NCBI GenBank assembly: GCA_001953215.1
Contig: CP019169.1
Coordinates: 558,001 to 622,000 of the forward strand
Direction of reading: 5' to 3'
Length of the DNA stretch: 64,000 bases
DNA from: Betaproteobacteria bacterium GR16-43
GTDB lineage: Bacteria; Pseudomonadota; Gammaproteobacteria; Burkholderiales; Usitatibacteraceae
The notes under the pieces were generated by a model. That model was not told the DNA's origin. It worked only from the letters and a program-made list of their open reading frames with translations, and did no database searches. Every line of letters begins with the position of its first letter. Positions within the stretch are counted from its first letter, which is position 1. Made by a program: the position numbers and the translations under genes. This document shows positions 1-64,000 of the stretch, piece after piece.

Positions 1-1
1 C

Positions 2-985
2 TCGCGGCCCGCGGGTCCGAAGGGTTACGCGATCGCGGCCGAAGCCGGCACCACGAGCACGCTCACGCCCAGGGAGATCCACGAGATCGGTCTGCAGGAA
101 GTCGCGCGCATCCGCGCCGAGATGGAGAAAGTGATCGCCTCCACCGGTTTCAAGGGCACGTTCGCGGACTTCCAGAAGTTCCTGCGCGAGGACCCGCGCT
201 TCTATTTCACGAAGTCCGAGGACATGGTCGCCGCCTACCGCGACATGGCCAAGCGCGCCGACGCGGAGCTGCCGAAGTTCTTCGCCGAGCTGCCGCGCCT
301 GCCCTACGGCGTGCGTGCGATGGACCCGCGCGAAGGCGACAACTCGGACCACTACTCGCGCGGCGCACTCGACGGCACCCGCGCCGGCTTCTTCGAGGCG
401 AACGCGAACAACCTCACCAAGCATCCGAAGTACGACATGGAGTCCACGCTGCTGCACGAGGCCGTGCCGGGCCACCACCTGCAGATCGCGCGTGCGCAGG
501 AACTGAAGGGCATTCCGGAGTTCCGCCGCGCCGGCAGCTACAACGCGTACCAGGAAGGCTGGGCGCTGTACGCGGAAAGCCTGGGCTACGAGATGGGCTT
601 CTACAAGGATCCGTACACGCGCTTCGGCACGCTCTCCAACGAGATGTTGCGCGCCTGCCGCCTCGCGATCGACACCGGCATCCACGCCTTCGGCTGGACG
701 CGCGAGCAATCGATCAAGTACCTGCTCGACAATTCCGGCGTGCACGATGCCTATGCCACGGCCGAGATCGACCGCTACATCGCCTGGCCGGGCCAGGCGC
801 TGGGCTACAAGGTCGGCGAGCTGAAGATCAAGGCCCTGCGCGCGAAGGCGAGCGCGGCCCTGGGCGAGCGCTTCGACCTGCGCCGCTTCCACAACGCGGT
901 CCTCGACGACGGGCCGCTGCCGCTCGCCGTGCTCGAGGCGCGCATCGACGACTGGATCAGGATCGAAAAGGGGAGAAAACCATGA
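2..985 (+). CDS. DUF885 family putative metallopeptidase (C-terminal part)
   Basis: The reading frame is open from the window edge, so the start lies upstream. About 327 residues are visible of a family that usually has around 600. The sequence LLHEAVPGHHLQ (about 445-480) contains the HExxH-like zinc motif typical of DUF885 proteins, and an upstream LTPREIHEIG segment is also characteristic. The expected role is a periplasmic or secreted metal-dependent peptidase of unknown substrate; the signal peptide would be outside the window. The stop codon overlaps the next gene by 4 bp (ATGA), so the two are probably co-transcribed. Confidence 0.85.
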   Translation, partial: SRPAGPKGYAIAAEAGTTSTLTPREIHEIGLQEVARIRAEMEKVIASTGFKGTFADFQKFLREDPRFYFTKSEDMVAAYRDMAKRADAELPKFFAELPRLPYGVRAMDPREGDNSDHYSRGALDGTRAGFFEANANNLTKHPKYDMESTLLHEAVPGHHLQIARAQELKGIPEFRRAGSYNAYQEGWALYAESLGYEMGFYKDPYTRFGTLSNEMLRACRLAIDTGIHAFGWTREQSIKYLLDNSGVHDAYATAEIDRYIAWPGQALGYKVGELKIKALRAKASAALGERFDLRRFHNAVLDDGPLPLAVLEARIDDWIRIEKGRKP

Positions 986-1869
986 AACGCTGGATCGCCA
1001 TTGCCGCACTCGCCGCGCTGCCCGTTGCCGCGCAGCAGGATTTCTCGAAGGTCGAAGTGAAGACGCAGAAACTGAGCGACACGGTCTACATGCTCGAAGG
1101 CGCCGGGGGCAACCTCGGGGTGAGTGTGGGCGAGGACGCGGTGTTCGTGGTCGACGACCAGTACGCCCCGATGGCCCCGAAGATCCAGGCGGCCATCGCC
1201 GCGCTCACGGCCAAGCCGGTGAAGTTCATCCTGAACACCCACTGGCACGGCGACCACACCGGCGGCAACGAGACCTTCGGCAAGGCCGGGGCCATCGTCG
1301 TCGCCCACGAGAACGTGCGCCGGCGCATGAGCACCGAGCAGTTCATCGAGCTCTTCAAGGCGAAGGTCCCGGCGTCGCCCAAGGCCGCGCTGCCCATCGT
1401 CACGTTCGCCTCCGACGTCACGTTCCAGTTGAGCGGCGAGGAGATCCGCGCGATCCACGTTCCCCGCGCCCACACGGACGGCGACGCGATCGTGCATTTC
1501 GTGAAGGCCGACGTGATCCACATGGGCGACACGTTCTTCCATCCCATGTACCCCTTCATCGACAGCTCCTCCGGCGGCACGGCCGACGGCATGATCGCGG
1601 CGGCCGACAAGGTGCTGGCGATGGCCGGGGACAAGACGAAGATCATCCCGGGCCACGGGCCGCTCGCCACCAAGGCCGACCTGAAGGCCTACCGCGACAT
1701 GCTGGCCGAGTTGAGCGGGCGCGTCGCGAAGCTCGCCAAGGCCGGCAAGACCATGGACGAGATCAAGGCGGCCAACGTGGGCGCCGGCTTCGACGAGAAG
1801 TGGGGCAACGGCTTCATCAAGGCCGACAAGTTCGTCGAGATGCTCGCCGCGCCCCTGCTGAAGAAGTAG
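982..1869 (+). CDS. Exported MBL-fold metallo-hydrolase
   Basis: This 295-residue protein begins with a cleavable signal peptide (MKRWIAIAALAALPVAAQQ). It carries the metallo-beta-lactamase-fold zinc motif HWHGDHTGG near residue 88, followed by later zinc-ligand contexts (PRAHTDGD, GHGPLA). It resembles the periplasmic quinoprotein-relay/SoxH-like branch more than true class B beta-lactamases, so substrate and antibiotic relevance cannot be inferred. The start overlaps the DUF885 stop by 4 bp, which suggests a two-gene transcript of exported metalloenzymes. Confidence 0.85.
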   Translation: MKRWIAIAALAALPVAAQQDFSKVEVKTQKLSDTVYMLEGAGGNLGVSVGEDAVFVVDDQYAPMAPKIQAAIAALTAKPVKFILNTHWHGDHTGGNETFGKAGAIVVAHENVRRRMSTEQFIELFKAKVPASPKAALPIVTFASDVTFQLSGEEIRAIHVPRAHTDGDAIVHFVKADVIHMGDTFFHPMYPFIDSSSGGTADGMIAAADKVLAMAGDKTKIIPGHGPLATKADLKAYRDMLAELSGRVAKLAKAGKTMDEIKAANVGAGFDEKWGNGFIKADKFVEMLAAPLLKK

Positions 1870-1934
1870 GCGCAATTTCGGAATTTGTGAACTACGCCAC
1901 GGCGCCTCCCGGCGCCGGGGTGTAGGGTCGCGCG

Positions 1935-3101
1935 ATGCTCGACCTGCCCACCCTGCTCCTTGCCCTCGTCGCCACGGACCTTGTCCTGGGCGCGACGCTG
2001 GCGATCGGATCGCGCGGGCGCTTCCGCGACGGGGTTCCCTACTGGTTCGGCGCCCTGGGCGCCCGCGTGGCGTCGATCGTCTTCCTGGGGCTCCCCGCGT
2101 CGGCTGGCGATCCGGCCCTCGCCATCGTCGCGGTCACGCTGCTGGCGCTCTCGTACACCCTGCAGGCCGCGGCCCTGCTGCAATTCGGCTCGCGCCGCCT
2201 CCCGGCCTGGGTGCATACCGCCGTGCTGGCGGGCGTGGGCGTGCCCTTCGCGCTGCTCGCAGGCGACACGGGCTCGCGCATCCTCTTCACCGGGTTGGCG
2301 CTCGGCACCGTGATGCTGGTCATCGCGGGCATCGCCACGCAATTGCAGGCGCCGATCAGCCGGGCCACACGGGCGCTTGCCGTCGGCGCGTATGTCGCCG
2401 GCGCAGTGGTGTTCTACGTGCGCGCGGTCGGCTCCGCCTGGGCCGCCGATCCGCTCAAGGCTTTCCTCGAGCCGAGTGCCTTGCAGGCCATCACGCTGAT
2501 GCTGGCCTACATGGCCACGCTCGCGGCCTCGTGCGCCTTCATGCTGCTGCTGAAGGAACGCGGCGATGCGTCCTCCGAGCGGCTGGCCTCGCTCGATTCG
2601 CTCACCGGCGCGTACAACCGCCGCTCCTTCCTCGAGAACGCGGAGCGCACGCTTGCCCTGGCCCTGCGCGCGAACCAGCCCCTGTCGGTGATCATGGTGG
2701 ACATCGACCACTTCCGCCGCATCAACGAGCACCACGGCCAGCGGATCGGCGACGAGGTCCTGCGCAGGCTCGCCGACGTCGTGCGGTCGCAACTGCGCAA
2801 GGAAGACCTCCTGTCGCGTTTCGGAGGTGAAGAGTTCTGCGTCCTGCTGCCGCAAGTGCCCGGCCCGGGCGCCGTGATCGTGGCCGGGCGCATCCGCAAG
2901 GCCGTGTGCGCCGAGCCGATCCGCATCGACGGGCGCGAGATCGAGGTCACCGTGAGCGCGGGCGTGGCCGCGCGGCTGGACGAAGGCCCGGAGAGCATCG
3001 ACGCCATCCTCGGCCGCGCCGACCAGGCGATGTCGCTCGCCAAGAACCGCGGCCGCAACCGCGTCGTGGCGCTCTCGCTCGGACGGTCCGTAGCCGCGTA
3101 A
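1935..3101 (+). CDS. Membrane-bound diguanylate cyclase (GGDEF)
   Basis: The 388-residue protein has an N-terminal region of about 205 residues with six or seven hydrophobic segments, then a GGDEF domain (about 215-380). The active-site loop is GGEEF at 297-301, a functional variant. The metal-site Asp is in VDIDHF, and RKED at 288-291 sits five residues before the loop, matching the RxxD product-inhibition site. It should make c-di-GMP at the inner membrane in response to an unidentified signal sensed by the membrane region, which I cannot assign to a named MASE family. There is no EAL domain. Confidence 0.88.
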   Translation: MLDLPTLLLALVATDLVLGATLAIGSRGRFRDGVPYWFGALGARVASIVFLGLPASAGDPALAIVAVTLLALSYTLQAAALLQFGSRRLPAWVHTAVLAGVGVPFALLAGDTGSRILFTGLALGTVMLVIAGIATQLQAPISRATRALAVGAYVAGAVVFYVRAVGSAWAADPLKAFLEPSALQAITLMLAYMATLAASCAFMLLLKERGDASSERLASLDSLTGAYNRRSFLENAERTLALALRANQPLSVIMVDIDHFRRINEHHGQRIGDEVLRRLADVVRSQLRKEDLLSRFGGEEFCVLLPQVPGPGAVIVAGRIRKAVCAEPIRIDGREIEVTVSAGVAARLDEGPESIDAILGRADQAMSLAKNRGRNRVVALSLGRSVAA

Positions 3102-3110
3102 AATCGCGGC

Positions 3111-3755
3111 ATGCAACTCCTCTACATCGCCGATCCCCTCTGCTCCTGGTGCTATGGCTTCGGCCCGGAGCTCGACAAACTCCTGGCCGCGCATCCCGAA
3201 GCGAAGGTCGACCTCGTGATGGGCGGCCTGCGCGCGTTCAACACCGAGCCGGTGAGCCCCGCCTTCGTCGACATGCTGCGCGGCCACTGGAAGCACGTGG
3301 CCGACGCGAGCGGGCTGCCGCTCTCAGATTCGCTGATCTCGACGCCGGGCTTCGTCTACGACACCGAGCCGCCCTGCCGCGCGGTGGTCACGGCGCGCAC
3401 GATCGACGCCACGAAAGCCCTGCCGCTGCTGAAGGCCGTGCAATCGGCGTTCTATCGCGACGGGCGTGACGTCACGAAAGCCGAGGTCGTCGCCGATCTC
3501 GCCGCCTCCGTGGGCTACGACCGCGCGGCCTTCCTCGAGAAATTCGACGGCTCCGAGATGCGCGACGAGACGCGCCTCGATTTCAGCACCGCGCAGACGC
3601 TGGGCGTCACGGGCTTTCCTACGCTTGGCATCGCGTACGGCCAGCAGCTCTATCTCGTGACCTCGGGCTACGTGACGGCCGACGTGCTCGAGCAGCGGCT
3701 CGCGGAGATCGATCGGCTTTCGCGCGAGCGCGCGGTGGCCAATCCCGCCGCCTGA
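3111..3755 (+). CDS. Cytoplasmic DsbA-family thioredoxin-like oxidoreductase
   Basis: This 214-residue protein has a thioredoxin fold of the DsbA/FrnE type: it opens with MQLLYIADPLCSWCYGF, with a CSWC redox motif at residues 11-14, then an alpha-helical insertion and a cis-Pro-like segment (GVTGFPTLGI). There is no signal peptide, so it is probably cytosolic. FrnE-like proteins act as disulfide isomerases in oxidative stress and others are chromene-carboxylate isomerases; the CxxC favours a redox role. It starts 9 bp after the diguanylate cyclase gene. Confidence 0.85.
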   Translation: MQLLYIADPLCSWCYGFGPELDKLLAAHPEAKVDLVMGGLRAFNTEPVSPAFVDMLRGHWKHVADASGLPLSDSLISTPGFVYDTEPPCRAVVTARTIDATKALPLLKAVQSAFYRDGRDVTKAEVVADLAASVGYDRAAFLEKFDGSEMRDETRLDFSTAQTLGVTGFPTLGIAYGQQLYLVTSGYVTADVLEQRLAEIDRLSRERAVANPAA

Positions 3756-3862
3756 GCCTGCCGGTAACAAGGCTTGGGAGGCGGCTTCGTGAGCTGATCT
3801 CGCCGCCGCGCTACGATAGCCCTTCGCCGGCCGTTCGAGCCGGCCTCCCGGAGGAGAACCCC

Positions 3863-4657
3863 ATGACCCAGAACCGCCGCGATTTCCTCAACGCCGGCGC
3901 CGCGATCGGCGCCGCCACCGTCGCCGCGTGCGCGGCGCCCGGCACGACGACCGCGCAGTCCGGCAAGATCCTGTTCGCCCAGAAGCCCGTGCTCGTTCCG
4001 GTGATGGGATCGGACGAGCATTTCCAGGTGCGCCGCATCTACTGCGTCGGCCGCAACTACGCCGCGCACGCCCGCGAGATGGGCTCCGATCCGACGCGCG
4101 AGCCGCCGTTCTTCTTCCAGAAGCCGACGGATGCGATCCAAGTGGTCGCGCCCGGACAGACCGTCGACCATCCGTATCCGCCGATCACGAAGAATTACCA
4201 CTACGAGATCGAGCTGGTCGCGGTGCTGAAGGGCGGCGGGCGCAACATCCCGGCCGACAAGGCACTGGACATCGTCTATGGCTACGCCACGGGCCTCGAC
4301 ATGACCCGGCGCGACCTGCAGCGGGCGATGGGCGACCAGAAGAAGCCGTGGGAAGTGGGCAAGAGCTTCGACCAGTCCGCGGTCATCACGCACATCTACC
4401 CCGCGACCCAGGTCGGCCACCTCGACAAGGGCGCCATCTGGCTCAAGGTGAACGGGCAGGTGAAGCAGAACGCGAACCTGAACCAGATGACGTGGAACGT
4501 GGCCGAGCAGATCGCCAACCTCTCGACGTTCTACGAGCTCTTCGCCGGAGACATCATCTACACCGGCACGCCGGAGAACGTGGGCCCGGTGGTGAAGGGC
4601 GACCTCATGACCGGCCACATCGACGGGCTCTACGACCTGAACGCGAAGGTGGTGTGA
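3863..4657 (+). CDS. Fumarylacetoacetate-hydrolase-family protein with a Tat/lipoprotein signal
   Basis: The 264-residue protein carries the FAH fold core from about residue 50: VGRNYAAHAREMG, the metal ligands in HYEIELVAVLKGG, TGLDMTRRDLQ and a C-terminal GDIIYTGTPENVG loop. Relatives act on acylpyruvates or 2-hydroxy-hepta-2,4-diene-1,7-dioates in the cytoplasm. Unusually, this copy starts with NRRDFL and a hydrophobic stretch ending VAAC, a twin-arginine signal with a lipobox-like Cys. It is preceded by a GGAGGAG ribosome site and overlaps the following S41-like gene by 4 bp. Confidence 0.85.
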   Translation: MTQNRRDFLNAGAAIGAATVAACAAPGTTTAQSGKILFAQKPVLVPVMGSDEHFQVRRIYCVGRNYAAHAREMGSDPTREPPFFFQKPTDAIQVVAPGQTVDHPYPPITKNYHYEIELVAVLKGGGRNIPADKALDIVYGYATGLDMTRRDLQRAMGDQKKPWEVGKSFDQSAVITHIYPATQVGHLDKGAIWLKVNGQVKQNANLNQMTWNVAEQIANLSTFYELFAGDIIYTGTPENVGPVVKGDLMTGHIDGLYDLNAKVV

Positions 4658-5877
4658 TCCTGCGCCTGGCCGCAACGCTGCTGCTGTCCTGCGGGCTCGC
4701 CTTCGGCGAGCCCGTTTCGTTTACGGCGCCGCAGCGCGCACAGGATTTCGATGCGATGGCCCGCGCGGTGGAGAAGGACTACGTCTATCTCGCTTCGCGC
4801 GACGGTTGGCGCCGCTCCCGGGAGGCGTGGCGGAAGAAGGCGCTGGCCGCGACGACACCACTCGCTTTCGCGCTCGCCCTCGAAGGCGCGTTGCGCGAGC
4901 TTCGCGACGACCACGTCTTCCTCCGCGTCCAGGGCTTCACGCTCGAGCGCCGCGTTCCCGCCGGTACCGACGTGTGGGCGAGCTGGACGGGGTCGCGCGC
5001 CACCATCGACGCAGTGCGTCCGTCGAGCGTCGCCGATGTGGCGGGCCTCCACCCCGGGCAGCAGATCGTGTCCGTGCAGGGCGTGCCGGTCGAGCGTGTC
5101 GTTCGCGAGTTGGTTGGCGGTTCCGCGAACCCCGCCGCGCGCGACTGGGCGTTGCGGCACGTGATGGCGGGCCCGCGCGACGGCAGCTACTTCGTCGGCG
5201 TGCGCGAGGAAGGCAGCGATGCGCGGCCGCGGCAGTACGAAGTCGTTCGCACGGCCGTGCCCGAGGGCAACGGCACACCGCTACTCGCACGCAAGATCGG
5301 CGAAGCGCGCGACATCGCCTATATCCGACTGCGGAACAACTTGGGCGACGAAGGCGTGGTGATGCACTTCGACGCGGCGCTGCAGCAGATGCGCGAGACG
5401 CGCGCGATGATCCTCGACCTGCGCAGTACGGAATCGGGCGGATCGGAAGCCGTGGTGCGCGCGATCCTCGGTCGCTTCGTCGAGAAGGAATCGCCATGGC
5501 AGGTTCGCGAGGGTCGGGGAAAGGCCCGCACGACCGATGTCGTTGCGCCGCGCGGCCCGTTCGCATTTCGCGGCCCGCTCGTGGTGCTGGTCGATCGCTG
5601 GACTGCGGCCGAAGGTGAAGCGCTCGCGGCCGGCCTCGATGCCGTGGCCAACGCAACGCTCGTGGGCACGTCGATGGCCGGGCTGCGGGGCGTGCGTCGC
5701 GAAGTGACGCTGCCCCAAACCGGATGGGTGGTCGCCTTCCCCGCGGAGCGTGCGCTCCACGTGAACGGCAAATCGCGCGAGTCACTGCGGCCCGATGTCG
5801 AGGTCGATCTCGTGCACCCTTCGGGCGGCCCCGGCGACCCCATCCTCTACCAGGGCCTCAAGCACCTCACGAAATAA
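4654..5877 (+). CDS. Exported S41-family (C-terminal processing peptidase-like) protein, possibly inactive
   Basis: The GTG start at 4654 overlaps the previous stop (GTGA) and gives 407 residues with a signal peptide (MILRLAATLLLSCGLAFG). A PDZ-like segment (ATIDAVRPSSVADVAGLHPG) precedes an S41 core with ILDLRSTESGG and PLVVLVDRW. Where active relatives have a nucleophilic Ser (SAAE or TGSMGE types), this protein reads RWTAAEGEA near residue 315, so the nucleophile seems to be absent. The gene ends inside the hairpin repeat at 5873-5996, which contains its stop codon. Confidence 0.78.
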   Translation: MILRLAATLLLSCGLAFGEPVSFTAPQRAQDFDAMARAVEKDYVYLASRDGWRRSREAWRKKALAATTPLAFALALEGALRELRDDHVFLRVQGFTLERRVPAGTDVWASWTGSRATIDAVRPSSVADVAGLHPGQQIVSVQGVPVERVVRELVGGSANPAARDWALRHVMAGPRDGSYFVGVREEGSDARPRQYEVVRTAVPEGNGTPLLARKIGEARDIAYIRLRNNLGDEGVVMHFDAALQQMRETRAMILDLRSTESGGSEAVVRAILGRFVEKESPWQVREGRGKARTTDVVAPRGPFAFRGPLVVLVDRWTAAEGEALAAGLDAVANATLVGTSMAGLRGVRREVTLPQTGWVVAFPAERALHVNGKSRESLRPDVEVDLVHPSGGPGDPILYQGLKHLTK

Positions 5878-5996
5878 TTGGGGTCAGACTCCCATTAAGT
5901 TCGAAATCGGGGTCAGGGTAGAAATATCGCCCCGCGGCGATGGCCGCGAAAGATATTTCTACCCTGACCCCGATTTCGAGTCTGACCCCAATTATT
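5873..5996. repeat. Interspersed hairpin repeat, copy 1 (long form)
   Basis: This is a nested palindrome between convergent genes. The outer arms 5873-5891 and 5978-5996 match perfectly over 19 bp, and the inner arms 5903-5928 and 5952-5977 match perfectly over 26 bp. The core GGGGTCAGGGTAGAAATAT recurs in copy 2 at 8285-8336. The stops of both flanking genes (TAA 5875-5877 and, on the minus strand, 5992-5994) lie inside it. It resembles REP/BIME-like elements mobilised in trans by RAYT transposases, and could also act as a bidirectional terminator. Confidence 0.85.
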
Positions 5997-6396
5997 TTTT
6001 GATCTTGGCCTGGACGCGTTGGTCGAAGCGCTCGACGTTGACGACGACGCGCTCGTGCGTGCCTTCGCCGATGAGCTCGCGCTCGTCGTCGCAGCGGACC
6101 TTGAAGTAGATGGTGCGGCCCTCGACCTTCAGCACTTCCGCGGTGGCGCGGACCTTCATGCCGACGGGCGTGGCGGCGACGTGCGTCACGTCGAGGTGGG
6201 TGCCCAGGCTCTGGTGATGCTCGGGGAGCGACTGCTCCACCGCGGCCAGCGCGGCAGCCTCGATCAAGTTGATCATCACCGGCGTGGCGAGGACGCGGAT
6301 GCGCCCGCTGCCGATGCGCGGCGCGGTGTGCTGTTCGCCGACGAGGAGTTCGGCGGTGCCGGTCAGTCCGGCGGGCAAGTGGAGTTCGAGGGGCAT
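5992..6396 (-). CDS. Hotdog-fold thioesterase family protein (FlK-like)
   Basis: Starting at the Met at 6396 gives 134 residues; an in-frame Met at 6441 would add 15 but leaves only 18 bp to divergent mnmC. The hotdog pattern is clear: VLATPVMINLIEAAALAAVE, then LGTHLDVTHVAATPVG. This places the Thr, Glu and His in the positions used as a catalytic set by fluoroacetyl-CoA thioesterase FlK. It probably hydrolyses a small acyl-CoA in the cytosol; the substrate is unknown. Its stop codon is supplied by the hairpin repeat. Confidence 0.8.
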   Translation of the reverse strand: MPLELHLPAGLTGTAELLVGEQHTAPRIGSGRIRVLATPVMINLIEAAALAAVEQSLPEHHQSLGTHLDVTHVAATPVGMKVRATAEVLKVEGRTIYFKVRCDDERELIGEGTHERVVVNVERFDQRVQAKIKK

Positions 6397-6459
6397 GCGA
6401 TGGCGTTCCGGTGTGAAGCGCCATTCTGACAGAATGCGCATTCACATCGCGCCGCCCCC

Positions 6460-8280
6460 ATGCCCGTCTCCGTCCCCAACGCACGCATCACGTTCACCGT
6501 CCACGGCGCGCCGTATTCCGAAGCCGTGGGCGATGTATACCATTCCGTCGCTGGAGGCCTCGAGCAGGCGCGGCAGGTCTTCCTCGCCGGGAACGGGCTG
6601 CCCGAGCGCTGGCGTGGCCGCGATTCCTTTGTGATCCTCGAGACCGGCTTCGGCACCGGCCTGAATTTCCTCGCGACGTGGGACGCGATGCGCGCGGATC
6701 CGCAAAGGCCGAAGCGCGTGCACTTCGTCTCCGTCGAAAGGGAACCGCTCGCGCGCGAGGACCTGCGTCGCGTGCTCGAGCCGTTGACCGAAGTTGCGCC
6801 GCTCGCGCACGCGCTGATCGAAGCGTGGCCTCCGCCCGTCGCGGGCTTCCATCGCATCCACTTCGACAACGGCCAGGTGATCCTCACGTTGCTCCAGGGC
6901 GATGCGATCGCCCTCTTGCCGCAACTCGTGGCGCAAGTGGACGCCTTCTTCCTCGACGGCTTCACGCCCGCGCGCAACCCCGCGATCTGGTCGCCCGAAG
7001 TCGTGCGCGAGCTCGCGCGTCTTGCGGCGCCGGGTGCTACGCTTTCCACATGGACCGTCGCGGGCGGCGTTCGCGGCGCGCTCACCGATGCGGGCTTTCT
7101 CGTCGAGAAGCGCGCGGGATTCGCGTTCAAGCGCGAGAGCCTGGGCGGAACGTGGCATGTTCCGGCGCAGGCGCCCTCGTCGATCGCGCGCAGGGCCGTA
7201 GTCATCGGTGCAGGGCTCGCGGGAACCGCATGCGCGGAGCGTCTCGGCGTTCGTGGCTGGGATGTCGCGCTCGTCGATGGCCGCGACGCAGGCTCCAGCG
7301 GTGCCGTGGGTCTCGTGCGCCCGATCGCGAACCTGCGGGATGCGACCAACGCGCAACTCTCGCGCAGTGCATTCCTTTACGCGCTGCAGCACTACGGCAC
7401 GCTGCAGACGGATGGTTATCACCTGCAATGGGATCGCTGCGGCGTGCTGCAACTCGCGGGCGACGACGACGAGGCCCGGCGCTTCGCGGCGATCGCACAG
7501 TCGCAGCACTACCCGCTCGAGCTCCTCACGTTCGTGGGCCGCGATCGTGCGTGCGAGATCGCCGGACGCGACGTGCCACAGCCGGGGTGGTGGTTCCCGC
7601 GCGGCTCCTGGGTCTCGCTGCCCAGCCTCGCGATCGCCGCCCTCGCGCGCGTGGGTCCGCGCGTCACGAAGTCCCTGGGCCGCAGGGTCGAGCGCATCGA
7701 ACGCGAGGGCGCGGCCTGGCGCGCCCTCGATGCGAGCGGTCGCGTGATCGCCGAGGCGCCGGTGATGATCCTCGCGAACGCGGCCGATGCGAAGAGACTC
7801 GCACCCGACGCGCGTCTCTCCTTGAGTTCCGTGCGTGGCCAACTCACGTACGTGCCGGCGGACCCGTCGCGCAGCCTCGGCGTGATCGTCTCGGGCAATG
7901 GCTACGTCGCCCCACTTCCCGACGGCGGCCACTGCGTCGGCGCGACCTACCAGCATGACGACGCCGATGTCTCCGTTCGCGCGTCCGACCATCGCCACAA
8001 TCTCGATCGCGCGGAGACGATGCTGCCGGGATTCACGGCGGGCGTTCATCCGATGAACCTCGCGGGCTGGACGGGATTTCGCGCGACGGTACCCGATCGC
8101 CTCCCCATCTTCGGTGCATGCGCCGCGCCGGGGTTGTATGCGGCGACCGGGCTCGGCTCTCGTGGACTGCTCTGGTCGCCCCTCGGCGCCGAGCTTCTCG
8201 CCTCGATGCTCGAAGGCGAACCCTTGCCGCTGCCCCGCGACCTCGCGGGCGCCATCTCGCCGCGCCGCTTCCTCTCGTAA
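6460..8280 (+). CDS. mnmC: Bifunctional tRNA mnm5s2U34 methyltransferase / FAD-dependent demodification enzyme
   Basis: The 606-residue protein matches MnmC in two-domain order. The N-terminal SAM-dependent methyltransferase half (MnmD) has ILETGFGTGLNFL and the FLDGFTPARNPAIWS motif. The C-terminal FAD oxidoreductase half has AVVIGAGLAGTACAERL near residue 245 and a terminal GLGSRGL segment. The enzyme converts cmnm5s2U to nm5s2U and then mnm5s2U at the tRNA wobble position. Length is slightly below E. coli MnmC (668). It is divergent from the thioesterase gene and ends just before repeat copy 2. Confidence 0.93.
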   Translation: MPVSVPNARITFTVHGAPYSEAVGDVYHSVAGGLEQARQVFLAGNGLPERWRGRDSFVILETGFGTGLNFLATWDAMRADPQRPKRVHFVSVEREPLAREDLRRVLEPLTEVAPLAHALIEAWPPPVAGFHRIHFDNGQVILTLLQGDAIALLPQLVAQVDAFFLDGFTPARNPAIWSPEVVRELARLAAPGATLSTWTVAGGVRGALTDAGFLVEKRAGFAFKRESLGGTWHVPAQAPSSIARRAVVIGAGLAGTACAERLGVRGWDVALVDGRDAGSSGAVGLVRPIANLRDATNAQLSRSAFLYALQHYGTLQTDGYHLQWDRCGVLQLAGDDDEARRFAAIAQSQHYPLELLTFVGRDRACEIAGRDVPQPGWWFPRGSWVSLPSLAIAALARVGPRVTKSLGRRVERIEREGAAWRALDASGRVIAEAPVMILANAADAKRLAPDARLSLSSVRGQLTYVPADPSRSLGVIVSGNGYVAPLPDGGHCVGATYQHDDADVSVRASDHRHNLDRAETMLPGFTAGVHPMNLAGWTGFRATVPDRLPIFGACAAPGLYAATGLGSRGLLWSPLGAELLASMLEGEPLPLPRDLAGAISPRRFLS

Positions 8281-8284
8281 GACG

Positions 8285-8336
8285 AAATCGGGGTCAGGGT
8301 AGAAATATCTAAATATTTCTACCCTGACCCCGATTA
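8285..8336. repeat. Interspersed hairpin repeat, copy 2 (short form)
   Basis: Arms 8286-8308 and 8313-8335 are perfect 23-bp inverted repeats around a 4-nt loop and share the GGGGTCAGGGTAGAAATAT core with copy 1 at 5873. As in copy 1, the element lies between convergent genes and provides the minus-strand gene's stop (8334-8336). The outer GGGGTCAGACTC arms of copy 1 are missing. Confidence 0.85.
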
Positions 8337-8615
8337 TTTCTTTTCGACGCCCCGGAGGGCGTAGGAGAGGCCGGTGAGCACGATCCAGCCGGCCGCGGCC
8401 ACGGCGAGAATGGTCGTACGGTTTGGAAGGTCTTCCATCATGAAGGTCCACACGCCGGCCACGAAGCAGAGGGATCCCGCCACGCCGAGCAGGTTGGTCT
8501 TCGCATCGAAGGCGAGCGCCTTCTTGCAATGCGGGCAGAGGAACGCGTTGTACCAGCGGCCGATGGGATTGGCGCTCACGACGCCGCTGCAATGGGGACA
8601 TTTCAACGCGGGCAT
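8334..8615 (-). CDS. Small zinc-ribbon membrane protein
   Basis: This 93-residue protein has two CPHC pairs about 20 residues apart (CPHCSG and CPHCKK) forming a zinc ribbon at the N terminus, followed by two hydrophobic segments (LLGVAGSLCFVAGVWTF and ILAVAAAGWIVLTGLSYAL) and a basic C terminus. I do not recognise a named family. The architecture suggests an inner-membrane protein with a cytosolic zinc ribbon. An AGGT ribosome site precedes the ATG. The stop codon lies in repeat copy 2. Confidence 0.75.
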   Translation of the reverse strand: MPALKCPHCSGVVSANPIGRWYNAFLCPHCKKALAFDAKTNLLGVAGSLCFVAGVWTFMMEDLPNRTTILAVAAAGWIVLTGLSYALRGVEKK

Positions 8616-8781
8616 GTTTTGACCTAGTTTCGCTCTATTTTAGGGTTGGCGGACTGGAAAACCGCCAGAGTTGTCCACATCTTGTTCGACTGAAAGCATT
8701 TGCCGCGCACTCGGCCGAACGGATGCCTAGAATAGCCTTCCGGCGCCGCAGTCCCACCCCGTCCGGTTTTCAGCGAGCCCC

Positions 8782-14546
<5,765 letters not shown>

Positions 14547-14550
<4 letters not shown>

Positions 14551-14942
14551 CCGAGCGCACCGCCTCCTGCAGTTGCGGCCAATTGACGGCGAAGGTCTCG
14601 GGCGATCCGATTCGCGTCTCCATCTGCCATTGCTACGCGTGCCAGATCCGGACCGGCAGCGTGTTCGCGGCGCAAGCACGTTTTCCGCGGGAAGCCGTGA
14701 AGATCTCGGGAAAATCTTCGCAATACGTTCGCGTCGGTGATGGGGGCGGTCGCGTACACTTCAGCTTCTGTCCCACGTGCGCCGCTACCGTACACTTCTA
14801 CCTCGAAGGGCACGAGGCGTCGATCGCGATCCCCGTCGGCGCCTTCGCGGACCGGAGTTTCCCGCCGCCGGTGTTTTCGATGTACGAAGACCGCAAGCAC
14901 GAGTGGGTCGAAGTTCCCGCCAACGCAGAGCACCGCCCCTGA
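14547..14942 (+). CDS. GFA/CENP-V family zinc protein
   Basis: The ATG overlaps the uvrA stop (ATGA), giving 131 residues. Zinc-binding cysteines follow the GFA pattern: CSCG near the N terminus, CHCYAC in the middle and CPTC towards the C terminus. The family includes proteins first described as glutathione-dependent formaldehyde-activating enzymes, but most members have no proven reaction. It is translationally coupled to uvrA, which may only reflect dense packing. A second family member is encoded at 17955-18377. Confidence 0.85.
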
Positions 14943-14949
14943 GCCGACC

Positions 14950-15330
14950 ATGGCCGCCATCCAAGACATCGCTGAAGCCCGCTCGCTGCTAGAACGCGCC
15001 GAGCATGAATCCGATCCCGAGCAGGAATGCGAGCACATCGAGGAGGCGCTGATCCTCCTCGAGACCGCGGAGGACCTGACGCCGCAGCAGGAGGAGCTCA
15101 TCGCGAACGTGCGCCTCGCCTACGCGAAGCGCTTCCTGAACCGCGTGGCGCTCCTGAAGAAGTCGACGTTCGAGGTGTGGAACCACTACCTCACGATCGT
15201 GGAAATGCTCGAACCCGAGATCGACGCGCTCGCCCTCGAGGACCCTCAGATGGCCGAGAACCGGCGCGCGTTCGTCGCGATGTGGGGCCCCGAAGTGGAG
15301 GCCGCGCTGGAGCGAAGCCTCAAGTCCTGA
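14950..15330 (+). CDS. Hypothetical acidic helical protein
   Basis: The 126-residue protein is strongly acidic and nearly all alpha-helical, with helix pairs (ARSLLERAEHESDPEQECEH; IEEALILLETAEDLTPQQEE) that look like tetratricopeptide-type hairpins. There is no signal peptide or membrane segment. I do not recognise the family. The ATG lies 7 bp after the GFA gene stop, so it is probably in the same transcript. Strong coding bias and absence of a better overlapping frame support it as real. Confidence 0.65.
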   Translation: MAAIQDIAEARSLLERAEHESDPEQECEHIEEALILLETAEDLTPQQEELIANVRLAYAKRFLNRVALLKKSTFEVWNHYLTIVEMLEPEIDALALEDPQMAENRRAFVAMWGPEVEAALERSLKS

Positions 15331-15347
15331 AGTCGTAAGATGGCGGG

Positions 15348-16067
15348 ATGAGAATCCTCCTCGCCGCTGCCGGCCTCGCGTTGCTCGTGCCCTCCGCCTT
15401 CGCCCAGACGCAGGCTTCGACCCTGGCACCCGGCGAATACGTCCGCGAGGGCGGCTGGGGCTACCTCACCTTGCGCGCCGGCCCGCGCGGGGCGCAGCCC
15501 TTCGAGATCCAGGCCTACGGGGCCAACGCGCACACGTGCGAGCTGGACGGGCGGGTGGCCAACGGCAAGGCCACGCTCGAGGCGATGGAAAAGAACGATC
15601 CCTGCATCGTCACATTCACGGCGGTCCCGGAGGGCGTCGTTGTCGACCCCACGGAATCCTGCAAGTCCTACTACTGCGGCGTCCGCGCGAGGTTCGAAGG
15701 TTTGTACCTGCGGCCGGCGCCGGGCTGCGCTCCGAAGGCCGTCCGCGCCACGCGCGACGAGTTCAAGAAGCTCTACGATGCGAAGCGCCACGCCGAGGCG
15801 CGTGACAAGCTCGAGCCGATCCTGAAAAACTGCGCGCGTACCACCTCGGACATCCAGGGCGGGAGCATCCGCAACGACCTCGCCGTCACGCTCCACAAGA
15901 TGAAGGATTTCACCGCCTGCCGCGCGGTGCTCGAGCCGCTCGCCGAGGAGGCGAAAATGACGGACGAGCAGTTGCGCGGCCAATACCCGCCGGCCGACGC
16001 GGACAACCACGTCGACCTCGCCCGCGCCACCCGTACGAACCTGAAACTATGCAAATCGCCATCCTGA
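15348..16067 (+). CDS. Exported hypothetical protein
   Basis: This 239-residue protein has a signal peptide (MRILLAAAGLALLVPSAFAQ) and is predicted periplasmic. It contains several cysteines that could form disulfides (HTCELDG, DPCIV, ESCKSYYCG, PGCAPK, KNCARTT) and a C-terminal helical part resembling repeats of a short helical solenoid (EFKKLYDAKRHAEARDKLEP). No family is recognised. It overlaps the following DJ-1-like gene by 19 bp, suggesting coupled translation. Confidence 0.7.
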   Translation: MRILLAAAGLALLVPSAFAQTQASTLAPGEYVREGGWGYLTLRAGPRGAQPFEIQAYGANAHTCELDGRVANGKATLEAMEKNDPCIVTFTAVPEGVVVDPTESCKSYYCGVRARFEGLYLRPAPGCAPKAVRATRDEFKKLYDAKRHAEARDKLEPILKNCARTTSDIQGGSIRNDLAVTLHKMKDFTACRAVLEPLAEEAKMTDEQLRGQYPPADADNHVDLARATRTNLKLCKSPS

Positions 16068-16693
16068 CCTTCGAAGGCTTCAACGAGCTCGACTCCATCG
16101 TCGCGCTCGCGATCCTCAACCGCGTGCGCGACAGCCGCTGGCGCGTGTCGCTCGCCTGCCCCAAGCCGACCGTCACATCGATGAACGGCGTCGTCGTGCA
16201 GGCGCAGTGCTCGCTGCAGGATGCCGCAAAGGCCGACGTCGTGATCGTGGGCAGCGGCATCAACACGCGGGACGTGGTGAAGGACCCAGCGTTGATGAGC
16301 CAACTGCAACTCGATCCCGCACGGCAGCTCATCGCGGCGCAGTGTTCCGGAACGCTCGTGCTCGCGAAGCTGGGCCTGCTGTCCGGTGTGCCGGCGTGCA
16401 CCGACCTCACGACGAAACCGTGGGTGCAGGAAGCGGGCGTCGAAGTGCTGAACCAGCCTTTCTTCGCGAAGGGCAATGTCGCGACGGCGGGGGGATGCCT
16501 TTCTTCGCAGTACCTCGCGGCCTGGGTGATCGCTCGTACGGCTGGCCTCGATGCCGCGCGTGCGGCGATGCATTACGTGGCGCCGGTGGGGGAGAAGGAC
16601 GAGTACGTCGAGCGGGCGATGGGGAACATTGCGGCGTATCTTCCTGCGGTCGGCGACGCGGGACGCACGCTCGCGCAAGTGAATTCCCGCTAG
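16049..16693 (+). CDS. DJ-1/PfpI family protein
   Basis: The 214-residue protein has the DJ-1/PfpI fold: an opening strand MQIAILTFEGFNELDSI with the acidic residue seen in the family, then VVIVGSG and the nucleophile-elbow IAAQCSGTLVLAKLGLL. Family members include glyoxalases/deglycase-like proteins, isonitrile hydratases and regulator domains. There is no AraC domain here, so an enzyme of small reactive molecules is more likely. It overlaps the preceding exported-protein gene by 19 bp. Confidence 0.85.
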   Translation: MQIAILTFEGFNELDSIVALAILNRVRDSRWRVSLACPKPTVTSMNGVVVQAQCSLQDAAKADVVIVGSGINTRDVVKDPALMSQLQLDPARQLIAAQCSGTLVLAKLGLLSGVPACTDLTTKPWVQEAGVEVLNQPFFAKGNVATAGGCLSSQYLAAWVIARTAGLDAARAAMHYVAPVGEKDEYVERAMGNIAAYLPAVGDAGRTLAQVNSR

Positions 16694-16710
16694 GCGTCTA
16701 CGGAGGGCTT

Positions 16711-17352
16711 GTGGAACACGATCACTGGAATCTGGGCAGGTGGAACCGAATCCCGGTATCGATGCACTGGTCGCTGCTGCTCAGCTTTGCCTGGCTGTAT
16801 CTCCTGCTGTGGACCTTGCTGGCCACGGCGATCGCCTCGGTCGCCCTGTTCGCGCTCTTCGTGGCCCACGAGTTCGGGCATGTGGCGATGCTGCGCTGGC
16901 GCAGGATTCCCGTCGCGGGCATCACCCTGAGCGGCATTCACGGCGAGACGAGCTATGGGTACGCCCGCCCGCAGGACGAGGCCTGGGTCGCCTGGGGCGG
17001 CGTGCTGGCCCAGCTTGCGGTGCTTGTCGTGGCATCCATCCTTGCGGCCGTGGTCGACTTCTCCAATCCCCTTGCGTCGCTCATCGCGGCCCCGGTCCTG
17101 TTCGTGCTGACGAAGTTCAACATCTTCCTCATCGTGATCGCGCTCCTGCCGATCGGGCCGTTCGACGGACGGAAAGCGTGGACCGCGATACCGCTGATAC
17201 GGTCCTCCCTTCGCCGGCGCGTTCGCGTGAACCGTGCGCCAAAGCTCACGCCGGAGCAGCAGCGCGAGCTCGAGGCGAGATCGCATGTCGAGGCCTCTGA
17301 ATTGATCGAGAAGCTCACCAAGAAGACGGATGCGTCGAGGGAAGATGCCTGA
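16711..17352 (+). CDS. Site-2-protease-like (M50) membrane metalloprotease
   Basis: A GTG start with GGAGGG just upstream gives 213 residues with about five membrane segments. HEFGH near residue 56 is the HExxH zinc motif inside a membrane helix, and LLPIGPFDGRKAW supplies the second S2P-type motif (xPxxDG) for the third ligand. The C terminus is a charged cytosolic helix. M50 proteases cut substrates within the membrane in stress signalling; this short form lacks PDZ domains and its substrate is unknown. An alternative Met start lies 17 codons downstream. Confidence 0.78.
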   Translation: MEHDHWNLGRWNRIPVSMHWSLLLSFAWLYLLLWTLLATAIASVALFALFVAHEFGHVAMLRWRRIPVAGITLSGIHGETSYGYARPQDEAWVAWGGVLAQLAVLVVASILAAVVDFSNPLASLIAAPVLFVLTKFNIFLIVIALLPIGPFDGRKAWTAIPLIRSSLRRRVRVNRAPKLTPEQQRELEARSHVEASELIEKLTKKTDASREDA

Positions 17353-17376
17353 CGACGCCTTGGACCATCGCGACGC

Positions 17377-17958
17377 GTGTCGCACTTGAAGTACACGCAC
17401 GCGCTTGTCATCGGTGGCACCGGCATGCTTCGGCGTGCCTCCGCAGTCATCGCCCGGCAGTCGGAATATTTCACCGCGATCGCGAGAACCTCGGCGTCCC
17501 TCGAAACACTGGCTCGCGAAATCGGGAGTTCGCCGACGGATGGGCACTCCTTTGTGGCCCTCGATTGGGGCAAGCCAGATCAATTCATCTCGGACCTGTT
17601 TCGACTCTTCGAGCAGGGTGACCCGCCGACTCTCGTTCTTGCGTGGCTGCACGATGCGGCATTGGGACCGCGCGTTGCGACCGCCCTATCAAGCCAGGGC
17701 ACGCACTGCGATTTCTTTCAGATCTTGGGCAGCTCCGCCGCGACGCCCGGTGCCCGCGCCGCCGGATTGACCAGTGAATTCGGTCGCGTGGCGCACCACC
17801 AGGTCATTCTCGGATTCAAAGTCGAAGGGGCTTCGTCGCGCTGGCTGACCGACGAGGAAGTTTCGAGCGGCGTGCTTGAAGCCATTTCAATGAGACAACC
17901 CACGCATGTCGTCGGAACGACGGCGCCGTGGGAAAGGCGACCGAAAGGAACTCCATGA
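17377..17958 (+). CDS. Rossmann-fold protein, SDR-like
   Basis: The 193-residue protein begins at a GTG (SHLKYTHALVIGGTGML), with a GGTGM dinucleotide-binding loop at the first strand. A later FFQILGSSAATPG resembles the SDR Ser region, but a standard YxxxK catalytic pair is not seen where expected, so its activity as a dehydrogenase is doubtful. Base composition is slightly lower in GC than its neighbours. It overlaps the next gene by 4 bp. Confidence 0.6.
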   Translation: MSHLKYTHALVIGGTGMLRRASAVIARQSEYFTAIARTSASLETLAREIGSSPTDGHSFVALDWGKPDQFISDLFRLFEQGDPPTLVLAWLHDAALGPRVATALSSQGTHCDFFQILGSSAATPGARAAGLTSEFGRVAHHQVILGFKVEGASSRWLTDEEVSSGVLEAISMRQPTHVVGTTAPWERRPKGTP

Positions 17959-18377
17959 CCGATGCCACACTCACCGGCAGTTGCCTGTGCGGGAGCGTCA
18001 GCTACCGCGTGCGGAAACCGTTCCTGCGTTTCGCGCATTGCCACTGCGGGCGTTGCCGCAAGGCCACGGGCACCGGCCACGCTTCGAACATCTACGTCGA
18101 TCCGTCGAACTTCGAATGGGTCTCCGGCCGCGAGTTCACGAAGCGCTACGACCTTCCCACCGCACAAAGCTTCTCCACGACTTTCTGTACCCAGTGCGGC
18201 ACGCCTTTGCCGCATCACACCCGGAGCGGCCGCGAGATGGTCATCCCCGCAGGTTCATTGGACGATCCGCCGGGGTCGCTACCGCAGGTCCGGATTTTCT
18301 GGGACTCGAGGGCGCCGTGGGAAGGCTCCGCGGATGGAGTGCCGACGGCCAGCGAACTACCCAACGGATGGCGATAG
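17955..18377 (+). CDS. GFA/CENP-V family zinc protein (second copy)
   Basis: The ATG at 17955 has AAAGGA upstream and overlaps the previous stop, giving 140 residues. Cysteines CLCG, CHCGRC and FCTQCGTPL follow the GFA zinc pattern. It is a distant paralogue of the protein at 14547-14942, not a recent duplicate, because the sequences outside the cysteines differ widely. The reaction is unknown; a small-aldehyde or thiol-related role is only a family-level guess. Confidence 0.85.
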   Translation: MTDATLTGSCLCGSVSYRVRKPFLRFAHCHCGRCRKATGTGHASNIYVDPSNFEWVSGREFTKRYDLPTAQSFSTTFCTQCGTPLPHHTRSGREMVIPAGSLDDPPGSLPQVRIFWDSRAPWEGSADGVPTASELPNGWR

Positions 18378-18381
18378 ACCC

Positions 18382-18777
18382 ATGAGCACCGAAACCGAAG
18401 CCCTCGAGCACTTCTACTCCGCGGTCAATCGCAACGACATGCGGGCCATCACCCGGGATTTCGATCCACGGATCGTGCGCATCGAGCCCGAGGGCTTCCC
18501 GACGGCTGGGACCTATCGTGGCATCGCGCAAGTGCAGGAGCACGTCACGAAAGGACGCGGGACATGGGCCGAGGGGACTTGCGAGCCCGAGAAGTTCCTG
18601 GTGAATGGAGACAAGGTTGTCGTCTACCTCCACGCCCGGGTCCGCCTGCAAGGCTCGACCGAATGGGTGGGCGGGCGGTTTGCCGATGGCTTCGTGTTTC
18701 GCAACGCCAAGATCATCCAATATCTTTCGTTCGGAGAACGGGCGGAGGCCCTCGAGTGGGCCGGCATCAAGGACTGA
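18382..18777 (+). CDS. NTF2-like / SnoaL-type protein
   Basis: The 131-residue protein opens with ALEHFYSAVNRNDMRAITRDFDP, the typical first helix pair of SnoaL/NTF2-like folds, and closes with the curved sheet (RFADGFVFRNAKIIQYLSFG). Such proteins form a conical pocket and act as isomerases, hydrolases or ligand-binding subunits. No catalytic residues can be fixed from sequence alone. It starts 4 bp after the GFA gene and is likely co-transcribed. Confidence 0.78.
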   Translation: MSTETEALEHFYSAVNRNDMRAITRDFDPRIVRIEPEGFPTAGTYRGIAQVQEHVTKGRGTWAEGTCEPEKFLVNGDKVVVYLHARVRLQGSTEWVGGRFADGFVFRNAKIIQYLSFGERAEALEWAGIKD

Positions 18778-18836
18778 TATGAGGGCCGTGCCGAAGCGTA
18801 TCCTGTAGGGCTTCCCCACCCCTGATCCTGGAGCCC

Positions 18837-19190
18837 ATGAACACCCTTCGCTTCGTTGCCTTCGCCGCAACCGTGCTCGCCGCCCCATCCGCCCTCGCCG
18901 AAATGACCGGCAAGCAGGCCGCCGGCGTTTTCGACCGCATCCGCACGACCCCCGCCGAGCAGAAGCTCTACTGCGAGGCGATCGGCATCGCGCGCGACAC
19001 GAAGCCCCGCGACGCCGAGGCGACGAAGAAGGTGAACAAGCGCATGGACGAGATCCCGCGCCTGCTGCCGGGCTACATCGACGCCTTCACCTACCAGAGC
19101 TCGAAGGCCCGTGACGAGAGCTACTGGAAGACGCCGGAAGGTGCGGCGCTCCAGAAGGCCCAGCTCGACCTCATCGCCGTCTGCAAGTAA
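18837..19190 (+). CDS. Small exported hypothetical protein
   Basis: This 117-residue protein has a signal peptide (MNTLRFVAFAATVLAAPSALA) followed by a lysine-rich helical mature part of about 95 residues with two cysteines (LYCEAIG and AVCK at the C terminus) that could form one disulfide in the periplasm. No family is recognised. It is preceded by a CTGGAG ribosome site and followed 2 bp later by a GNAT gene. Confidence 0.68.
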   Translation: MNTLRFVAFAATVLAAPSALAEMTGKQAAGVFDRIRTTPAEQKLYCEAIGIARDTKPRDAEATKKVNKRMDEIPRLLPGYIDAFTYQSSKARDESYWKTPEGAALQKAQLDLIAVCK

Positions 19191-19192
19191 GC

Positions 19193-19648
19193 ATGACCGT
19201 CGTCATCAACGCGGAGCGGCCCGACTCCAGGGATGCATCGGCGCTCATCGAGGAGCTCGACGATGTCCTCGACCCCCTCTACCCGAGCGAAAGCCGGCAC
19301 GGATTCAGCATCGACAAGCTGATCCAGGACAACGTCGCCTTCTTCGTCGTGCGCGAGGACGGCAAGCCTGCCGGCTGCGGCGGCGTGAAGCTTTTCGGCA
19401 CGGAGTACGGCGAGGTGAAGCGCATGTACGTGCGCCCCGAGTTTCGCGGCGCCGGTCTCGGCCGGAAGATGCTGCGCCATCTCGAAGACTACGCACGCAA
19501 GAAGGGCGTTCCGCTCCTGCGGCTGGAGACGGGCATCTACCAGTCCGAAGCCATCGGCATGTACGAGCGCTACGGCTTCGAGCGCGTCGGGCCTTTCGGC
19601 GAGTACAAGGAAGATCCCAACAGCATCTTCTTCGAGAAGCGGACATGA
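19193..19648 (+). CDS. GNAT family N-acetyltransferase
   Basis: The 151-residue protein has the GNAT core, with the acetyl-CoA pyrophosphate loop in VRPEFRGAGLGRKMLRHLEDYA (Q/RxxGxG/A) and the usual following strand PLLRLETGIYQSEAIGMYERYGF. It transfers an acetyl group from acetyl-CoA to an amine that cannot be predicted. It overlaps the next gene by 4 bp (ATGA) and is probably in the same operon. Confidence 0.88.
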   Translation: MTVVINAERPDSRDASALIEELDDVLDPLYPSESRHGFSIDKLIQDNVAFFVVREDGKPAGCGGVKLFGTEYGEVKRMYVRPEFRGAGLGRKMLRHLEDYARKKGVPLLRLETGIYQSEAIGMYERYGFERVGPFGEYKEDPNSIFFEKRT

Positions 19649-20457
19649 CCCCTTTCCTGCGAACGGGCTTCGCCTTCCTCACGGCGCTTGCCTTGTTGGC
19701 GGCTTGCGCGAGCGCCCCCGTCCCCCCTGTGGCGGACGTCGCGCCCAAGGGCAGCCTGCGCGTGGCGGTCGGCGTCGGCGCCGCAGCCTCCGCGTTCTGG
19801 ACCACGCGCGATGCGTCCGGCAAACTGCGCGGCGTCACCGTCGAGCTGGGCAAGGCGGCCGCGGAACAATTGGGCATTCCGCTGCAGATCGTCGAATACC
19901 AGAACTCCGGCGAAATCACGGCGGCCGCCGCGAAGGGCGACTGGGACATTTCGTTCATGCCGGGTGACCCCGAGCGCGAGAAGTTCATCGATCCGGGTCC
20001 CGCCTTCGTCGTCTACGAGAGCGGCTACCTGGTGCGGCCGGGGTCCACGATTCGCAATGCAGCCGAGGTGGACCGCGCCGGAACGCGCGTCGGTGCCGTC
20101 GAAGGCACGAGCACTTCGCGCACCGTGGCGAAGGCGCTCAAGCAGGCCACGCTCACCCTGTACCCGAAGCCCGAGACCGCCATGCAGTTGCTGGCCGAAG
20201 GCAAGCTCGACGCGATCGCCGCGGGACGCGATGGGTTGCTCGAGTTTTCGCAGCGCACGCCCGGCACGCGCTTGCTCGACGACGTGATCCAGTCCACCGG
20301 CGTGATCGTGGTGGTCCCGAAGGATCGCCCGGCTACACGCGCGTGGGCCGCGCAGTTCCTCGAGAAGGCGAAGCAGGACGGCACCGTGCGCCGCGCGCTC
20401 GACAGCGCCGGATTCACGACCGCGCAGGTCGCGCCGCCCTCCACCCCACGGCCGTGA
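19645..20457 (+). CDS. Family-3 solute-binding lipoprotein
   Basis: The 270-residue protein has a lipoprotein signal ending LLAAC, then a bacterial extracellular solute-binding protein family 3 body: KGSLRVAVGVGAAASAFW, LGKAAAEQLGIPLQIVEY, and GDWDISFMPGDPEREKFI. It is expected to be tethered to a membrane and to bind a small amino-acid-like ligand. There is no permease or ATPase gene beside it, so it is either an orphan receptor or works with a transporter elsewhere. Its end overlaps the next gene by 4 bp (GTGA). Confidence 0.83.
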   Translation: MTPFLRTGFAFLTALALLAACASAPVPPVADVAPKGSLRVAVGVGAAASAFWTTRDASGKLRGVTVELGKAAAEQLGIPLQIVEYQNSGEITAAAAKGDWDISFMPGDPEREKFIDPGPAFVVYESGYLVRPGSTIRNAAEVDRAGTRVGAVEGTSTSRTVAKALKQATLTLYPKPETAMQLLAEGKLDAIAAGRDGLLEFSQRTPGTRLLDDVIQSTGVIVVVPKDRPATRAWAAQFLEKAKQDGTVRRALDSAGFTTAQVAPPSTPRP

Positions 20458-21320
20458 CGGCGCAGGACGGGCTGATCGAGGTCTTCTTCTATGGCCTCTA
20501 CATGGACGCGGACATCCTCGCCGCGAAGGGCGTGGTGCCGCGCGAGCCTCGCATCGCCTACGTCGAGGATCACGTCGTGAAGCTCGGCAGCAAGGCCATG
20601 CTCCTGCCTTCACCCAAGGGGCGCGCGTACGGCCTCCTCTTCCAGCTCACGCGTGCCGAGATCGACCGGCTCTACGCAGGCATGGACGACTACCGCGAAC
20701 AAGCCTTCACCGCCGTGCAGCCGAACGGCCAAGCCATCGCAGCCGTCAGCAGGGTCCACGTCGATCCTCCGGTGCGCTCTGCGGAGGACCCGGCCTATGG
20801 CGTGCCGTTTCGCGCGCTGCTTCGGAAGCTCGGGCTGCCCGGCCCGCAATCCTCGGGCCCGATCGCGCTCCGGGCCATCGACGTCGCCCCGCGCGCCAAG
20901 CGCTCGAACTACCCACCGCCCTTCGCCGCGCTCGTCGAGGGACGCACGAAGCGCCAGCTGGGCGAAGCCTTCGGGCTCTCGAACTTCGGCGTGAACCTCA
21001 CGACGCTCGCACCCGGCGCGGTTTCGGCCGTACGGCACGCGCACACGAAGCAGGACGAGTTCGTCTACATCCTCGAGGGCCATCCGACGCTGGTGACTGA
21101 CGAGGGCCGCACTCCGCTGTCGCCCGGCATGTGCGCCGGCTTTCCCGCCGGCACCGGCAATGGCCATCACCTGTTGAACGAAACCGCGGCGGACGTCGTG
21201 TACTTCGAGGTGGGCGATCGCACGCCGGGCGACGCGGCGAGCTACCCGGACGATGACCTCCAGGCGACGTTCGTCGAGGGCGCGTGGCGGTTCACGCACA
21301 AGGACGGCACACCGTACTAG
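20454..21320 (+). CDS. Gamma-glutamylcyclotransferase-like / cupin fusion protein
   Basis: A GTG start overlapping the previous stop gives 288 residues. Residues about 1-105 resemble the gamma-glutamylcyclotransferase/AIG2 fold (IEVFFYGLYMDADIL, KGRAYGLLFQLTRAEIDRLY), although the usual catalytic Glu is not obvious. Residues about 165-285 form a cupin: LGEAFGLSNFGVNL, then VRHAHTKQDEFVYILEG with His/Glu metal ligands, and GNGHHLLN. The C terminus HKDGTPY is typical of cupin-2 proteins. The frame is continuous through both parts. Confidence 0.8.
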   Translation: MTAQDGLIEVFFYGLYMDADILAAKGVVPREPRIAYVEDHVVKLGSKAMLLPSPKGRAYGLLFQLTRAEIDRLYAGMDDYREQAFTAVQPNGQAIAAVSRVHVDPPVRSAEDPAYGVPFRALLRKLGLPGPQSSGPIALRAIDVAPRAKRSNYPPPFAALVEGRTKRQLGEAFGLSNFGVNLTTLAPGAVSAVRHAHTKQDEFVYILEGHPTLVTDEGRTPLSPGMCAGFPAGTGNGHHLLNETAADVVYFEVGDRTPGDAASYPDDDLQATFVEGAWRFTHKDGTPY

Positions 21321-21323
21321 TCG

Positions 21324-22283
21324 ATGACGAACCTGCGCGAACTGGCCTCCCCCTTGCAGGCGCCGATGCTGCGCCCGGTGGGACCCGAAGTGGATCGCAT
21401 CCAGATCGGCCAGCCGCTCGCGGCGAAGGACATCGATGCCGCCGCGGCATTCGTCGCCGCCAACCCCGCGACGTGGCTGCGCATCTACAACGGAAGCAGC
21501 GAAGACGCGGTCGACCTGGAATTCCTCGCGGCTTTTCCCGGCGTGCGCAACCTGTGGCTGGACCTGCCGCCCGACACCCTCATCGACCTCACGATTCTCG
21601 AGATCCTGCCCCCGCAGCTCGAAGGCCTCTATCTGCCCTTCACCAAGCGGCGCATTCGCGGGCTCGACACTCTGCAGCGCTTCACAGGGCTTCGCAGGCT
21701 CGCGATTTCGGGCAACGTGCCCGGCATCGAGGTTGTTTCGAAACTGACCGCACTCGAGAAGCTCGACCTGTTCCGCACCAAGGTCGCAACGCTCGACGCC
21801 CTCGCAGGCCTGCCGCGCTTGCGCGACGTTGAAGTGGCACGCAGCACCGTGGGAGACGCAACGGCCCTCGCCCGCGCGCCGGCGCTCGAGCGCCTTGCCT
21901 TCAACGAAGTGCGCGGCCTGGACGACCTGGCTTTCGTCCCCCGATGCGCGTCGCTCTCGCGGTTACAATTCTTCTTCTGCAAGACGGATGCGGCGCTTCC
22001 ATCGCTCGCGCCGCTGAAGGCGCTGGAGCAGCTCCGGCTCACCGGTTCGTCACCCCGCGCAAGGATCGAGGACCTCTGGGCCGCGCCTATGCTCACGCAC
22101 TTGCTGCACGAAGAGGACGGCGGCGTGCTGGATGCCGCGGCACTCCTGGCCCTGCCCCGTCACGCTACGATGAAGTTCGCCCACTTCGAAAACCTGGACG
22201 AGGACGAATGCGCGGCCGTCGGAAAGCGCCTGGGCATTCGCTGCTTCGGAACCGCGGGCGAGCTCCCCGGCTTCTGGCCCTGA
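21324..22283 (+). CDS. Leucine-rich-repeat-like cytosolic protein
   Basis: This 319-residue protein has no signal peptide or membrane segment. The centre has spaced leucine motifs typical of irregular leucine-rich repeats: LEGLYLPF, LRRLAISG, LEKLDLF, LRDVEVA, LERLAFNE, LSRLQFFF, LEQLRLTG, about 22 residues apart. LRR solenoids bind other proteins. No enzymatic domain is visible and I do not know the partner. It starts 3 bp after the fusion-protein gene. Confidence 0.72.
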   Translation: MTNLRELASPLQAPMLRPVGPEVDRIQIGQPLAAKDIDAAAAFVAANPATWLRIYNGSSEDAVDLEFLAAFPGVRNLWLDLPPDTLIDLTILEILPPQLEGLYLPFTKRRIRGLDTLQRFTGLRRLAISGNVPGIEVVSKLTALEKLDLFRTKVATLDALAGLPRLRDVEVARSTVGDATALARAPALERLAFNEVRGLDDLAFVPRCASLSRLQFFFCKTDAALPSLAPLKALEQLRLTGSSPRARIEDLWAAPMLTHLLHEEDGGVLDAAALLALPRHATMKFAHFENLDEDECAAVGKRLGIRCFGTAGELPGFWP

Positions 22284-22315
22284 TGAATACCACCCCACCC
22301 ACCTGAAACTGGAGA

Positions 22316-22843
22316 ATGTTCTTGCGTGCATCGAAAGCATCCGTAGCAACCCTGTTGATCGCAACCGCCCTCGCCCTGCCTCTCGTGGCGCGCGCCGACA
22401 CCCCCCAGAACCTGAGCGCGAAGGTGGCCGGCAAGGCCTTCGAAAGCGACGACAACGGCATCCTGTACCTCATGCCCACGAAGACGGGCCTGAACCTGAT
22501 CGCGTCCACCAAGGGTGCGTCAGCCTACCCGCCGCCGAAGACGCCGATCGACCGCCTCAGCATCATGTGCAAGGACTTCGAGGGCAAGCCTGTGAAATGG
22601 GTCGCCAAGGATTTCGGCAATCACGGCTGCGAAGTGAAGTTCGTCCAAGGCGAGAGCAAGACGCCAATGGGCGATCCGCAGGCGGAGTACCGGGCGAGCG
22701 GTGGCAACAACACGCTGGAGATCACTTCGGTCAAGGGCAAGGTGATCGAGGGCAAGTTCTCGTTCGAGCTGGTCGAGGTGAAGACCAAGGCAAAGCTGGC
22801 GATCACCGACGGGACCTTCAAGGCCGAAGACCGCCAGAAATGA
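22316..22843 (+). CDS. Exported hypothetical protein
   Basis: The 175-residue protein has a signal peptide (ASKASVATLLIATALALPLV, cleaved near ARADT) and a beta-rich mature domain with a possible disulfide (SIMCKDFEG and NHGCEVKF). No family is recognised; the fold may be a lipocalin-like or immunoglobulin-like periplasmic domain, but that is a guess. It overlaps the next gene by 4 bp (ATGA). Confidence 0.68.
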   Translation: MFLRASKASVATLLIATALALPLVARADTPQNLSAKVAGKAFESDDNGILYLMPTKTGLNLIASTKGASAYPPPKTPIDRLSIMCKDFEGKPVKWVAKDFGNHGCEVKFVQGESKTPMGDPQAEYRASGGNNTLEITSVKGKVIEGKFSFELVEVKTKAKLAITDGTFKAEDRQK

Positions 22844-23289
22844 AGTTCGTCCTGCCCTTCCTGCTATTCCTGCTCCAGGCCTGCGCGATGACGCCCGTGA
22901 ATGATGCCGCCTCCGATGCACGCACGATCGCCCTGCTCACCCGCCAGGCCGACGATTGGGACCAGGCGATCGTCCGCAAGGACCGCGCCGCGATCGAGTC
23001 GAACATGGCGGAGGACTTCCGCCAGATCGACGGCGCCGGGAACGTCGAGACGAAGAAGAGCTTCGTGGACGACCTGGTCTCGCCGCAGCTCACCATCGAT
23101 CCGTACAAGGTCGAGGAGTTCGACGTGCGCCTCTACGGCGATACCGCGCTCCTGAGCGGCCGTACGCGCATGACCGGGAAGTACGACGGCAAGCCGTTCG
23201 CGTCGCACTATCGCTACATCGACATCTACGTGAAGCGCGATGGACGCTGGCGAATCGTGAGCGTCCAGATCTCGAAGATTCCCGCATGA
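22840..23289 (+). CDS. DUF4440/NTF2-like lipoprotein
   Basis: This 149-residue protein has a short hydrophobic leader with a lipobox-like end (LLFLLQAC), then an NTF2-like domain of the DUF4440 type: DDWDQAIVRKDRAAIESNMA, FDVRLYGDTALLSGRTRMTG and the closing DGRWRIVSVQISKI. DUF4440 proteins are ketosteroid-isomerase-like and often unassigned. The export signal suggests a periplasmic ligand-binding role. It overlaps both neighbours by 4 bp. Confidence 0.78.
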   Translation: MKFVLPFLLFLLQACAMTPVNDAASDARTIALLTRQADDWDQAIVRKDRAAIESNMAEDFRQIDGAGNVETKKSFVDDLVSPQLTIDPYKVEEFDVRLYGDTALLSGRTRMTGKYDGKPFASHYRYIDIYVKRDGRWRIVSVQISKIPA

Positions 23290-23585
23290 TCCTCGAAGCC
23301 GCACCCCTGCAGGTGAAGGCCGGCCAGTTCGATGCGTTCGAGGCGGCGTTTCGCGAAGCGCAGGCGATCATCGCCTCGATGCCCGGCTACCAATCGCACG
23401 AGTTGCAGCGCTGTCTCGAGCGCGAGGGTCAATACCTGCTGTTGGTGCGCTGGGACAGCGTCGCCTCTCACGAAGAGGGCTTCCGGAAATCCGCGGGCTA
23501 CCAGGACTGGAAGCGGTTGCTGCACCACTTCTACGACCCGTTCCCGACCGTGCTGCACTACGAAGCCGTGGACCTTCGTCGATGA
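23286..23585 (+). CDS. Antibiotic biosynthesis monooxygenase (ABM) domain protein
   Basis: The 99-residue protein is a single ABM ferredoxin-like domain: APLQVKAGQFDAFEAAFREA, MPGYQSHELQRCLE, YLLLVRWDSVASHEEGFRKS. Members are cofactor-free or heme-degrading monooxygenases, and many are uncharacterised. The heme-ligand set of IsdG proteins is not evident. ATGA overlaps on both sides show translational coupling with the neighbouring small genes. Confidence 0.85.
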   Translation: MILEAAPLQVKAGQFDAFEAAFREAQAIIASMPGYQSHELQRCLEREGQYLLLVRWDSVASHEEGFRKSAGYQDWKRLLHHFYDPFPTVLHYEAVDLRR

Positions 23586-23911
23586 AGTCCCGGGACAAAC
23601 CCGTCGCTTGTCCGGAGTGCATCAACCTCACGGCGCACGAGTTCCGCTCGCCCGAGGATCTCATCAACGCGGTGCGCGTCGCCGCGCAGGAGATGGACCA
23701 CGGCGTGATCGAGCGCGTCGTGGAGGGTGGGCGCGGCGCGGAGGATGAACGCGGCGCGGCCGAGCAGGAGTCGCTGGAATCCATCTTCGCGTCCGGCGAG
23801 CTGCCTGACACGATCCGCTACCGGTTCCGCTGCACCACCTGCGGAGCGGTCTTCACGCTCTCCGCGGATACGCGCGATGGCAGCGGGAACTGGAGCCGCG
23901 AAGGGACCTAG
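23582..23911 (+). CDS. Small zinc-ribbon-like hypothetical protein
   Basis: This 109-residue protein has CPEC near residue 10 and CTTC at about residue 84, a split zinc ribbon, with an acidic helical insert between them. No family is recognised. It is the last gene of the plus-strand array. Its TAG stop shares the palindrome CTAG with the stop of the convergent dehydrogenase gene, so the two coding regions overlap by 4 bp. Confidence 0.68.
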   Translation: MKSRDKPVACPECINLTAHEFRSPEDLINAVRVAAQEMDHGVIERVVEGGRGAEDERGAAEQESLESIFASGELPDTIRYRFRCTTCGAVFTLSADTRDGSGNWSREGT

Positions 23912-24894
23912 CGCGCGTTCTTCAGCGGCTGGCCCGAGAGGAAGCGCCCGAGGTTGTCGAGGAAGATCCCCGCAACGCGGTCGTAGTTGCCCTGCGCATG
24001 GCCGGACGAATGCGGCGAAACCATCACGCGCGGCAGGTCCCAGAGCGGGGAGGCGGGGTCGAGCGGCTCGAACTCGAACACGTCGAGCCACGCGCCGCCG
24101 AGATGTCCCGAACGCAGCACCTCGATGAAATCCTTCTCGACGATGACTTCCCCGCGCGCGACGTTCACGACATGCGCGCCCTTCGGCAGGCTCGCGAGGC
24201 CGGCGCCGTCGATCAGGCCGCGCGTGAGATCCGAGAGCGGGCAGGCCAGCACCAGCCAGTCGGTCTTCGGGAGGTGCGCACGGATGCCCGAGTAGGAAAT
24301 GACCGCATCACAATGTTCATGGTCCCGCGCCTCGGGACGAGCCCCGGTCACGCGCAAGCCGATGGCCTTCAGCAGCCGCGCGATCTCCCCGCCGATGGGC
24401 CCCAGGCCCACGACCAGCGCCGAAGTGCCGGCGAGGTCCGGGGGTGCGCGATCCTCCAGCATCGGTTCCCACGCGTGCCGGCGTTGCGCATCCATCACGT
24501 CGGGGAAACGCCTCGCGAGCGCGATCACGCCACCCACGGCCGTGATGGCCACGGTGGCCGAGAGCGCGCCCGCCGCGGTGGTCAACGGGATGCCGCGAGC
24601 CTTGATCGGATTCCACACCGGTCGATCGGTGCCCGCCGAGTGCGTCTGCACCCAGCGCAACCCGCGCGAATTCCCGAGCAGGTGGAAGAAGCGCTCCATC
24701 GTGGGTGAAATGTTGAACTTGCTCGAGCGCCCGGTGATGTCGCGCGACAGGAAGGCCGCGTCGATGCCGAAATCCCCATCCGGGCCCGGTTCGGCGTCAA
24801 GATGGAGGAAGCGGTGCGGCTGCCCTGCGATCACCGTGGCCAGGCGCGGACCGAAACGCGTCAACACCTCCGGCGAGAGAAGGATGGTAACCAT
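23908..24894 (-). CDS. D-2-hydroxyacid dehydrogenase (NAD(P)-binding)
   Basis: Starting at the Met at 24894 gives 328 residues (a Met five codons upstream at 24909 is possible). The NAD fold has VVGLGPIGGEIARLL, and the catalytic set is visible: VNVARGEVI (Arg), FEFEPLD (Glu) and SPHSSGH (His). This is the GyaR/glyoxylate-hydroxypyruvate reductase-like superfamily; the lack of a canonical first-domain signature leaves the substrate open. The gene is monocistronic, divergent from the Bug-type receptor gene. Confidence 0.86.
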   Translation of the reverse strand: MVTILLSPEVLTRFGPRLATVIAGQPHRFLHLDAEPGPDGDFGIDAAFLSRDITGRSSKFNISPTMERFFHLLGNSRGLRWVQTHSAGTDRPVWNPIKARGIPLTTAAGALSATVAITAVGGVIALARRFPDVMDAQRRHAWEPMLEDRAPPDLAGTSALVVGLGPIGGEIARLLKAIGLRVTGARPEARDHEHCDAVISYSGIRAHLPKTDWLVLACPLSDLTRGLIDGAGLASLPKGAHVVNVARGEVIVEKDFIEVLRSGHLGGAWLDVFEFEPLDPASPLWDLPRVMVSPHSSGHAQGNYDRVAGIFLDNLGRFLSGQPLKNAR

Positions 24895-24963
24895 CGCCCA
24901 TCTTCGCATGGCCTCCCGAACCCGCTAAAGTCCCGATTCGCCCTCGAAGCGCAGGAAACATCC

Positions 24964-25932
24964 ATGCAGCTCCCCGCCCTCGCAGCCTTCGCCACGCTCC
25001 TTGCCGCCCTTGTGCCGGCGGACGCCGCCGCGCAGGCCTACCCCGCAAAACCGGTGAAGATCATCGTCGCCTTCACCGCGGGCGGCACCACCGATGTTCT
25101 CGCACGCACGGTCGGCAATCGCCTCTCGGAGAAACTGAAGCAGCCCTTCGTGATCGAGAACAAGCCGGGCGCCGGCGGCAACATCGGCACGGAGCTCGTG
25201 GTGCGCGCGCCCGCCGACGGCTACACGCTGATCGTGAACTCGGTGGGACCGATGGCGGTCAACGCGACGCTGTACGGAAACCTCACCTACAACCCGCTCA
25301 CCGACCTCGTGCCGATCGTGCAGATCGCCGACGTGCCCAATGTCCTCGTCGTCCCGCCGGGCCTCGGCGTGAAGGACATGGAAAGCTTCCTCGCCTACGC
25401 GAAGAAAAACGCCGGCAAGCTGAACTACTCCTCGACCGGCATCGGCACCTCGTCCCACTTGTCGGGCTACATGCTCGCGTCTCGCGCGGGCTTCGAGGCG
25501 ACGCACATCCCCTACAAGGGCGCGGAGGCGTTGAAGGACCTCCTCGCGGGCCGCATCCAGTTCATGTTCGCCACCATCCCGTCCGTCATCGCGCACATCA
25601 AGGCGGGAACGCTCGTGGCGATCGCGGTGACCAGCACGAAGCGCTCGCGCTCGATGCCGGACATCCCGACGGTCGCGGAGAAGGGCTTCCCGGGCTTCGA
25701 GGCCGGCTCCTGGTTCGGCTTCTTCGGGCCGAAGGGCACGCCGCGCGAAGTGGTCGACACACTCAACAAGGCGGTGAACGAGATCATCGTGGAGAAGGAC
25801 GTCGAGTCACGCATGGTCGAGCAGGGCGCCGATCCCGTGGACCGCACGCCGGAGCGCTTCGGCGCGTTCGTGAAGAGCGAGCACGACAAATGGGCGAAGG
25901 TCGTGAAAGAATCCGGCGCGAAGGTGGACTGA
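24964..25932 (+). CDS. Bug/TctC-type tripartite tricarboxylate transporter substrate-binding protein
   Basis: The ATG after GCAGGAAAC gives 322 residues with a signal peptide (LPALAAFATLLAALVPADAA). The mature protein has the Bug family sequence: AYPAKPVKIIVAFTAGGTTDVLAR, ENKPGAGGNIGTELV, and GFFGPKGTPREVV. Bug receptors bind carboxylates or amides in the periplasm. As in many betaproteobacteria, TctA and TctB membrane partners are not next to it. It is followed 4 bp later by a second binding protein. Confidence 0.92.
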   Translation: MQLPALAAFATLLAALVPADAAAQAYPAKPVKIIVAFTAGGTTDVLARTVGNRLSEKLKQPFVIENKPGAGGNIGTELVVRAPADGYTLIVNSVGPMAVNATLYGNLTYNPLTDLVPIVQIADVPNVLVVPPGLGVKDMESFLAYAKKNAGKLNYSSTGIGTSSHLSGYMLASRAGFEATHIPYKGAEALKDLLAGRIQFMFATIPSVIAHIKAGTLVAIAVTSTKRSRSMPDIPTVAEKGFPGFEAGSWFGFFGPKGTPREVVDTLNKAVNEIIVEKDVESRMVEQGADPVDRTPERFGAFVKSEHDKWAKVVKESGAKVD

Positions 25933-25936
25933 GACG

Positions 25937-27742
25937 ATGCGCCTGCCCGCCCTCTTGCTCCTCGCGATCGCCGCGTCCTCCGCGGTGTTCGACGCGCGCG
26001 CGGCCGACCCGAAGAAGGTCTTCCGCTTCGCGATCGAGGTGGCCGAGAGCAGCCTCGATCCGCCGCGCGTGAGCGACCTCTACTCGAACATCATCATGGC
26101 GAACGTCTACGACGCGCCGCTGCGCTACGACTACCTCGCGCGGCCGATGAAATTGAAACCCAACACCGCAGCCGCCCTCCCCGAAGTGACCGACGGCGGG
26201 CGCACGTTCACGCTGCGCGTGAAGCCCGGCATCTACTTCGCCGACGATCCCGCGTTCAAGGGAAAGAAGCGCGAACTGGTGGCCGAGGACTACGTCTACT
26301 CGATCAAGCGCCTGATCGACGCGCGGTTGCGCGCGCCGCTGCTGGCGGAGATCGAGGACCTCGTGGTCGGCGCCTCCGAGGCCGCCGAGAAGAGCCGCAA
26401 GACGAATACGTTCGACTACGACGCGCCGATCGAGGGCCTGCGCGCCCTGGATCGCTACACGCTGCAGATCCGCCTGAAGGATCCCTCCTTCATCTTCATC
26501 TACAACTTTGCCGACTGCCGTGTCAGCTGCGCCGTGGCGCGCGAGGTGGTCGAGCACTATGGCGACGACATCACCTCGCATCCTGTGGGCACGGGACCTT
26601 TCCGCGTCACGTCGTGGAAGCGGGCCTCCAAGATCGCGCTCGACGCGAACCCGAACTACCGCGAGGAGTACTTCGAGGCCGAACCGCCGGCGGACGATCC
26701 GGAGGCCGCCGAGGTGATGGCCGCGCTGAAGGGCAAGCGCCTGCCGATCGTGGGACGCGTCGAGGTGTACGTCCTCGAAGCGGTGCAGCCGCGCTGGCTC
26801 GCTTTCCTGAACGAGGAACACGACCTCCTCTTCCGCATCCCGGAGGAATACGCATACATCGCGGCGCCCGAGAACAAGATCGCGCCGAACCTCAGGAAGC
26901 GCGGCATCCACATGGCGCAGGTGCCCGCGCTCGATCTCACGTTCAACTACTTCAACATGGAAGATCCGGTGTGGGGCGGCTACACGCCGGAGAAAGTGGC
27001 GCTGCGCCGGGCGGTGTCGCTCGGCTACAAGGTGTCCGACGAGATCGCCATCGTGCGCAAGGGCCAGGCGATCGCGGCGGAGACGCCGTACAGCCCCGGC
27101 GTCGCGGGCTACGACCCGAAGTTCCGCACCTCCGCGGGCGAGTACAGCCCGGCCAAGGCGAAGGCCCTGCTCGACATGTTCGGCTACGTCGACCGCGACG
27201 GAGACGGCTACCGCGACATGCCCGACGGCAGCCCGCTCGAGCTGAAATCCAACTCCACGACCACCGCTCGCGACAACCAGCTGGACGAGCTCTGGAAACG
27301 CAGCATGGACGAGATCGGCATCCGCTACTCCATCCGCAAGGCGCAGTGGCCGGACCTGCTGAAGGAGTCGAACGCGGGCAAGCTGCAGTTCTGGCAGCTC
27401 GGCGGCTCGGCATCCTCGCCCGATGCGGACACGTGGCTGCAGACGTACTACGGCCCCAACGCAGGGTTCAAGGGCAACCGCTCGCGCTTCAAGCTCGACG
27501 CGTACGACAAGCTCTACGAGAAAGCGCGCGCGATGCCCGATTCACCCGAACGCACGAAGCTCTACCAGGAAATGGCTCGGCTGCTCGTGGCCTACGCGCC
27601 CTCGAAAATCAACACGCACCGCATCCTCACGGACTTCTGGCATCCGTGGGTCTCGGGCTTCCGCCGCCCGCCCGTGCAGAGCCAACCGTGGTGGAAGTTC
27701 ATCGACATCGACGTGTTGCGCGCGCCTGCCGCCGCGCACTGA
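25937..27742 (+). CDS. Family-5 (peptide-type) ABC transporter substrate-binding protein
   Basis: The 601-residue protein has a signal peptide (LPALLLLAIAASSAVFDARA) and the SBP_bac_5 fold: PNTAAALPEVTDGGRTFTLR, GTGPFRVTSWKRASK and a long C-terminal domain. A DRDGDGYRD loop (about residue 420) matches a calcium-binding DxDxDG pattern seen in some members. Ligands are usually oligopeptides, sugars or opines. No permease or ATPase genes are adjacent. It starts 4 bp after the Bug gene, an odd pairing of two unrelated receptors. Confidence 0.88.
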   Translation: MRLPALLLLAIAASSAVFDARAADPKKVFRFAIEVAESSLDPPRVSDLYSNIIMANVYDAPLRYDYLARPMKLKPNTAAALPEVTDGGRTFTLRVKPGIYFADDPAFKGKKRELVAEDYVYSIKRLIDARLRAPLLAEIEDLVVGASEAAEKSRKTNTFDYDAPIEGLRALDRYTLQIRLKDPSFIFIYNFADCRVSCAVAREVVEHYGDDITSHPVGTGPFRVTSWKRASKIALDANPNYREEYFEAEPPADDPEAAEVMAALKGKRLPIVGRVEVYVLEAVQPRWLAFLNEEHDLLFRIPEEYAYIAAPENKIAPNLRKRGIHMAQVPALDLTFNYFNMEDPVWGGYTPEKVALRRAVSLGYKVSDEIAIVRKGQAIAAETPYSPGVAGYDPKFRTSAGEYSPAKAKALLDMFGYVDRDGDGYRDMPDGSPLELKSNSTTTARDNQLDELWKRSMDEIGIRYSIRKAQWPDLLKESNAGKLQFWQLGGSASSPDADTWLQTYYGPNAGFKGNRSRFKLDAYDKLYEKARAMPDSPERTKLYQEMARLLVAYAPSKINTHRILTDFWHPWVSGFRRPPVQSQPWWKFIDIDVLRAPAAAH

Positions 27743-27861
27743 AGGCGAGCCCCGGAGCGACCGGGAAAGGCCCTGGGGCCGCCCAGGAAGCCCCAGGCGA
27801 GGCGGAAAGTGAGCGCAGGCTATCCCAGCGCTATTCGCGGGTCCGGGAGACCCTTCCACGG

Positions 27862-28018
27862 TACAATACGGGCTGCGGTCGTCGGCTGCGCCTCAACCGG
27901 TTGGCGCCCCGGCCGCACCGGACCTTGACGGGTCCGGCTCCAGACGCAAACCCCATCAGCCTGAAACCGGTCGGGAGCCCCAAAGGCTCCTCCAGGCCGA
28001 TCTTTCAGGAGAAGTGCC
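27862..28018 (+). promoter_or_regulatory. Promoter and long 5' leader of the DEAD-box helicase gene
   Basis: TACAAT at 27862-27867 is a good -10 element; the -35 is weak. About 145 nt of leader follow, with GC-rich complementary segments such as GGGAGCC(CCAAA)GGCTCC around 27973-27989, and an AGGAG ribosome site at 28007-28011. There are no coding signals in the gap from 27743 apart from this leader. Cold-shock helicase genes often have structured leaders. Confidence 0.45.
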
Positions 28019-29668
28019 ATCAGTACGACGTTCGAAAGCCTCGGGCTGCTGCCCGAGCTGCTGCGCGCCATCGCGGAGCAAGGTTACACAGAGCCCACCC
28101 CCATCCAAGCCCAGGCCATCCCCGTCGTCCTTTCCGGGCGCGACCTGCTGGGCGCCGCCCAGACGGGCACCGGCAAGACCGCCGGCTTCACGCTGCCGCT
28201 GCTGCAGCGCCTGGCGCCCTTCGCGAGCAAGAGCTTCTCGCCCGCGATGCACCCGGTGCGCGCGTTGATCCTCACGCCCACCCGCGAACTCGCGATCCAG
28301 GTCCACGAGAGCGTGCGGACGTACGGCAAGCACATCCCTTTGAAGCCCTTCTGCGTCTATGGAGGTGTGAACATCAATCCGCAGATCACCGAGCTGCGCA
28401 AAGGGGTCGAGATCCTCGTGGCCACGCCGGGCCGATTGCTGGACCTCACGGGCCAGAAGGCCGTCGACTTGCGCCAGGTGCAGGTCCTCATCCTCGACGA
28501 AGCCGACCGCATGCTGGACATGGGCTTCATTCCGGACATCAAGCGGATCATCAGCCTGCTGCCGCCGATCCGCCAGAACCTGCTCTTCTCGGCCACGTTC
28601 TCCGACGAGATCCGCCGGCTCTCCGCGCAGTTCCTGCGCGATCCGGCCACGGTCGAAGTCGCGCGCCGCAACACGCCCGCCGAGCTCGTGACGCAATACG
28701 CCTACCAGGTCGACGCCGCGAAGAAGCGCCCGCTGCTCGCCCACCTCGTGAAGACCCACGACTGGTCGCAAGTGCTCGTGTTCTGCAAGACCAAGCACGG
28801 CGCCAACCGCCTCGCGAGCCAGCTGATCCGCGACGGCATCAACGCCGACGCGATCCACGGCAACAAGGCCCAGAACGCGCGCATCCGTTCGCTCGAGGGA
28901 TTCAAGAACAACACCGTGCGGGTCCTCGTCGCCACCGACATCGCCGCGCGCGGCCTCGACATCGAGGCGCTGCCGCACGTGGTGAACTTCGACCTGCCGC
29001 ATGTGCCCGAGGATTACGTGCACCGCATCGGCCGCACCGGCCGCGCGGGCATGGAAGGTGAAGCAATCTCGTTCATTTCTTCCGAAGATCGTCCGCTGAT
29101 GTCGGCGATCGAGAACCTCATCAAGAAGAAGATCGACCGGCGCGAAGTGCCGGGCCTTTCCGAGTCGTCGATTCGCGAGAACATGGTGGAGTCGCGCGAG
29201 GAGCGCGCGCCTCGCGGCGGCGGCGGCGGCCGCGGCGGACGCAGCGGACGTGGTGGCGGGGGCGGCGGAGGCCGATCCCAGCAACCGCAGCGCGAAGCGC
29301 AGAAGCCTCGTGAGCCGCAGCAGCCGCGTGAACCGCGCCCGCCTCGCGAACCGCAGCAAGCGCGCGATCCGCAACAGGCGCGCGACCCGCAGCAGCAGCG
29401 GGAGTCACAGCGCGAGGCGCAGTCGCAACGGCGTGAGCCGCGCAAGCCGCAGGGCGCCTCGAAACCCCAGGGCGGTCGCGAATATCGCGACAACCGTTCC
29501 GACCGCTCGCCGCCGCCGCGCCCGCGCGATTCGGGAGGCGGCATCGATTTCTCGAAGCCCTACGAACCGGCCGCGACGGCGGCCTCGGAGCCCGCGGGCG
29601 GCGAGACCGCGCCCAAGCGCCGTGGCCCGGCCGCGGCGGTCCCCGCACTCTTCCGCCGGAAAGGCTGA
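28019..29668 (+). CDS. rhlE: RhlE-type DEAD-box ATP-dependent RNA helicase, apparent ATC start
   Basis: Reading from ATC at 28019 gives 549 residues: (M)[14 protein letters not shown], the Q motif [12 protein letters not shown], Walker [13 protein letters not shown] in [17 protein letters not shown], and the C-terminal HRIGRTGR. The C-terminal tail from about residue 395 is Gly/Arg-, then Gln/Arg/Pro-rich, as in RhlE. There is no ATG, GTG or TTG in frame between an upstream stop (27962) and the ATG at 28247, which would remove the Q motif and Walker A. AGGAG lies 7 nt before the ATC. The product remodels rRNA or mRNA structures. Confidence 0.9.
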
Positions 29669-29680
29669 CCGCAACCGCCC

Positions 29681-32305
29681 ATGCGTGACCCGAATCCCCA
29701 GGCCATCCTGCTGCGCGACTACACGCCGCCGGCTTTCCTCGTCGACTCGGTCGAACTCGACGTCGACATCGGGGAGGCGAACGCCACGATCCGCTCGAAG
29801 CTGGCGATGCGCCGCAACCCGGCGTCGAAGGATGCGGGGGCACCGCTCGTGCTCGACGGCCGTCACCTCGAATTGGTGTCGGTCGCGATCGACGGCCGCA
29901 AGCTCGCCGCGGCCGAGTACACGGTGGATGAGGACCGATTGCGCATCGCGAGCGTGCCCGCGGCGTTCACGTTCGAGGCCGAGGTTCGGTTCAATCCCTG
30001 GGCGAACACGCGCCTGGAAGGCTTCTACGCCTCGAAGGACGGGCTCTTCTCGCAATGCGAGGCGCAGGGCTTTCGCTGCATCACCTACTTCCCCGACCGC
30101 CCCGACGTGATGGCGCGCTACGCCGTCACGTTGCACGGCGACAAGGCCCGCTTCCCGCGCATGCTCGCCAACGGCAACCTCGTGGCGAGCGGGGAAGAGC
30201 CTTCGGATCGCCACTGGGCGCGCTGGGAGGATCCCTTCCCGAAACCCTCGTACCTGTTCGCGATGGTCGCGGCACGGCTCGACCTCCTCGAGGAGCAGTT
30301 CACGACGCAGTCGGGGCGCAAGGCCCTGCTGCAGGTCTACGTGGAGCCGGGCAAGCTCGACCAGGCCTCCTTCGCGATGCACGCCCTGAAGAAGTCGATG
30401 CGCTGGGACGAAGAGGTGTTCGGCCTGGAGCTCGATCTCGAGCGCTTCATGATCGTCGCGGTCGGCGACTACAACATGGGCGCGATGGAGAACAAGGGCC
30501 TCAACATCTTCAACACGAAGTACGTCCTCGCGCGGCCCGACACGGCGACCGACGAGGATTTCTACGGCATCGACAAGGTCGTGGCCCACGAGTACTTCCA
30601 CAACTGGACCGGCAACCGCGTCACGTGCCGCGACTGGTTCCAGCTCACGCTGAAGGAAGGCCTCACGGTCTTCCGCGACCAGGAGTACAGCGCGGACGAG
30701 TACTCGCGCGCCGTCGCGCGCATCCAGGACGTGCGCGACCTGCGCTCTCGGCAGTTCCCCGAGGACGCGAGTCCGATGGCGCATCCGGTGCGGCCCGAGT
30801 CCTACGTCGAGATCAACAACTTCTACACGGCGACGGTCTACGACAAGGGCGCCGAAGTCGTGCGCATGATCCACACCCTGCTCGGCAAGGAACGCTTCCG
30901 CAAGGGCATGGACCTCTACTTCCAGCGCCACGACGGGCAGGCCGTCACGTGCGACGACTTCGTGCAGGCGATGCACGACGCGAGCGCCGTGGACCTCTCG
31001 CAGTTCCGCCGTTGGTACTCGCAAGCGGGCACGCCGCACGTGGAATGCCGCGGCACCTACGACGAAGCTGCACGCACCTACTCGCTCGTCGTGCGCCAGT
31101 CCTCCGCCGCGCAGGGCCCGTTGCACATCCCGATGGCCCTGGGCCTCGTGGCGCCGGATGGCACCGACGTACCCTTGCGTCTCCAGGGTGAGTCCGAAGC
31201 AGGCGGTACCACGCGCGTGCTCGACCTGCGCGAAGCCGAGCAGTGCTTCGTCTTCGTCGACGTGCCCGCGCGCCCGGTGCCTTCGGTATTCCGCGGGTTT
31301 TCCGCGCCGGTCGTGACGGACACGGGGGCGAGCGACGCGGACCTCACGCACTTGATGGCGCACGACAACGACGCCTTCAATCGCTGGGAAGCGGGCCAGG
31401 CGCTCGCCACGCGCATCATCCTCGCGGGCATCGCGGCGGCTCGTGCCGGCAAGGCGATGGAAATTCCGCCGTCCTACGTCGAGTCGATCGGCCGCGTGCT
31501 CGTGAACGCCTCGCGCGACCCGGCGCTGGCTGCCGAGTGCCTGGCACTCCCGCCCGAGTCGGTCCTGGCCGAGGCCATGGACGTGGCCGATCCGGATGCG
31601 ATCCATGCTGCGCGCAACCGCTTGAAGCGCGAGCTGGCCGAGCGCTACCGCACGCGATTCGAGGGCGCCTTCCGCCATTTCACCGTGACCGGCGCCTATT
31701 CACCGGATGCGAATGCCGCGGGACGCCGCGCGCTGCGCAATGCCGCGTTGGGCTACCTGATGGCGATCGACGATTCCACCGCGCGCGCGCTCACGTTCCT
31801 CGAGTACCGCCGCGCCGAGAACATGACCGACGCGATGGGCGCGCTCGAATGCCTCGCGAACTCCGCCGGCGCCGAACGCGATCGCGCGCTGGGCATGTTC
31901 TACGAGAAGTGGAAGGACGAGGCACTGGTGGTGGACAAATGGTTCCGCGTGCAGGCGTTGAGCGACCTTCCCAAGACGCTCGATCGCGTGCGAGGCCTGC
32001 TGGAGCATCCCGCCTTCGACCTCAAGAACCCCAACCGGGTGCGTGCACTGGTGCACGCGTTCTCCGGCAATGCGCTGCACTTCCACGTGGCCGACGGCTC
32101 GGGCTATCGCTTCGTCGCCGAGCAGGTCGTCGCGCTGGACCGCTTGAACCCGCAGATCGCCTCGCGGCTCGCGCGGGCTTTCGATCGCTGGAAGAAGTAC
32201 GACGGCTCGCGCCAGGCGCATGCGCGCGCGGCGCTGGAATCGATCCGTGCGGCCGAGGGCTTGTCGAGCGACGTGGGTGAAGTCGTGGACCGGGCGCTCG
32301 CCTAG
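29681..32305 (+). CDS. pepN: Aminopeptidase N (M1 family)
   Basis: The 874-residue protein matches proteobacterial PepN in length and order. The GAMENKGLNIFN exopeptidase motif is near residue 267 and the zinc site HEYFHNWTGNR near residue 303, with the third ligand in LKEGLTVFRDQEY. The C-terminal alpha-solenoid (DUF3458 region) is complete. The enzyme removes N-terminal residues from cytosolic peptides. It starts 12 bp after rhlE and may share its transcript. Its TAG lies in the palindrome CTAGCGGCGCTAG, which also holds the convergent gene's stop. Confidence 0.94.
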   Translation: MRDPNPQAILLRDYTPPAFLVDSVELDVDIGEANATIRSKLAMRRNPASKDAGAPLVLDGRHLELVSVAIDGRKLAAAEYTVDEDRLRIASVPAAFTFEAEVRFNPWANTRLEGFYASKDGLFSQCEAQGFRCITYFPDRPDVMARYAVTLHGDKARFPRMLANGNLVASGEEPSDRHWARWEDPFPKPSYLFAMVAARLDLLEEQFTTQSGRKALLQVYVEPGKLDQASFAMHALKKSMRWDEEVFGLELDLERFMIVAVGDYNMGAMENKGLNIFNTKYVLARPDTATDEDFYGIDKVVAHEYFHNWTGNRVTCRDWFQLTLKEGLTVFRDQEYSADEYSRAVARIQDVRDLRSRQFPEDASPMAHPVRPESYVEINNFYTATVYDKGAEVVRMIHTLLGKERFRKGMDLYFQRHDGQAVTCDDFVQAMHDASAVDLSQFRRWYSQAGTPHVECRGTYDEAARTYSLVVRQSSAAQGPLHIPMALGLVAPDGTDVPLRLQGESEAGGTTRVLDLREAEQCFVFVDVPARPVPSVFRGFSAPVVTDTGASDADLTHLMAHDNDAFNRWEAGQALATRIILAGIAAARAGKAMEIPPSYVESIGRVLVNASRDPALAAECLALPPESVLAEAMDVADPDAIHAARNRLKRELAERYRTRFEGAFRHFTVTGAYSPDANAAGRRALRNAALGYLMAIDDSTARALTFLEYRRAENMTDAMGALECLANSAGAERDRALGMFYEKWKDEALVVDKWFRVQALSDLPKTLDRVRGLLEHPAFDLKNPNRVRALVHAFSGNALHFHVADGSGYRFVAEQVVALDRLNPQIASRLARAFDRWKKYDGSRQAHARAALESIRAAEGLSSDVGEVVDRALA

Positions 32306-32310
32306 CGGCG

Positions 32311-33435
32311 CTAGCGCTGGAGGTTCGAGGGCTCCGCATCCGGCAGGGTGTGCCCCTGCACCGATTCGCGCGTGAAGGCCGCGCGCAATGCGTCGAGCGA
32401 ATGGCGCGGGCCGTGCGGGTGGTCCATCCAGCGTTCCCAGGCGACGACAACGCGGTGCCCACGGCTCGCGACCTTCTGCCGCGCCATGGCGCCCAGGTGC
32501 CAGAAGCGCCGGCCCGCTGCGTTCGCGCGAAGGGCGCGAAAGCCCGGAACGACTTCCCGTTCGATCAACGCGATCCAGCGATCGCGCGTGCGCTGGACGC
32601 CGAACTCCGCCGCGCGCTCAAGGCCGTTGGCGACCAATGCGCGGTACAGGGCCCGGTCGCGCCGCAAGCTGTCGACGGCTCGCAGCACGTCGCCGGGCCC
32701 ACGCACTTCGATGAAATCCAGCGGAGAACGGCGCTGCTCGAGGTAGGCCGGCTCTGGCATGGCGAGCAGCGGCACGCCCGCGTGCCACGCGTTGTACAGC
32801 TTGGTCGCGGGCTTGGTCGCGAGGACGCGCGGCGACTCGTTGCGCGCCGCGAGCGCGAGGTCCACGTCGCGGTAGTTTTCCCAACCGGTGGCATGGGCCT
32901 CGAACGCGACGCCTCGCGCAGCCAGGTCCCGAAGGAACGTTTTCGAACCAAACCATTCGGGCGCCGAACCGAGGCGGCCGTGATAGGCCAGGTTGCGAAT
33001 GGCCGAGCCCCGCGATGCATCGCGCGGCAGCAGGCCGGGCTGCGGCCACAAGGGCACGAAGCGCTCGTGCGGTGCGGCATCGAGTCCGTTCTGCACGATC
33101 GCGAGGTCGCACGCATGCACGGGCGCGCGGTCCGCGCGCACGATCACCAGGAATGCATCGGCGGCCCGGCTGGCGAAGCCGTTCGCATCATCGCGATGCG
33201 CAATGCAGATGGCGCCGGGCACGAAGCGATCGGACAAGCCGACCTCGTAGCCCCGCTCGCGCAGTGCGGGGGCGAGCCGCACGTACGATTGCGCGATCCA
33301 CGAGTTGCGGCCGCCGACAAAGCGCTGGGGCTGGCTCGCGATGTCACATTCGCCGAGCCGCTCCAGGTCGGGCCAGTCCCGCGTGCGATTACGCAGGACG
33401 AAAACAATGCGGACGCTTTTCTGTATTTCTTGCAT
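32311..33435 (-). CDS. Glycosyltransferase-like protein
   Basis: This 374-residue protein lacks membrane segments. It has two Rossmann-like halves; the second has AIRNLAYHGRLG, then KLYNAWHAGVPLLAMPEPAYLE, which looks like the nucleotide-sugar site of GT-B enzymes (E/P-rich loop followed by GVP). I cannot assign a numbered family with certainty. It is a lone gene, with no sugar-nucleotide or polysaccharide genes nearby, so the acceptor is unknown. Confidence 0.6.
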   Translation of the reverse strand: MQEIQKSVRIVFVLRNRTRDWPDLERLGECDIASQPQRFVGGRNSWIAQSYVRLAPALRERGYEVGLSDRFVPGAICIAHRDDANGFASRAADAFLVIVRADRAPVHACDLAIVQNGLDAAPHERFVPLWPQPGLLPRDASRGSAIRNLAYHGRLGSAPEWFGSKTFLRDLAARGVAFEAHATGWENYRDVDLALAARNESPRVLATKPATKLYNAWHAGVPLLAMPEPAYLEQRRSPLDFIEVRGPGDVLRAVDSLRRDRALYRALVANGLERAAEFGVQRTRDRWIALIEREVVPGFRALRANAAGRRFWHLGAMARQKVASRGHRVVVAWERWMDHPHGPRHSLDALRAAFTRESVQGHTLPDAEPSNLQR

Positions 33436-33527
33436 GGTCGTACGCTGAGAACAGCAGGTACGACTGCGTCACTGCGACATTGTTGCCGATGCATTTGTAA
33501 GAAAACGTATCGCCAGGGCGACACGAA

Positions 33528-33584
33528 AATGAAAAGGGCCGCACAAGGCGGCACCCGTCCAATGAAAAGGGCCGCACAAGGCGG
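33528..33584. repeat. 24-bp direct repeat containing a terminator half-stem
   Basis: AATGAAAAGGGCCGCACAAGGCGG occurs exactly at 33528-33551 and 33561-33584, a 33-bp period. The second copy continues into a full hairpin terminator; the first has lost the 3' stem. This looks like a local tandem duplication of a terminator. Confidence 0.75.
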
Positions 33585-33591
33585 CCCTTTT
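33565..33591 (-). terminator. Rho-independent terminator of the 42-codon gene
   Basis: The 11-bp stem AAAAGGGCCGC/GCGGCCCTTTT has a 5-nt loop and A/T tracts on both sides, so it can stop transcription in either direction. It lies 24 nt past the stop of the minus-strand small gene at 33616. Confidence 0.85.
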
Positions 33592-33615
33592 TGCTCCAGA
33601 CGCGGGAGGGACGGA

Positions 33616-33744
33616 TCAGTTCTTCTTGATCGTCTCCAGCATCTTGAAGATCGTGCGCGACGAGCCGATGAAAAGACGCTTGAAAGTCTTCGGCAGGCAG
33701 CGGCGCTCGAGGGTGTTGCGGCGCACTCGCTTACGTTCGGCCAT
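33616..33744 (-). CDS. Small very basic protein (42 residues)
   Basis: The product (MAERKRVRRNTLERRCLPKT, then a more hydrophobic FKRLFIGSSRTIF segment and KKN end) has about a dozen Lys/Arg and almost no acidic residues. GGAG lies 9 nt before the ATG, a perfect TATAAT sits 33 nt upstream, and a strong terminator follows, so it looks like an independent transcription unit. I do not recognise the family; binding to RNA or to the ribosome is only a guess from charge. Confidence 0.7.
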   Translation of the reverse strand: MAERKRVRRNTLERRCLPKTFKRLFIGSSRTIFKMLETIKKN

Positions 33745-33776
33745 GGGGGCTACTCCATCCGGGGATTCGAGGACGA

Positions 33777-33782
33777 ATTATA
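33777..33782 (-). promoter_or_regulatory. -10 element for the 42-codon gene
   Basis: On the minus strand this reads TATAAT, a perfect -10 hexamer; the expected -35 position is poor. It overlaps the region just past the stop of the caspase/MORN gene (33786), giving a leader of about 27 nt. Confidence 0.55.
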
Positions 33783-33785
33783 CCG

Positions 33786-35792
33786 TCAATTCAACAACCT
33801 GACATTCCCATCGACGATCTCGGCCCGGATGCGCGAGCCGTCCTGGCGCACCATGTCGCCCCTCGCTTTCACGAGTCCGTTTTCGAAGGCGCCTTCGAAA
33901 CGCGTGCCGTCCGCGAACCAGAAGACCCCGAGGCCCTGCGGGCGGCCTTCGGCCATCTCGCCTTCGTACTTGAGCCCGCTCGCGTGGAAATAGGTGCCCT
34001 TGCCGGTGAGCGCGCCACCTCGGATGTCGCCTTCATAGCGGTCGCCGTTCGAGAACGTGTAGATGCCCTGGCCTTCCGGTTTCCCATTCTGGAACGAGCC
34101 CTGGATGACGTCGCCACCCTTCGCGATGTAGCGGCCCTTGCCGTTCATCTTGCCCTGCGCCATTTCGCCTTCGTAGCGATCGCCGCTCTTGAAGCGGTAG
34201 ACGCCCGTGCCGTGGGGCTTGCCATCGACGAACGAGCCGTCGAACGTATCGCCGTCCTTCGTGACCGAAGTGCCGCGCCCGACGATGATGCCGGCTTTCA
34301 CGTCGCCTTCGTACGTGTCGCCCGAAGCGAACAGGTACTTGCCCTTGCCGCTCGGCCGGTCGTTCGCGAAGTCGCCTTCGTAGCGATCGCCGTTTTCCCA
34401 AACGTACACGCCCGGACCATCCTTCAGGCCTTCCTTGAATTCGCCCTGGTACTGGAAGGCCTTCGAGGTGTATTCGCCCTTGCCGTGCAGCGAGAGGCCG
34501 CGCATGCCGCCGCGATAGATGGAACCGTCGGCGAACGTAAGTTCGCGCACACCGGGAGAGATCTCGCGTCCCGGGAGGTCGTCGCGCTTCGCCGGTGCCG
34601 CGGGTGGCGCTGCGGCTGCCGCTGCGGGTGCCGCAGCCGCAGGCGGTTGCAATGGGGGCTTGGGGGCTGCCGGCGCAGGTCCTGCGGGCGCGGAAGTGAC
34701 CGGCACCGCGGTCGCTGCCGGTCGTGATGTCGTGGGTGCACTGGCGACGACCGTGGCCTTTTCCTCGGGCTTCGCCGGCGGCGTCGATACGGACTGCGGT
34801 TCCGGCTTCGCGTCGCCACGCGTGACGGGGTTCTGGGAAGCGGGTGGCGCCTCCGCGGTACTCGCGACTCGCGTGGGGCGCAGCAGTGCCTCGATGCGAT
34901 TCTTCGCGAGCGGAGCGAAGCTGCCGTTCGGATACTTGTCGAGATAGGCCCGCACGTCTTCCACGCGAGTCGAATCGCGCACGCTGACCCAGAACTCGCG
35001 CTCGATCTGCGCTTGCGTATCCGCACTCGGTCCCGAGACGGATTGCCCCGGCGTCGCGGGACGGGCGGTGGACGCGTTGAACAGGAAATCCCCCTTGAGC
35101 GAGGACGAGTCCCACGGGGTCTGCAGCTTGCGCGTCTCCTGTTCCACCGCCTCGCGCACGCGCTTGAACATGATCTCCACCGGCTGGTCCGGCGTGCGGA
35201 TGTTCTGGAGGAGGTACTTCGTGTAGACGCCGTTGCGCCCGAAGCCGTCGGCGGCCACCGAACCCGGTGAAGTCGCGTAGGCGATCAGCGTGCCGGAAGG
35301 CGCGCTCATCTGCGCGAGGCCCGCACTCGTCACCTTGAAGCTGGATGCGAAAGGATTGTCGCGGCATGCATCCAGGATGAGGAAGTTGAATCGCGTCTTC
35401 GCGCGGTCCATCCGGTCGAAGACCTGGTTGATCTCGACCGAGAAGAACGTCACGTCTTCCTCGCTGCCCATGGCGGCGTCGATCGGGATGAGGTAGTTGC
35501 GGTCCTTGAACTGCATCGCATGGCCGGCGTAGAAGAAGAGCGCCGTGTTGGCGCCTTCGAGCGCCGCGCCGAATTCGCGGATGCCCTCGATCATGTCGCG
35601 CCGCGTGACGTTCTCCTTCACGATCACCTTGAAGCCCAGCTCTTTCAGGACTTCACCCAGGTCGCGCGCGTCGTTCGTGGCGTTGCGCAGTTGTGCGGAG
35701 GCGTAGTTGTTGTTCCCGATGAGCAGCGCGACGCGGTCGGCTGCATGGGAGCCGAAGGCGAAGAATGCGAGAAGGACGATCGCGACGCGCAT
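33786..35792 (-). CDS. Secreted caspase-fold (C14) protease with MORN repeats
   Basis: The 668-residue protein has a signal peptide (MRVAIVLLAFFAFGSHAADR). Residues about 20-245 form a caspase/metacaspase p20-like domain with RVALLIGNNNY, catalytic His91 in FFYAGHAMQ and Cys143 in LILDACRDNPF. A Pro/Ala-rich linker (about 300-405) leads to about ten 23-residue MORN repeats (YEGDFANDRPSGKGKYLF and similar, about 425-650). The repeats probably bind lipids or proteins at the cell surface or periplasm. It is the last gene after two FecR-domain genes and a cyclase gene, with a 3-bp gap. Confidence 0.9.
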   Translation of the reverse strand: MRVAIVLLAFFAFGSHAADRVALLIGNNNYASAQLRNATNDARDLGEVLKELGFKVIVKENVTRRDMIEGIREFGAALEGANTALFFYAGHAMQFKDRNYLIPIDAAMGSEEDVTFFSVEINQVFDRMDRAKTRFNFLILDACRDNPFASSFKVTSAGLAQMSAPSGTLIAYATSPGSVAADGFGRNGVYTKYLLQNIRTPDQPVEIMFKRVREAVEQETRKLQTPWDSSSLKGDFLFNASTARPATPGQSVSGPSADTQAQIEREFWVSVRDSTRVEDVRAYLDKYPNGSFAPLAKNRIEALLRPTRVASTAEAPPASQNPVTRGDAKPEPQSVSTPPAKPEEKATVVASAPTTSRPAATAVPVTSAPAGPAPAAPKPPLQPPAAAAPAAAAAAPPAAPAKRDDLPGREISPGVRELTFADGSIYRGGMRGLSLHGKGEYTSKAFQYQGEFKEGLKDGPGVYVWENGDRYEGDFANDRPSGKGKYLFASGDTYEGDVKAGIIVGRGTSVTKDGDTFDGSFVDGKPHGTGVYRFKSGDRYEGEMAQGKMNGKGRYIAKGGDVIQGSFQNGKPEGQGIYTFSNGDRYEGDIRGGALTGKGTYFHASGLKYEGEMAEGRPQGLGVFWFADGTRFEGAFENGLVKARGDMVRQDGSRIRAEIVDGNVRLLN

Positions 35793-35795
35793 GGA

Positions 35796-36626
35796 TCAGC
35801 GAGCGAGCACGGCGAGTTCGGGAAGGTCCGGGCGCTCGCGGGCAAGCGACGCCCAGGCGAGGCGCGCGTCCTGGGTGGCGCCGAGGTCCTGGAGCACGAA
35901 TGCGTGCAGGACGCGGTCGGCGAAGGTCTTCGTCCTGTTGCGCGACGCTTCCGCTCGCATGATCGCGGCAACCGGCATCGTCTCGAAGGTCGCAGTGCCG
36001 AGGACCCCTGAATCGGAGGAGAGCGTCCAGCTATAGCGCCTTCCAATGTCGAATTTCATCCCCGCCTCCAACGACTGGCTCTTCGACGATCCGCGCCAGA
36101 TAAACTTGCCATCGGAGCTGTGGACGACCACGGTGAAACCCGAAGGTCCGCTTTCCGCATCCCACGCGAACGTTGGATGCAATGTCGCGATCGGGCCGGC
36201 TTGCGGATAGAGCAACACGGGCCGCGCGGGTTTCTGCAACGAGATGCTGCGCATGCGCACGCTCGCCGTGACGGCCTCGGCGTTGCGCTGCACGAGGACG
36301 GCGCTGGGCGCGGACACGGCGTCACGGCGCGAAGGCGGGGTTCCCCTCACCACTTTCGCTTCGGCGGCCTCGACGATGAATTCCCCCGGACCCTGGAGCG
36401 TGAATTCCACGCCGGTAGCGGTATAGACCAGGACGGCGCGGGCACCCTTGCCCAGCGTGATGGGCGTCGCCGTATCCACCGTGGAGAGCATGCCGAGCTT
36501 TGCGCCATTCGCAGCGCGAGCTTCGCCCCGTACGTCGGCCACGAAGGCGACAGGCGCGCCTAGCGCAACCGTGGCAAGAAGGGAGAGGACCGCGGCGGAG
36601 GTGGCGAGATGTCGGACGAGGGCCAC
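35796..36626 (-). CDS. Exported FecR-domain protein (paralogue 2)
   Basis: The GTG at 36626 gives 276 residues with a signal peptide (HLATSAAVLSLLATVALGAP). The FecR-like domain follows (ATPITLGKGARAVLV, then VEFTLQGPGEFIVEA), and after it a fibronectin-like segment (VLLYPQAGPIATLHPTFAWD) and a helical C-terminal repeat. It is a clear paralogue of the upstream gene product: both share SVRMRSI, the ATLHPTF/ATLQPTF strand and the LQDLGA C-terminal helix. The role is likely periplasmic binding or scaffolding. It lies 11 bp after its paralogue. Confidence 0.8.
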   Translation of the reverse strand: MALVRHLATSAAVLSLLATVALGAPVAFVADVRGEARAANGAKLGMLSTVDTATPITLGKGARAVLVYTATGVEFTLQGPGEFIVEAAEAKVVRGTPPSRRDAVSAPSAVLVQRNAEAVTASVRMRSISLQKPARPVLLYPQAGPIATLHPTFAWDAESGPSGFTVVVHSSDGKFIWRGSSKSQSLEAGMKFDIGRRYSWTLSSDSGVLGTATFETMPVAAIMRAEASRNRTKTFADRVLHAFVLQDLGATQDARLAWASLARERPDLPELAVLAR

Positions 36627-36637
36627 GGGCAGTGCGG

Positions 36638-37462
36638 CTATTTTCCCGCGAGGGTCGCGAGCTCGGGCAGGTCGGCTCGCTCCTTCGCGAGCTTCGACCA
36701 TTGCTCCTGCGCCTCCTGCGACGCGCCGAGGTCCTGGAGCATCAGCGCGTACATCACGCGGTCGGAGAACTCCGCGCGCTCGGACGGCTTGCGTTTTTCC
36801 GCGACCTGGATGGCTTCGGAAGGCAGTGTGCGAAACCGGGCGGAGCCCAACTCGCTGCCCGCGATGCGCACGACCCAGGCGTACTCCGTGTCGGGTTTCA
36901 GCTTCGCGGGAACGCGATAGGAATTGCCGACTGCCTTGCCCGCGTGCACGGCCTTTTCCTCGCCCACGACGGAGAGCGTGATCTCCGCCGGCGCGGTGGC
37001 CGTCCAGCGGAATGTCGGTTGCAGCGTGGCGATGTTGCCTTGGGTCGGGAAGACGAGAGGCGACACGGCCTTCGGCGGCGCAATGGAGCGCATGCGCACG
37101 CTGGCCGCGGAAGTCTGGCCCACCTGGCCGAGGACCCTCGCGTTGGCCCGCCATTCCGTTGCGCGTGCCGTCGGCGCGGGACCGCTTCCAGCTCCGACCT
37201 CGGATTCGTTCACGACGAACTCGCCGGGTCCGCGAAGGGGATACTCCTTGCCGCTCGCGATGAACATCACCGAAGCCTGCGCGTCCTTGGCAACCACGAC
37301 CTTCTGGCCGCGGGCGAGTTCGGAAAGCAGGCGCGCCTTGGATCCGTCGACCGTCACCTCACCCTTGAGGTTGGTCAGGAACGCCACGCTCTCAGCGGGA
37401 AACGCCGCCAGGGATGCAAGCGAACCCAGGATGGCCAGTGCGCGCTGGATCGTCTTTTTCAT
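36638..37462 (-). CDS. Exported FecR-domain protein (paralogue 1)
   Basis: The ATG with GGAGGTCGAC upstream gives 274 residues with a signal peptide (MKKTIQRALAILGSLASLAA). The FecR-type beta domain (GQKVVVAKDAQASVMFI, YPLRGPGEFVVNESEV) is followed by SVRMRSIAPPKA, a beta-sandwich segment (GNIATLQPTFRWTA) and a C-terminal helix pair (LMLQDLGASQEAQEQWSKLA). FecR domains usually sense or anchor in the periplasm; there is no sigma factor here, so it is not a classical FecI/FecR pair. It starts 14 bp after the cyclase gene stop. Confidence 0.82.
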   Translation of the reverse strand: MKKTIQRALAILGSLASLAAFPAESVAFLTNLKGEVTVDGSKARLLSELARGQKVVVAKDAQASVMFIASGKEYPLRGPGEFVVNESEVGAGSGPAPTARATEWRANARVLGQVGQTSAASVRMRSIAPPKAVSPLVFPTQGNIATLQPTFRWTATAPAEITLSVVGEEKAVHAGKAVGNSYRVPAKLKPDTEYAWVVRIAGSELGSARFRTLPSEAIQVAEKRKPSERAEFSDRVMYALMLQDLGASQEAQEQWSKLAKERADLPELATLAGK

Positions 37463-37476
37463 GTCGACCTCCGCTG

Positions 37477-39288
37477 TCATTTCTCCGTCGGCGTGGCGCG
37501 CGCCGTACGGATGCCCCAAACCATGACCGGGCTGTGACCCTTGAGCTTGTGCTCGCCCAGTGGATCGAAGTGGAAGCGTTCCCCGATCCTGCTCACGACG
37601 GACTCGGTGATCACGATCTTGCGACCGAGCTCCTTTGTGAGTCCTTCCACCCGGGCCGCGACATTGACCGCATCGCCGATCGCCGAGTAATTGTGCCGCT
37701 CCGATGAACCGATATTTCCCACCGTGACGGTCCCATAGTTTACGCCGATTCCAATGGTCAACGTCGGCAGGCCCTCGCGTTCGAACTCGATGTTCAGGGC
37801 GTCGAGTTCCGACATCATCTCGAGCGCGCACTGCACCGCATCCACGCACGGGTCCGCGGATTTGAACGGCGCACCGAAGAAGACCATCAAGCCATCGCCG
37901 ATGAACTTGTCGACGGTGCCATCCAGCTTGTGCACCGCGCTCACCATGCGGTCGAAGTAGCGCTGCAGCACATTGGTGACGATCTGCGGCGACATTTTCT
38001 CGGAGAGAGCGGTGAAATCCCTTACGTCGCTGAAGAGTACGCAGATGTCGGCGAGCTTGGCACCCGCGCCGAAGTCGAGATGCCCCTGCAGCATTTCGCG
38101 CATGACCGCGGGGCTCACCTGGCCGGCAAATGTGCGTAGCATCTGGATGCGCGCGAGGACCGCCTTGATGGCGTCGTACACGCCGCGCACACCCAGGGCG
38201 ATCCAGAAGGTGAGCGTGATCGCGGCGATAGGGACCAGGACTTGGAGCTGGCGGATGGCCATCAGGCTTAACGCGAGCAGCGCCAGCGGAAACAGCACCG
38301 CCCCGGCCACGATCACCCAGGGACGCGCGCGCACGAGCACCGCAAGCGCCGCGATGGCGCAGAGGAGGATGGCGAGCCATTCGGGCGCGGGCGAGAGCAT
38401 GCCGTGCGACAGATGGCTGCGTAGAACCTGCAAGTGAGTCGCCACGCCGGGCTGGCTGAATTTTGCGCCGGGCGCTTCGACGCGGTGCATGTCTTCGGGA
38501 AGCTGGATCACCTTCACCGGCAGGAACCAGCGGTCACGGTCACCCGTCATGCTTCCGAGCAGCACGATGCGCCCCGCGAAGCGCTCGCGCAGGCGCTGCT
38601 CGTCACCGGCGTCGAACCAGGCCTCCACCTCGTGCATCGGGATGTGGCGCACTGGTGGCCCGCCGACGCTGTAGTCGATGTACCCCTCGCCCACATTCCG
38701 GTTGAGCTGGCGCAGCATCTGGCCCGCGAGCGTCGGCACCGGTGCGCCGCCTTCGTAGCGCAACGCCTCGGCGAAGCGGCGCGACACGCCGTCGGGATCC
38801 TGCAACTGGCGATCCACCCCGAGATTTTCGGGCTTCACGATGCGCAGGAAATTCTCCTGCACGGGAATCAACTCGTCGCGATCGCTCACGTGCTGCACGA
38901 ACACCAGCGGTGCTTCGCGCTTGAGCGCGAAGATCCCGATCATCATCGGCCCGTCGCCGTCGAAGCCCGGCACGATCTTGTCAAAGGATCGCTCGGGCAA
39001 GCCGATGTCGACGCCCACCGCGAGCGGCTTGGCGATTGCCAGCGCGCGATAGACTTTGCCGAAGTGCTTGTGCCAAAGCGCGATCGGTTCGGGGAAGGCC
39101 GATTCGGTGTCGATATCGGTGCCGATGAGCACGACGTCGTTGTCCAGCGGCCGCGGAAAGCGATCCCGGAGGAAGCGCATCTGCGCGTCGAACGCGAGGC
39201 GTTCGGCGCCTGCGAACGCGGACTCGATCGGCTTCGGGGCGAGGCCCCCCGCGGCCGCGAGGACCAGGACGAAGGCGTACAGGAACAC
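37477..39288 (-). CDS. CHASE2-domain membrane adenylate cyclase
   Basis: From the GTG at 39288 the protein has 603 residues: a membrane segment at the N terminus, a periplasmic CHASE2 sensor (about 30-300), three membrane helices (about 304-365) and a class III cyclase domain (about 405-590). Catalytic residues are present: metal Asp421 (FSDVRDF) and Asp465 (GDGLM), adenine-selecting Lys461 and Asp539, and Asn542/Arg546 (VNVAAR). It should make cAMP. The frame is open upstream to 39384, where ATC follows GGAG and would add a basic cytosolic tail, so the start is uncertain. It heads the operon with two FecR-like genes and the caspase/MORN gene. Confidence 0.9.
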   Translation of the reverse strand: MFLYAFVLVLAAAGGLAPKPIESAFAGAERLAFDAQMRFLRDRFPRPLDNDVVLIGTDIDTESAFPEPIALWHKHFGKVYRALAIAKPLAVGVDIGLPERSFDKIVPGFDGDGPMMIGIFALKREAPLVFVQHVSDRDELIPVQENFLRIVKPENLGVDRQLQDPDGVSRRFAEALRYEGGAPVPTLAGQMLRQLNRNVGEGYIDYSVGGPPVRHIPMHEVEAWFDAGDEQRLRERFAGRIVLLGSMTGDRDRWFLPVKVIQLPEDMHRVEAPGAKFSQPGVATHLQVLRSHLSHGMLSPAPEWLAILLCAIAALAVLVRARPWVIVAGAVLFPLALLALSLMAIRQLQVLVPIAAITLTFWIALGVRGVYDAIKAVLARIQMLRTFAGQVSPAVMREMLQGHLDFGAGAKLADICVLFSDVRDFTALSEKMSPQIVTNVLQRYFDRMVSAVHKLDGTVDKFIGDGLMVFFGAPFKSADPCVDAVQCALEMMSELDALNIEFEREGLPTLTIGIGVNYGTVTVGNIGSSERHNYSAIGDAVNVAARVEGLTKELGRKIVITESVVSRIGERFHFDPLGEHKLKGHSPVMVWGIRTARATPTEK

Positions 39289-39480
39289 GCGCTTGAGGCG
39301 AGGATGCTTCAGACGGGGAGAGGACCGCAGGCGCTCGCCGAACGCGAGCAGCCTTACGAATGCAGTGGGGCGCTCGGTGGCGATGGGGGCTCCGGGAAAC
39401 GGGGCTGGAACGGTTCGAGGACCATTCTAGCGGCGGGTGCCGAGCGGGGAAAGTTTCTCGCTTTCCCGTTTTGCAAATGC

Positions 39481-39511
39481 AAACGCCCCACCGGGGTACG
39501 GTGGGGCGTTT
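39481..39511 (-). terminator. Terminator of the rRNA operon
   Basis: The perfect 12-bp stem AAACGCCCCACC/GGTGGGGCGTTT has a 7-nt loop, 14 nt beyond the 5S 3' end. It may also stop read-through from the opposite direction towards the cyclase operon promoter region. Confidence 0.85.
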
Positions 39512-39524
39512 GACTTTGTAGCAC

Positions 39525-39637
39525 CCTGGCGATGACCTACTTTCTCACGGGCAATCCGCAATATCATCGGCGCGGCGTCGTTTCACGGACCTGTTCGGGA
39601 TGGGAAGGGGTGGGGCCAACGCGCTATGGTCGCCAGG
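39525..39637 (-). rRNA. rrf: 5S ribosomal RNA
   Basis: On the minus strand the sequence starts CCTGGCGACCATAGCG and ends GTCATCGCCAGG, which pair as helix I. The internal CCCATCCCGAAC and GTGAAACG blocks are diagnostic of 5S. The ends are estimated to within a few bases. Confidence 0.95.
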
Positions 39638-39768
39638 AATTCTGTCGAGGCGGCGTGCGTGGTGTTGCTGCACGTCGTCTCATGTTCGGGATTAGAAGGT
39701 GCTGGAGTTTGTATTGCAAAGAGGCGCTCGCGTGTTGTTGCGAGGTCTCGAGCACAAGTTATTGCGCA

Positions 39769-42675
<2,907 letters not shown>

Positions 42676-43051
42676 TTGCTGCCTCAAACAACGAAGCACC
42701 CGGAAGTAAAGTTCTTCCAGGCATCACGAAAGTCATAGATCTCTCACGCGCTTGTGCGTCCATCAAAACAAACAAGTTCGATGAACATGCAATACATCAC
42801 CCAGTCGTGCATTCGCGCCCCGGCTTCTACAAACCTTCGCACGCTGTAGCAGCAACCCCAGGCAATCGCTTGCCAGGAGTGCTACGTGCAAAAGAAGCCA
42901 CGCGAACACACCACCTTCTAATCCGGATTTTTAAAGAGCAGCCGATACGATCACTTCTTGGAAAAGAAGCATCAAGGAGCATTCATCCGAAGCCCGCGCG
43001 ATCTGCACGGTGCCCCAATCAAACACTCGTTGATGATTCCTCTAAACACCT
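42676..43051 (-). other. 16S-23S internal transcribed spacer, 3' part
   Basis: This 376-nt stretch between tRNA-Ala and 23S contains no gene. It holds an antitermination boxA (42927-42940) and sequences likely to form the RNase III processing stem around 23S. Apparent reading frames here are not coding. Confidence 0.8.
42927..42940 (-). promoter_or_regulatory. Spacer boxA antitermination site
   Basis: The minus strand reads TGCTCTTTAAAAAT, a close match to the NusB/S10-binding boxA. It lies before 23S, as in other rRNA operons. Confidence 0.75.
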
Positions 43052-43127
43052 TGGTGGAGCTGGACGGGATCGAACCGACGACCCCCTGCTTGCAAAGCAG
43101 GTGCTCTCCCAACTGAGCTACAGCCCC
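43052..43127 (-). tRNA. alaT: tRNA-Ala (TGC)
   Basis: The 76-nt cloverleaf GGGGCTGTAGCTCAGTTGGG ... CCACCA has TGC at the anticodon (CTTTGCAAG loop), the GTTCGATCC T-loop and an encoded CCA. Its place in the rRNA spacer is standard. Confidence 0.97.
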
Positions 43128-43159
43128 CCGCACGCTCACCCACAACCTGGCGCCTTCGT

Positions 43160-43236
43160 TGGTGGGTCTGGATGGATTCGAACCATCGACCCCCGCCTTA
43201 TCAAGACGGTGCTCTAACCAACTGAGCTACAGACCC
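43160..43236 (-). tRNA. ileT: tRNA-Ile (GAT)
   Basis: The 77-nt cloverleaf GGGTCTGTAGCTCAGTTGGT ... CCCACCA has GAT at the anticodon (CTTGATAAG loop), the GTTCGAATCC T-loop and an encoded CCA. It precedes tRNA-Ala in the transcript. Confidence 0.97.
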
Positions 43237-43300
43237 GTGCCCCGAGGCCTAACAAAGAACAACCGATAGATGGTGGGCGCTACAGATACGCGCGCGTCTC

Positions 43301-44842
<1,542 letters not shown>

Positions 44843-44988
44843 TCCAAGTTATTCACTCACAAAGAATTAACTTCAATTCAAAGTGAGCACTGCAAGTATC
44901 GCTTGAGCCCTCCCCAAAGCAACGCTCGCGCGTGCCCCAGGTCAGGTTGCGTTCATACCCGCAACACCCACCTCTATCGGCTGTAACT

Positions 44989-44999
44989 TGTTAAAGAGC
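44989..44999 (-). promoter_or_regulatory. Leader boxA antitermination site
   Basis: The minus strand reads GCTCTTTAACA, matching the E. coli rrn leader boxA. It lies about 147 nt before the 16S 5' end and about 40 nt after the predicted start of transcription. Confidence 0.8.
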
Positions 45000-45038
45000 G
45001 ATTTCGCGGCCAGACGTACACGACCGACGAAGCCCACC

Positions 45039-45067
45039 ACTATAGCCGGATTTGCACCCCCGGTCAA
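45039..45067 (-). promoter_or_regulatory. rRNA operon promoter
   Basis: TTGACC (45062-45067), a 17-bp spacer and TATAGT (45039-45044) form a strong sigma-70 promoter on the minus strand. It lies just beyond the tyrS stop, so rRNA can be transcribed independently of tyrS. I see no other function in the 250-bp gap. Confidence 0.8.
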
Positions 45068-45093
45068 CAACGGCGCGGGAAGCTTTCCTGGGC

Positions 45094-46299
45094 TCAGGCC
45101 CCTGGTTTCAGGAAAATCCGGGCGAATTTCCGCTTCCCAACCTGTAGGACGCAGGTCGCCCCTGCGGCGAGCCTTGCGGCCTTGTCGGTCACCTTTTCCC
45201 CGTCCACCCGGACCCCGCCCTGCTCGATCATGCGCAAGGCCTCCGAGGTACTGGGGCACAAGCCCGTCGCCTTGAGGACCTGAACCAGAGGCATATCCGG
45301 GCCCGAGCAGACGAGCGTTTGTTCGGGAAGGTCTTCCGGGATCCCCCCGTGCTTGAAACGCGACTCGAAGTCCTCGAGCGCCGCATCGGCAGCGCGACGG
45401 TCGTGGAAGCGAGCGACGATTTCCTGCGCGAAGCGCACTTTGATGTCGCGCGGGTTTCCTCCGCCCTCCACAGCCTTCTTCCAGCCCGAAATGGTGGCGA
45501 GCGACTCGAACGACAGGAGTTCGATGTAGCGCCACATGAGCTCGTCGGACACCGACATCAGCTTTCCGAACATTTCGTTGGGTGGCTCGTCGATCCCGAC
45601 GTAGTTGCCGAGCGACTTCGACATCTTCTCGACGCCGTCCAGGCCTTCCAGCAGCGGCATCGTGAGGATCACCTGCGGTTCCTGGCCAAAGTGCTTCTGC
45701 AGCTCGCGGCCCACGAGCAGGTTGAACTTCTGGTCGTTGCCGCCCAGCTCGACGTCTGCCTTCATCGCCACGGAGTCGTAGCCCTGCATGAGCGGGTACA
45801 GGAATTCGTGGATCGAGATGGGACGCTGTTCGGCAAAACGCTTCGCGAAATCATCGCGCTCGAGGATTCGCGCAACCGTGTATGTGGCCGCCAGCTTGAT
45901 CATGCCCGCGGCACCCAGCGCGTTCCCCCAGACCGAGTTGAACATCACTTCGGTCTTCTCCGGATGCAGGATCTTGAAGACCTGCGACTTGTACGTTTCA
46001 GCGTTGGCCGCGATCTGCTCGGGTGTGAGCGGGGGACGTGTCGCATTCTTGCCGCTCGGGTCGCCGATCAGCCCCGTGAAATCGCCGATCAGGAACATGA
46101 CGTGGTGCCCCATGTCCTGGAATTGCCGCATCTTGTTGAGCAGGACCGAGTGCCCGAGGTGCAAGTCCGGGGCAGTCGGATCGAAGCCGGCCTTCACCCG
46201 GAGTGGCTTTCCACGGGCGAGCTTGCGAAGCAGGTCTTCCTCGACCAGGACCTCCACGGCGCCCCTGCGAATTTCCTCCAAGTCTGTCGGATGAGTCAT
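45094..46299 (-). CDS. tyrS: Tyrosyl-tRNA synthetase
   Basis: The 401-residue protein has the class I HIGH-type motif ([16 protein letters not shown]), the KMSKS loop ([14 protein letters not shown]) and a C-terminal S4 RNA-binding domain ([16 protein letters not shown]). Length and domains fit the TyrRS/TyrZ branch found in many proteobacteria. It attaches tyrosine to tRNA-Tyr. It lies directly upstream of the rRNA operon on the same strand, without an obvious terminator between them. Confidence 0.96.
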
Positions 46300-46338
46300 T
46301 GATTTGATTCCGTTTTCCGCCGGAAATCCGGCTGTTTC

Positions 46339-46347
46339 TGATATGCT
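46339..46347 (+). promoter_or_regulatory. Extended -10 promoter for the M23 peptidase gene
   Basis: TGATATGCT is an extended -10 (TGn-TATGCT) 26 nt before the ATG at 46374, with no clear -35. It drives the gene away from divergent tyrS. Confidence 0.5.
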
Positions 46348-46373
46348 TTACCCACCCGATCCCACGCGATCCG

Positions 46374-47693
46374 ATGCCCGTCGAAAAAGCCGACATTCTA
46401 GCGCAGCGATCCGAGCGCCTTCGACCTGTCCGGCAGGTGGCGTTCGCATGCCTGCTGCTGGGATTGCCTGCGCTCAGCATCGTGACGGCCTTCGGGGTCG
46501 CTCCGGGGACGGTGGTTTCGACCCAGCCCGTCGAAACGGTGCAGCAACTGGTTGCGTTGCCCGTTTTTGCCCCTGACGAAGCCCCGATGGGCCGGTTCGT
46601 CACCCAGGAGCGCGTCCTTCGCGGCGACACCGTCGCCGCGCTCTTCGACCGACTGGGCGTGCGCGACGCGCGCGCGATGGAATTCGTGCGGACCGACCGG
46701 AAGGGCAGCACGCTTTTCCGCAAGCTGGTGCCGGGCAAGACCCTCCAGGCCGAAACAGGCCCCGATGGCGAATTGCTGGCGCTGCGCTACTACCTCGGCT
46801 CCGACGGGGTCCTCGAAGTCCTGAAGACGGCCGCGGGGTTCACGGCAACGGATCGCGCCGCCGGCGGATCACCGCGCGTCTTCCACAAGTCCGCGACGAT
46901 TCGCTCCTCGTTGTTCGCGGCGACCGACTCGGCCGGGATCCCGGACGCAGTCGCCATGCAAATCGCGCGCGTCTTCGCGACCGACATCGATTTCCACTCG
47001 GACCTGCGAAAGGGCGATCACTTCACGGTGGTCTATGAAATGCTCTACGACGCGGGTGAGCTGATCGGCCCCGGGCGCATCCTGGCCGCCGAGTTCGTGA
47101 ACGATGGGCGCGTGCACAACGCGGTGCTGTTCAGCGACGGCGAAGGCGGCGAGACGCATTTCGAGCTCGATGGGTCCAATCGTGCCAAGGCGTTCCTGCG
47201 TTCGCCGGTGGAGTTCTCGCGAGTGAGCTCGGGATTCGGCAACCGGTTCCATCCGCTGCTCAAGAACTGGCGTGCGCATACGGGCGTCGACTTCGCCGCT
47301 CCGAAGGGCACTCGCGTGCTGGCCGCGGCGGATGGATACGTGCTCGGTGCCGGTTGGCGCAATGGATACGGCAACGCCGTCGAGATCAAGCACGGCGGCG
47401 CCATCTCCACCCTCTACGGGCATCTGTCCGGCTTTGCGGGTGGCATTCGCGCCGGCACACGCGTGCGCCAGGGTGACGCCATCGGCTACGTCGGCGCAAC
47501 AGGTTGGGCCACGGGGCCGCACCTGCACTATGAATTCAAGGTTTCCGGCATGCACCAGGATCCGATGAAGGTGGCACTGCCGAAGGCTTCTCCCGTGGCT
47601 CCGGGCCTGCGCGCGGAGTTCGATGCCGTTGCCCGCGACGCGAGCGCCAAGCTCGACCTCGTTCGCACCGCACAAGCTTCCCGATTCGAATAG
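46374..47693 (+). CDS. M23 family murein endopeptidase (MepM-like)
   Basis: The 439-residue protein has one N-terminal membrane segment (AFACLLLGLPALSIVTAF), a LysM/OapA-like region (VLRGDTVAALFDRLGV) and a C-terminal LytM domain with zinc motifs HTGVD (HxxxD) and HLHYE (HxH). It is probably an inner-membrane-anchored D,D-endopeptidase that opens peptidoglycan cross-links for cell growth. anmK starts 1 bp after its stop, pairing wall cleavage with wall-sugar recycling. Confidence 0.9.
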   Translation: MPVEKADILAQRSERLRPVRQVAFACLLLGLPALSIVTAFGVAPGTVVSTQPVETVQQLVALPVFAPDEAPMGRFVTQERVLRGDTVAALFDRLGVRDARAMEFVRTDRKGSTLFRKLVPGKTLQAETGPDGELLALRYYLGSDGVLEVLKTAAGFTATDRAAGGSPRVFHKSATIRSSLFAATDSAGIPDAVAMQIARVFATDIDFHSDLRKGDHFTVVYEMLYDAGELIGPGRILAAEFVNDGRVHNAVLFSDGEGGETHFELDGSNRAKAFLRSPVEFSRVSSGFGNRFHPLLKNWRAHTGVDFAAPKGTRVLAAADGYVLGAGWRNGYGNAVEIKHGGAISTLYGHLSGFAGGIRAGTRVRQGDAIGYVGATGWATGPHLHYEFKVSGMHQDPMKVALPKASPVAPGLRAEFDAVARDASAKLDLVRTAQASRFE

Positions 47694-47694
47694 C

Positions 47695-48786
47695 GTGGCG
47701 GCAATCTTCGTCGGGGTGATGTCGGGGACAAGCCTCGACGGGGCCGATGCCGCGATCATCGATTTCGCGCACGAGGCGCCTCGCTCGCTCGGTCTCGCGT
47801 CGATTCCCTTCCCCGAATCGCTGCGTTCCGCACTTCTCGCGTTGAGCGAGTCTGGGGAGGACGGCGTCGACGCTGTGGCGCAGGCCTCGTGCCTGCTCGC
47901 GGACCTCTACGCCGAGGCCGTCGAACTCGCGCTGCGGGAGTCGGGTGTCCGACCGGAAGCCGTGACGGCAATAGGCTGCCACGGCCAGACCGTGCGCCAC
48001 CGACCCGAGCGTGGCTATACGGTGCAGATCAACGACCCCGCTCGCCTCGTCGAACGAATCGGAATCGATGTGGTGGCCGACTTTCGCCGGCGCGATGTCG
48101 CCGCCGGCGGCCAAGGCGCGCCCCTGGTCCCCGCCTTCCACGACGCGGTGTTTCGAAGCGCCACGTTGTCGCGCGCGATCGTGAACATCGGTGGCATCAG
48201 CAACGCGTCGCTGCTCCCCGCGGGCTCGCCTCACCTCGGCTACGACTGCGGCCCCGGAAATGTCCTGATGGACGCGTGGATACACCGGCACCTCGGTGCT
48301 TCGTACGATGCCGGCGGAGCGTGGGCAGCGCGTGGCAAGGTCAACGAAGCTCTCCTCTCACGATTGCTCGACGACGAGTACTTCGCACGCGTGCCTCCCA
48401 AGAGCACGGGCCGCGAACGGTTCAACCTTTCGTGGCTCGAGGCGAAGAGGGATGGGGATACTCCACCGGAGGACGTGCAGGCCACCTTGCTGGAACTGAC
48501 CGCGCGCGCGATCCTCGACTCCATCCAGCGCTTCGGCCCGGAGACCCGCGAGATCTACCTTTGCGGCGGCGGCGCGCGCAACGCGATCCTGGGCTCCCGG
48601 ATCGCATCGCTTTCCCCGGGTCGGCGGGTCTCCGATACCCAGGCGCTGGGCATCGCACCCGAAGCCGTCGAAGCAGCGGCCTTCGCTTGGCTGGCCATGA
48701 AGAGCGTGCGGCGCGAAGCGATCGACAACACGCGGGTCACCGGCGCTCGGGGCCCGCGGATACTCGGAGCGATCTACCCGCGCTGA
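47695..48786 (+). CDS. anmK: Anhydro-N-acetylmuramic acid kinase
   Basis: A GTG start at 47695, directly after the M23 gene, gives 363 residues, close to E. coli AnmK (369); the longer frame from 47623 only overlaps the upstream gene. It opens AAIFVGVMSGTSLDGADAA and carries GCHGQTVRHRPE, NIGGISNASLL, YDCGPGNVLMD and LCGGGARN, all AnmK signatures. The enzyme phosphorylates 1,6-anhydro-MurNAc to MurNAc-6-P in peptidoglycan recycling. Confidence 0.93.
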   Translation: MAAIFVGVMSGTSLDGADAAIIDFAHEAPRSLGLASIPFPESLRSALLALSESGEDGVDAVAQASCLLADLYAEAVELALRESGVRPEAVTAIGCHGQTVRHRPERGYTVQINDPARLVERIGIDVVADFRRRDVAAGGQGAPLVPAFHDAVFRSATLSRAIVNIGGISNASLLPAGSPHLGYDCGPGNVLMDAWIHRHLGASYDAGGAWAARGKVNEALLSRLLDDEYFARVPPKSTGRERFNLSWLEAKRDGDTPPEDVQATLLELTARAILDSIQRFGPETREIYLCGGGARNAILGSRIASLSPGRRVSDTQALGIAPEAVEAAAFAWLAMKSVRREAIDNTRVTGARGPRILGAIYPR

Positions 48787-48793
48787 AATGACG

Positions 48794-48815
48794 AAGGGGA
48801 GCCGAAGCTCCCCTT
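48794..48815. terminator. Bidirectional terminator between anmK and erpA
   Basis: A perfect 9-bp stem AAGGGGAGC/GCTCCCCTT with a CGAA tetraloop sits between the convergent anmK and erpA genes. There is no long T tract, so efficiency is uncertain. Confidence 0.7.
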
Positions 48816-48837
48816 GCACGAACACCGGTGCCGCGCG

Positions 48838-49191
48838 TCAGACCGAAAAGGACGATCCGCAACCGCAAGTGGACGACGCGTTCGGGTTCTTGATCACGAA
48901 CTGCGCGCCTTCGAGCCCCTCGGTGTAGTCGATCTCCGCACCCGTCAGGTATTGGTAGCTCATCGGATCGATCAGCAGGCTCACGCCGTTCTTGCTCATC
49001 ACCGTGTCGTCTTCGTTGGTGATCTCGTCGAACGTGAAGCCGTATTGCAGGCCCGAGCAGCCGCCGCCGGTCACGAAGACACGGAGCTTCAACTCGTTGT
49101 TGCCCTCTTCCTCGATCAGCGCCTTCACCTTGTTGGCGGCGCTCTCGGTGAAGACGAGCGGGTCGGGAATCACGGTAGCCATGTCATTCAT
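48838..49191 (-). CDS. erpA: Iron-sulfur cluster insertion protein ErpA
   Basis: AGGAG 8 nt before the ATG at 49191 fixes the start, giving 117 residues of the A-type carrier family. The three cluster-binding cysteines are in [11 protein letters not shown] and CGCGSSFSV. The flanking sequence ([30 protein letters not shown]) matches ErpA more than IscA. It delivers Fe-S clusters to apo-enzymes. It follows the bactofilin gene in a minus-strand run beginning at rplM/argC. Confidence 0.93.
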
Positions 49192-49212
49192 ATGGGATCT
49201 CCTGGGCGAACT

Positions 49213-49623
49213 TCAACCGGTGATGCCGGTGTTGGTGGGCTTGAACTCGACCACCTTGTCGCTTTTCTGCGGGTTTTCGTAGACCAGTTGGCCCATCACG
49301 ATCGCACCAACGTGGATCTCGATGGATTTGTAAGAGACATTGCCTGTGACACGCGCCTTGGGCAGGAGTTCGACGTACTCGGTCGCGCGCACAGGACCCG
49401 CGACGGTCCCGTTGATCACGACATGCGCCACGTCGATTTCGCCCTCGACCTTCGCCAGTTCGGAGAGCACCAGGGTGCCCGGCTTGGTACCGGTGGCCTT
49501 CACGTTGCCCTTCACGTGTCCATCGATGCGCAGCCCGCCGGTGAAGGAGATGTTGCCTTCGATGCTGGAGCCCGAGCCGATCAGGCTGTCGATGGGGCTC
49601 GGCTTGTTGGTCTTGCCGAACAT
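49213..49623 (-). CDS. Bactofilin (polymer-forming cytoskeletal protein)
   Basis: The 136-residue protein has the bactofilin right-handed beta-helix pattern: LIGSGSSIEGNISFTGGLRI, DGHVKGNVKA, KVEGEIDVAHVVINGTVAG, with short unstructured tails. Bactofilins polymerise without nucleotides and often recruit wall enzymes; here an M23 endopeptidase gene is 1.5 kb away, consistent with a shared role in cell shape. It lies 9 bp after the next upstream gene. Confidence 0.92.
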   Translation of the reverse strand: MFGKTNKPSPIDSLIGSGSSIEGNISFTGGLRIDGHVKGNVKATGTKPGTLVLSELAKVEGEIDVAHVVINGTVAGPVRATEYVELLPKARVTGNVSYKSIEIHVGAIVMGQLVYENPQKSDKVVEFKPTNTGITG

Positions 49624-49632
49624 GATCTGCTC

Positions 49633-50379
49633 CTACGGGATGTTGACGGTTCGGGACAGTTTAACCTGTCCCCCCGGCGACTGCAGCACACGGACGTCCA
49701 CGCTGCGCAGCACCGCCCCGTCCGGGATCCGGAAGCGGCCTTCCACCTTCTGGTAGAAGCGGAACTCGACGCCACCCGCGGTCTCCCCGGCGGCCGGGTC
49801 CGGATAGGTCACGGTCGTCAGCACGTTCTTCTCTTCCACCCGGGCAACGACCTGCACCTTCCCCTTGAAGTCCTGTTTGCGCTGCCCGCCCTGTGTGAGC
49901 AGCATGCGGTAGCGGAATTCCAGCGGCTTGCCGTCGGATTCCACCTTGAGGTTCGAGATCGCGATGCCCTCGGGGGTAGTGCCGGACGACATGATGTTGC
50001 GCAGGAAGCTCAGGTCCTCCTTGAGCGTCGAGTTCTCGTCCTGCAGCTGGGTGACCGTTCGCGCCAGTTCCGACTGGGAGGACTTCTCGATCTGCAGCTG
50101 CCGGTCGCGTTCGGTGAGCGAGCTCTTCGCGGTTTCGAGGTCGCGCTTGAGGATTCGGTTCTCCTCGCCCAGCGCCGCCATCTGCTCGCGCGCTTCCTGG
50201 AAGTTGAATCCGGTGATGCGATAGCTGTTCTCGACCAGCCACCACACCACGCATGCGACGACGGCCATCATCAGGAGGGTCACGAGCCAGCGCCAGTACC
50301 ACGCCATTTGCGAACGGATCGTCATGCGCGCGGAGCGCATGCCGAAGGTGCTGCGCAGCCGGCGCGCGATGCCCCTCAC
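49633..50379 (-). CDS. Bitopic coiled-coil membrane protein (DUF6776-like)
   Basis: The GTG at 50379 overlaps the argC stop and gives 248 residues; a Met at 50343 is an alternative start. One membrane segment ([19 protein letters not shown]) is followed by a long coiled coil (about 60-135, [20 protein letters not shown]) and a beta-rich C-terminal domain outside the membrane. Similar proteins occur next to bactofilin genes in betaproteobacteria, so a role in organising bactofilin or the envelope is likely, but unproven. Confidence 0.75.
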
Positions 50380-51413
50380 GGGAGCAGCGCCACCTGGTCG
50401 ATGCCCATCGTCTCCGGAAAGCCGAACATGAGGTTCATGTTCTGCACCGCCTGGCCGGCCGCCCCCTTGACGAGGTTGTCCTCGACGGCGAGCACGACGA
50501 GCATGTCGCCATCCATGGGACGGTGCACCGCGATGCGGCAGAAGTTCGAGCCTCGTACCCAGCGTGTCTCGGGCTCGGTGCCGGCCGGCAGGACATCCAC
50601 GAAGGGCTCCCCGGCGAAGCGTTTTTCGAACAGCGCCTGGAAGTCCGTCTCCCGCGTGATCGGCGCATAGATCGTCGCCAGGATGCCGCGAACCATCGGC
50701 GTCAGGTGCGGCACGAAAGTGAGGCCCAGCTTGCGCCCCGACACGCCCTCCAGGCTCTGCAGGCTCTCGAGGATTTCGGGATGGTGGCGATGCCCGTGGA
50801 CCGCATAGGCCTTGAAGTTGTCGGAGGCCTCCGGAAAGATGATTCCGAGCTCCGCCTTGCGGCCCGCACCGCTCACGCCGGACTTCCCGTCCGCGATGAG
50901 GTGGCCATGGTCCACGAACGCCGTTTCCACGAGGGGAAGCAGTGCAAGCTGGACGGCCGTGGCATAGCAACCGGGGTTCGCCACGAGCCGGGCACCGCGG
51001 ATGCGTTCACGATTGATCTCCGGGAGGCCATAGACCGCTTCGCCGAAGAGCTCCGGCGAAGCATGCGTGACCTTGTACCACTTCTCCCAGGTGGCGCGAT
51101 CCTTCAGGCGAAAGTCCGCCGAGAAATCGACGATGCGCGCCCCCCCGTCGAGCAGTGCACGGGCCTGCGACATGGCCACGCCGTTGGGCGTCGCGAAGAA
51201 CACGACGTCGCAGCCTGCCAGGGGGGACTTCGCGGGGTCGGTAAAGGCCAGGTCGACGCGCCCTCGCAGCGAAGGGAACATCCTCGCAACGGGCGTACCG
51301 GCCTCGCCGCGCGACGTGATCGCCTTCACCTCGACCTGGGGATGCGCGGCGAGCAGCCTCAGCAGCTCCACGCCCGTGTATCCCGTGCCTCCAACGATGC
51401 CGACCTTGATCAT
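50376..51413 (-). CDS. argC: N-acetyl-gamma-glutamyl-phosphate reductase
   Basis: Starting at [18 protein letters not shown] gives 345 residues, the normal size; the longer frame to 51509 adds unrelated sequence. The catalytic Cys is in [14 protein letters not shown], and the NADP-binding GGTGYTG is at the N terminus. It makes N-acetylglutamate semialdehyde in arginine biosynthesis. No other arg genes are nearby. It is separated from rpsI by a terminator. Confidence 0.95.
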
Positions 51414-51465
51414 GGTTCCCTTCCCGTCATGGTGGTGCGCCTTGCCGGGAATGCGCTTCAAGAAA

Positions 51466-51496
51466 CGAAAAGCCGCCCGGCGAAGGCGGCTTTTCG
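51466..51496 (-). terminator. Terminator downstream of rpsI
   Basis: A perfect 12-bp stem CGAAAAGCCGCC/GGCGGCTTTTCG with a 7-nt loop lies 32 nt past the rpsI stop. The A/T tracts lie in the stem, giving the U-run on both strands. Confidence 0.82.
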
Positions 51497-51527
51497 TCCC
51501 AACGCGCAATCGTGCAGCGCGCTCCGC

Positions 51528-51920
51528 CTATCGCTTCGAGAATTGCTTGCGGCGTCGCGCCTTGTGCAGGCCAACCTTCTTGCGCTCGACTTCGCGCGCA
51601 TCGCGCGTGACGAGCCCGGCCTTCGAAAGGGCCGGCTTGAGGGTGGGATCGTACTCGATGAGCGCGCGAGTGATGCCGTGGCGCACCGCACCGGCCTGGC
51701 CGGATTCGCCGCCGCCGAACACGTTCACCTTGATGTCGAACGTGACGAGGTGGTTCGTGAGCTCGAGGGGCTGGCGCACGATCATCCGGCCCGTCTCCCG
51801 CGAGAAGAAGATGTCGAGCGGCTTGCCGTTCACGACGATCTCGCCCTTGCCCGACTTGATGAAGACCCGCGCCACCGCGTTCTTGCGGCGACCGGTTCCG
51901 TAGTTGTACTTGTCGATCAT
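51528..51920 (-). CDS. rpsI: 30S ribosomal protein S9 (uS9)
   Basis: The 130-residue protein starts [20 protein letters not shown] and ends RKQFSKR, the conserved S9 tail that reaches the P-site tRNA. It lies 9 bp after rplM, the universal L13-S9 operon. Confidence 0.98.
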
Positions 51921-51929
51921 GGTCGCTCC

Positions 51930-52358
51930 TTAGATCTCGAGGGACTTGGGCTGCTGGGAGGTATGCGGGTGCGTGGCGCCGGCGTAGATCTTGAGCTTCT
52001 TGATCATCGCGTAGCCCAGCGGCCCCTTCGGCAGCATGCCCTTGACCGCGAGCTTCAGGACGCGGTCCGGATGGCGAGCCTGCATCTTCTTGAAGTTGGT
52101 CTCGTAGATGCCGCCCGGATAAGTGGAGTGGCGGAAGTACTTCTTGTCCGACTCCTTGGCTCCCGTGACGCGCAGCTTTTCCACGTTCACGACGACGATG
52201 TAGTCGCCCGTGTCCACGTGGGGGGTAAATTCAGGTTTGTGCTTGCCCCGCAGGCGGGTGGCAACTTCCACCGCGAGGCGGCCGAGCACTTTGTCCGTGG
52301 CGTCGACGATGAACCAGTCGCGCCGGACCTCGTGGCCCTTGGCCGAGAAGGTCTTCAT
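51930..52358 (-). CDS. rplM: 50S ribosomal protein L13 (uL13)
   Basis: The ATG at 52358 with AAGGAAAGGAA upstream gives 142 residues, the same as E. coli L13. It has [20 protein letters not shown], the TGDYIVVVN motif and GMLPKGPLG. In-frame sequence upstream of this Met is leader, not coding. It is transcribed with rpsI from the consensus promoter at 52453-52481. Confidence 0.98.
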
Positions 52359-52452
52359 GGCAATTCCTTTCCTTGTTGCGTCCCTGGATGCCGCCAAGCC
52401 CTGGGGCCGGACGATATTTTTGAACGCGAGCTGTTTTGGTGATGAACCCGAA

Positions 52453-52481
52453 ATTATAGGGAAATCAGCCCTTTGTGTCAA
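52453..52481 (-). promoter_or_regulatory. Consensus sigma-70 promoter for rplM-rpsI
   Basis: On the minus strand TTGACA (52476-52481), a 17-bp spacer and TATAAT (52453-52458) match the consensus exactly at all 12 positions. The leader to rplM is about 90 nt, long enough for autogenous control by L13, which is known in E. coli. Confidence 0.9.
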
Positions 52482-52510
52482 AGCCTCGGTCGGCTAGAAT
52501 CCCCCGGACC

Positions 52511-53611
52511 ATGTCTCCGACTTCATCCGGCAACCCCTCTCCCGACCGGTACGCCCGCATCGCCGTCGTCGCCCTTCTGGCCATCGGGACGGTCCTCGTT
52601 CTGGTGCCTTTCCTGGCCGCGCTGCTCTTCGCCGTCGTCCTCTGCATGTCGACCTGGCCCGCCTATGCGGGGCTGCGGGACCGCCTGGGGGGCCGCCAGT
52701 CGGTAGCCGCCCTCATCATGACACTGGGCTTGCTCCTCGCCATCGCGTTGCCCATCGCGCTCGTGGCGCAGAGCCTGATCGTGCATTCGGGGGACATCCT
52801 CGACCTTTTTCGCGGACTCCTCGATCGCCGCGAGGCGGTGCAGCTCCCCGCGTTCGTGAAGGACCTGCCCCTCGTGGGCGGATGGCTCGACCAGTATTGG
52901 CAATCCCTCACAGGCAGCCGCGACGAGCTGGTCGCGCTCGCGAAACGCCTGGTGGAGCCCGGCAAGAAGATCCTGATCGCGACCGGCGGGGCCGTCGGCA
53001 CCGGGCTGTTCCAGGTGCTGGTCGCCATCTTCGTGGCGTTCTTCCTCTACCGCGACGGCGCATTCGCGGCCGATCTATTCCGCCGTGCCGTGTCGCGCCT
53101 GGCCGGCCTCGAACAGGGCGGTGTCCTGCTGACGACCGCGCAGAACACCGTTCGGGGCGTGGTGTACGGACTGATCGGCACGGCGCTCGCGCAAGCGGGC
53201 GTTGCGTTGATTGGATTCCTGATTGCGGGCGTACCGGGAGCGTTCCTGCTCGCGGCGCTCACGTTCGTCCTGTCGCTTGTGCCGATGGGTCCGGTGGTCG
53301 CCTGGGGAGGGGCCGCGGTCTGGCTCTACGCGACCGACAGCCCCGGCTGGGCGATCTTCATGGTGATCTACGGCGTAGGCGTGATCAGCTCCGTCGACAA
53401 CTTCGTGAAGCCCATCCTCATGAGCCGCGCGGGCGGGCTCTCGATGCTGCTCGTCGTTCTCGGCGTGTTCGGTGGCGCCGTGGCCTTTGGCTTCATCGGC
53501 CTGTTCGTCGGTCCCGTGCTGCTCGCCGTGTCCTGGAAGATGCTCAAGGCCTGGCTCATCGAGAAGGAGGCGCACGAGACGACGCCGGGCCCGGAGGCTT
53601 CAGCGCCATGA
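52511..53611 (+). CDS. AI-2E family transporter (YdiK/PerM-like membrane protein)
   Basis: The ATG at 52511 (MSPTSSGNPSPDRYARI) gives 366 residues; a Met 12 codons earlier overlaps the rplM promoter and is less likely. About eight membrane segments and the family's central soluble domain are present, with the typical PMGPVVAWGGAAVWL and SSVDNFVKPILMSRAGGL motifs. Family members export AI-2, act as Na+/H+ antiporters or are unassigned. It overlaps the next gene by 4 bp. Confidence 0.88.
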   Translation: MSPTSSGNPSPDRYARIAVVALLAIGTVLVLVPFLAALLFAVVLCMSTWPAYAGLRDRLGGRQSVAALIMTLGLLLAIALPIALVAQSLIVHSGDILDLFRGLLDRREAVQLPAFVKDLPLVGGWLDQYWQSLTGSRDELVALAKRLVEPGKKILIATGGAVGTGLFQVLVAIFVAFFLYRDGAFAADLFRRAVSRLAGLEQGGVLLTTAQNTVRGVVYGLIGTALAQAGVALIGFLIAGVPGAFLLAALTFVLSLVPMGPVVAWGGAAVWLYATDSPGWAIFMVIYGVGVISSVDNFVKPILMSRAGGLSMLLVVLGVFGGAVAFGFIGLFVGPVLLAVSWKMLKAWLIEKEAHETTPGPEASAP

Positions 53612-54024
53612 AGGCCCGCATCAAATTGTCGGAAGGCATGACGTTCGTGGCGGAAAGCGGCAGCGGCCACGCCATCATTTCGGATGCCGCACCGGACGTC
53701 GGCGGTCGCAACCTCGGCGCGCGGCCCATGGAGCTCGTCCTGATGGGTACGGGAGCCTGCACGGCCATCGACGTGATGCATATCCTTCGCAAGGCTCGCC
53801 AGCCGGTGAGCGACTGCGTGGTGGAACTCGATGCGGACCGCGCGGAGAAGGAGCCGAAGGTTTTCACGAAGATCCGCATGCGCTACATCGTGACCGGCCG
53901 GGGCCTCGATCCCGCGCAGGTCGAGCGCGCCGTGAAGCTCTCCAAGGAGAAGTACTGCTCGGCGACGATCATGCTCGCCGCGACGGTCGAAATCACCTAC
54001 GACGTCGAGGTCCGCGAAGGCTGA
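53608..54024 (+). CDS. OsmC family protein
   Basis: The 138-residue protein has the OsmC/Ohr fold with the two conserved cysteines: GTGACTAIDV near residue 51 and KEKYCSATIML near residue 117. These form the thiol peroxidase site for organic hydroperoxides in OsmC/Ohr. The short sequence resembles the YhfA branch more than Ohr. The ATG overlaps the transporter stop by 4 bp. Confidence 0.87.
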   Translation: MKARIKLSEGMTFVAESGSGHAIISDAAPDVGGRNLGARPMELVLMGTGACTAIDVMHILRKARQPVSDCVVELDADRAEKEPKVFTKIRMRYIVTGRGLDPAQVERAVKLSKEKYCSATIMLAATVEITYDVEVREG

Positions 54025-54025
54025 T

Positions 54026-54649
54026 TCAGACCCAGTAGGCGAGGCGCGTCATCACCTTCGACGCCGCGCGCATTGCCGCCTGGACTGGTGCCGGCAACGC
54101 GTGCGCGCCCAGCGCCTCGCCGCTGCGCCCGTGCTGGATCTCGTCGTCGCGCATCTGCTCGACGATCGCACGGCTCCGCCCATCGCCCTCCGGCAGGCGC
54201 TCGAGGTGGCCGTCGAGGTGCTTTTCCACCTGGCGCTCGGTCTCGACCAGGAATCCCAGGCTCCACCGGTCGCCCGCGAGGCCGGACGCGACCCCCAGGG
54301 CGAACGAGCCCGCATACCAGAAGGGATCGAGTGCGCTGGGCCGCGCGCCCAATTCATCGAGGCGCTTGCGGCACCACTGCAGATGGTCGCGCTCTTCGGC
54401 GCTCGCGTGCTCCAACGCGTCGCGGACGGCGGGATCCCGCGCGACCGTGGCCTGGCCCGCATAGAGCGCCTGCGCGCAAATCTCTCCGGCGTGGTTCACG
54501 CGCATCAAGCCGGCTGAATGCCGCGACTCTTCCGGGGACAGGTTGGAAGTGCCGGCCGGAGCCGGCCTCGAGGCACCGGCCGCGCCCGACAGCGTACGCA
54601 GGGCGCTATCCGCCGCGACGAGGATTCGATCCAGGGGCGAGTGGCTCAT
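54026..54649 (-). CDS. coq7: Ubiquinone biosynthesis diiron hydroxylase Coq7
   Basis: The 207-residue protein has the ferritin-like diiron ligands in order: [38 protein letters not shown], and MRDDEIQHG. It hydroxylates 2-polyprenyl-3-methyl-6-methoxy-1,4-benzoquinol in ubiquinone synthesis, as in bacteria with Coq7 in place of UbiF. An N-terminal Ala/Pro/Ser-rich stretch of about 25 residues is not part of the fold. Confidence 0.93.
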
Positions 54650-54667
54650 GGTGCGAAGTCTAAAGAA

Positions 54668-54695
54668 AACGGGCGCGGCTTGCGCCGCGCCCGTT
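54668..54695 (-). terminator. Terminator of the porin gene
   Basis: A perfect 12-bp stem AACGGGCGCGGC/GCCGCGCCCGTT with a TTGC loop is followed on the minus strand by TTTTCTTTA. It lies about 29 nt past the porin stop and is a strong Rho-independent terminator. Confidence 0.9.
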
Positions 54696-54724
54696 GGTTC
54701 CAGCTGTACTGTGCTCGGCTCGCT

Positions 54725-55780
54725 CTAGAACAGGTGACGCACGCCGAGGCCCACGCCTTCGGGGTTCTGGCCCGCGGCGCCCAGCGTGTTCGTACCGAAG
54801 TTGCAGTTCATGCCGTTGTTGTTGTCGACTTTCGTGTAGCTCGCGATGAAGAACGTGCGGCGCGAGAAGTCGTAGCGATAGCCGATCGAACCCATGTCGC
54901 AATCCTGGTTCGTTCCGTCGATCTCGGCGTGCTGGATCGAGGCGAGCAGGACGTGCTTGCCGAACGCCCAGTCGATACCGACCATGTACGACGTGTCCTT
55001 CTCTTGCGAGCGCGTGTCGGCTGCAGTAGCAACGCGGTCGCGCTTGTACTCGCCGTAGTTGCCGGAGAGCTTGAAGTCGCCGAACTTGTACGAGGCGGCG
55101 ATGGAGTTGCCGTCTTCGCTGAGGTTCGTCGCCGCAGCACCCGTGCCGCTCGTGGCGACGTCCTTGTGCTTCTCGTACGCGTACGCGACGTAGACCGGGC
55201 CGGACGACCAGGTGACCGAACCACCGTAGACGCTGGGGTTCACGGTGCCGGTCTTGCCTTCGTTCGCCGTGTACTGCAGGCGAACGGCGAAGCCCGCCAT
55301 CGTCGGCGACCAGTACTGCACCGAGTTGTTTTCGCGACGGCTGAAGTTGCCTTGGTCGAGCGCGGCGCCGGTGATGTCGCCGTTGGTCAGGTCGCCCCAG
55401 GGGTCGACCGCCGTCTGCGTCACTTTCATCGGGGTGTCCCAACGGCCCAGCAGGATCGAGCCGAAGCCGCCTTGCAGGCCGATGGCGCTGTTGCGAGTCG
55501 CGAAGGAGGCCGACGTGTTATCCGGCGGGAAGCCGGTTTCGAGTTGGAAGAAAGCCTTGAGGCCGCCACCGAGATCTTCCGTGCCGCGAACGCCCAGATA
55601 CGACGCCTGGTCGGCAACGCGGTTGCGACGGCCAACGGGGGTCGTGCCGCCTTTCGCCTCGACGGACTCGAACGTCGCATAGATGCGACCGTAGAGCGTC
55701 ACAGGGTTGGCGGTCTGCGCCATGGCTTCGGGCGCGACGCACGCGCCGACGACAGCCAGAGCGATCAGTTTCTTGTTCAT
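54725..55780 (-). CDS. Burkholderia-type outer-membrane porin
   Basis: The ATG with AAAGGAG upstream gives 351 residues with a signal peptide (MNKKLIALAVVGACVAPEAMAQ). The mature protein starts VTLYGRIYATFE, has the GLKAFFQLETGFPPD stretch and DLGGGLKAFF pattern, and ends GVGLGVRHLF with a terminal Phe for BAM recognition. It forms a 16-stranded trimeric channel for small solutes. Two cysteines (NQDCDMGS and NGMNCNFG) could form a loop disulfide. It is monocistronic. Confidence 0.93.
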   Translation of the reverse strand: MNKKLIALAVVGACVAPEAMAQTANPVTLYGRIYATFESVEAKGGTTPVGRRNRVADQASYLGVRGTEDLGGGLKAFFQLETGFPPDNTSASFATRNSAIGLQGGFGSILLGRWDTPMKVTQTAVDPWGDLTNGDITGAALDQGNFSRRENNSVQYWSPTMAGFAVRLQYTANEGKTGTVNPSVYGGSVTWSSGPVYVAYAYEKHKDVATSGTGAAATNLSEDGNSIAASYKFGDFKLSGNYGEYKRDRVATAADTRSQEKDTSYMVGIDWAFGKHVLLASIQHAEIDGTNQDCDMGSIGYRYDFSRRTFFIASYTKVDNNNGMNCNFGTNTLGAAGQNPEGVGLGVRHLF

Positions 55781-55986
55781 CAGAATCTCCTTTGTTGAGT
55801 GAGGCCGTGTGTGCTGGAACGCTGGGAACCTCTGGGGATTTTTTATCGCCCGGATTTTGCACTTCTCCCGCTTAATCTTTTGAGAAGCCGCTAGCATCAT
55901 GCCAAAGGCCTTCGCATCCCTCAAGTAGAAACGCCCATTTGCGCAACAAACCGGGGGTGTTGTTGCGAAAATACCACAACGAAAAT

Positions 55987-56790
55987 TTACCCCTTGCGGA
56001 CCCCTGAAAACAGGCGTTGCAGTTCCGCACCAGGGTCGGGTGCGGCCATGAATGCGGACCCTACCAAGTAGGCACTCACACCCTTGGAAACCATCGCGGC
56101 TACGTCATCCGGCGTCGCGATACCGCTCTCGGTCACGACGATTCGACCGCTGGGAATCCGCGGCAGCAAATCGAGGGTGGTCTCCAACCGGGACGTGAAA
56201 GTGCGCAGATCCCGGTTGTTGATGCCCTGGAGCGGCGTCTGGAGCTGGAGCGCGACCTCCAATTCCGCGGCATCGTGGCTTTCGACGAGCACGTCCATGC
56301 CGAGCGACTTGGCCAGGCGCTCGAGCGCGAGCAAATCGGCCGGGGGCACGGCCCCGACGATGAGCAGGATGCAATCCGCGCCCATGGCGCGCGACTCGTA
56401 GACCTGCCACGGGTCGATCACGAAGTCCTTGCGGATCACGGGGAGCGCGCAGGCCTGTCTGGCCTCCACCAGGTCCGCGGGCGAACCCCCGAAGTACTCG
56501 CGGTCGGTGAGCACGGAGAGGCACGAGGCGCCGTTCGCCGCATAGCTGCGGGCGATTGCGGTCACGTCGAAGTCGGCGCGGATCGTCCCGCGGCTCGGGC
56601 TCGCACGCTTGATCTCGGCGATGACCGCGGCTCCGCGTTGCGCGTCGCGGCGAATGGCCGCCTCGAAGCCGCGCGGAGGCGATGCCTCGCGCGACTCGCG
56701 CTCGATGCGCTCCATCGGGCGAGCCGCACGGCCCGCCTCGATCTCGACGCGCTTCGTGGCGAGGATGCGCCGCAGGATGTCGCTCGACAT
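55987..56790 (-). CDS. trpC: Indole-3-glycerol phosphate synthase
   Basis: The 267-residue TIM barrel has VIAEIKRASPSRG (catalytic Lys), the Glu in LVEARQACALPVIRKDF, GINNRDLRTF and VTESGI. It is the monofunctional TrpC, not fused to TrpF. It catalyses ring closure of CdRP to indole-3-glycerol phosphate. ATGA overlaps the trpD stop. It is the last gene of the trpE-G-D-C run; trpF, trpB and trpA are not in the window. Confidence 0.96.
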   Translation of the reverse strand: MSSDILRRILATKRVEIEAGRAARPMERIERESREASPPRGFEAAIRRDAQRGAAVIAEIKRASPSRGTIRADFDVTAIARSYAANGASCLSVLTDREYFGGSPADLVEARQACALPVIRKDFVIDPWQVYESRAMGADCILLIVGAVPPADLLALERLAKSLGMDVLVESHDAAELEVALQLQTPLQGINNRDLRTFTSRLETTLDLLPRIPSGRIVVTESGIATPDDVAAMVSKGVSAYLVGSAFMAAPDPGAELQRLFSGVRKG

Positions 56791-57824
56791 CAGGCGGACT
56801 TCGCCTGGGCCTGCGTGAAGGCGACAAGCTGCTCGAGCTTGGAGCGCGCGGCACCGGTGGCGATCGAATCGCGCGCCGCCGCCACGCCGTCCCAGAGGCT
56901 GGCGGAAACCCCGGACACGTAAAGCGCCGCGGCGGCATTCAGCACCACCACGTCTCGCGAAGGGCCGGCCTCGTTGGCGAGCACCGAAAGCACCCGCTCC
57001 TTCGAGGATTCCTTGTCCTTCACCTGGATGGCGTCGAGCGGCGCGACGTCGAAGCCGAACTGGCGTGGCTCGATCGCGTACTCGGTGATGAAGTCGTGCT
57101 TGAGTTCCGCGACGTGCGTGGGCCCCGAGATCGAGATCTCGTCGAGGCCGTCCTGCCCGTGCACCGTGATCACGTGGCGGCTGCCCAGCATCTTCAGCAC
57201 GCGCGCCTGGATGCCCACGAGATCCTGGTGGAAGACGCCCATCACCTGGTTCGGGGCCCCCGCCGGGTTCGTGAGCGGGCCGAGGATGTTGAGGATCGTG
57301 CGCATGCCGAGCTCCTTCCTCACGGGCGCGGCGTGCTTCATCGCCGGGTGGTGGCTGGGCGCGAACATGAACCCCAGGCCCACCTCGCGGATCGAGTGCG
57401 CGACCTGCTCCGGCGTGAGCGCGACGTTCACGCCGAGCAGCTCGAGCACGTCGGCGCTGCCCGATTGCGACGACACCGCGCGGTTGCCGTGCTTCGCCAC
57501 GCGCGCGCCCGCGCCCGCGGCGACGAACGCGGCCGTGGTGGAGATGTTGAACGTGTGTGCCTTGTCGCCGCCCGTACCGCACGTGTCGACCAGGTGATCG
57601 ATGGGACCGACGTCGACCTTCGTGGAGAACTCGCGCATCACCGATGCCGCCGCCGCGATCTCCGAGACCGATTCCGTCTTCACGTGCAGGCCCATCAGCA
57701 CGGCGGAGAGCTGCACGGGCGTGACCTTGCCCTCCATCACCTGGCGCATGAAGTCGACCATCTCGTCGAAGAAGATCTCGCGCTTGTCGGACAGCCGGTT
57801 GATCGCTTCCTGGGGCGTGAACAT
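56790..57824 (-). CDS. trpD: Anthranilate phosphoribosyltransferase
   Basis: The 344-residue protein has the PRPP-binding loop DTCGTGGDKAHTFNIST, KHGNRAVSSQSGSADVLE and NILGPLTNPAG. It joins anthranilate to PRPP in tryptophan synthesis. It starts 1 bp before trpG's end region and overlaps trpC by 1 bp at the stop (ATGA arrangement), indicating coupled translation. Confidence 0.96.
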   Translation of the reverse strand: MFTPQEAINRLSDKREIFFDEMVDFMRQVMEGKVTPVQLSAVLMGLHVKTESVSEIAAAASVMREFSTKVDVGPIDHLVDTCGTGGDKAHTFNISTTAAFVAAGAGARVAKHGNRAVSSQSGSADVLELLGVNVALTPEQVAHSIREVGLGFMFAPSHHPAMKHAAPVRKELGMRTILNILGPLTNPAGAPNQVMGVFHQDLVGIQARVLKMLGSRHVITVHGQDGLDEISISGPTHVAELKHDFITEYAIEPRQFGFDVAPLDAIQVKDKESSKERVLSVLANEAGPSRDVVVLNAAAALYVSGVSASLWDGVAAARDSIATGAARSKLEQLVAFTQAQAKSA

Positions 57825-57825
57825 G

Positions 57826-58398
<573 letters not shown>

Positions 58399-58408
58399 GG
58401 CAGGCTCC

Positions 58409-59887
58409 TCACGCGACCGGTTTGTCGAGGACGGAGCGCACCAGCTCGGCCGCGGCGAGCACGGCCCGCGCCTTGTTCTGCGTCTCGCGCCACTCGTTGT
58501 CGGGGATCGAATCGGCCACGATGCCGGCCGCGGCCTGCACGTGCAGTTGCCCGCCCTTCACCACGCCCGTGCGGATCGAGATCGCGAGGTCCGTGTCGCC
58601 GTTGAAGCCGATGTAGCCCGCCGCGCCCGCGTAGACGCCGCGCCGCTCGGTCTCGAGCTCGTCGATGATCTCCATCGAGCGCACCTTCGGCGTCCCCGTG
58701 ACGGTTCCAGCCGGGAATGTCGCGCGGAAGAGCTGCATCGGCGTGAGCGCGGGATCGACCTCGCCCTCCACGTTGGAGACCATGTGCATCACGTGCGAGT
58801 AGCGCTCGACCACCATGGTCTCGGTTACCTTCACGCTGCCGGTCTTCGCGATGCGACCCACGTCGTTGCGGCCCAGGTCGATCAGCATGAGGTGTTCGGC
58901 GCGCTCCTTGGGATCGCTCACCAGTTCCTGTTCCATCGCGAGATCCTTCTCGGGCGTGGCCCCGCGCTTTCGCGTTCCCGCGATCGGCCTCAGCGTCACC
59001 TTGTTGCCCTGCCGGCGCACGAGGATCTCGGGCGAAGCGCCGACCAGCTGCGTGTCGCCGAAATCGAAATAGAACATGTAGGGCGACGGGTTGATCGAGC
59101 GCAGCGCCCGGTAGAGGTTCACCGGAGAAGCGGTGAACGGCTGCGAGAGCCGCTGCGAGACCTGCACCTGCATGATGTCGCCTTCGGTGATGTAGCGCAT
59201 CGCCTTCGCGACCGCCTCGTGGAAGGCCTTCTCGCCCATGTTGGATCGCGGCGCCACCGATTCGGGCTGCGGAGCGTGCGGAGGCAGCACCGCGGGGTTG
59301 CGCAGCTGCCCGCGCAGCGCTTCCAGGCGCGCCTGCGCCTCGGCGAACGCGCCGGGCCGGGAAGGATCGGCGTAGACGAGGAGGTGCAGCTTGCCGGAGA
59401 GGTTGTCGACGACGGCGAGCTCCTCCGACAGCAGCAGGCGGATCTCGGGGACATCCAGGGGATCGGGCTTGGTGCCGGCCCGCAGCCGCGCTTCGATGTA
59501 GCGCACCGCGTCGTAGCTGAAATAGCCCGCGACGCCGCCGGCGAAGCGCAGGGCGGGCGGAGGCGGCGCGGCCTTGAAGCGCTTCAGGTACTCGTCGACG
59601 TATTCGAGCGGATCCTCGCGCTCGCATTGCTCCACGGCCTTGCCGTCGCGGGAGAGCGTCACGCGGTTGCCCGAGACTTCGAGGCGCTCGCGCGCCGGCA
59701 AGCCGACGATCGAATAGCGGCCGAAGCGCTCGCCGCCGATCACCGATTCCAGCAGGTACGAGCCGGGCCGGTTGGCGAGCTTGAGGTAGATGGAAAGGGG
59801 CGTGTCGAGGTCCGCGAAGGTCTCGAGCGCGACAGGGATTCGGTTGTAGCCGGCGCGGCCGAGCGCCAGGAATTCGGTTTCAGTCAT
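58409..59887 (-). CDS. trpE: Anthranilate synthase component I
   Basis: The 492-residue protein has the chorismate-binding signature: [36 protein letters not shown] and [17 protein letters not shown]. An N-terminal segment with [17 protein letters not shown] matches the tryptophan feedback site, where the LLES element is seen in sensitive enzymes. It makes anthranilate from chorismate with TrpG. The upstream gap encodes a Trp-rich leader peptide, so attenuation and feedback inhibition probably work together. Confidence 0.96.
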
Positions 59888-59911
59888 GGATCACCACACG
59901 GTTCACTTCGG

Positions 59912-59962
59912 AAAAGGACGACAGGCAGTGCGACGCGATCTAGCGCCAGCTCTGCCATCGCC
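59912..59962 (-). promoter_or_regulatory. Possible trp attenuator hairpin
   Basis: The transcript segment GGCGATGGCAG (59952-59962), which includes the middle Trp codon, can pair with CTGCCTGTCGTCC (59916-59928), with a small internal loop and a bulge, and is followed by a short U-run (59912-59915). A ribosome stalled at the Trp codons would block this pairing. The stem is imperfect and the U-run is only four bases, so it may act weakly or on translation instead. Confidence 0.4.
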
Positions 59963-59990
59963 AACCGAGGTGCGCTCCGTGCAGTGACAT
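59940..59990 (-). CDS. trpL: Trp-rich leader peptide of the trp operon
   Basis: This 16-codon frame reads MSLHGAHLGWRWQSWR, with Trp at positions 10, 12 and 15, and lies 52 nt before trpE. The stop is followed by a possible hairpin and U-run. A promoter lies about 40 nt upstream. Three of sixteen residues being Trp directly before trpE is the mark of ribosome-mediated attenuation. No strong Shine-Dalgarno sequence is visible before its ATG. Confidence 0.72.
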   Translation of the reverse strand: MSLHGAHLGWRWQSWR

Positions 59991-60009
59991 GGGATTCGGC
60001 CGTGGAGAA

Positions 60010-60696
60010 TTAGGGGTACGACGCAACCATTGTAATCGATCCGGCCGCGGCTTCAAGGCTGGCCACGACGGCGTCGGCCCCGAGCGCTTCGACGGCGAGG
60101 CCTTCGCGATAGCCGTACGGGACCACGACGACGGCCATCCCTGCCGCCCTCGCGGCCTTCACGTCGTTCGCGGAATCCCCGATCACCCACGATTCCGCGG
60201 GCGTCACGCCCAGGGCCCCGGCCGCCGCGAGGAAAGCGTCGGGCTCCGGCTTCCTGCGCGCCACGTCGTCGCCGCTCACGACGGCGCCGAAGTAGGGCGA
60301 CAGGCCCGTGGCCGCCAGGAGCGGGAGCGTGAATCGCGAGGCCTTGTTCGTCACGCACGCGAGCGCCATTCCCCGGGCGCGAAACCGATCCAGTCCCGCG
60401 ATCACGCCGGGATAGGGACGCGAGCGATCGGCCACGTGCGCGAGATAGGTGTTCTCGAAAATTTCCAGCGCATGGTCATGGGCACCGCCATCGCCACCCG
60501 TTTCGGCGAGCACGCGGTGCACGAGGTTCGCGACCCCCTTGCCGATGAACTCCACGACCTGGGCTTCCGGCAGCGTCGCACGCCCCAATTGCAGCAGCAT
60601 CCGGTTGGCCGCGGACGCGATGTCGGGCGCGGTGTCGAGCAGCGTTCCGTCGAGGTCGAGCAGCACCGCGCGAAACGCGCGCGGGCCTGCGTTCAT
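60010..60696 (-). CDS. gph: Phosphoglycolate phosphatase
   Basis: The 228-residue HAD hydrolase starts at the ATG overlapping the rpe stop. Motif I is [15 protein letters not shown], motif [11 protein letters not shown], and motif [18 protein letters not shown] with [17 protein letters not shown]. It dephosphorylates 2-phosphoglycolate, for example from DNA 3' end repair. It follows rpe and is followed by the trp promoter, whose elements lie inside its last 50 bp. Confidence 0.94.
60029..60056 (-). promoter_or_regulatory. Promoter of the trp leader/trpEGDC operon
   Basis: TTGAAG (60051-60056), a 16-bp spacer and TACAAT (60029-60034) on the minus strand form a good sigma-70 promoter within the 3' end of gph. 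The predicted transcript starts near 60022, 32 nt before the leader peptide ATG. Confidence 0.6.
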
Positions 60697-61364
60697 CGCG
60701 CCCCGAGCTCGGCGCGCATCTTGCGAATGGCGGCGGCGCGATCGCCGGCCCCGAAGATCGCGGAGCCCGCGACGAACGTGTCGGCGCCCGCCTTCGCAAC
60801 CGCGCCGATGTTGTCGGCCTTGATGCCGCCGTCGACTTCGAGCCAGATCTCGCGCCCGGTCGCATCGATGCGCTTGCGCGCTTCCGTCACTTTCGCCAGG
60901 GACGAAGCGATGAACGATTGGCCGCCGAACCCCGGGTTCACCGACATGATGAGCACGAGGTCCACGAGATCCATCACGTGGTCGAGGTGGTCGAGCGGCG
61001 TGCCGGGGTTGAACACGAGCCCGGCCTTGCAACCCGCATCGCGGATCAGCCCCAGCGTGCGATGCACGTGTTCGCTCGCCTCGGGGTGGAAGCTGATGAT
61101 CGAGGCTCCCGCCTTGGCGAAATCGCCGACGATGCGGTCCACGGGCTTCACCATCAGGTGGACGTCGATGGGCACCTTGCAGTGCGGCTTGATCGCCTCG
61201 CAGACCAGCGGCCCCACCGTGAGGTTGGGAACGTAGTGGTTGTCCATCACGTCGAAATGGATGAGGTCGGCACCCGCGTCGATCACGCCGCGCACCTCGT
61301 CGCCGAGGCGCGCGAAGTCCGCCGAAAGGATGCTGGGGGCGATGCGAAAGGTCGTCGTGGGCAT
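60693..61364 (-). CDS. rpe: Ribulose-phosphate 3-epimerase
   Basis: The 223-residue TIM barrel has [35 protein letters not shown] (metal ligands), VDVHLMV-type sequence ([11 protein letters not shown]) and [11 protein letters not shown], then [12 protein letters not shown]. It interconverts ribulose-5-P and xylulose-5-P. It is the first gene of rpe-gph and is divergent from apaG. Confidence 0.96.
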
Positions 61365-61457
61365 CGTGCGTGGCGCGCTCGGAAGGGCGTGGCGATTCTA
61401 CGTTGAAACGCGTCGCGCCGCCGCGAGACGGCGTGCGATTCCTGCTAACATGGTTGG

Positions 61458-61841
61458 ATGCCGGAAGCGAAGAAATACCTCGTGGCGGTGACTGCACACT
61501 CCACCTATCTGCCGGACCAGTCGGACGAGGAGGAGGACCGCTATGTGTTCGCCTACACGATCCGCATCACGAACAACGGCAACGTCCCGGCGCAGCTCGT
61601 GAGCCGCCACTGGATCATCACGGATGCCGAGAACCAGGTGCAGGAAGTGCGCGGCATGGGCGTGGTCGGCGAGCAGCCGACGCTGAAGCCCGGCGACACG
61701 TTCGAATACTCCAGCGGCTCGTCCATTCCCACCGCGGTGGGAACGATGCGTGGCACCTACCAGATGGTGGCCGAGGATGGCACGCGCTTCGAGGCGCCGA
61801 TCCCGGAGTTCACGCTGAGCGTCCCGCGCGTCCTCCACTGA
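61458..61841 (+). CDS. apaG: ApaG protein (Co2+/Mg2+ efflux-associated)
   Basis: The 127-residue protein has the ApaG beta-sandwich: AYTIRITNNGNVPAQLVSRHW, VQEVRGMGVVGEQP, and GTMRGTYQMVAEDG. The family is also found as a domain of F-box proteins; the bacterial function is unclear, although loss affects cobalt resistance in Salmonella. It is divergent from rpe. Confidence 0.95.
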   Translation: MPEAKKYLVAVTAHSTYLPDQSDEEEDRYVFAYTIRITNNGNVPAQLVSRHWIITDAENQVQEVRGMGVVGEQPTLKPGDTFEYSSGSSIPTAVGTMRGTYQMVAEDGTRFEAPIPEFTLSVPRVLH

Positions 61842-61845
61842 CGCG

Positions 61846-61932
61846 TCATTTCGGTTTCTTCGGGAGCGTCCACCACACGATCGCCACGGCGATCGCGAGA
61901 ACCGCGACGATTTCGAGGAACACCCAGACCAT
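61846..61932 (-). CDS. Possible 28-residue single-span membrane protein
   Basis: The frame encodes MVWVFLEIVAVLAIAVAIVW followed by WTLPKKPK: one membrane helix with a basic C-terminal end, which is a coherent small membrane protein. It is convergent with apaG (4-bp gap) and divergent from mltA (22 bp). No clear ribosome site is seen, and a frame this short can arise by chance, so it is listed with caution. Confidence 0.4.
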   Translation of the reverse strand: MVWVFLEIVAVLAIAVAIVWWTLPKKPK

Positions 61933-61954
61933 CCCGAAACTATACTCGACCGCG

Positions 61955-63208
61955 ATGCCGCATCGAATCGCCCCGCTCTGCCTCGCCCTGCTCCTCGCCG
62001 CGGGATGCGCCACGCCTCCGTCCGCGCCCGTCGCGAAGGCCCCGGAAGGGCTGCTCTGCCCGCCCGCCGAGAAACCGGTTTGCCCCACGCCCACCCCGAC
62101 ACCCACGCCGACGCCCGACGCGGACTACAAGGGCCGCCTGCTGCCCGCCACGTGGGCCGATCTTCCCGACTGGGGCAAGGAAAGCCTGCGGCCGTCGCTC
62201 GAGGCGTTCGCGCGCGGCTGCCCGGTGCTCGAGAAGCAGGATCGCTGGAAAGGGGTGTGCGCCGGCGCGGGATCGCTCGACGCGGGGGCCAGCGAGCGCG
62301 ACATCGCCGCGTTCTTCGAGCTGAACTTCGATCCGTGGCAGGCGGTGAACGCCGACGACACGACGACCGGCATGGTGACCGGCTACTACGAGCCGCTGCT
62401 GCGCGGCAGTCGCACGCGTTCGGGCAAGTTCAAGTACCCGCTCTACGCCGTACCGCAGGACATGCTCACCATCGACCTCTCCGAGGTCTATCCCGATCTC
62501 AAGAACCGGCGCCTGCGCGGCCGCGTGGAAGGCAACAAGGTCGTGCCTTACCTCGCGCGGAGCGACATCGATCGCGACCGCAGCCCGCTGAACGGCCTCG
62601 AGCTCGTCTGGGTCGACGACGCCATCGACGCATTCTTCCTGCACATCCAGGGCTCGGGACAGGTGGAACTCGAGAGCGGCGAGCGGCTGCGCATGGGCTA
62701 CGCGGACCAGAACGGTCACCCGTTCAAGTCGCTCGGACGCCTGCTGATCCAGCGCGGAGAGCTGCCCGCGGAGCGCGCCTCGATGCAGGGGATCAAGGAC
62801 TGGGCGCGCAAGAACCCCGCGAAGCTGCAGGAATACCTGAACGCCAATCCGAGCTACGTCTTCTTCCGCGAGCTGCCGAAGGACCTCGGCGGGCCCATCG
62901 GCGCGCTGGGCGTGCCGCTCACGCCCGAGCGCTCGATCGCGGTCGATGCGCGCGTCGTGCCGCTGGGTGCACCGGTGTACCTCGTCACGTCGTGGCCCAA
63001 TACCGCGCAGCCGCTGAACCGGCTCATGGCGGCGCAGGACACGGGCGGAGCCATCAACGGCGGCGTGCGCGCGGATTTCTTCTGGGGATTCGGCGACCCG
63101 GCCGGGGCTCTCGCGGGTCGCATGCGCCAGGGCGGGCGCATGTGGGTTCTCTATCCGAAGGGCCAGCCGCCGCCGGCGGCCAACAACACGAACGGAAAAA
63201 CCCCATGA
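61955..63208 (+). CDS. mltA: Membrane-bound lytic murein transglycosylase A
   Basis: The 417-residue protein has a lipoprotein signal (LCLALLLAAGCATPP), then a Pro/Thr linker (PTPTPTPTPTP) and the MltA double-psi beta-barrel: MVTGYYEPLLRGSR, FFLHIQGSGQVEL, GYADQNGHPFKSLG, and the 3D domain VPLGAPVYL ... AAQDTGGAINGGVRADFFWG, with the catalytic Asp in AQDTG. It cleaves glycan strands to anhydromuropeptides. TATACT 9 nt before the ATG may be a -10 element, which would leave almost no leader. Confidence 0.93.
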   Translation: MPHRIAPLCLALLLAAGCATPPSAPVAKAPEGLLCPPAEKPVCPTPTPTPTPTPDADYKGRLLPATWADLPDWGKESLRPSLEAFARGCPVLEKQDRWKGVCAGAGSLDAGASERDIAAFFELNFDPWQAVNADDTTTGMVTGYYEPLLRGSRTRSGKFKYPLYAVPQDMLTIDLSEVYPDLKNRRLRGRVEGNKVVPYLARSDIDRDRSPLNGLELVWVDDAIDAFFLHIQGSGQVELESGERLRMGYADQNGHPFKSLGRLLIQRGELPAERASMQGIKDWARKNPAKLQEYLNANPSYVFFRELPKDLGGPIGALGVPLTPERSIAVDARVVPLGAPVYLVTSWPNTAQPLNRLMAAQDTGGAINGGVRADFFWGFGDPAGALAGRMRQGGRMWVLYPKGQPPPAANNTNGKTP

Positions 63209-63585
63209 CCCTGGCCATCGGATGCATCCTGGTTGCGGCGCTCCTGCCGTTCGTGACGGTCGGAATGGCGAAGTACAAGCGCGGCTACGACAACAACGCG
63301 CCGCGCGAGTGGGAGGCGAACCTCAAGGGCTGGAGGCAGCGCGCGGTTGCCGCGCACCAGAACCACTTCGAAGCCTTCGCTCCCTTCGCGGCCGGCGTGA
63401 TCGTGGCGCAGCTGGCGCGCGTGCCGCAGGGCGCGATCGACGTCATCGTCGTCGTCTTCGTGGCCGCGCGGATCGCCTATACGGCCGCGTACATCGCCGA
63501 CAAGGGGATCCTGCGCTCGACGATCTGGATGGTCGGACTTGCCTGCACGATCGCGCTCTACGCGAGCGCGATGTCCGCGCGCTGA
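63205..63585 (+). CDS. MAPEG family membrane protein
   Basis: The 126-residue protein has four membrane segments and the MAPEG pattern (NLKGWRQRAVAAHQNHFEAFAPFAAGV), with the conserved Glu and Asn/His positions used for glutathione in eicosanoid/glutathione enzymes. Bacterial members have no assigned substrate. The ATG overlaps the mltA stop (ATGA). Confidence 0.87.
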   Translation: MTLAIGCILVAALLPFVTVGMAKYKRGYDNNAPREWEANLKGWRQRAVAAHQNHFEAFAPFAAGVIVAQLARVPQGAIDVIVVVFVAARIAYTAAYIADKGILRSTIWMVGLACTIALYASAMSAR

Positions 63586-63586
63586 A

Positions 63587-64000
63587 CTACTGCTTGGCGA
63601 TGGGCGCCTTGGCGAGGGCCGCCTTCGCATCCACGAGGCGCTTCTCGAACTGGTCCTTGGTCATCGCGCCGGGAACCCGCTCGCCGTCCTCGAAGAAGAT
63701 CGTGGGCGTGCCCTGGATGCGCTTGTCGCGGCCGAACGCCAGCACCTTGTCGATCGGCGTGTCGCACTTGCCGTCGCTCGCCGGGGTGCTGTCTTTCAGC
63801 ATCATGTCCATCCACGCCTTGCCGCGGTCGGCCGCGCACCAGACCGCCTTCGACTTGTCGGTGGAATCGGGCGACAGGATCGGATACAGGAAGACATAGA
63901 CCGTGATGTCGTTCACGGTGGCCAGGTCGCGTTCGAAACGCTTGCAGTAGCCGCAGTTCGGATCCTCGAACAGCGCGATCTTGCGCGAGCCGTTGCCGCG
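63587..64000 (-). CDS. dsbC: Thiol:disulfide interchange protein DsbC (C-terminal part)
   Basis: The frame runs off the window edge, so the N-terminal dimerisation domain and signal peptide are not seen. The visible 137 residues form the thioredoxin domain with FEDPNCGYCKRFE (active-site CGYC), the helical insert VWCAADRGKAW ... KCDTPI with a structural cysteine pair, and the cis-Pro loop QGTPTIFF. It isomerises wrong disulfides in the periplasm together with DsbD. It converges with the MAPEG gene, leaving 1 bp. Confidence 0.9.
   Translation of the reverse strand, partial: RGNGSRKIALFEDPNCGYCKRFERDLATVNDITVYVFLYPILSPDSTDKSKAVWCAADRGKAWMDMMLKDSTPASDGKCDTPIDKVLAFGRDKRIQGTPTIFFEDGERVPGAMTKDQFEKRLVDAKAALAKAPIAKQ

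Follow-up and report, generated by a model that had tools for sequence, protein, structure and literature searches.

How might a receptor predicted to make cAMP inside the cell be connected with a caspase-fold protease that appears to be exported from it? The question is raised by four adjacent genes of Betaproteobacteria bacterium GR16-43 (GTDB lineage Pseudomonadota; Gammaproteobacteria; Burkholderiales; Usitatibacteraceae), which lie within a window, the whole stretch of DNA analysed, of 64,000 nt (GCA_001953215.1, CP019169.1, 558,001-622,000, forward strand). The first-pass annotation had claimed a four-gene operon, and the gene calls confirm it: a CHASE2-adenylate cyclase, two partner proteins and a caspase/MORN protein are encoded in that order on the minus strand, with gaps of 14, 11 and 3 bp (Table 1). 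Upstream lie rRNA genes, and a promoter scan found no sigma-70-like site ahead of the cyclase gene.

Table 1. Features of the operon in window coordinates; export of the partners and the caspase protein was judged by eye and from hydropathy.
Feature	Position	Strand	Basis and remarks
CHASE2 receptor adenylate cyclase	37477..39288	-	603 aa, GTG start; Pfam; best PDB relatives are adenylate cyclases
CHASE2 sensor domain, residues 13-316	38341..39252	-	Pfam; predicted periplasmic
Class III cyclase domain, residues 413-592	37513..38052	-	Pfam and active-site residues
MtxA-like partner 1, apparently exported	36638..37462	-	274 aa; first FecR protein of the first-pass annotation
KRKP loop codons, residues 223-226	36785..36796	-	Candidate protease site
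MtxA-like partner 2, apparently exported	35796..36626	-	276 aa, GTG start; in 9/18 operons
Caspase/MORN protein, short signal-like N-terminus	33786..35792	-	668 aa; Pfam, alignment, model
Paracaspase-like caspase domain, residues 20-240, with H91 and C143	35073..35735	-	
MORN repeats, residues 409-666	33795..34568	-	Pfam, model

The receptor cyclase and the caspase/MORN protein

The first protein combines CHASE2 (Pfam, E 1.2e-17) and Guanylate_cyc (E 3.8e-26) domains in a single chain. The CHASE2 domain is placed between an N-terminal hydrophobic stretch and hydrophobic stretches at about residues 297-370. Residues D421, K461, D465, D539, N542 and R546, which we take to be the metal, adenine and transition-state residues of the cyclase, are all present. 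The Pfam matches and these residues support the earlier prediction of an envelope sensor with an intact adenylate-cyclase site.

The last protein matches Peptidase_C14 (E 2.7e-40) and MORN (E 1.2e-44, with six stretches passing alone) in Pfam. Its closest solved relative is the caspase domain of the MALT1 paracaspase (phmmer 4.3e-14, Foldseek 1.5e-15). MALT1, an animal signalling protein of the cytoplasm, carries death and Ig domains, whereas the operon protein starts with a signal-like N-terminus and ends in MORN repeats. The predicted catalytic dyad, His91 and Cys143, is intact as first annotated and invariant in 18 of 18 aligned rows (17 operon caspases and one other caspase), at identities down to 44%. 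D41 and D141 are also invariant in this alignment and, judging by MALT1, presumably contribute to a pocket for cleavage after Arg or Lys. Locus L046 (G026) contains in-frame stops and was excluded for that reason from both the caspase and the cyclase alignment. From profile and His-Cys dyad, we class the domain as Peptidase C14 and paracaspase-like.

A loose pattern from residue 400 onwards gives about 11 MORN units at a spacing of 22-23 aa, and the model has 11 β-hairpins, in keeping with the "about ten" first counted. No 19-residue stretch of the protein rises above the hydropathy cut-off. The suggestion that the repeats tether the protease to lipid is doubtful, as the available text of PMC7725318 reports MORN repeats as dimerisation and oligomerisation modules without membrane binding; the same text notes that TbMORN1 did bind individual phospholipids. 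A protein-protein module of this kind (PMC7725318, in the part available) would also suit a non-catalytic scaffold, in which the caspase fold with its MORN repeats, or the TPR-CHAT proteins described below, would simply bind the MtxA-like partner or some exported protein. Both protein types do carry repeat arrays. However, a pure scaffold would not need H91 and C143 to be kept in all 18 rows, and we consider this reading improbable.

The pairing of a cyclase with a caspase also recalls anti-phage or cell-death systems based on cyclic nucleotides, either a Pycsar-like cyclase with a caspase effector or a relative of EACC1-type conflict systems. Two PADLOC models match, PycC with E 7.4e-27 and caspase with 3.5e-14, and TRADD-N/EACC1-type systems have caspases and a variable gene able to carry CHASE2, according to the available text of PMC8195603. 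The PycC match, however, covers the cyclase domain only, which is common to class III cyclases, and the Pfam matches of the operon include no cNMP-binding domain; on these two grounds we rejected Pycsar-type defence. The match to the NCBIfam model caspase_w_EACC1 (NF047832) reaches 56.8 bits, well short of the curated cut-off of 140. A receptor cyclase with a periplasmic sensor, a protease that is apparently exported, and an operon kept beside rrn and pepN in one family branch also speak against defence, which is a very unlikely role here.

Two apparently exported partners with a predicted MtxA-like fold

The two middle genes had been described as exported FecR-domain paralogues without a sigma factor. 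Their paralogy and apparent export stand, whereas the name does not: at E<=0.1, Pfam FecR (PF04773) matched 0 of 28 partner proteins. The model of partner 1 has an N-terminal β domain, an FN3/Ig domain and then TPR-like helical hairpins. Its best Foldseek match is 4z29 (MtxA; E 3.6e-5). In VIA, 4z29 superposes with Z 9.1 over 134 residues at an rmsd of 3.6; rows aligned on FN3 only tie with it in Z, and it is the sole row among the 50 with more than 90 residues aligned. At the sequence level, the partner profile found no MtxA among PDB sequences up to E 1 and a single weak match to an engineered FN3 domain, and DUF928 matched 2 of 28 partner proteins weakly (best E 0.019). On the predicted fold, we regard the partners as MtxA-like. 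The gene for partner 1 adjoins a CHASE2-adenylate cyclase gene, as in the MtxA case.

Given an MtxA-like fold and no Pfam match to FecR, there is no reason to expect a sigma factor beside these genes. Surface signalling of the FecR type, through an anti-sigma factor and a TonB receptor, might be entertained for the likeness, by eye, of the N-terminal β domain to FecR-like sequences, and for a sigma-70-family gene (DUF6596 type) upstream of the operon in G002 (L033). That gene is on the opposite strand and is the only such case among the loci looked at. In the window, where rRNA genes lie upstream and neighbouring genes were tested by Pfam, neither a sigma factor nor a TonB receptor adjoins the operon, and no sigma factor occurs among the downstream genes tested. 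Nor does the partner have room for a cytoplasmic anti-sigma domain ahead of its hydrophobic stretch. We rejected this reading, which is hardly credible, on the FecR result and the lack of an adjoining sigma factor in the window.

Partner 1 has a dibasic loop, KR[KR]P, in 18 of 18 sequences. It is the only conserved dibasic site in the protein (the next best place reaches 7/18), and partner 2 has no dibasic pair at this position (0/9). The loop may be structural, because all 18 dibasic rows fall in one clade where R/K-P is common at this position (9 of 16 other rows).

Conservation of the unit and its relatives

Of the 28 family genomes examined, 18 have cyclase, partner and caspase genes in the same order and on the same strand. 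The first-pass annotation had made its idea depend on co-occurrence beyond the host genome, and 17 of these genomes are such cases. Wherever partner 1 is present (18 of 18), the cyclase and caspase genes accompany it in this arrangement. The operon occupies two kinds of site, one of which, in a single family branch, adjoins rrn and pepN. The other 10 genomes lack the unit, among them 5 of the 13 with a completeness of 90% or more. Partner 2 is missing from 9 of the 18 operons. In four loci (L035, L037, L038 and L040), first possible starts overlap upstream stops by 4 bp. That the operon is a conserved unit is well supported.

Chance adjacency, or descent without function, would fit a cyclase tree in which all family copies lie on one side of a single branch (L043 and L046, lacking a full cyclase, were left out; L075 and L076 entered as "unknown", and CHAT was later found in L075). 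Yet the genes stay together despite the differing sites and the divergence of the caspase domain to 43-47% identity, and seven of the ten genomes without partner 1 lack any C14 match, as would be expected if the unit were gained or lost in one piece. Family operon conservation, sister loci and the cyclase tree led us to reject chance, for which the odds are slight.

A similarity search gave ten more MtxA-like genes, and seven of them lie in one cluster with a gene for a TPR-CHAT protein, which also has the caspase fold. In another family, G094 combines a C14 gene of another class, an MtxA-like gene (by local profile only) and CHASE2-cyclase genes. CHASE2 genes near proteases were sought with local iterated profiles, which tend to give optimistic E-values; the ten matches checked by Pfam were all CHASE2. 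The CHAT search gave 45 places above its cut-off: 35 belong to the 33 CHAT loci and three to C14 loci, and seven were left out. The CHAT gene of L075, missed by the local CHAT profile, was found by Pfam in a check that left out L076. A CHASE2 gene is present in 12 of the 33 CHAT loci (expected 0.51) and in 6 of 55 non-operon C14 loci (expected 0.74). Of these six, four are CHASE2-kinase loci from the host's own family and another encodes a TIR-CHASE2 fusion; for C14 loci outside the family, the count is 2/31 (P 0.035), and P values for CHAT and C14 with CHASE2 overstate independence because the loci are related by descent.

The partner also occurs apart from proteases: L157 (G291) has a cyclase/MtxA-like pair with no caspase-fold gene in view, and L051 an MtxA-like gene with neither cyclase nor caspase-fold gene. 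A class-wide search, by local profiles and by eye rather than Pfam, found matches to the partner type in 8 of 370 genomes, one being the host and another G291. In G263 (L158) the pair, whose partner spans two frames, occurs with a TPR gene truncated at the contig end. A ShlB-type gene is present in G304 (L159), where neither cyclase nor caspase is in view. G462 (L162) has a cyclase and a weak partner match, and the remaining three have weak partner matches only.

A proposed envelope-to-cAMP module

The nearest described arrangement is in Magnetospirillum, where the available text of PMC4439547 places a CHASE2-cyclase gene after mtxA, the gene for a periplasmic protein with Ig-like and TPR-like domains. 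Receptor and MtxA-like partner thus form a known, barely studied pair; that text reports no phenotype of an mtxA deletion in standard culture and, unlike the operon here, mentions no caspase-fold protease. The caspase is a new third part added to this pair. The earlier view that no such system has been described holds for the whole combination, for which we found no precedent in the literature, but not for the pair.

Other systems share single elements. The Sinorhizobium meliloti CyaD1/CyaD2/CyaK-Clr-SMc02177/SMc02178-NsrA cascade likewise uses CHASE2 cyclases as receptors, with a Crp-type reader, the basic protein uL2 as candidate signal (PMC7529298) and clustered non-cytoplasmic proteins, one with a FecR domain that has no match here; it differs in its outer-membrane receptor, NsrA, and the available parts of its reports mention no caspase or MORN (PMC5498481, PMC7529298, PMC13001267). 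The Burkholderia BiofilmReg operon (response regulator, LysM/FecR protein, CHASE2 histidine kinase) shares a CHASE2 receptor and exported partner but, as far as the available text of PMC5192318 goes, has kinase output and no protease. Trichodesmium joins caspase and CHASE2 in one signalling context, yet as a single protein with a predicted cytoplasmic caspase and no cyclase (PMC3501461 and PMC2853523, available parts). A cyanobacterial CHASE2-DUF928-WD40 cluster sets a CHASE2 sensor beside a DUF928 gene, with neither caspase nor cyclase mentioned in the part of PMC5587647 available. The accessible literature on CHASE2 with caspases describes no CHASE2 cyclase with an exported caspase, and our searches found nothing joining CHAT with CHASE2 or two-partner secretion, FecR with adenylate cyclase and caspase, or CHASE2 with MORN.

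We propose that the operon is a periplasm- or envelope-to-cAMP signalling module with a paracaspase-like protease acting in the periplasm, perhaps on the MtxA-like partner, and put this at somewhat under even odds (about 0.45); signalling direction, substrate and signal are what we infer. The MtxA-like protein would be the periplasmic co-receptor of the inner-membrane CHASE2 receptor, which has a complete adenylate-cyclase site. In the same compartment, the protease, gathered by its dimerising MORN repeats, would cleave after Arg or Lys. A cut in the MtxA-like partner, with KR[KR]P as candidate loop, or in an incoming basic protein would set the receptor's state, and cAMP would be read by Crp-type regulators encoded elsewhere. 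The host genome holds 20 cNMP-binding stretches. CHAT proteins may fill the corresponding place in sister loci. Gene neighbourhood does not prove contact between proteins.

Alternatively, the protease could be output only, degrading proteins outside the inner membrane and co-expressed with the receptor without affecting signalling. Its signal-like N-terminus and repeats suit such a role, and the available text of PMC4933709 speculates that betaproteobacterial metacaspases might degrade proteins outside the cell, and its list of architectures includes combinations of MORN with a metacaspase. A mere effector, however, need not stay beside a receptor gene, and sister loci hold another caspase-fold class, CHAT, in the same cluster; we think this reading rather unlikely. 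Extending the signalling module to those loci is a doubtful step: caspase-fold periplasmic proteases would be repeatedly coupled to one type of cAMP receptor, the MtxA-like/CHASE2-cyclase pair being joined by a paracaspase-MORN protein, a second C14 class or TPR-CHAT. Envelope proteolysis would be converted into cAMP when the protease cleaves either the MtxA-like co-receptor, behind a conserved dibasic loop that reads KR[KR]P in the C14/MORN form, or a basic protein that arrives from lysed cells.

To our knowledge, few bacterial caspase homologues have an assigned function. CHASE2 ligands were called unknown in 2016 (PMC5192318, available part), and a basic protein later became a candidate in one cascade (PMC7529298, available part). 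The conserved unit ties CHASE2 sensing and bacterial caspase function into one testable system and offers a candidate substrate with a candidate cleavage site. Gating of the receptor by the protease, if true, would mean that a caspase-fold enzyme of bacteria works outside the cytoplasm, in second-messenger signalling rather than cell death. The adjoining genes, in the host and many of its relatives, suggest that protein cutting in the envelope is wired to a chemical signal within the cell.

Layout and conservation of the operon

The first-pass annotation described four close-packed genes, and this observation was right: coordinates and intergenic gaps (14, 11 and 3 bp) agree, and Pfam supports CHASE2, cyclase, C14 and MORN. 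The unit is also wider and better grounded than that annotation could know. Upstream lies a 16S-Ile-Ala-23S-5S operon, with the 5S end at 39524.

Features of the operon (window positions; export judged solely by N-terminal letters and hydropathy)
Feature	Position	Strand	Pfam
CHASE2/class III cyclase gene	37477-39288	-	CHASE2, cyclase
Partner 1 gene, product apparently exported	36638-37462	-	
Partner 2 gene, paralogue of partner 1, product apparently exported	35796-36626	-	
Caspase/MORN gene	33786-35792	-	C14, MORN
Small ORF, 42 aa, basic, after the caspase/MORN gene	33616-33744	-	no match

Nine relatives have the small ORF at 76-93% identity; it has no NCBIfam match either. A weak promoter-like site at 33805-33777 overlaps the end of the caspase gene, one such site being found against 0.6 expected in shuffles. 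The gene at 32311-33435 (-) encodes a 374-aa protein without a Pfam match and, among the loci searched, also adjoins the operon in genomes G002 and G004.

Partner 1 matches occur in 21 of the 100 genomes searched. Eighteen of these belong to Usitatibacteraceae (18/28 family genomes, the window's own included; 8/13 of those at least 90% complete), and the remaining three to other families of the order. Of the neighbourhood that the earlier annotation proposed seeking elsewhere, cyclase, partner and caspase genes are kept in all 18 family genomes with partner 1, identical in order and strand. MORN repeats are seen in 16 of the 18 operons, the other two stopping at contig borders; the cyclase is cut by the contig in loci L043 and L046. 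Partner 2 is present in 9/18, as are an upstream 5S rRNA and a downstream pepN, and the small ORF in 10/18. In genus g2 (seven genomes), 5S rRNA, pepN and small ORF are all absent from view, each operon carries a single partner gene, and its caspase domain shares 43-47% identity with the window copy. Partner 1 is missing from ten family genomes; seven of them lack any match to C14, the paracaspase-like Peptidase_C14 class, and three (G001, G022, G027) carry other C14 genes.

Several loci show local peculiarities. In G002 (L033), a sigma-70-family gene of DUF6596 type (5276-6730, -) lies between 5S rRNA and operon on the opposite strand. An FlK-type thioesterase gene directly follows the operon in L042 (genus g4), and L049 (g2) has a gene resembling it in sequence, by eye. 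The caspase and cyclase genes of L046, from a MAG (G026), contain in-frame stop codons, reflecting either decay or assembly error.

The encoded proteins

The adenylate-cyclase site appears intact, as first proposed: D421, D465, K461, D539, N542 and R546, whose roles we take to be those of class III cyclases, are present in the window copy and kept in 17 aligned operon copies (alignment A3). K461 is replaced by Asn in the cyclases of L050 and L053, two loci linked to CHAT, the other caspase-fold class.

The caspase alignment comprised 18 rows, 17 operon copies plus L052, a second caspase of the window's genome. H91, C143, D41 and D141 are invariant in all 18, consistent with the claimed His91/Cys143 site. 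The model of the whole protein (mean pLDDT 77, pTM 0.41) begins with the caspase domain, followed by a helical stretch at 257-304, then a long Pro/Ala-rich linker of low confidence (306-403) and a MORN part of 11 beta hairpins, close to the earlier estimate of about ten repeats. Among solved structures it comes closest to protozoan MORN1 proteins (E 2.6e-22) and MALT1 paracaspase (1.5e-15), the latter also recovered from the single caspase-domain sequence (4.3e-14). A published re-evaluation assigns MORN repeats a role in dimerisation and oligomerisation; TbMORN1 showed no membrane binding there, yet bound individual phospholipids (PMC7725318).

The two partners had been labelled FecR proteins, an identity we reject: 28 aligned partner-type proteins gave no Pfam FecR match at E<=0.1, and weak DUF928 matches for two of them (best E 0.019). 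The partner 1 model, with 25 related sequences as input, is confident (mean pLDDT 89.7). It places a beta domain at residues 27-93, a helix at 108-124, an FN3/Ig sandwich at about 134-213 and helical hairpins at 215-271. Its best Foldseek match in the PDB is Magnetospirillum MtxA (4z29; E 3.6e-5, TM 0.51 by target length). A second look with VIA aligned 4z29 over residues 134..274 (Z 9.1, rmsd 3.6, 134 residues); none of the other 49 VIA rows, most of them FN3, aligns more than 84 residues, although several tie in Z. MtxA is described, in passages of PMC4439547, as having a signal peptide and Ig-like and TPR-like domains; the gene after it encodes a CHASE2/adenylate cyclase, and mtxA deletion left standard cultures without a phenotype. 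Partner 1 resembles MtxA in fold, architecture and gene partner; at the sequence level, a partner profile run against PDB sequences retrieved no MtxA at E values up to 1.

Conserved Arg/Lys sites, which the first-pass annotation had suggested as protease substrates, have a putative example in partner 1. Two basic residues stand at 224-225 in 18/18 operons and at 223-224 in 17/18, mostly as KR[KR]P, in a loop that joins two helices C-terminal to the FN3 domain; outside this loop no dibasic place exceeds 7/18. Partner 2 has a dibasic at the corresponding loop in 0/9. Other MtxA-like rows with residues there keep R/K-P in 9/16, and a dibasic elsewhere in the wider compared stretch occurs in three of these 16 and in one partner 2 row. 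Orthocaspases are described, in part of PMC6426788, as cleaving after positively charged residues. The loop is a candidate protease contact, a prediction made after the sequences had been seen.

Caspase-fold genes beside other CHASE2 loci

Ten non-operon partner 1 matches were collected irrespective of proteases. Seven (L050, L053, L054, L055, L057, L059, L060) have a TPR-CHAT gene in their cluster, adjacent to the MtxA-like gene or one or two genes away; L056 and L058 are cut by contig ends, and L051 has an MtxA-like gene with neither a cyclase nor a caspase-fold gene. In L058 (G010, 2741-5731), an RCC1/FG-GAP/fn3 protein adjoins the MtxA-like/CHASE2-cyclase pair. Within the window's genome, L053 runs from a divergent Crp regulator gene through CHASE2-cyclase and MtxA-like genes to TPR-CHAT, and L052 has a C14 gene divergent from a CHASE2-Ser/Thr kinase gene. 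Counting the operon, three of its four C14/CHAT genes are therefore clustered with CHASE2, L127 being the exception. In another family, G094 (L121) has a CHASE2-cyclase, an MtxA-like gene, recognised solely by a local profile (5e-22), and a C14 protein of a different class that carries DUF4384 and, by eye, a signal-like N-terminus. Two Rhodoferax MAG loci have the MtxA-like/CHASE2-cyclase pair, one (L075) with a CHAT gene upstream.

Against a null of at least 265 CHASE2 matches in 339.5 Mb (rounded genome sizes), a CHASE2 gene occurs in 6/55 non-operon C14 loci, which cover all 62 places (expected 0.74, P 9e-5), and in 12/33 CHAT loci, which account for 35 of the 45 above-threshold places (expected 0.51, P 2e-14). 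For loci from other families the counts are 2/31 (expected 0.30, P 0.035) and 6/19 (expected 0.20, P 2e-8), respectively. These P values are indicative only, given the relatedness of the loci and the use of local profiles to detect genes. The six C14 loci comprise four own-family CHASE2-kinase loci, in which the genes lie within about 5 kb of each other, one TIR-CHASE2 fusion and the G094 cyclase. The fusion (Pfam) lies less than 1 kb from the C14 gene in L103 (G052, 46-1725 and 2448-3263).

ShlB-type transporter genes are found in 8/33 CHAT loci. CHASE2, CHAT and ShlB-type genes share a locus in L134, L135, L137, L141, L142 and L050, from several families, which we read as a CHASE2/CHAT/two-partner-secretion neighbourhood; the CHASE2 genes are cyclase fusions except that of L134, which is cut by the contig. 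Very large open frames in L109 (G042, 2352-8771) and L112 (G043, 7947-13811) match both Pfam C14 and a local two-partner-secretion (TpsA) profile and have genes for a ShlB-type transporter and a protein kinase next to them; here a caspase domain is apparently built into a secreted exoprotein.

In a tree of 32 CHASE2-cyclase rows, with no root inferred, 16 C14/MORN operon copies form one side of a branch (100/99). Eleven CHAT-linked rows fall on both sides, needing three changes, and the L121 cyclase pairs with CHAT-linked L059 (99/99). Long branches meet in places, and some joins are flagged unsafe. A simple reading of this tree is that the receptor-adjacent protease class may have been swapped or recruited more than once.

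A caspase-fold protease beside a known receptor pair

Direct support extends to the domains, the active-site letters, the conservation of the genes as a unit and the recurrence of caspase-fold genes in such clusters. Partners and protease would reside in the periplasm, where the MtxA-like partner may contact CHASE2 and proteolysis would serve as input to, or modulation of, signalling. The output would be cAMP, presumably read by Crp-type proteins; the genome has 20 cNMP-binding stretches, and no cNMP-binding domain is among the operon's Pfam matches. A Sinorhizobium cascade, described in parts of PMC5498481, PMC7529298 and PMC13001267, offers a precedent in which CHASE2 cyclases occur with clustered non-cytoplasmic proteins and the candidate signal is a basic protein. 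The operon is a variant of the known MtxA/CHASE2-cyclase pair, and its new part is the caspase-fold protease.
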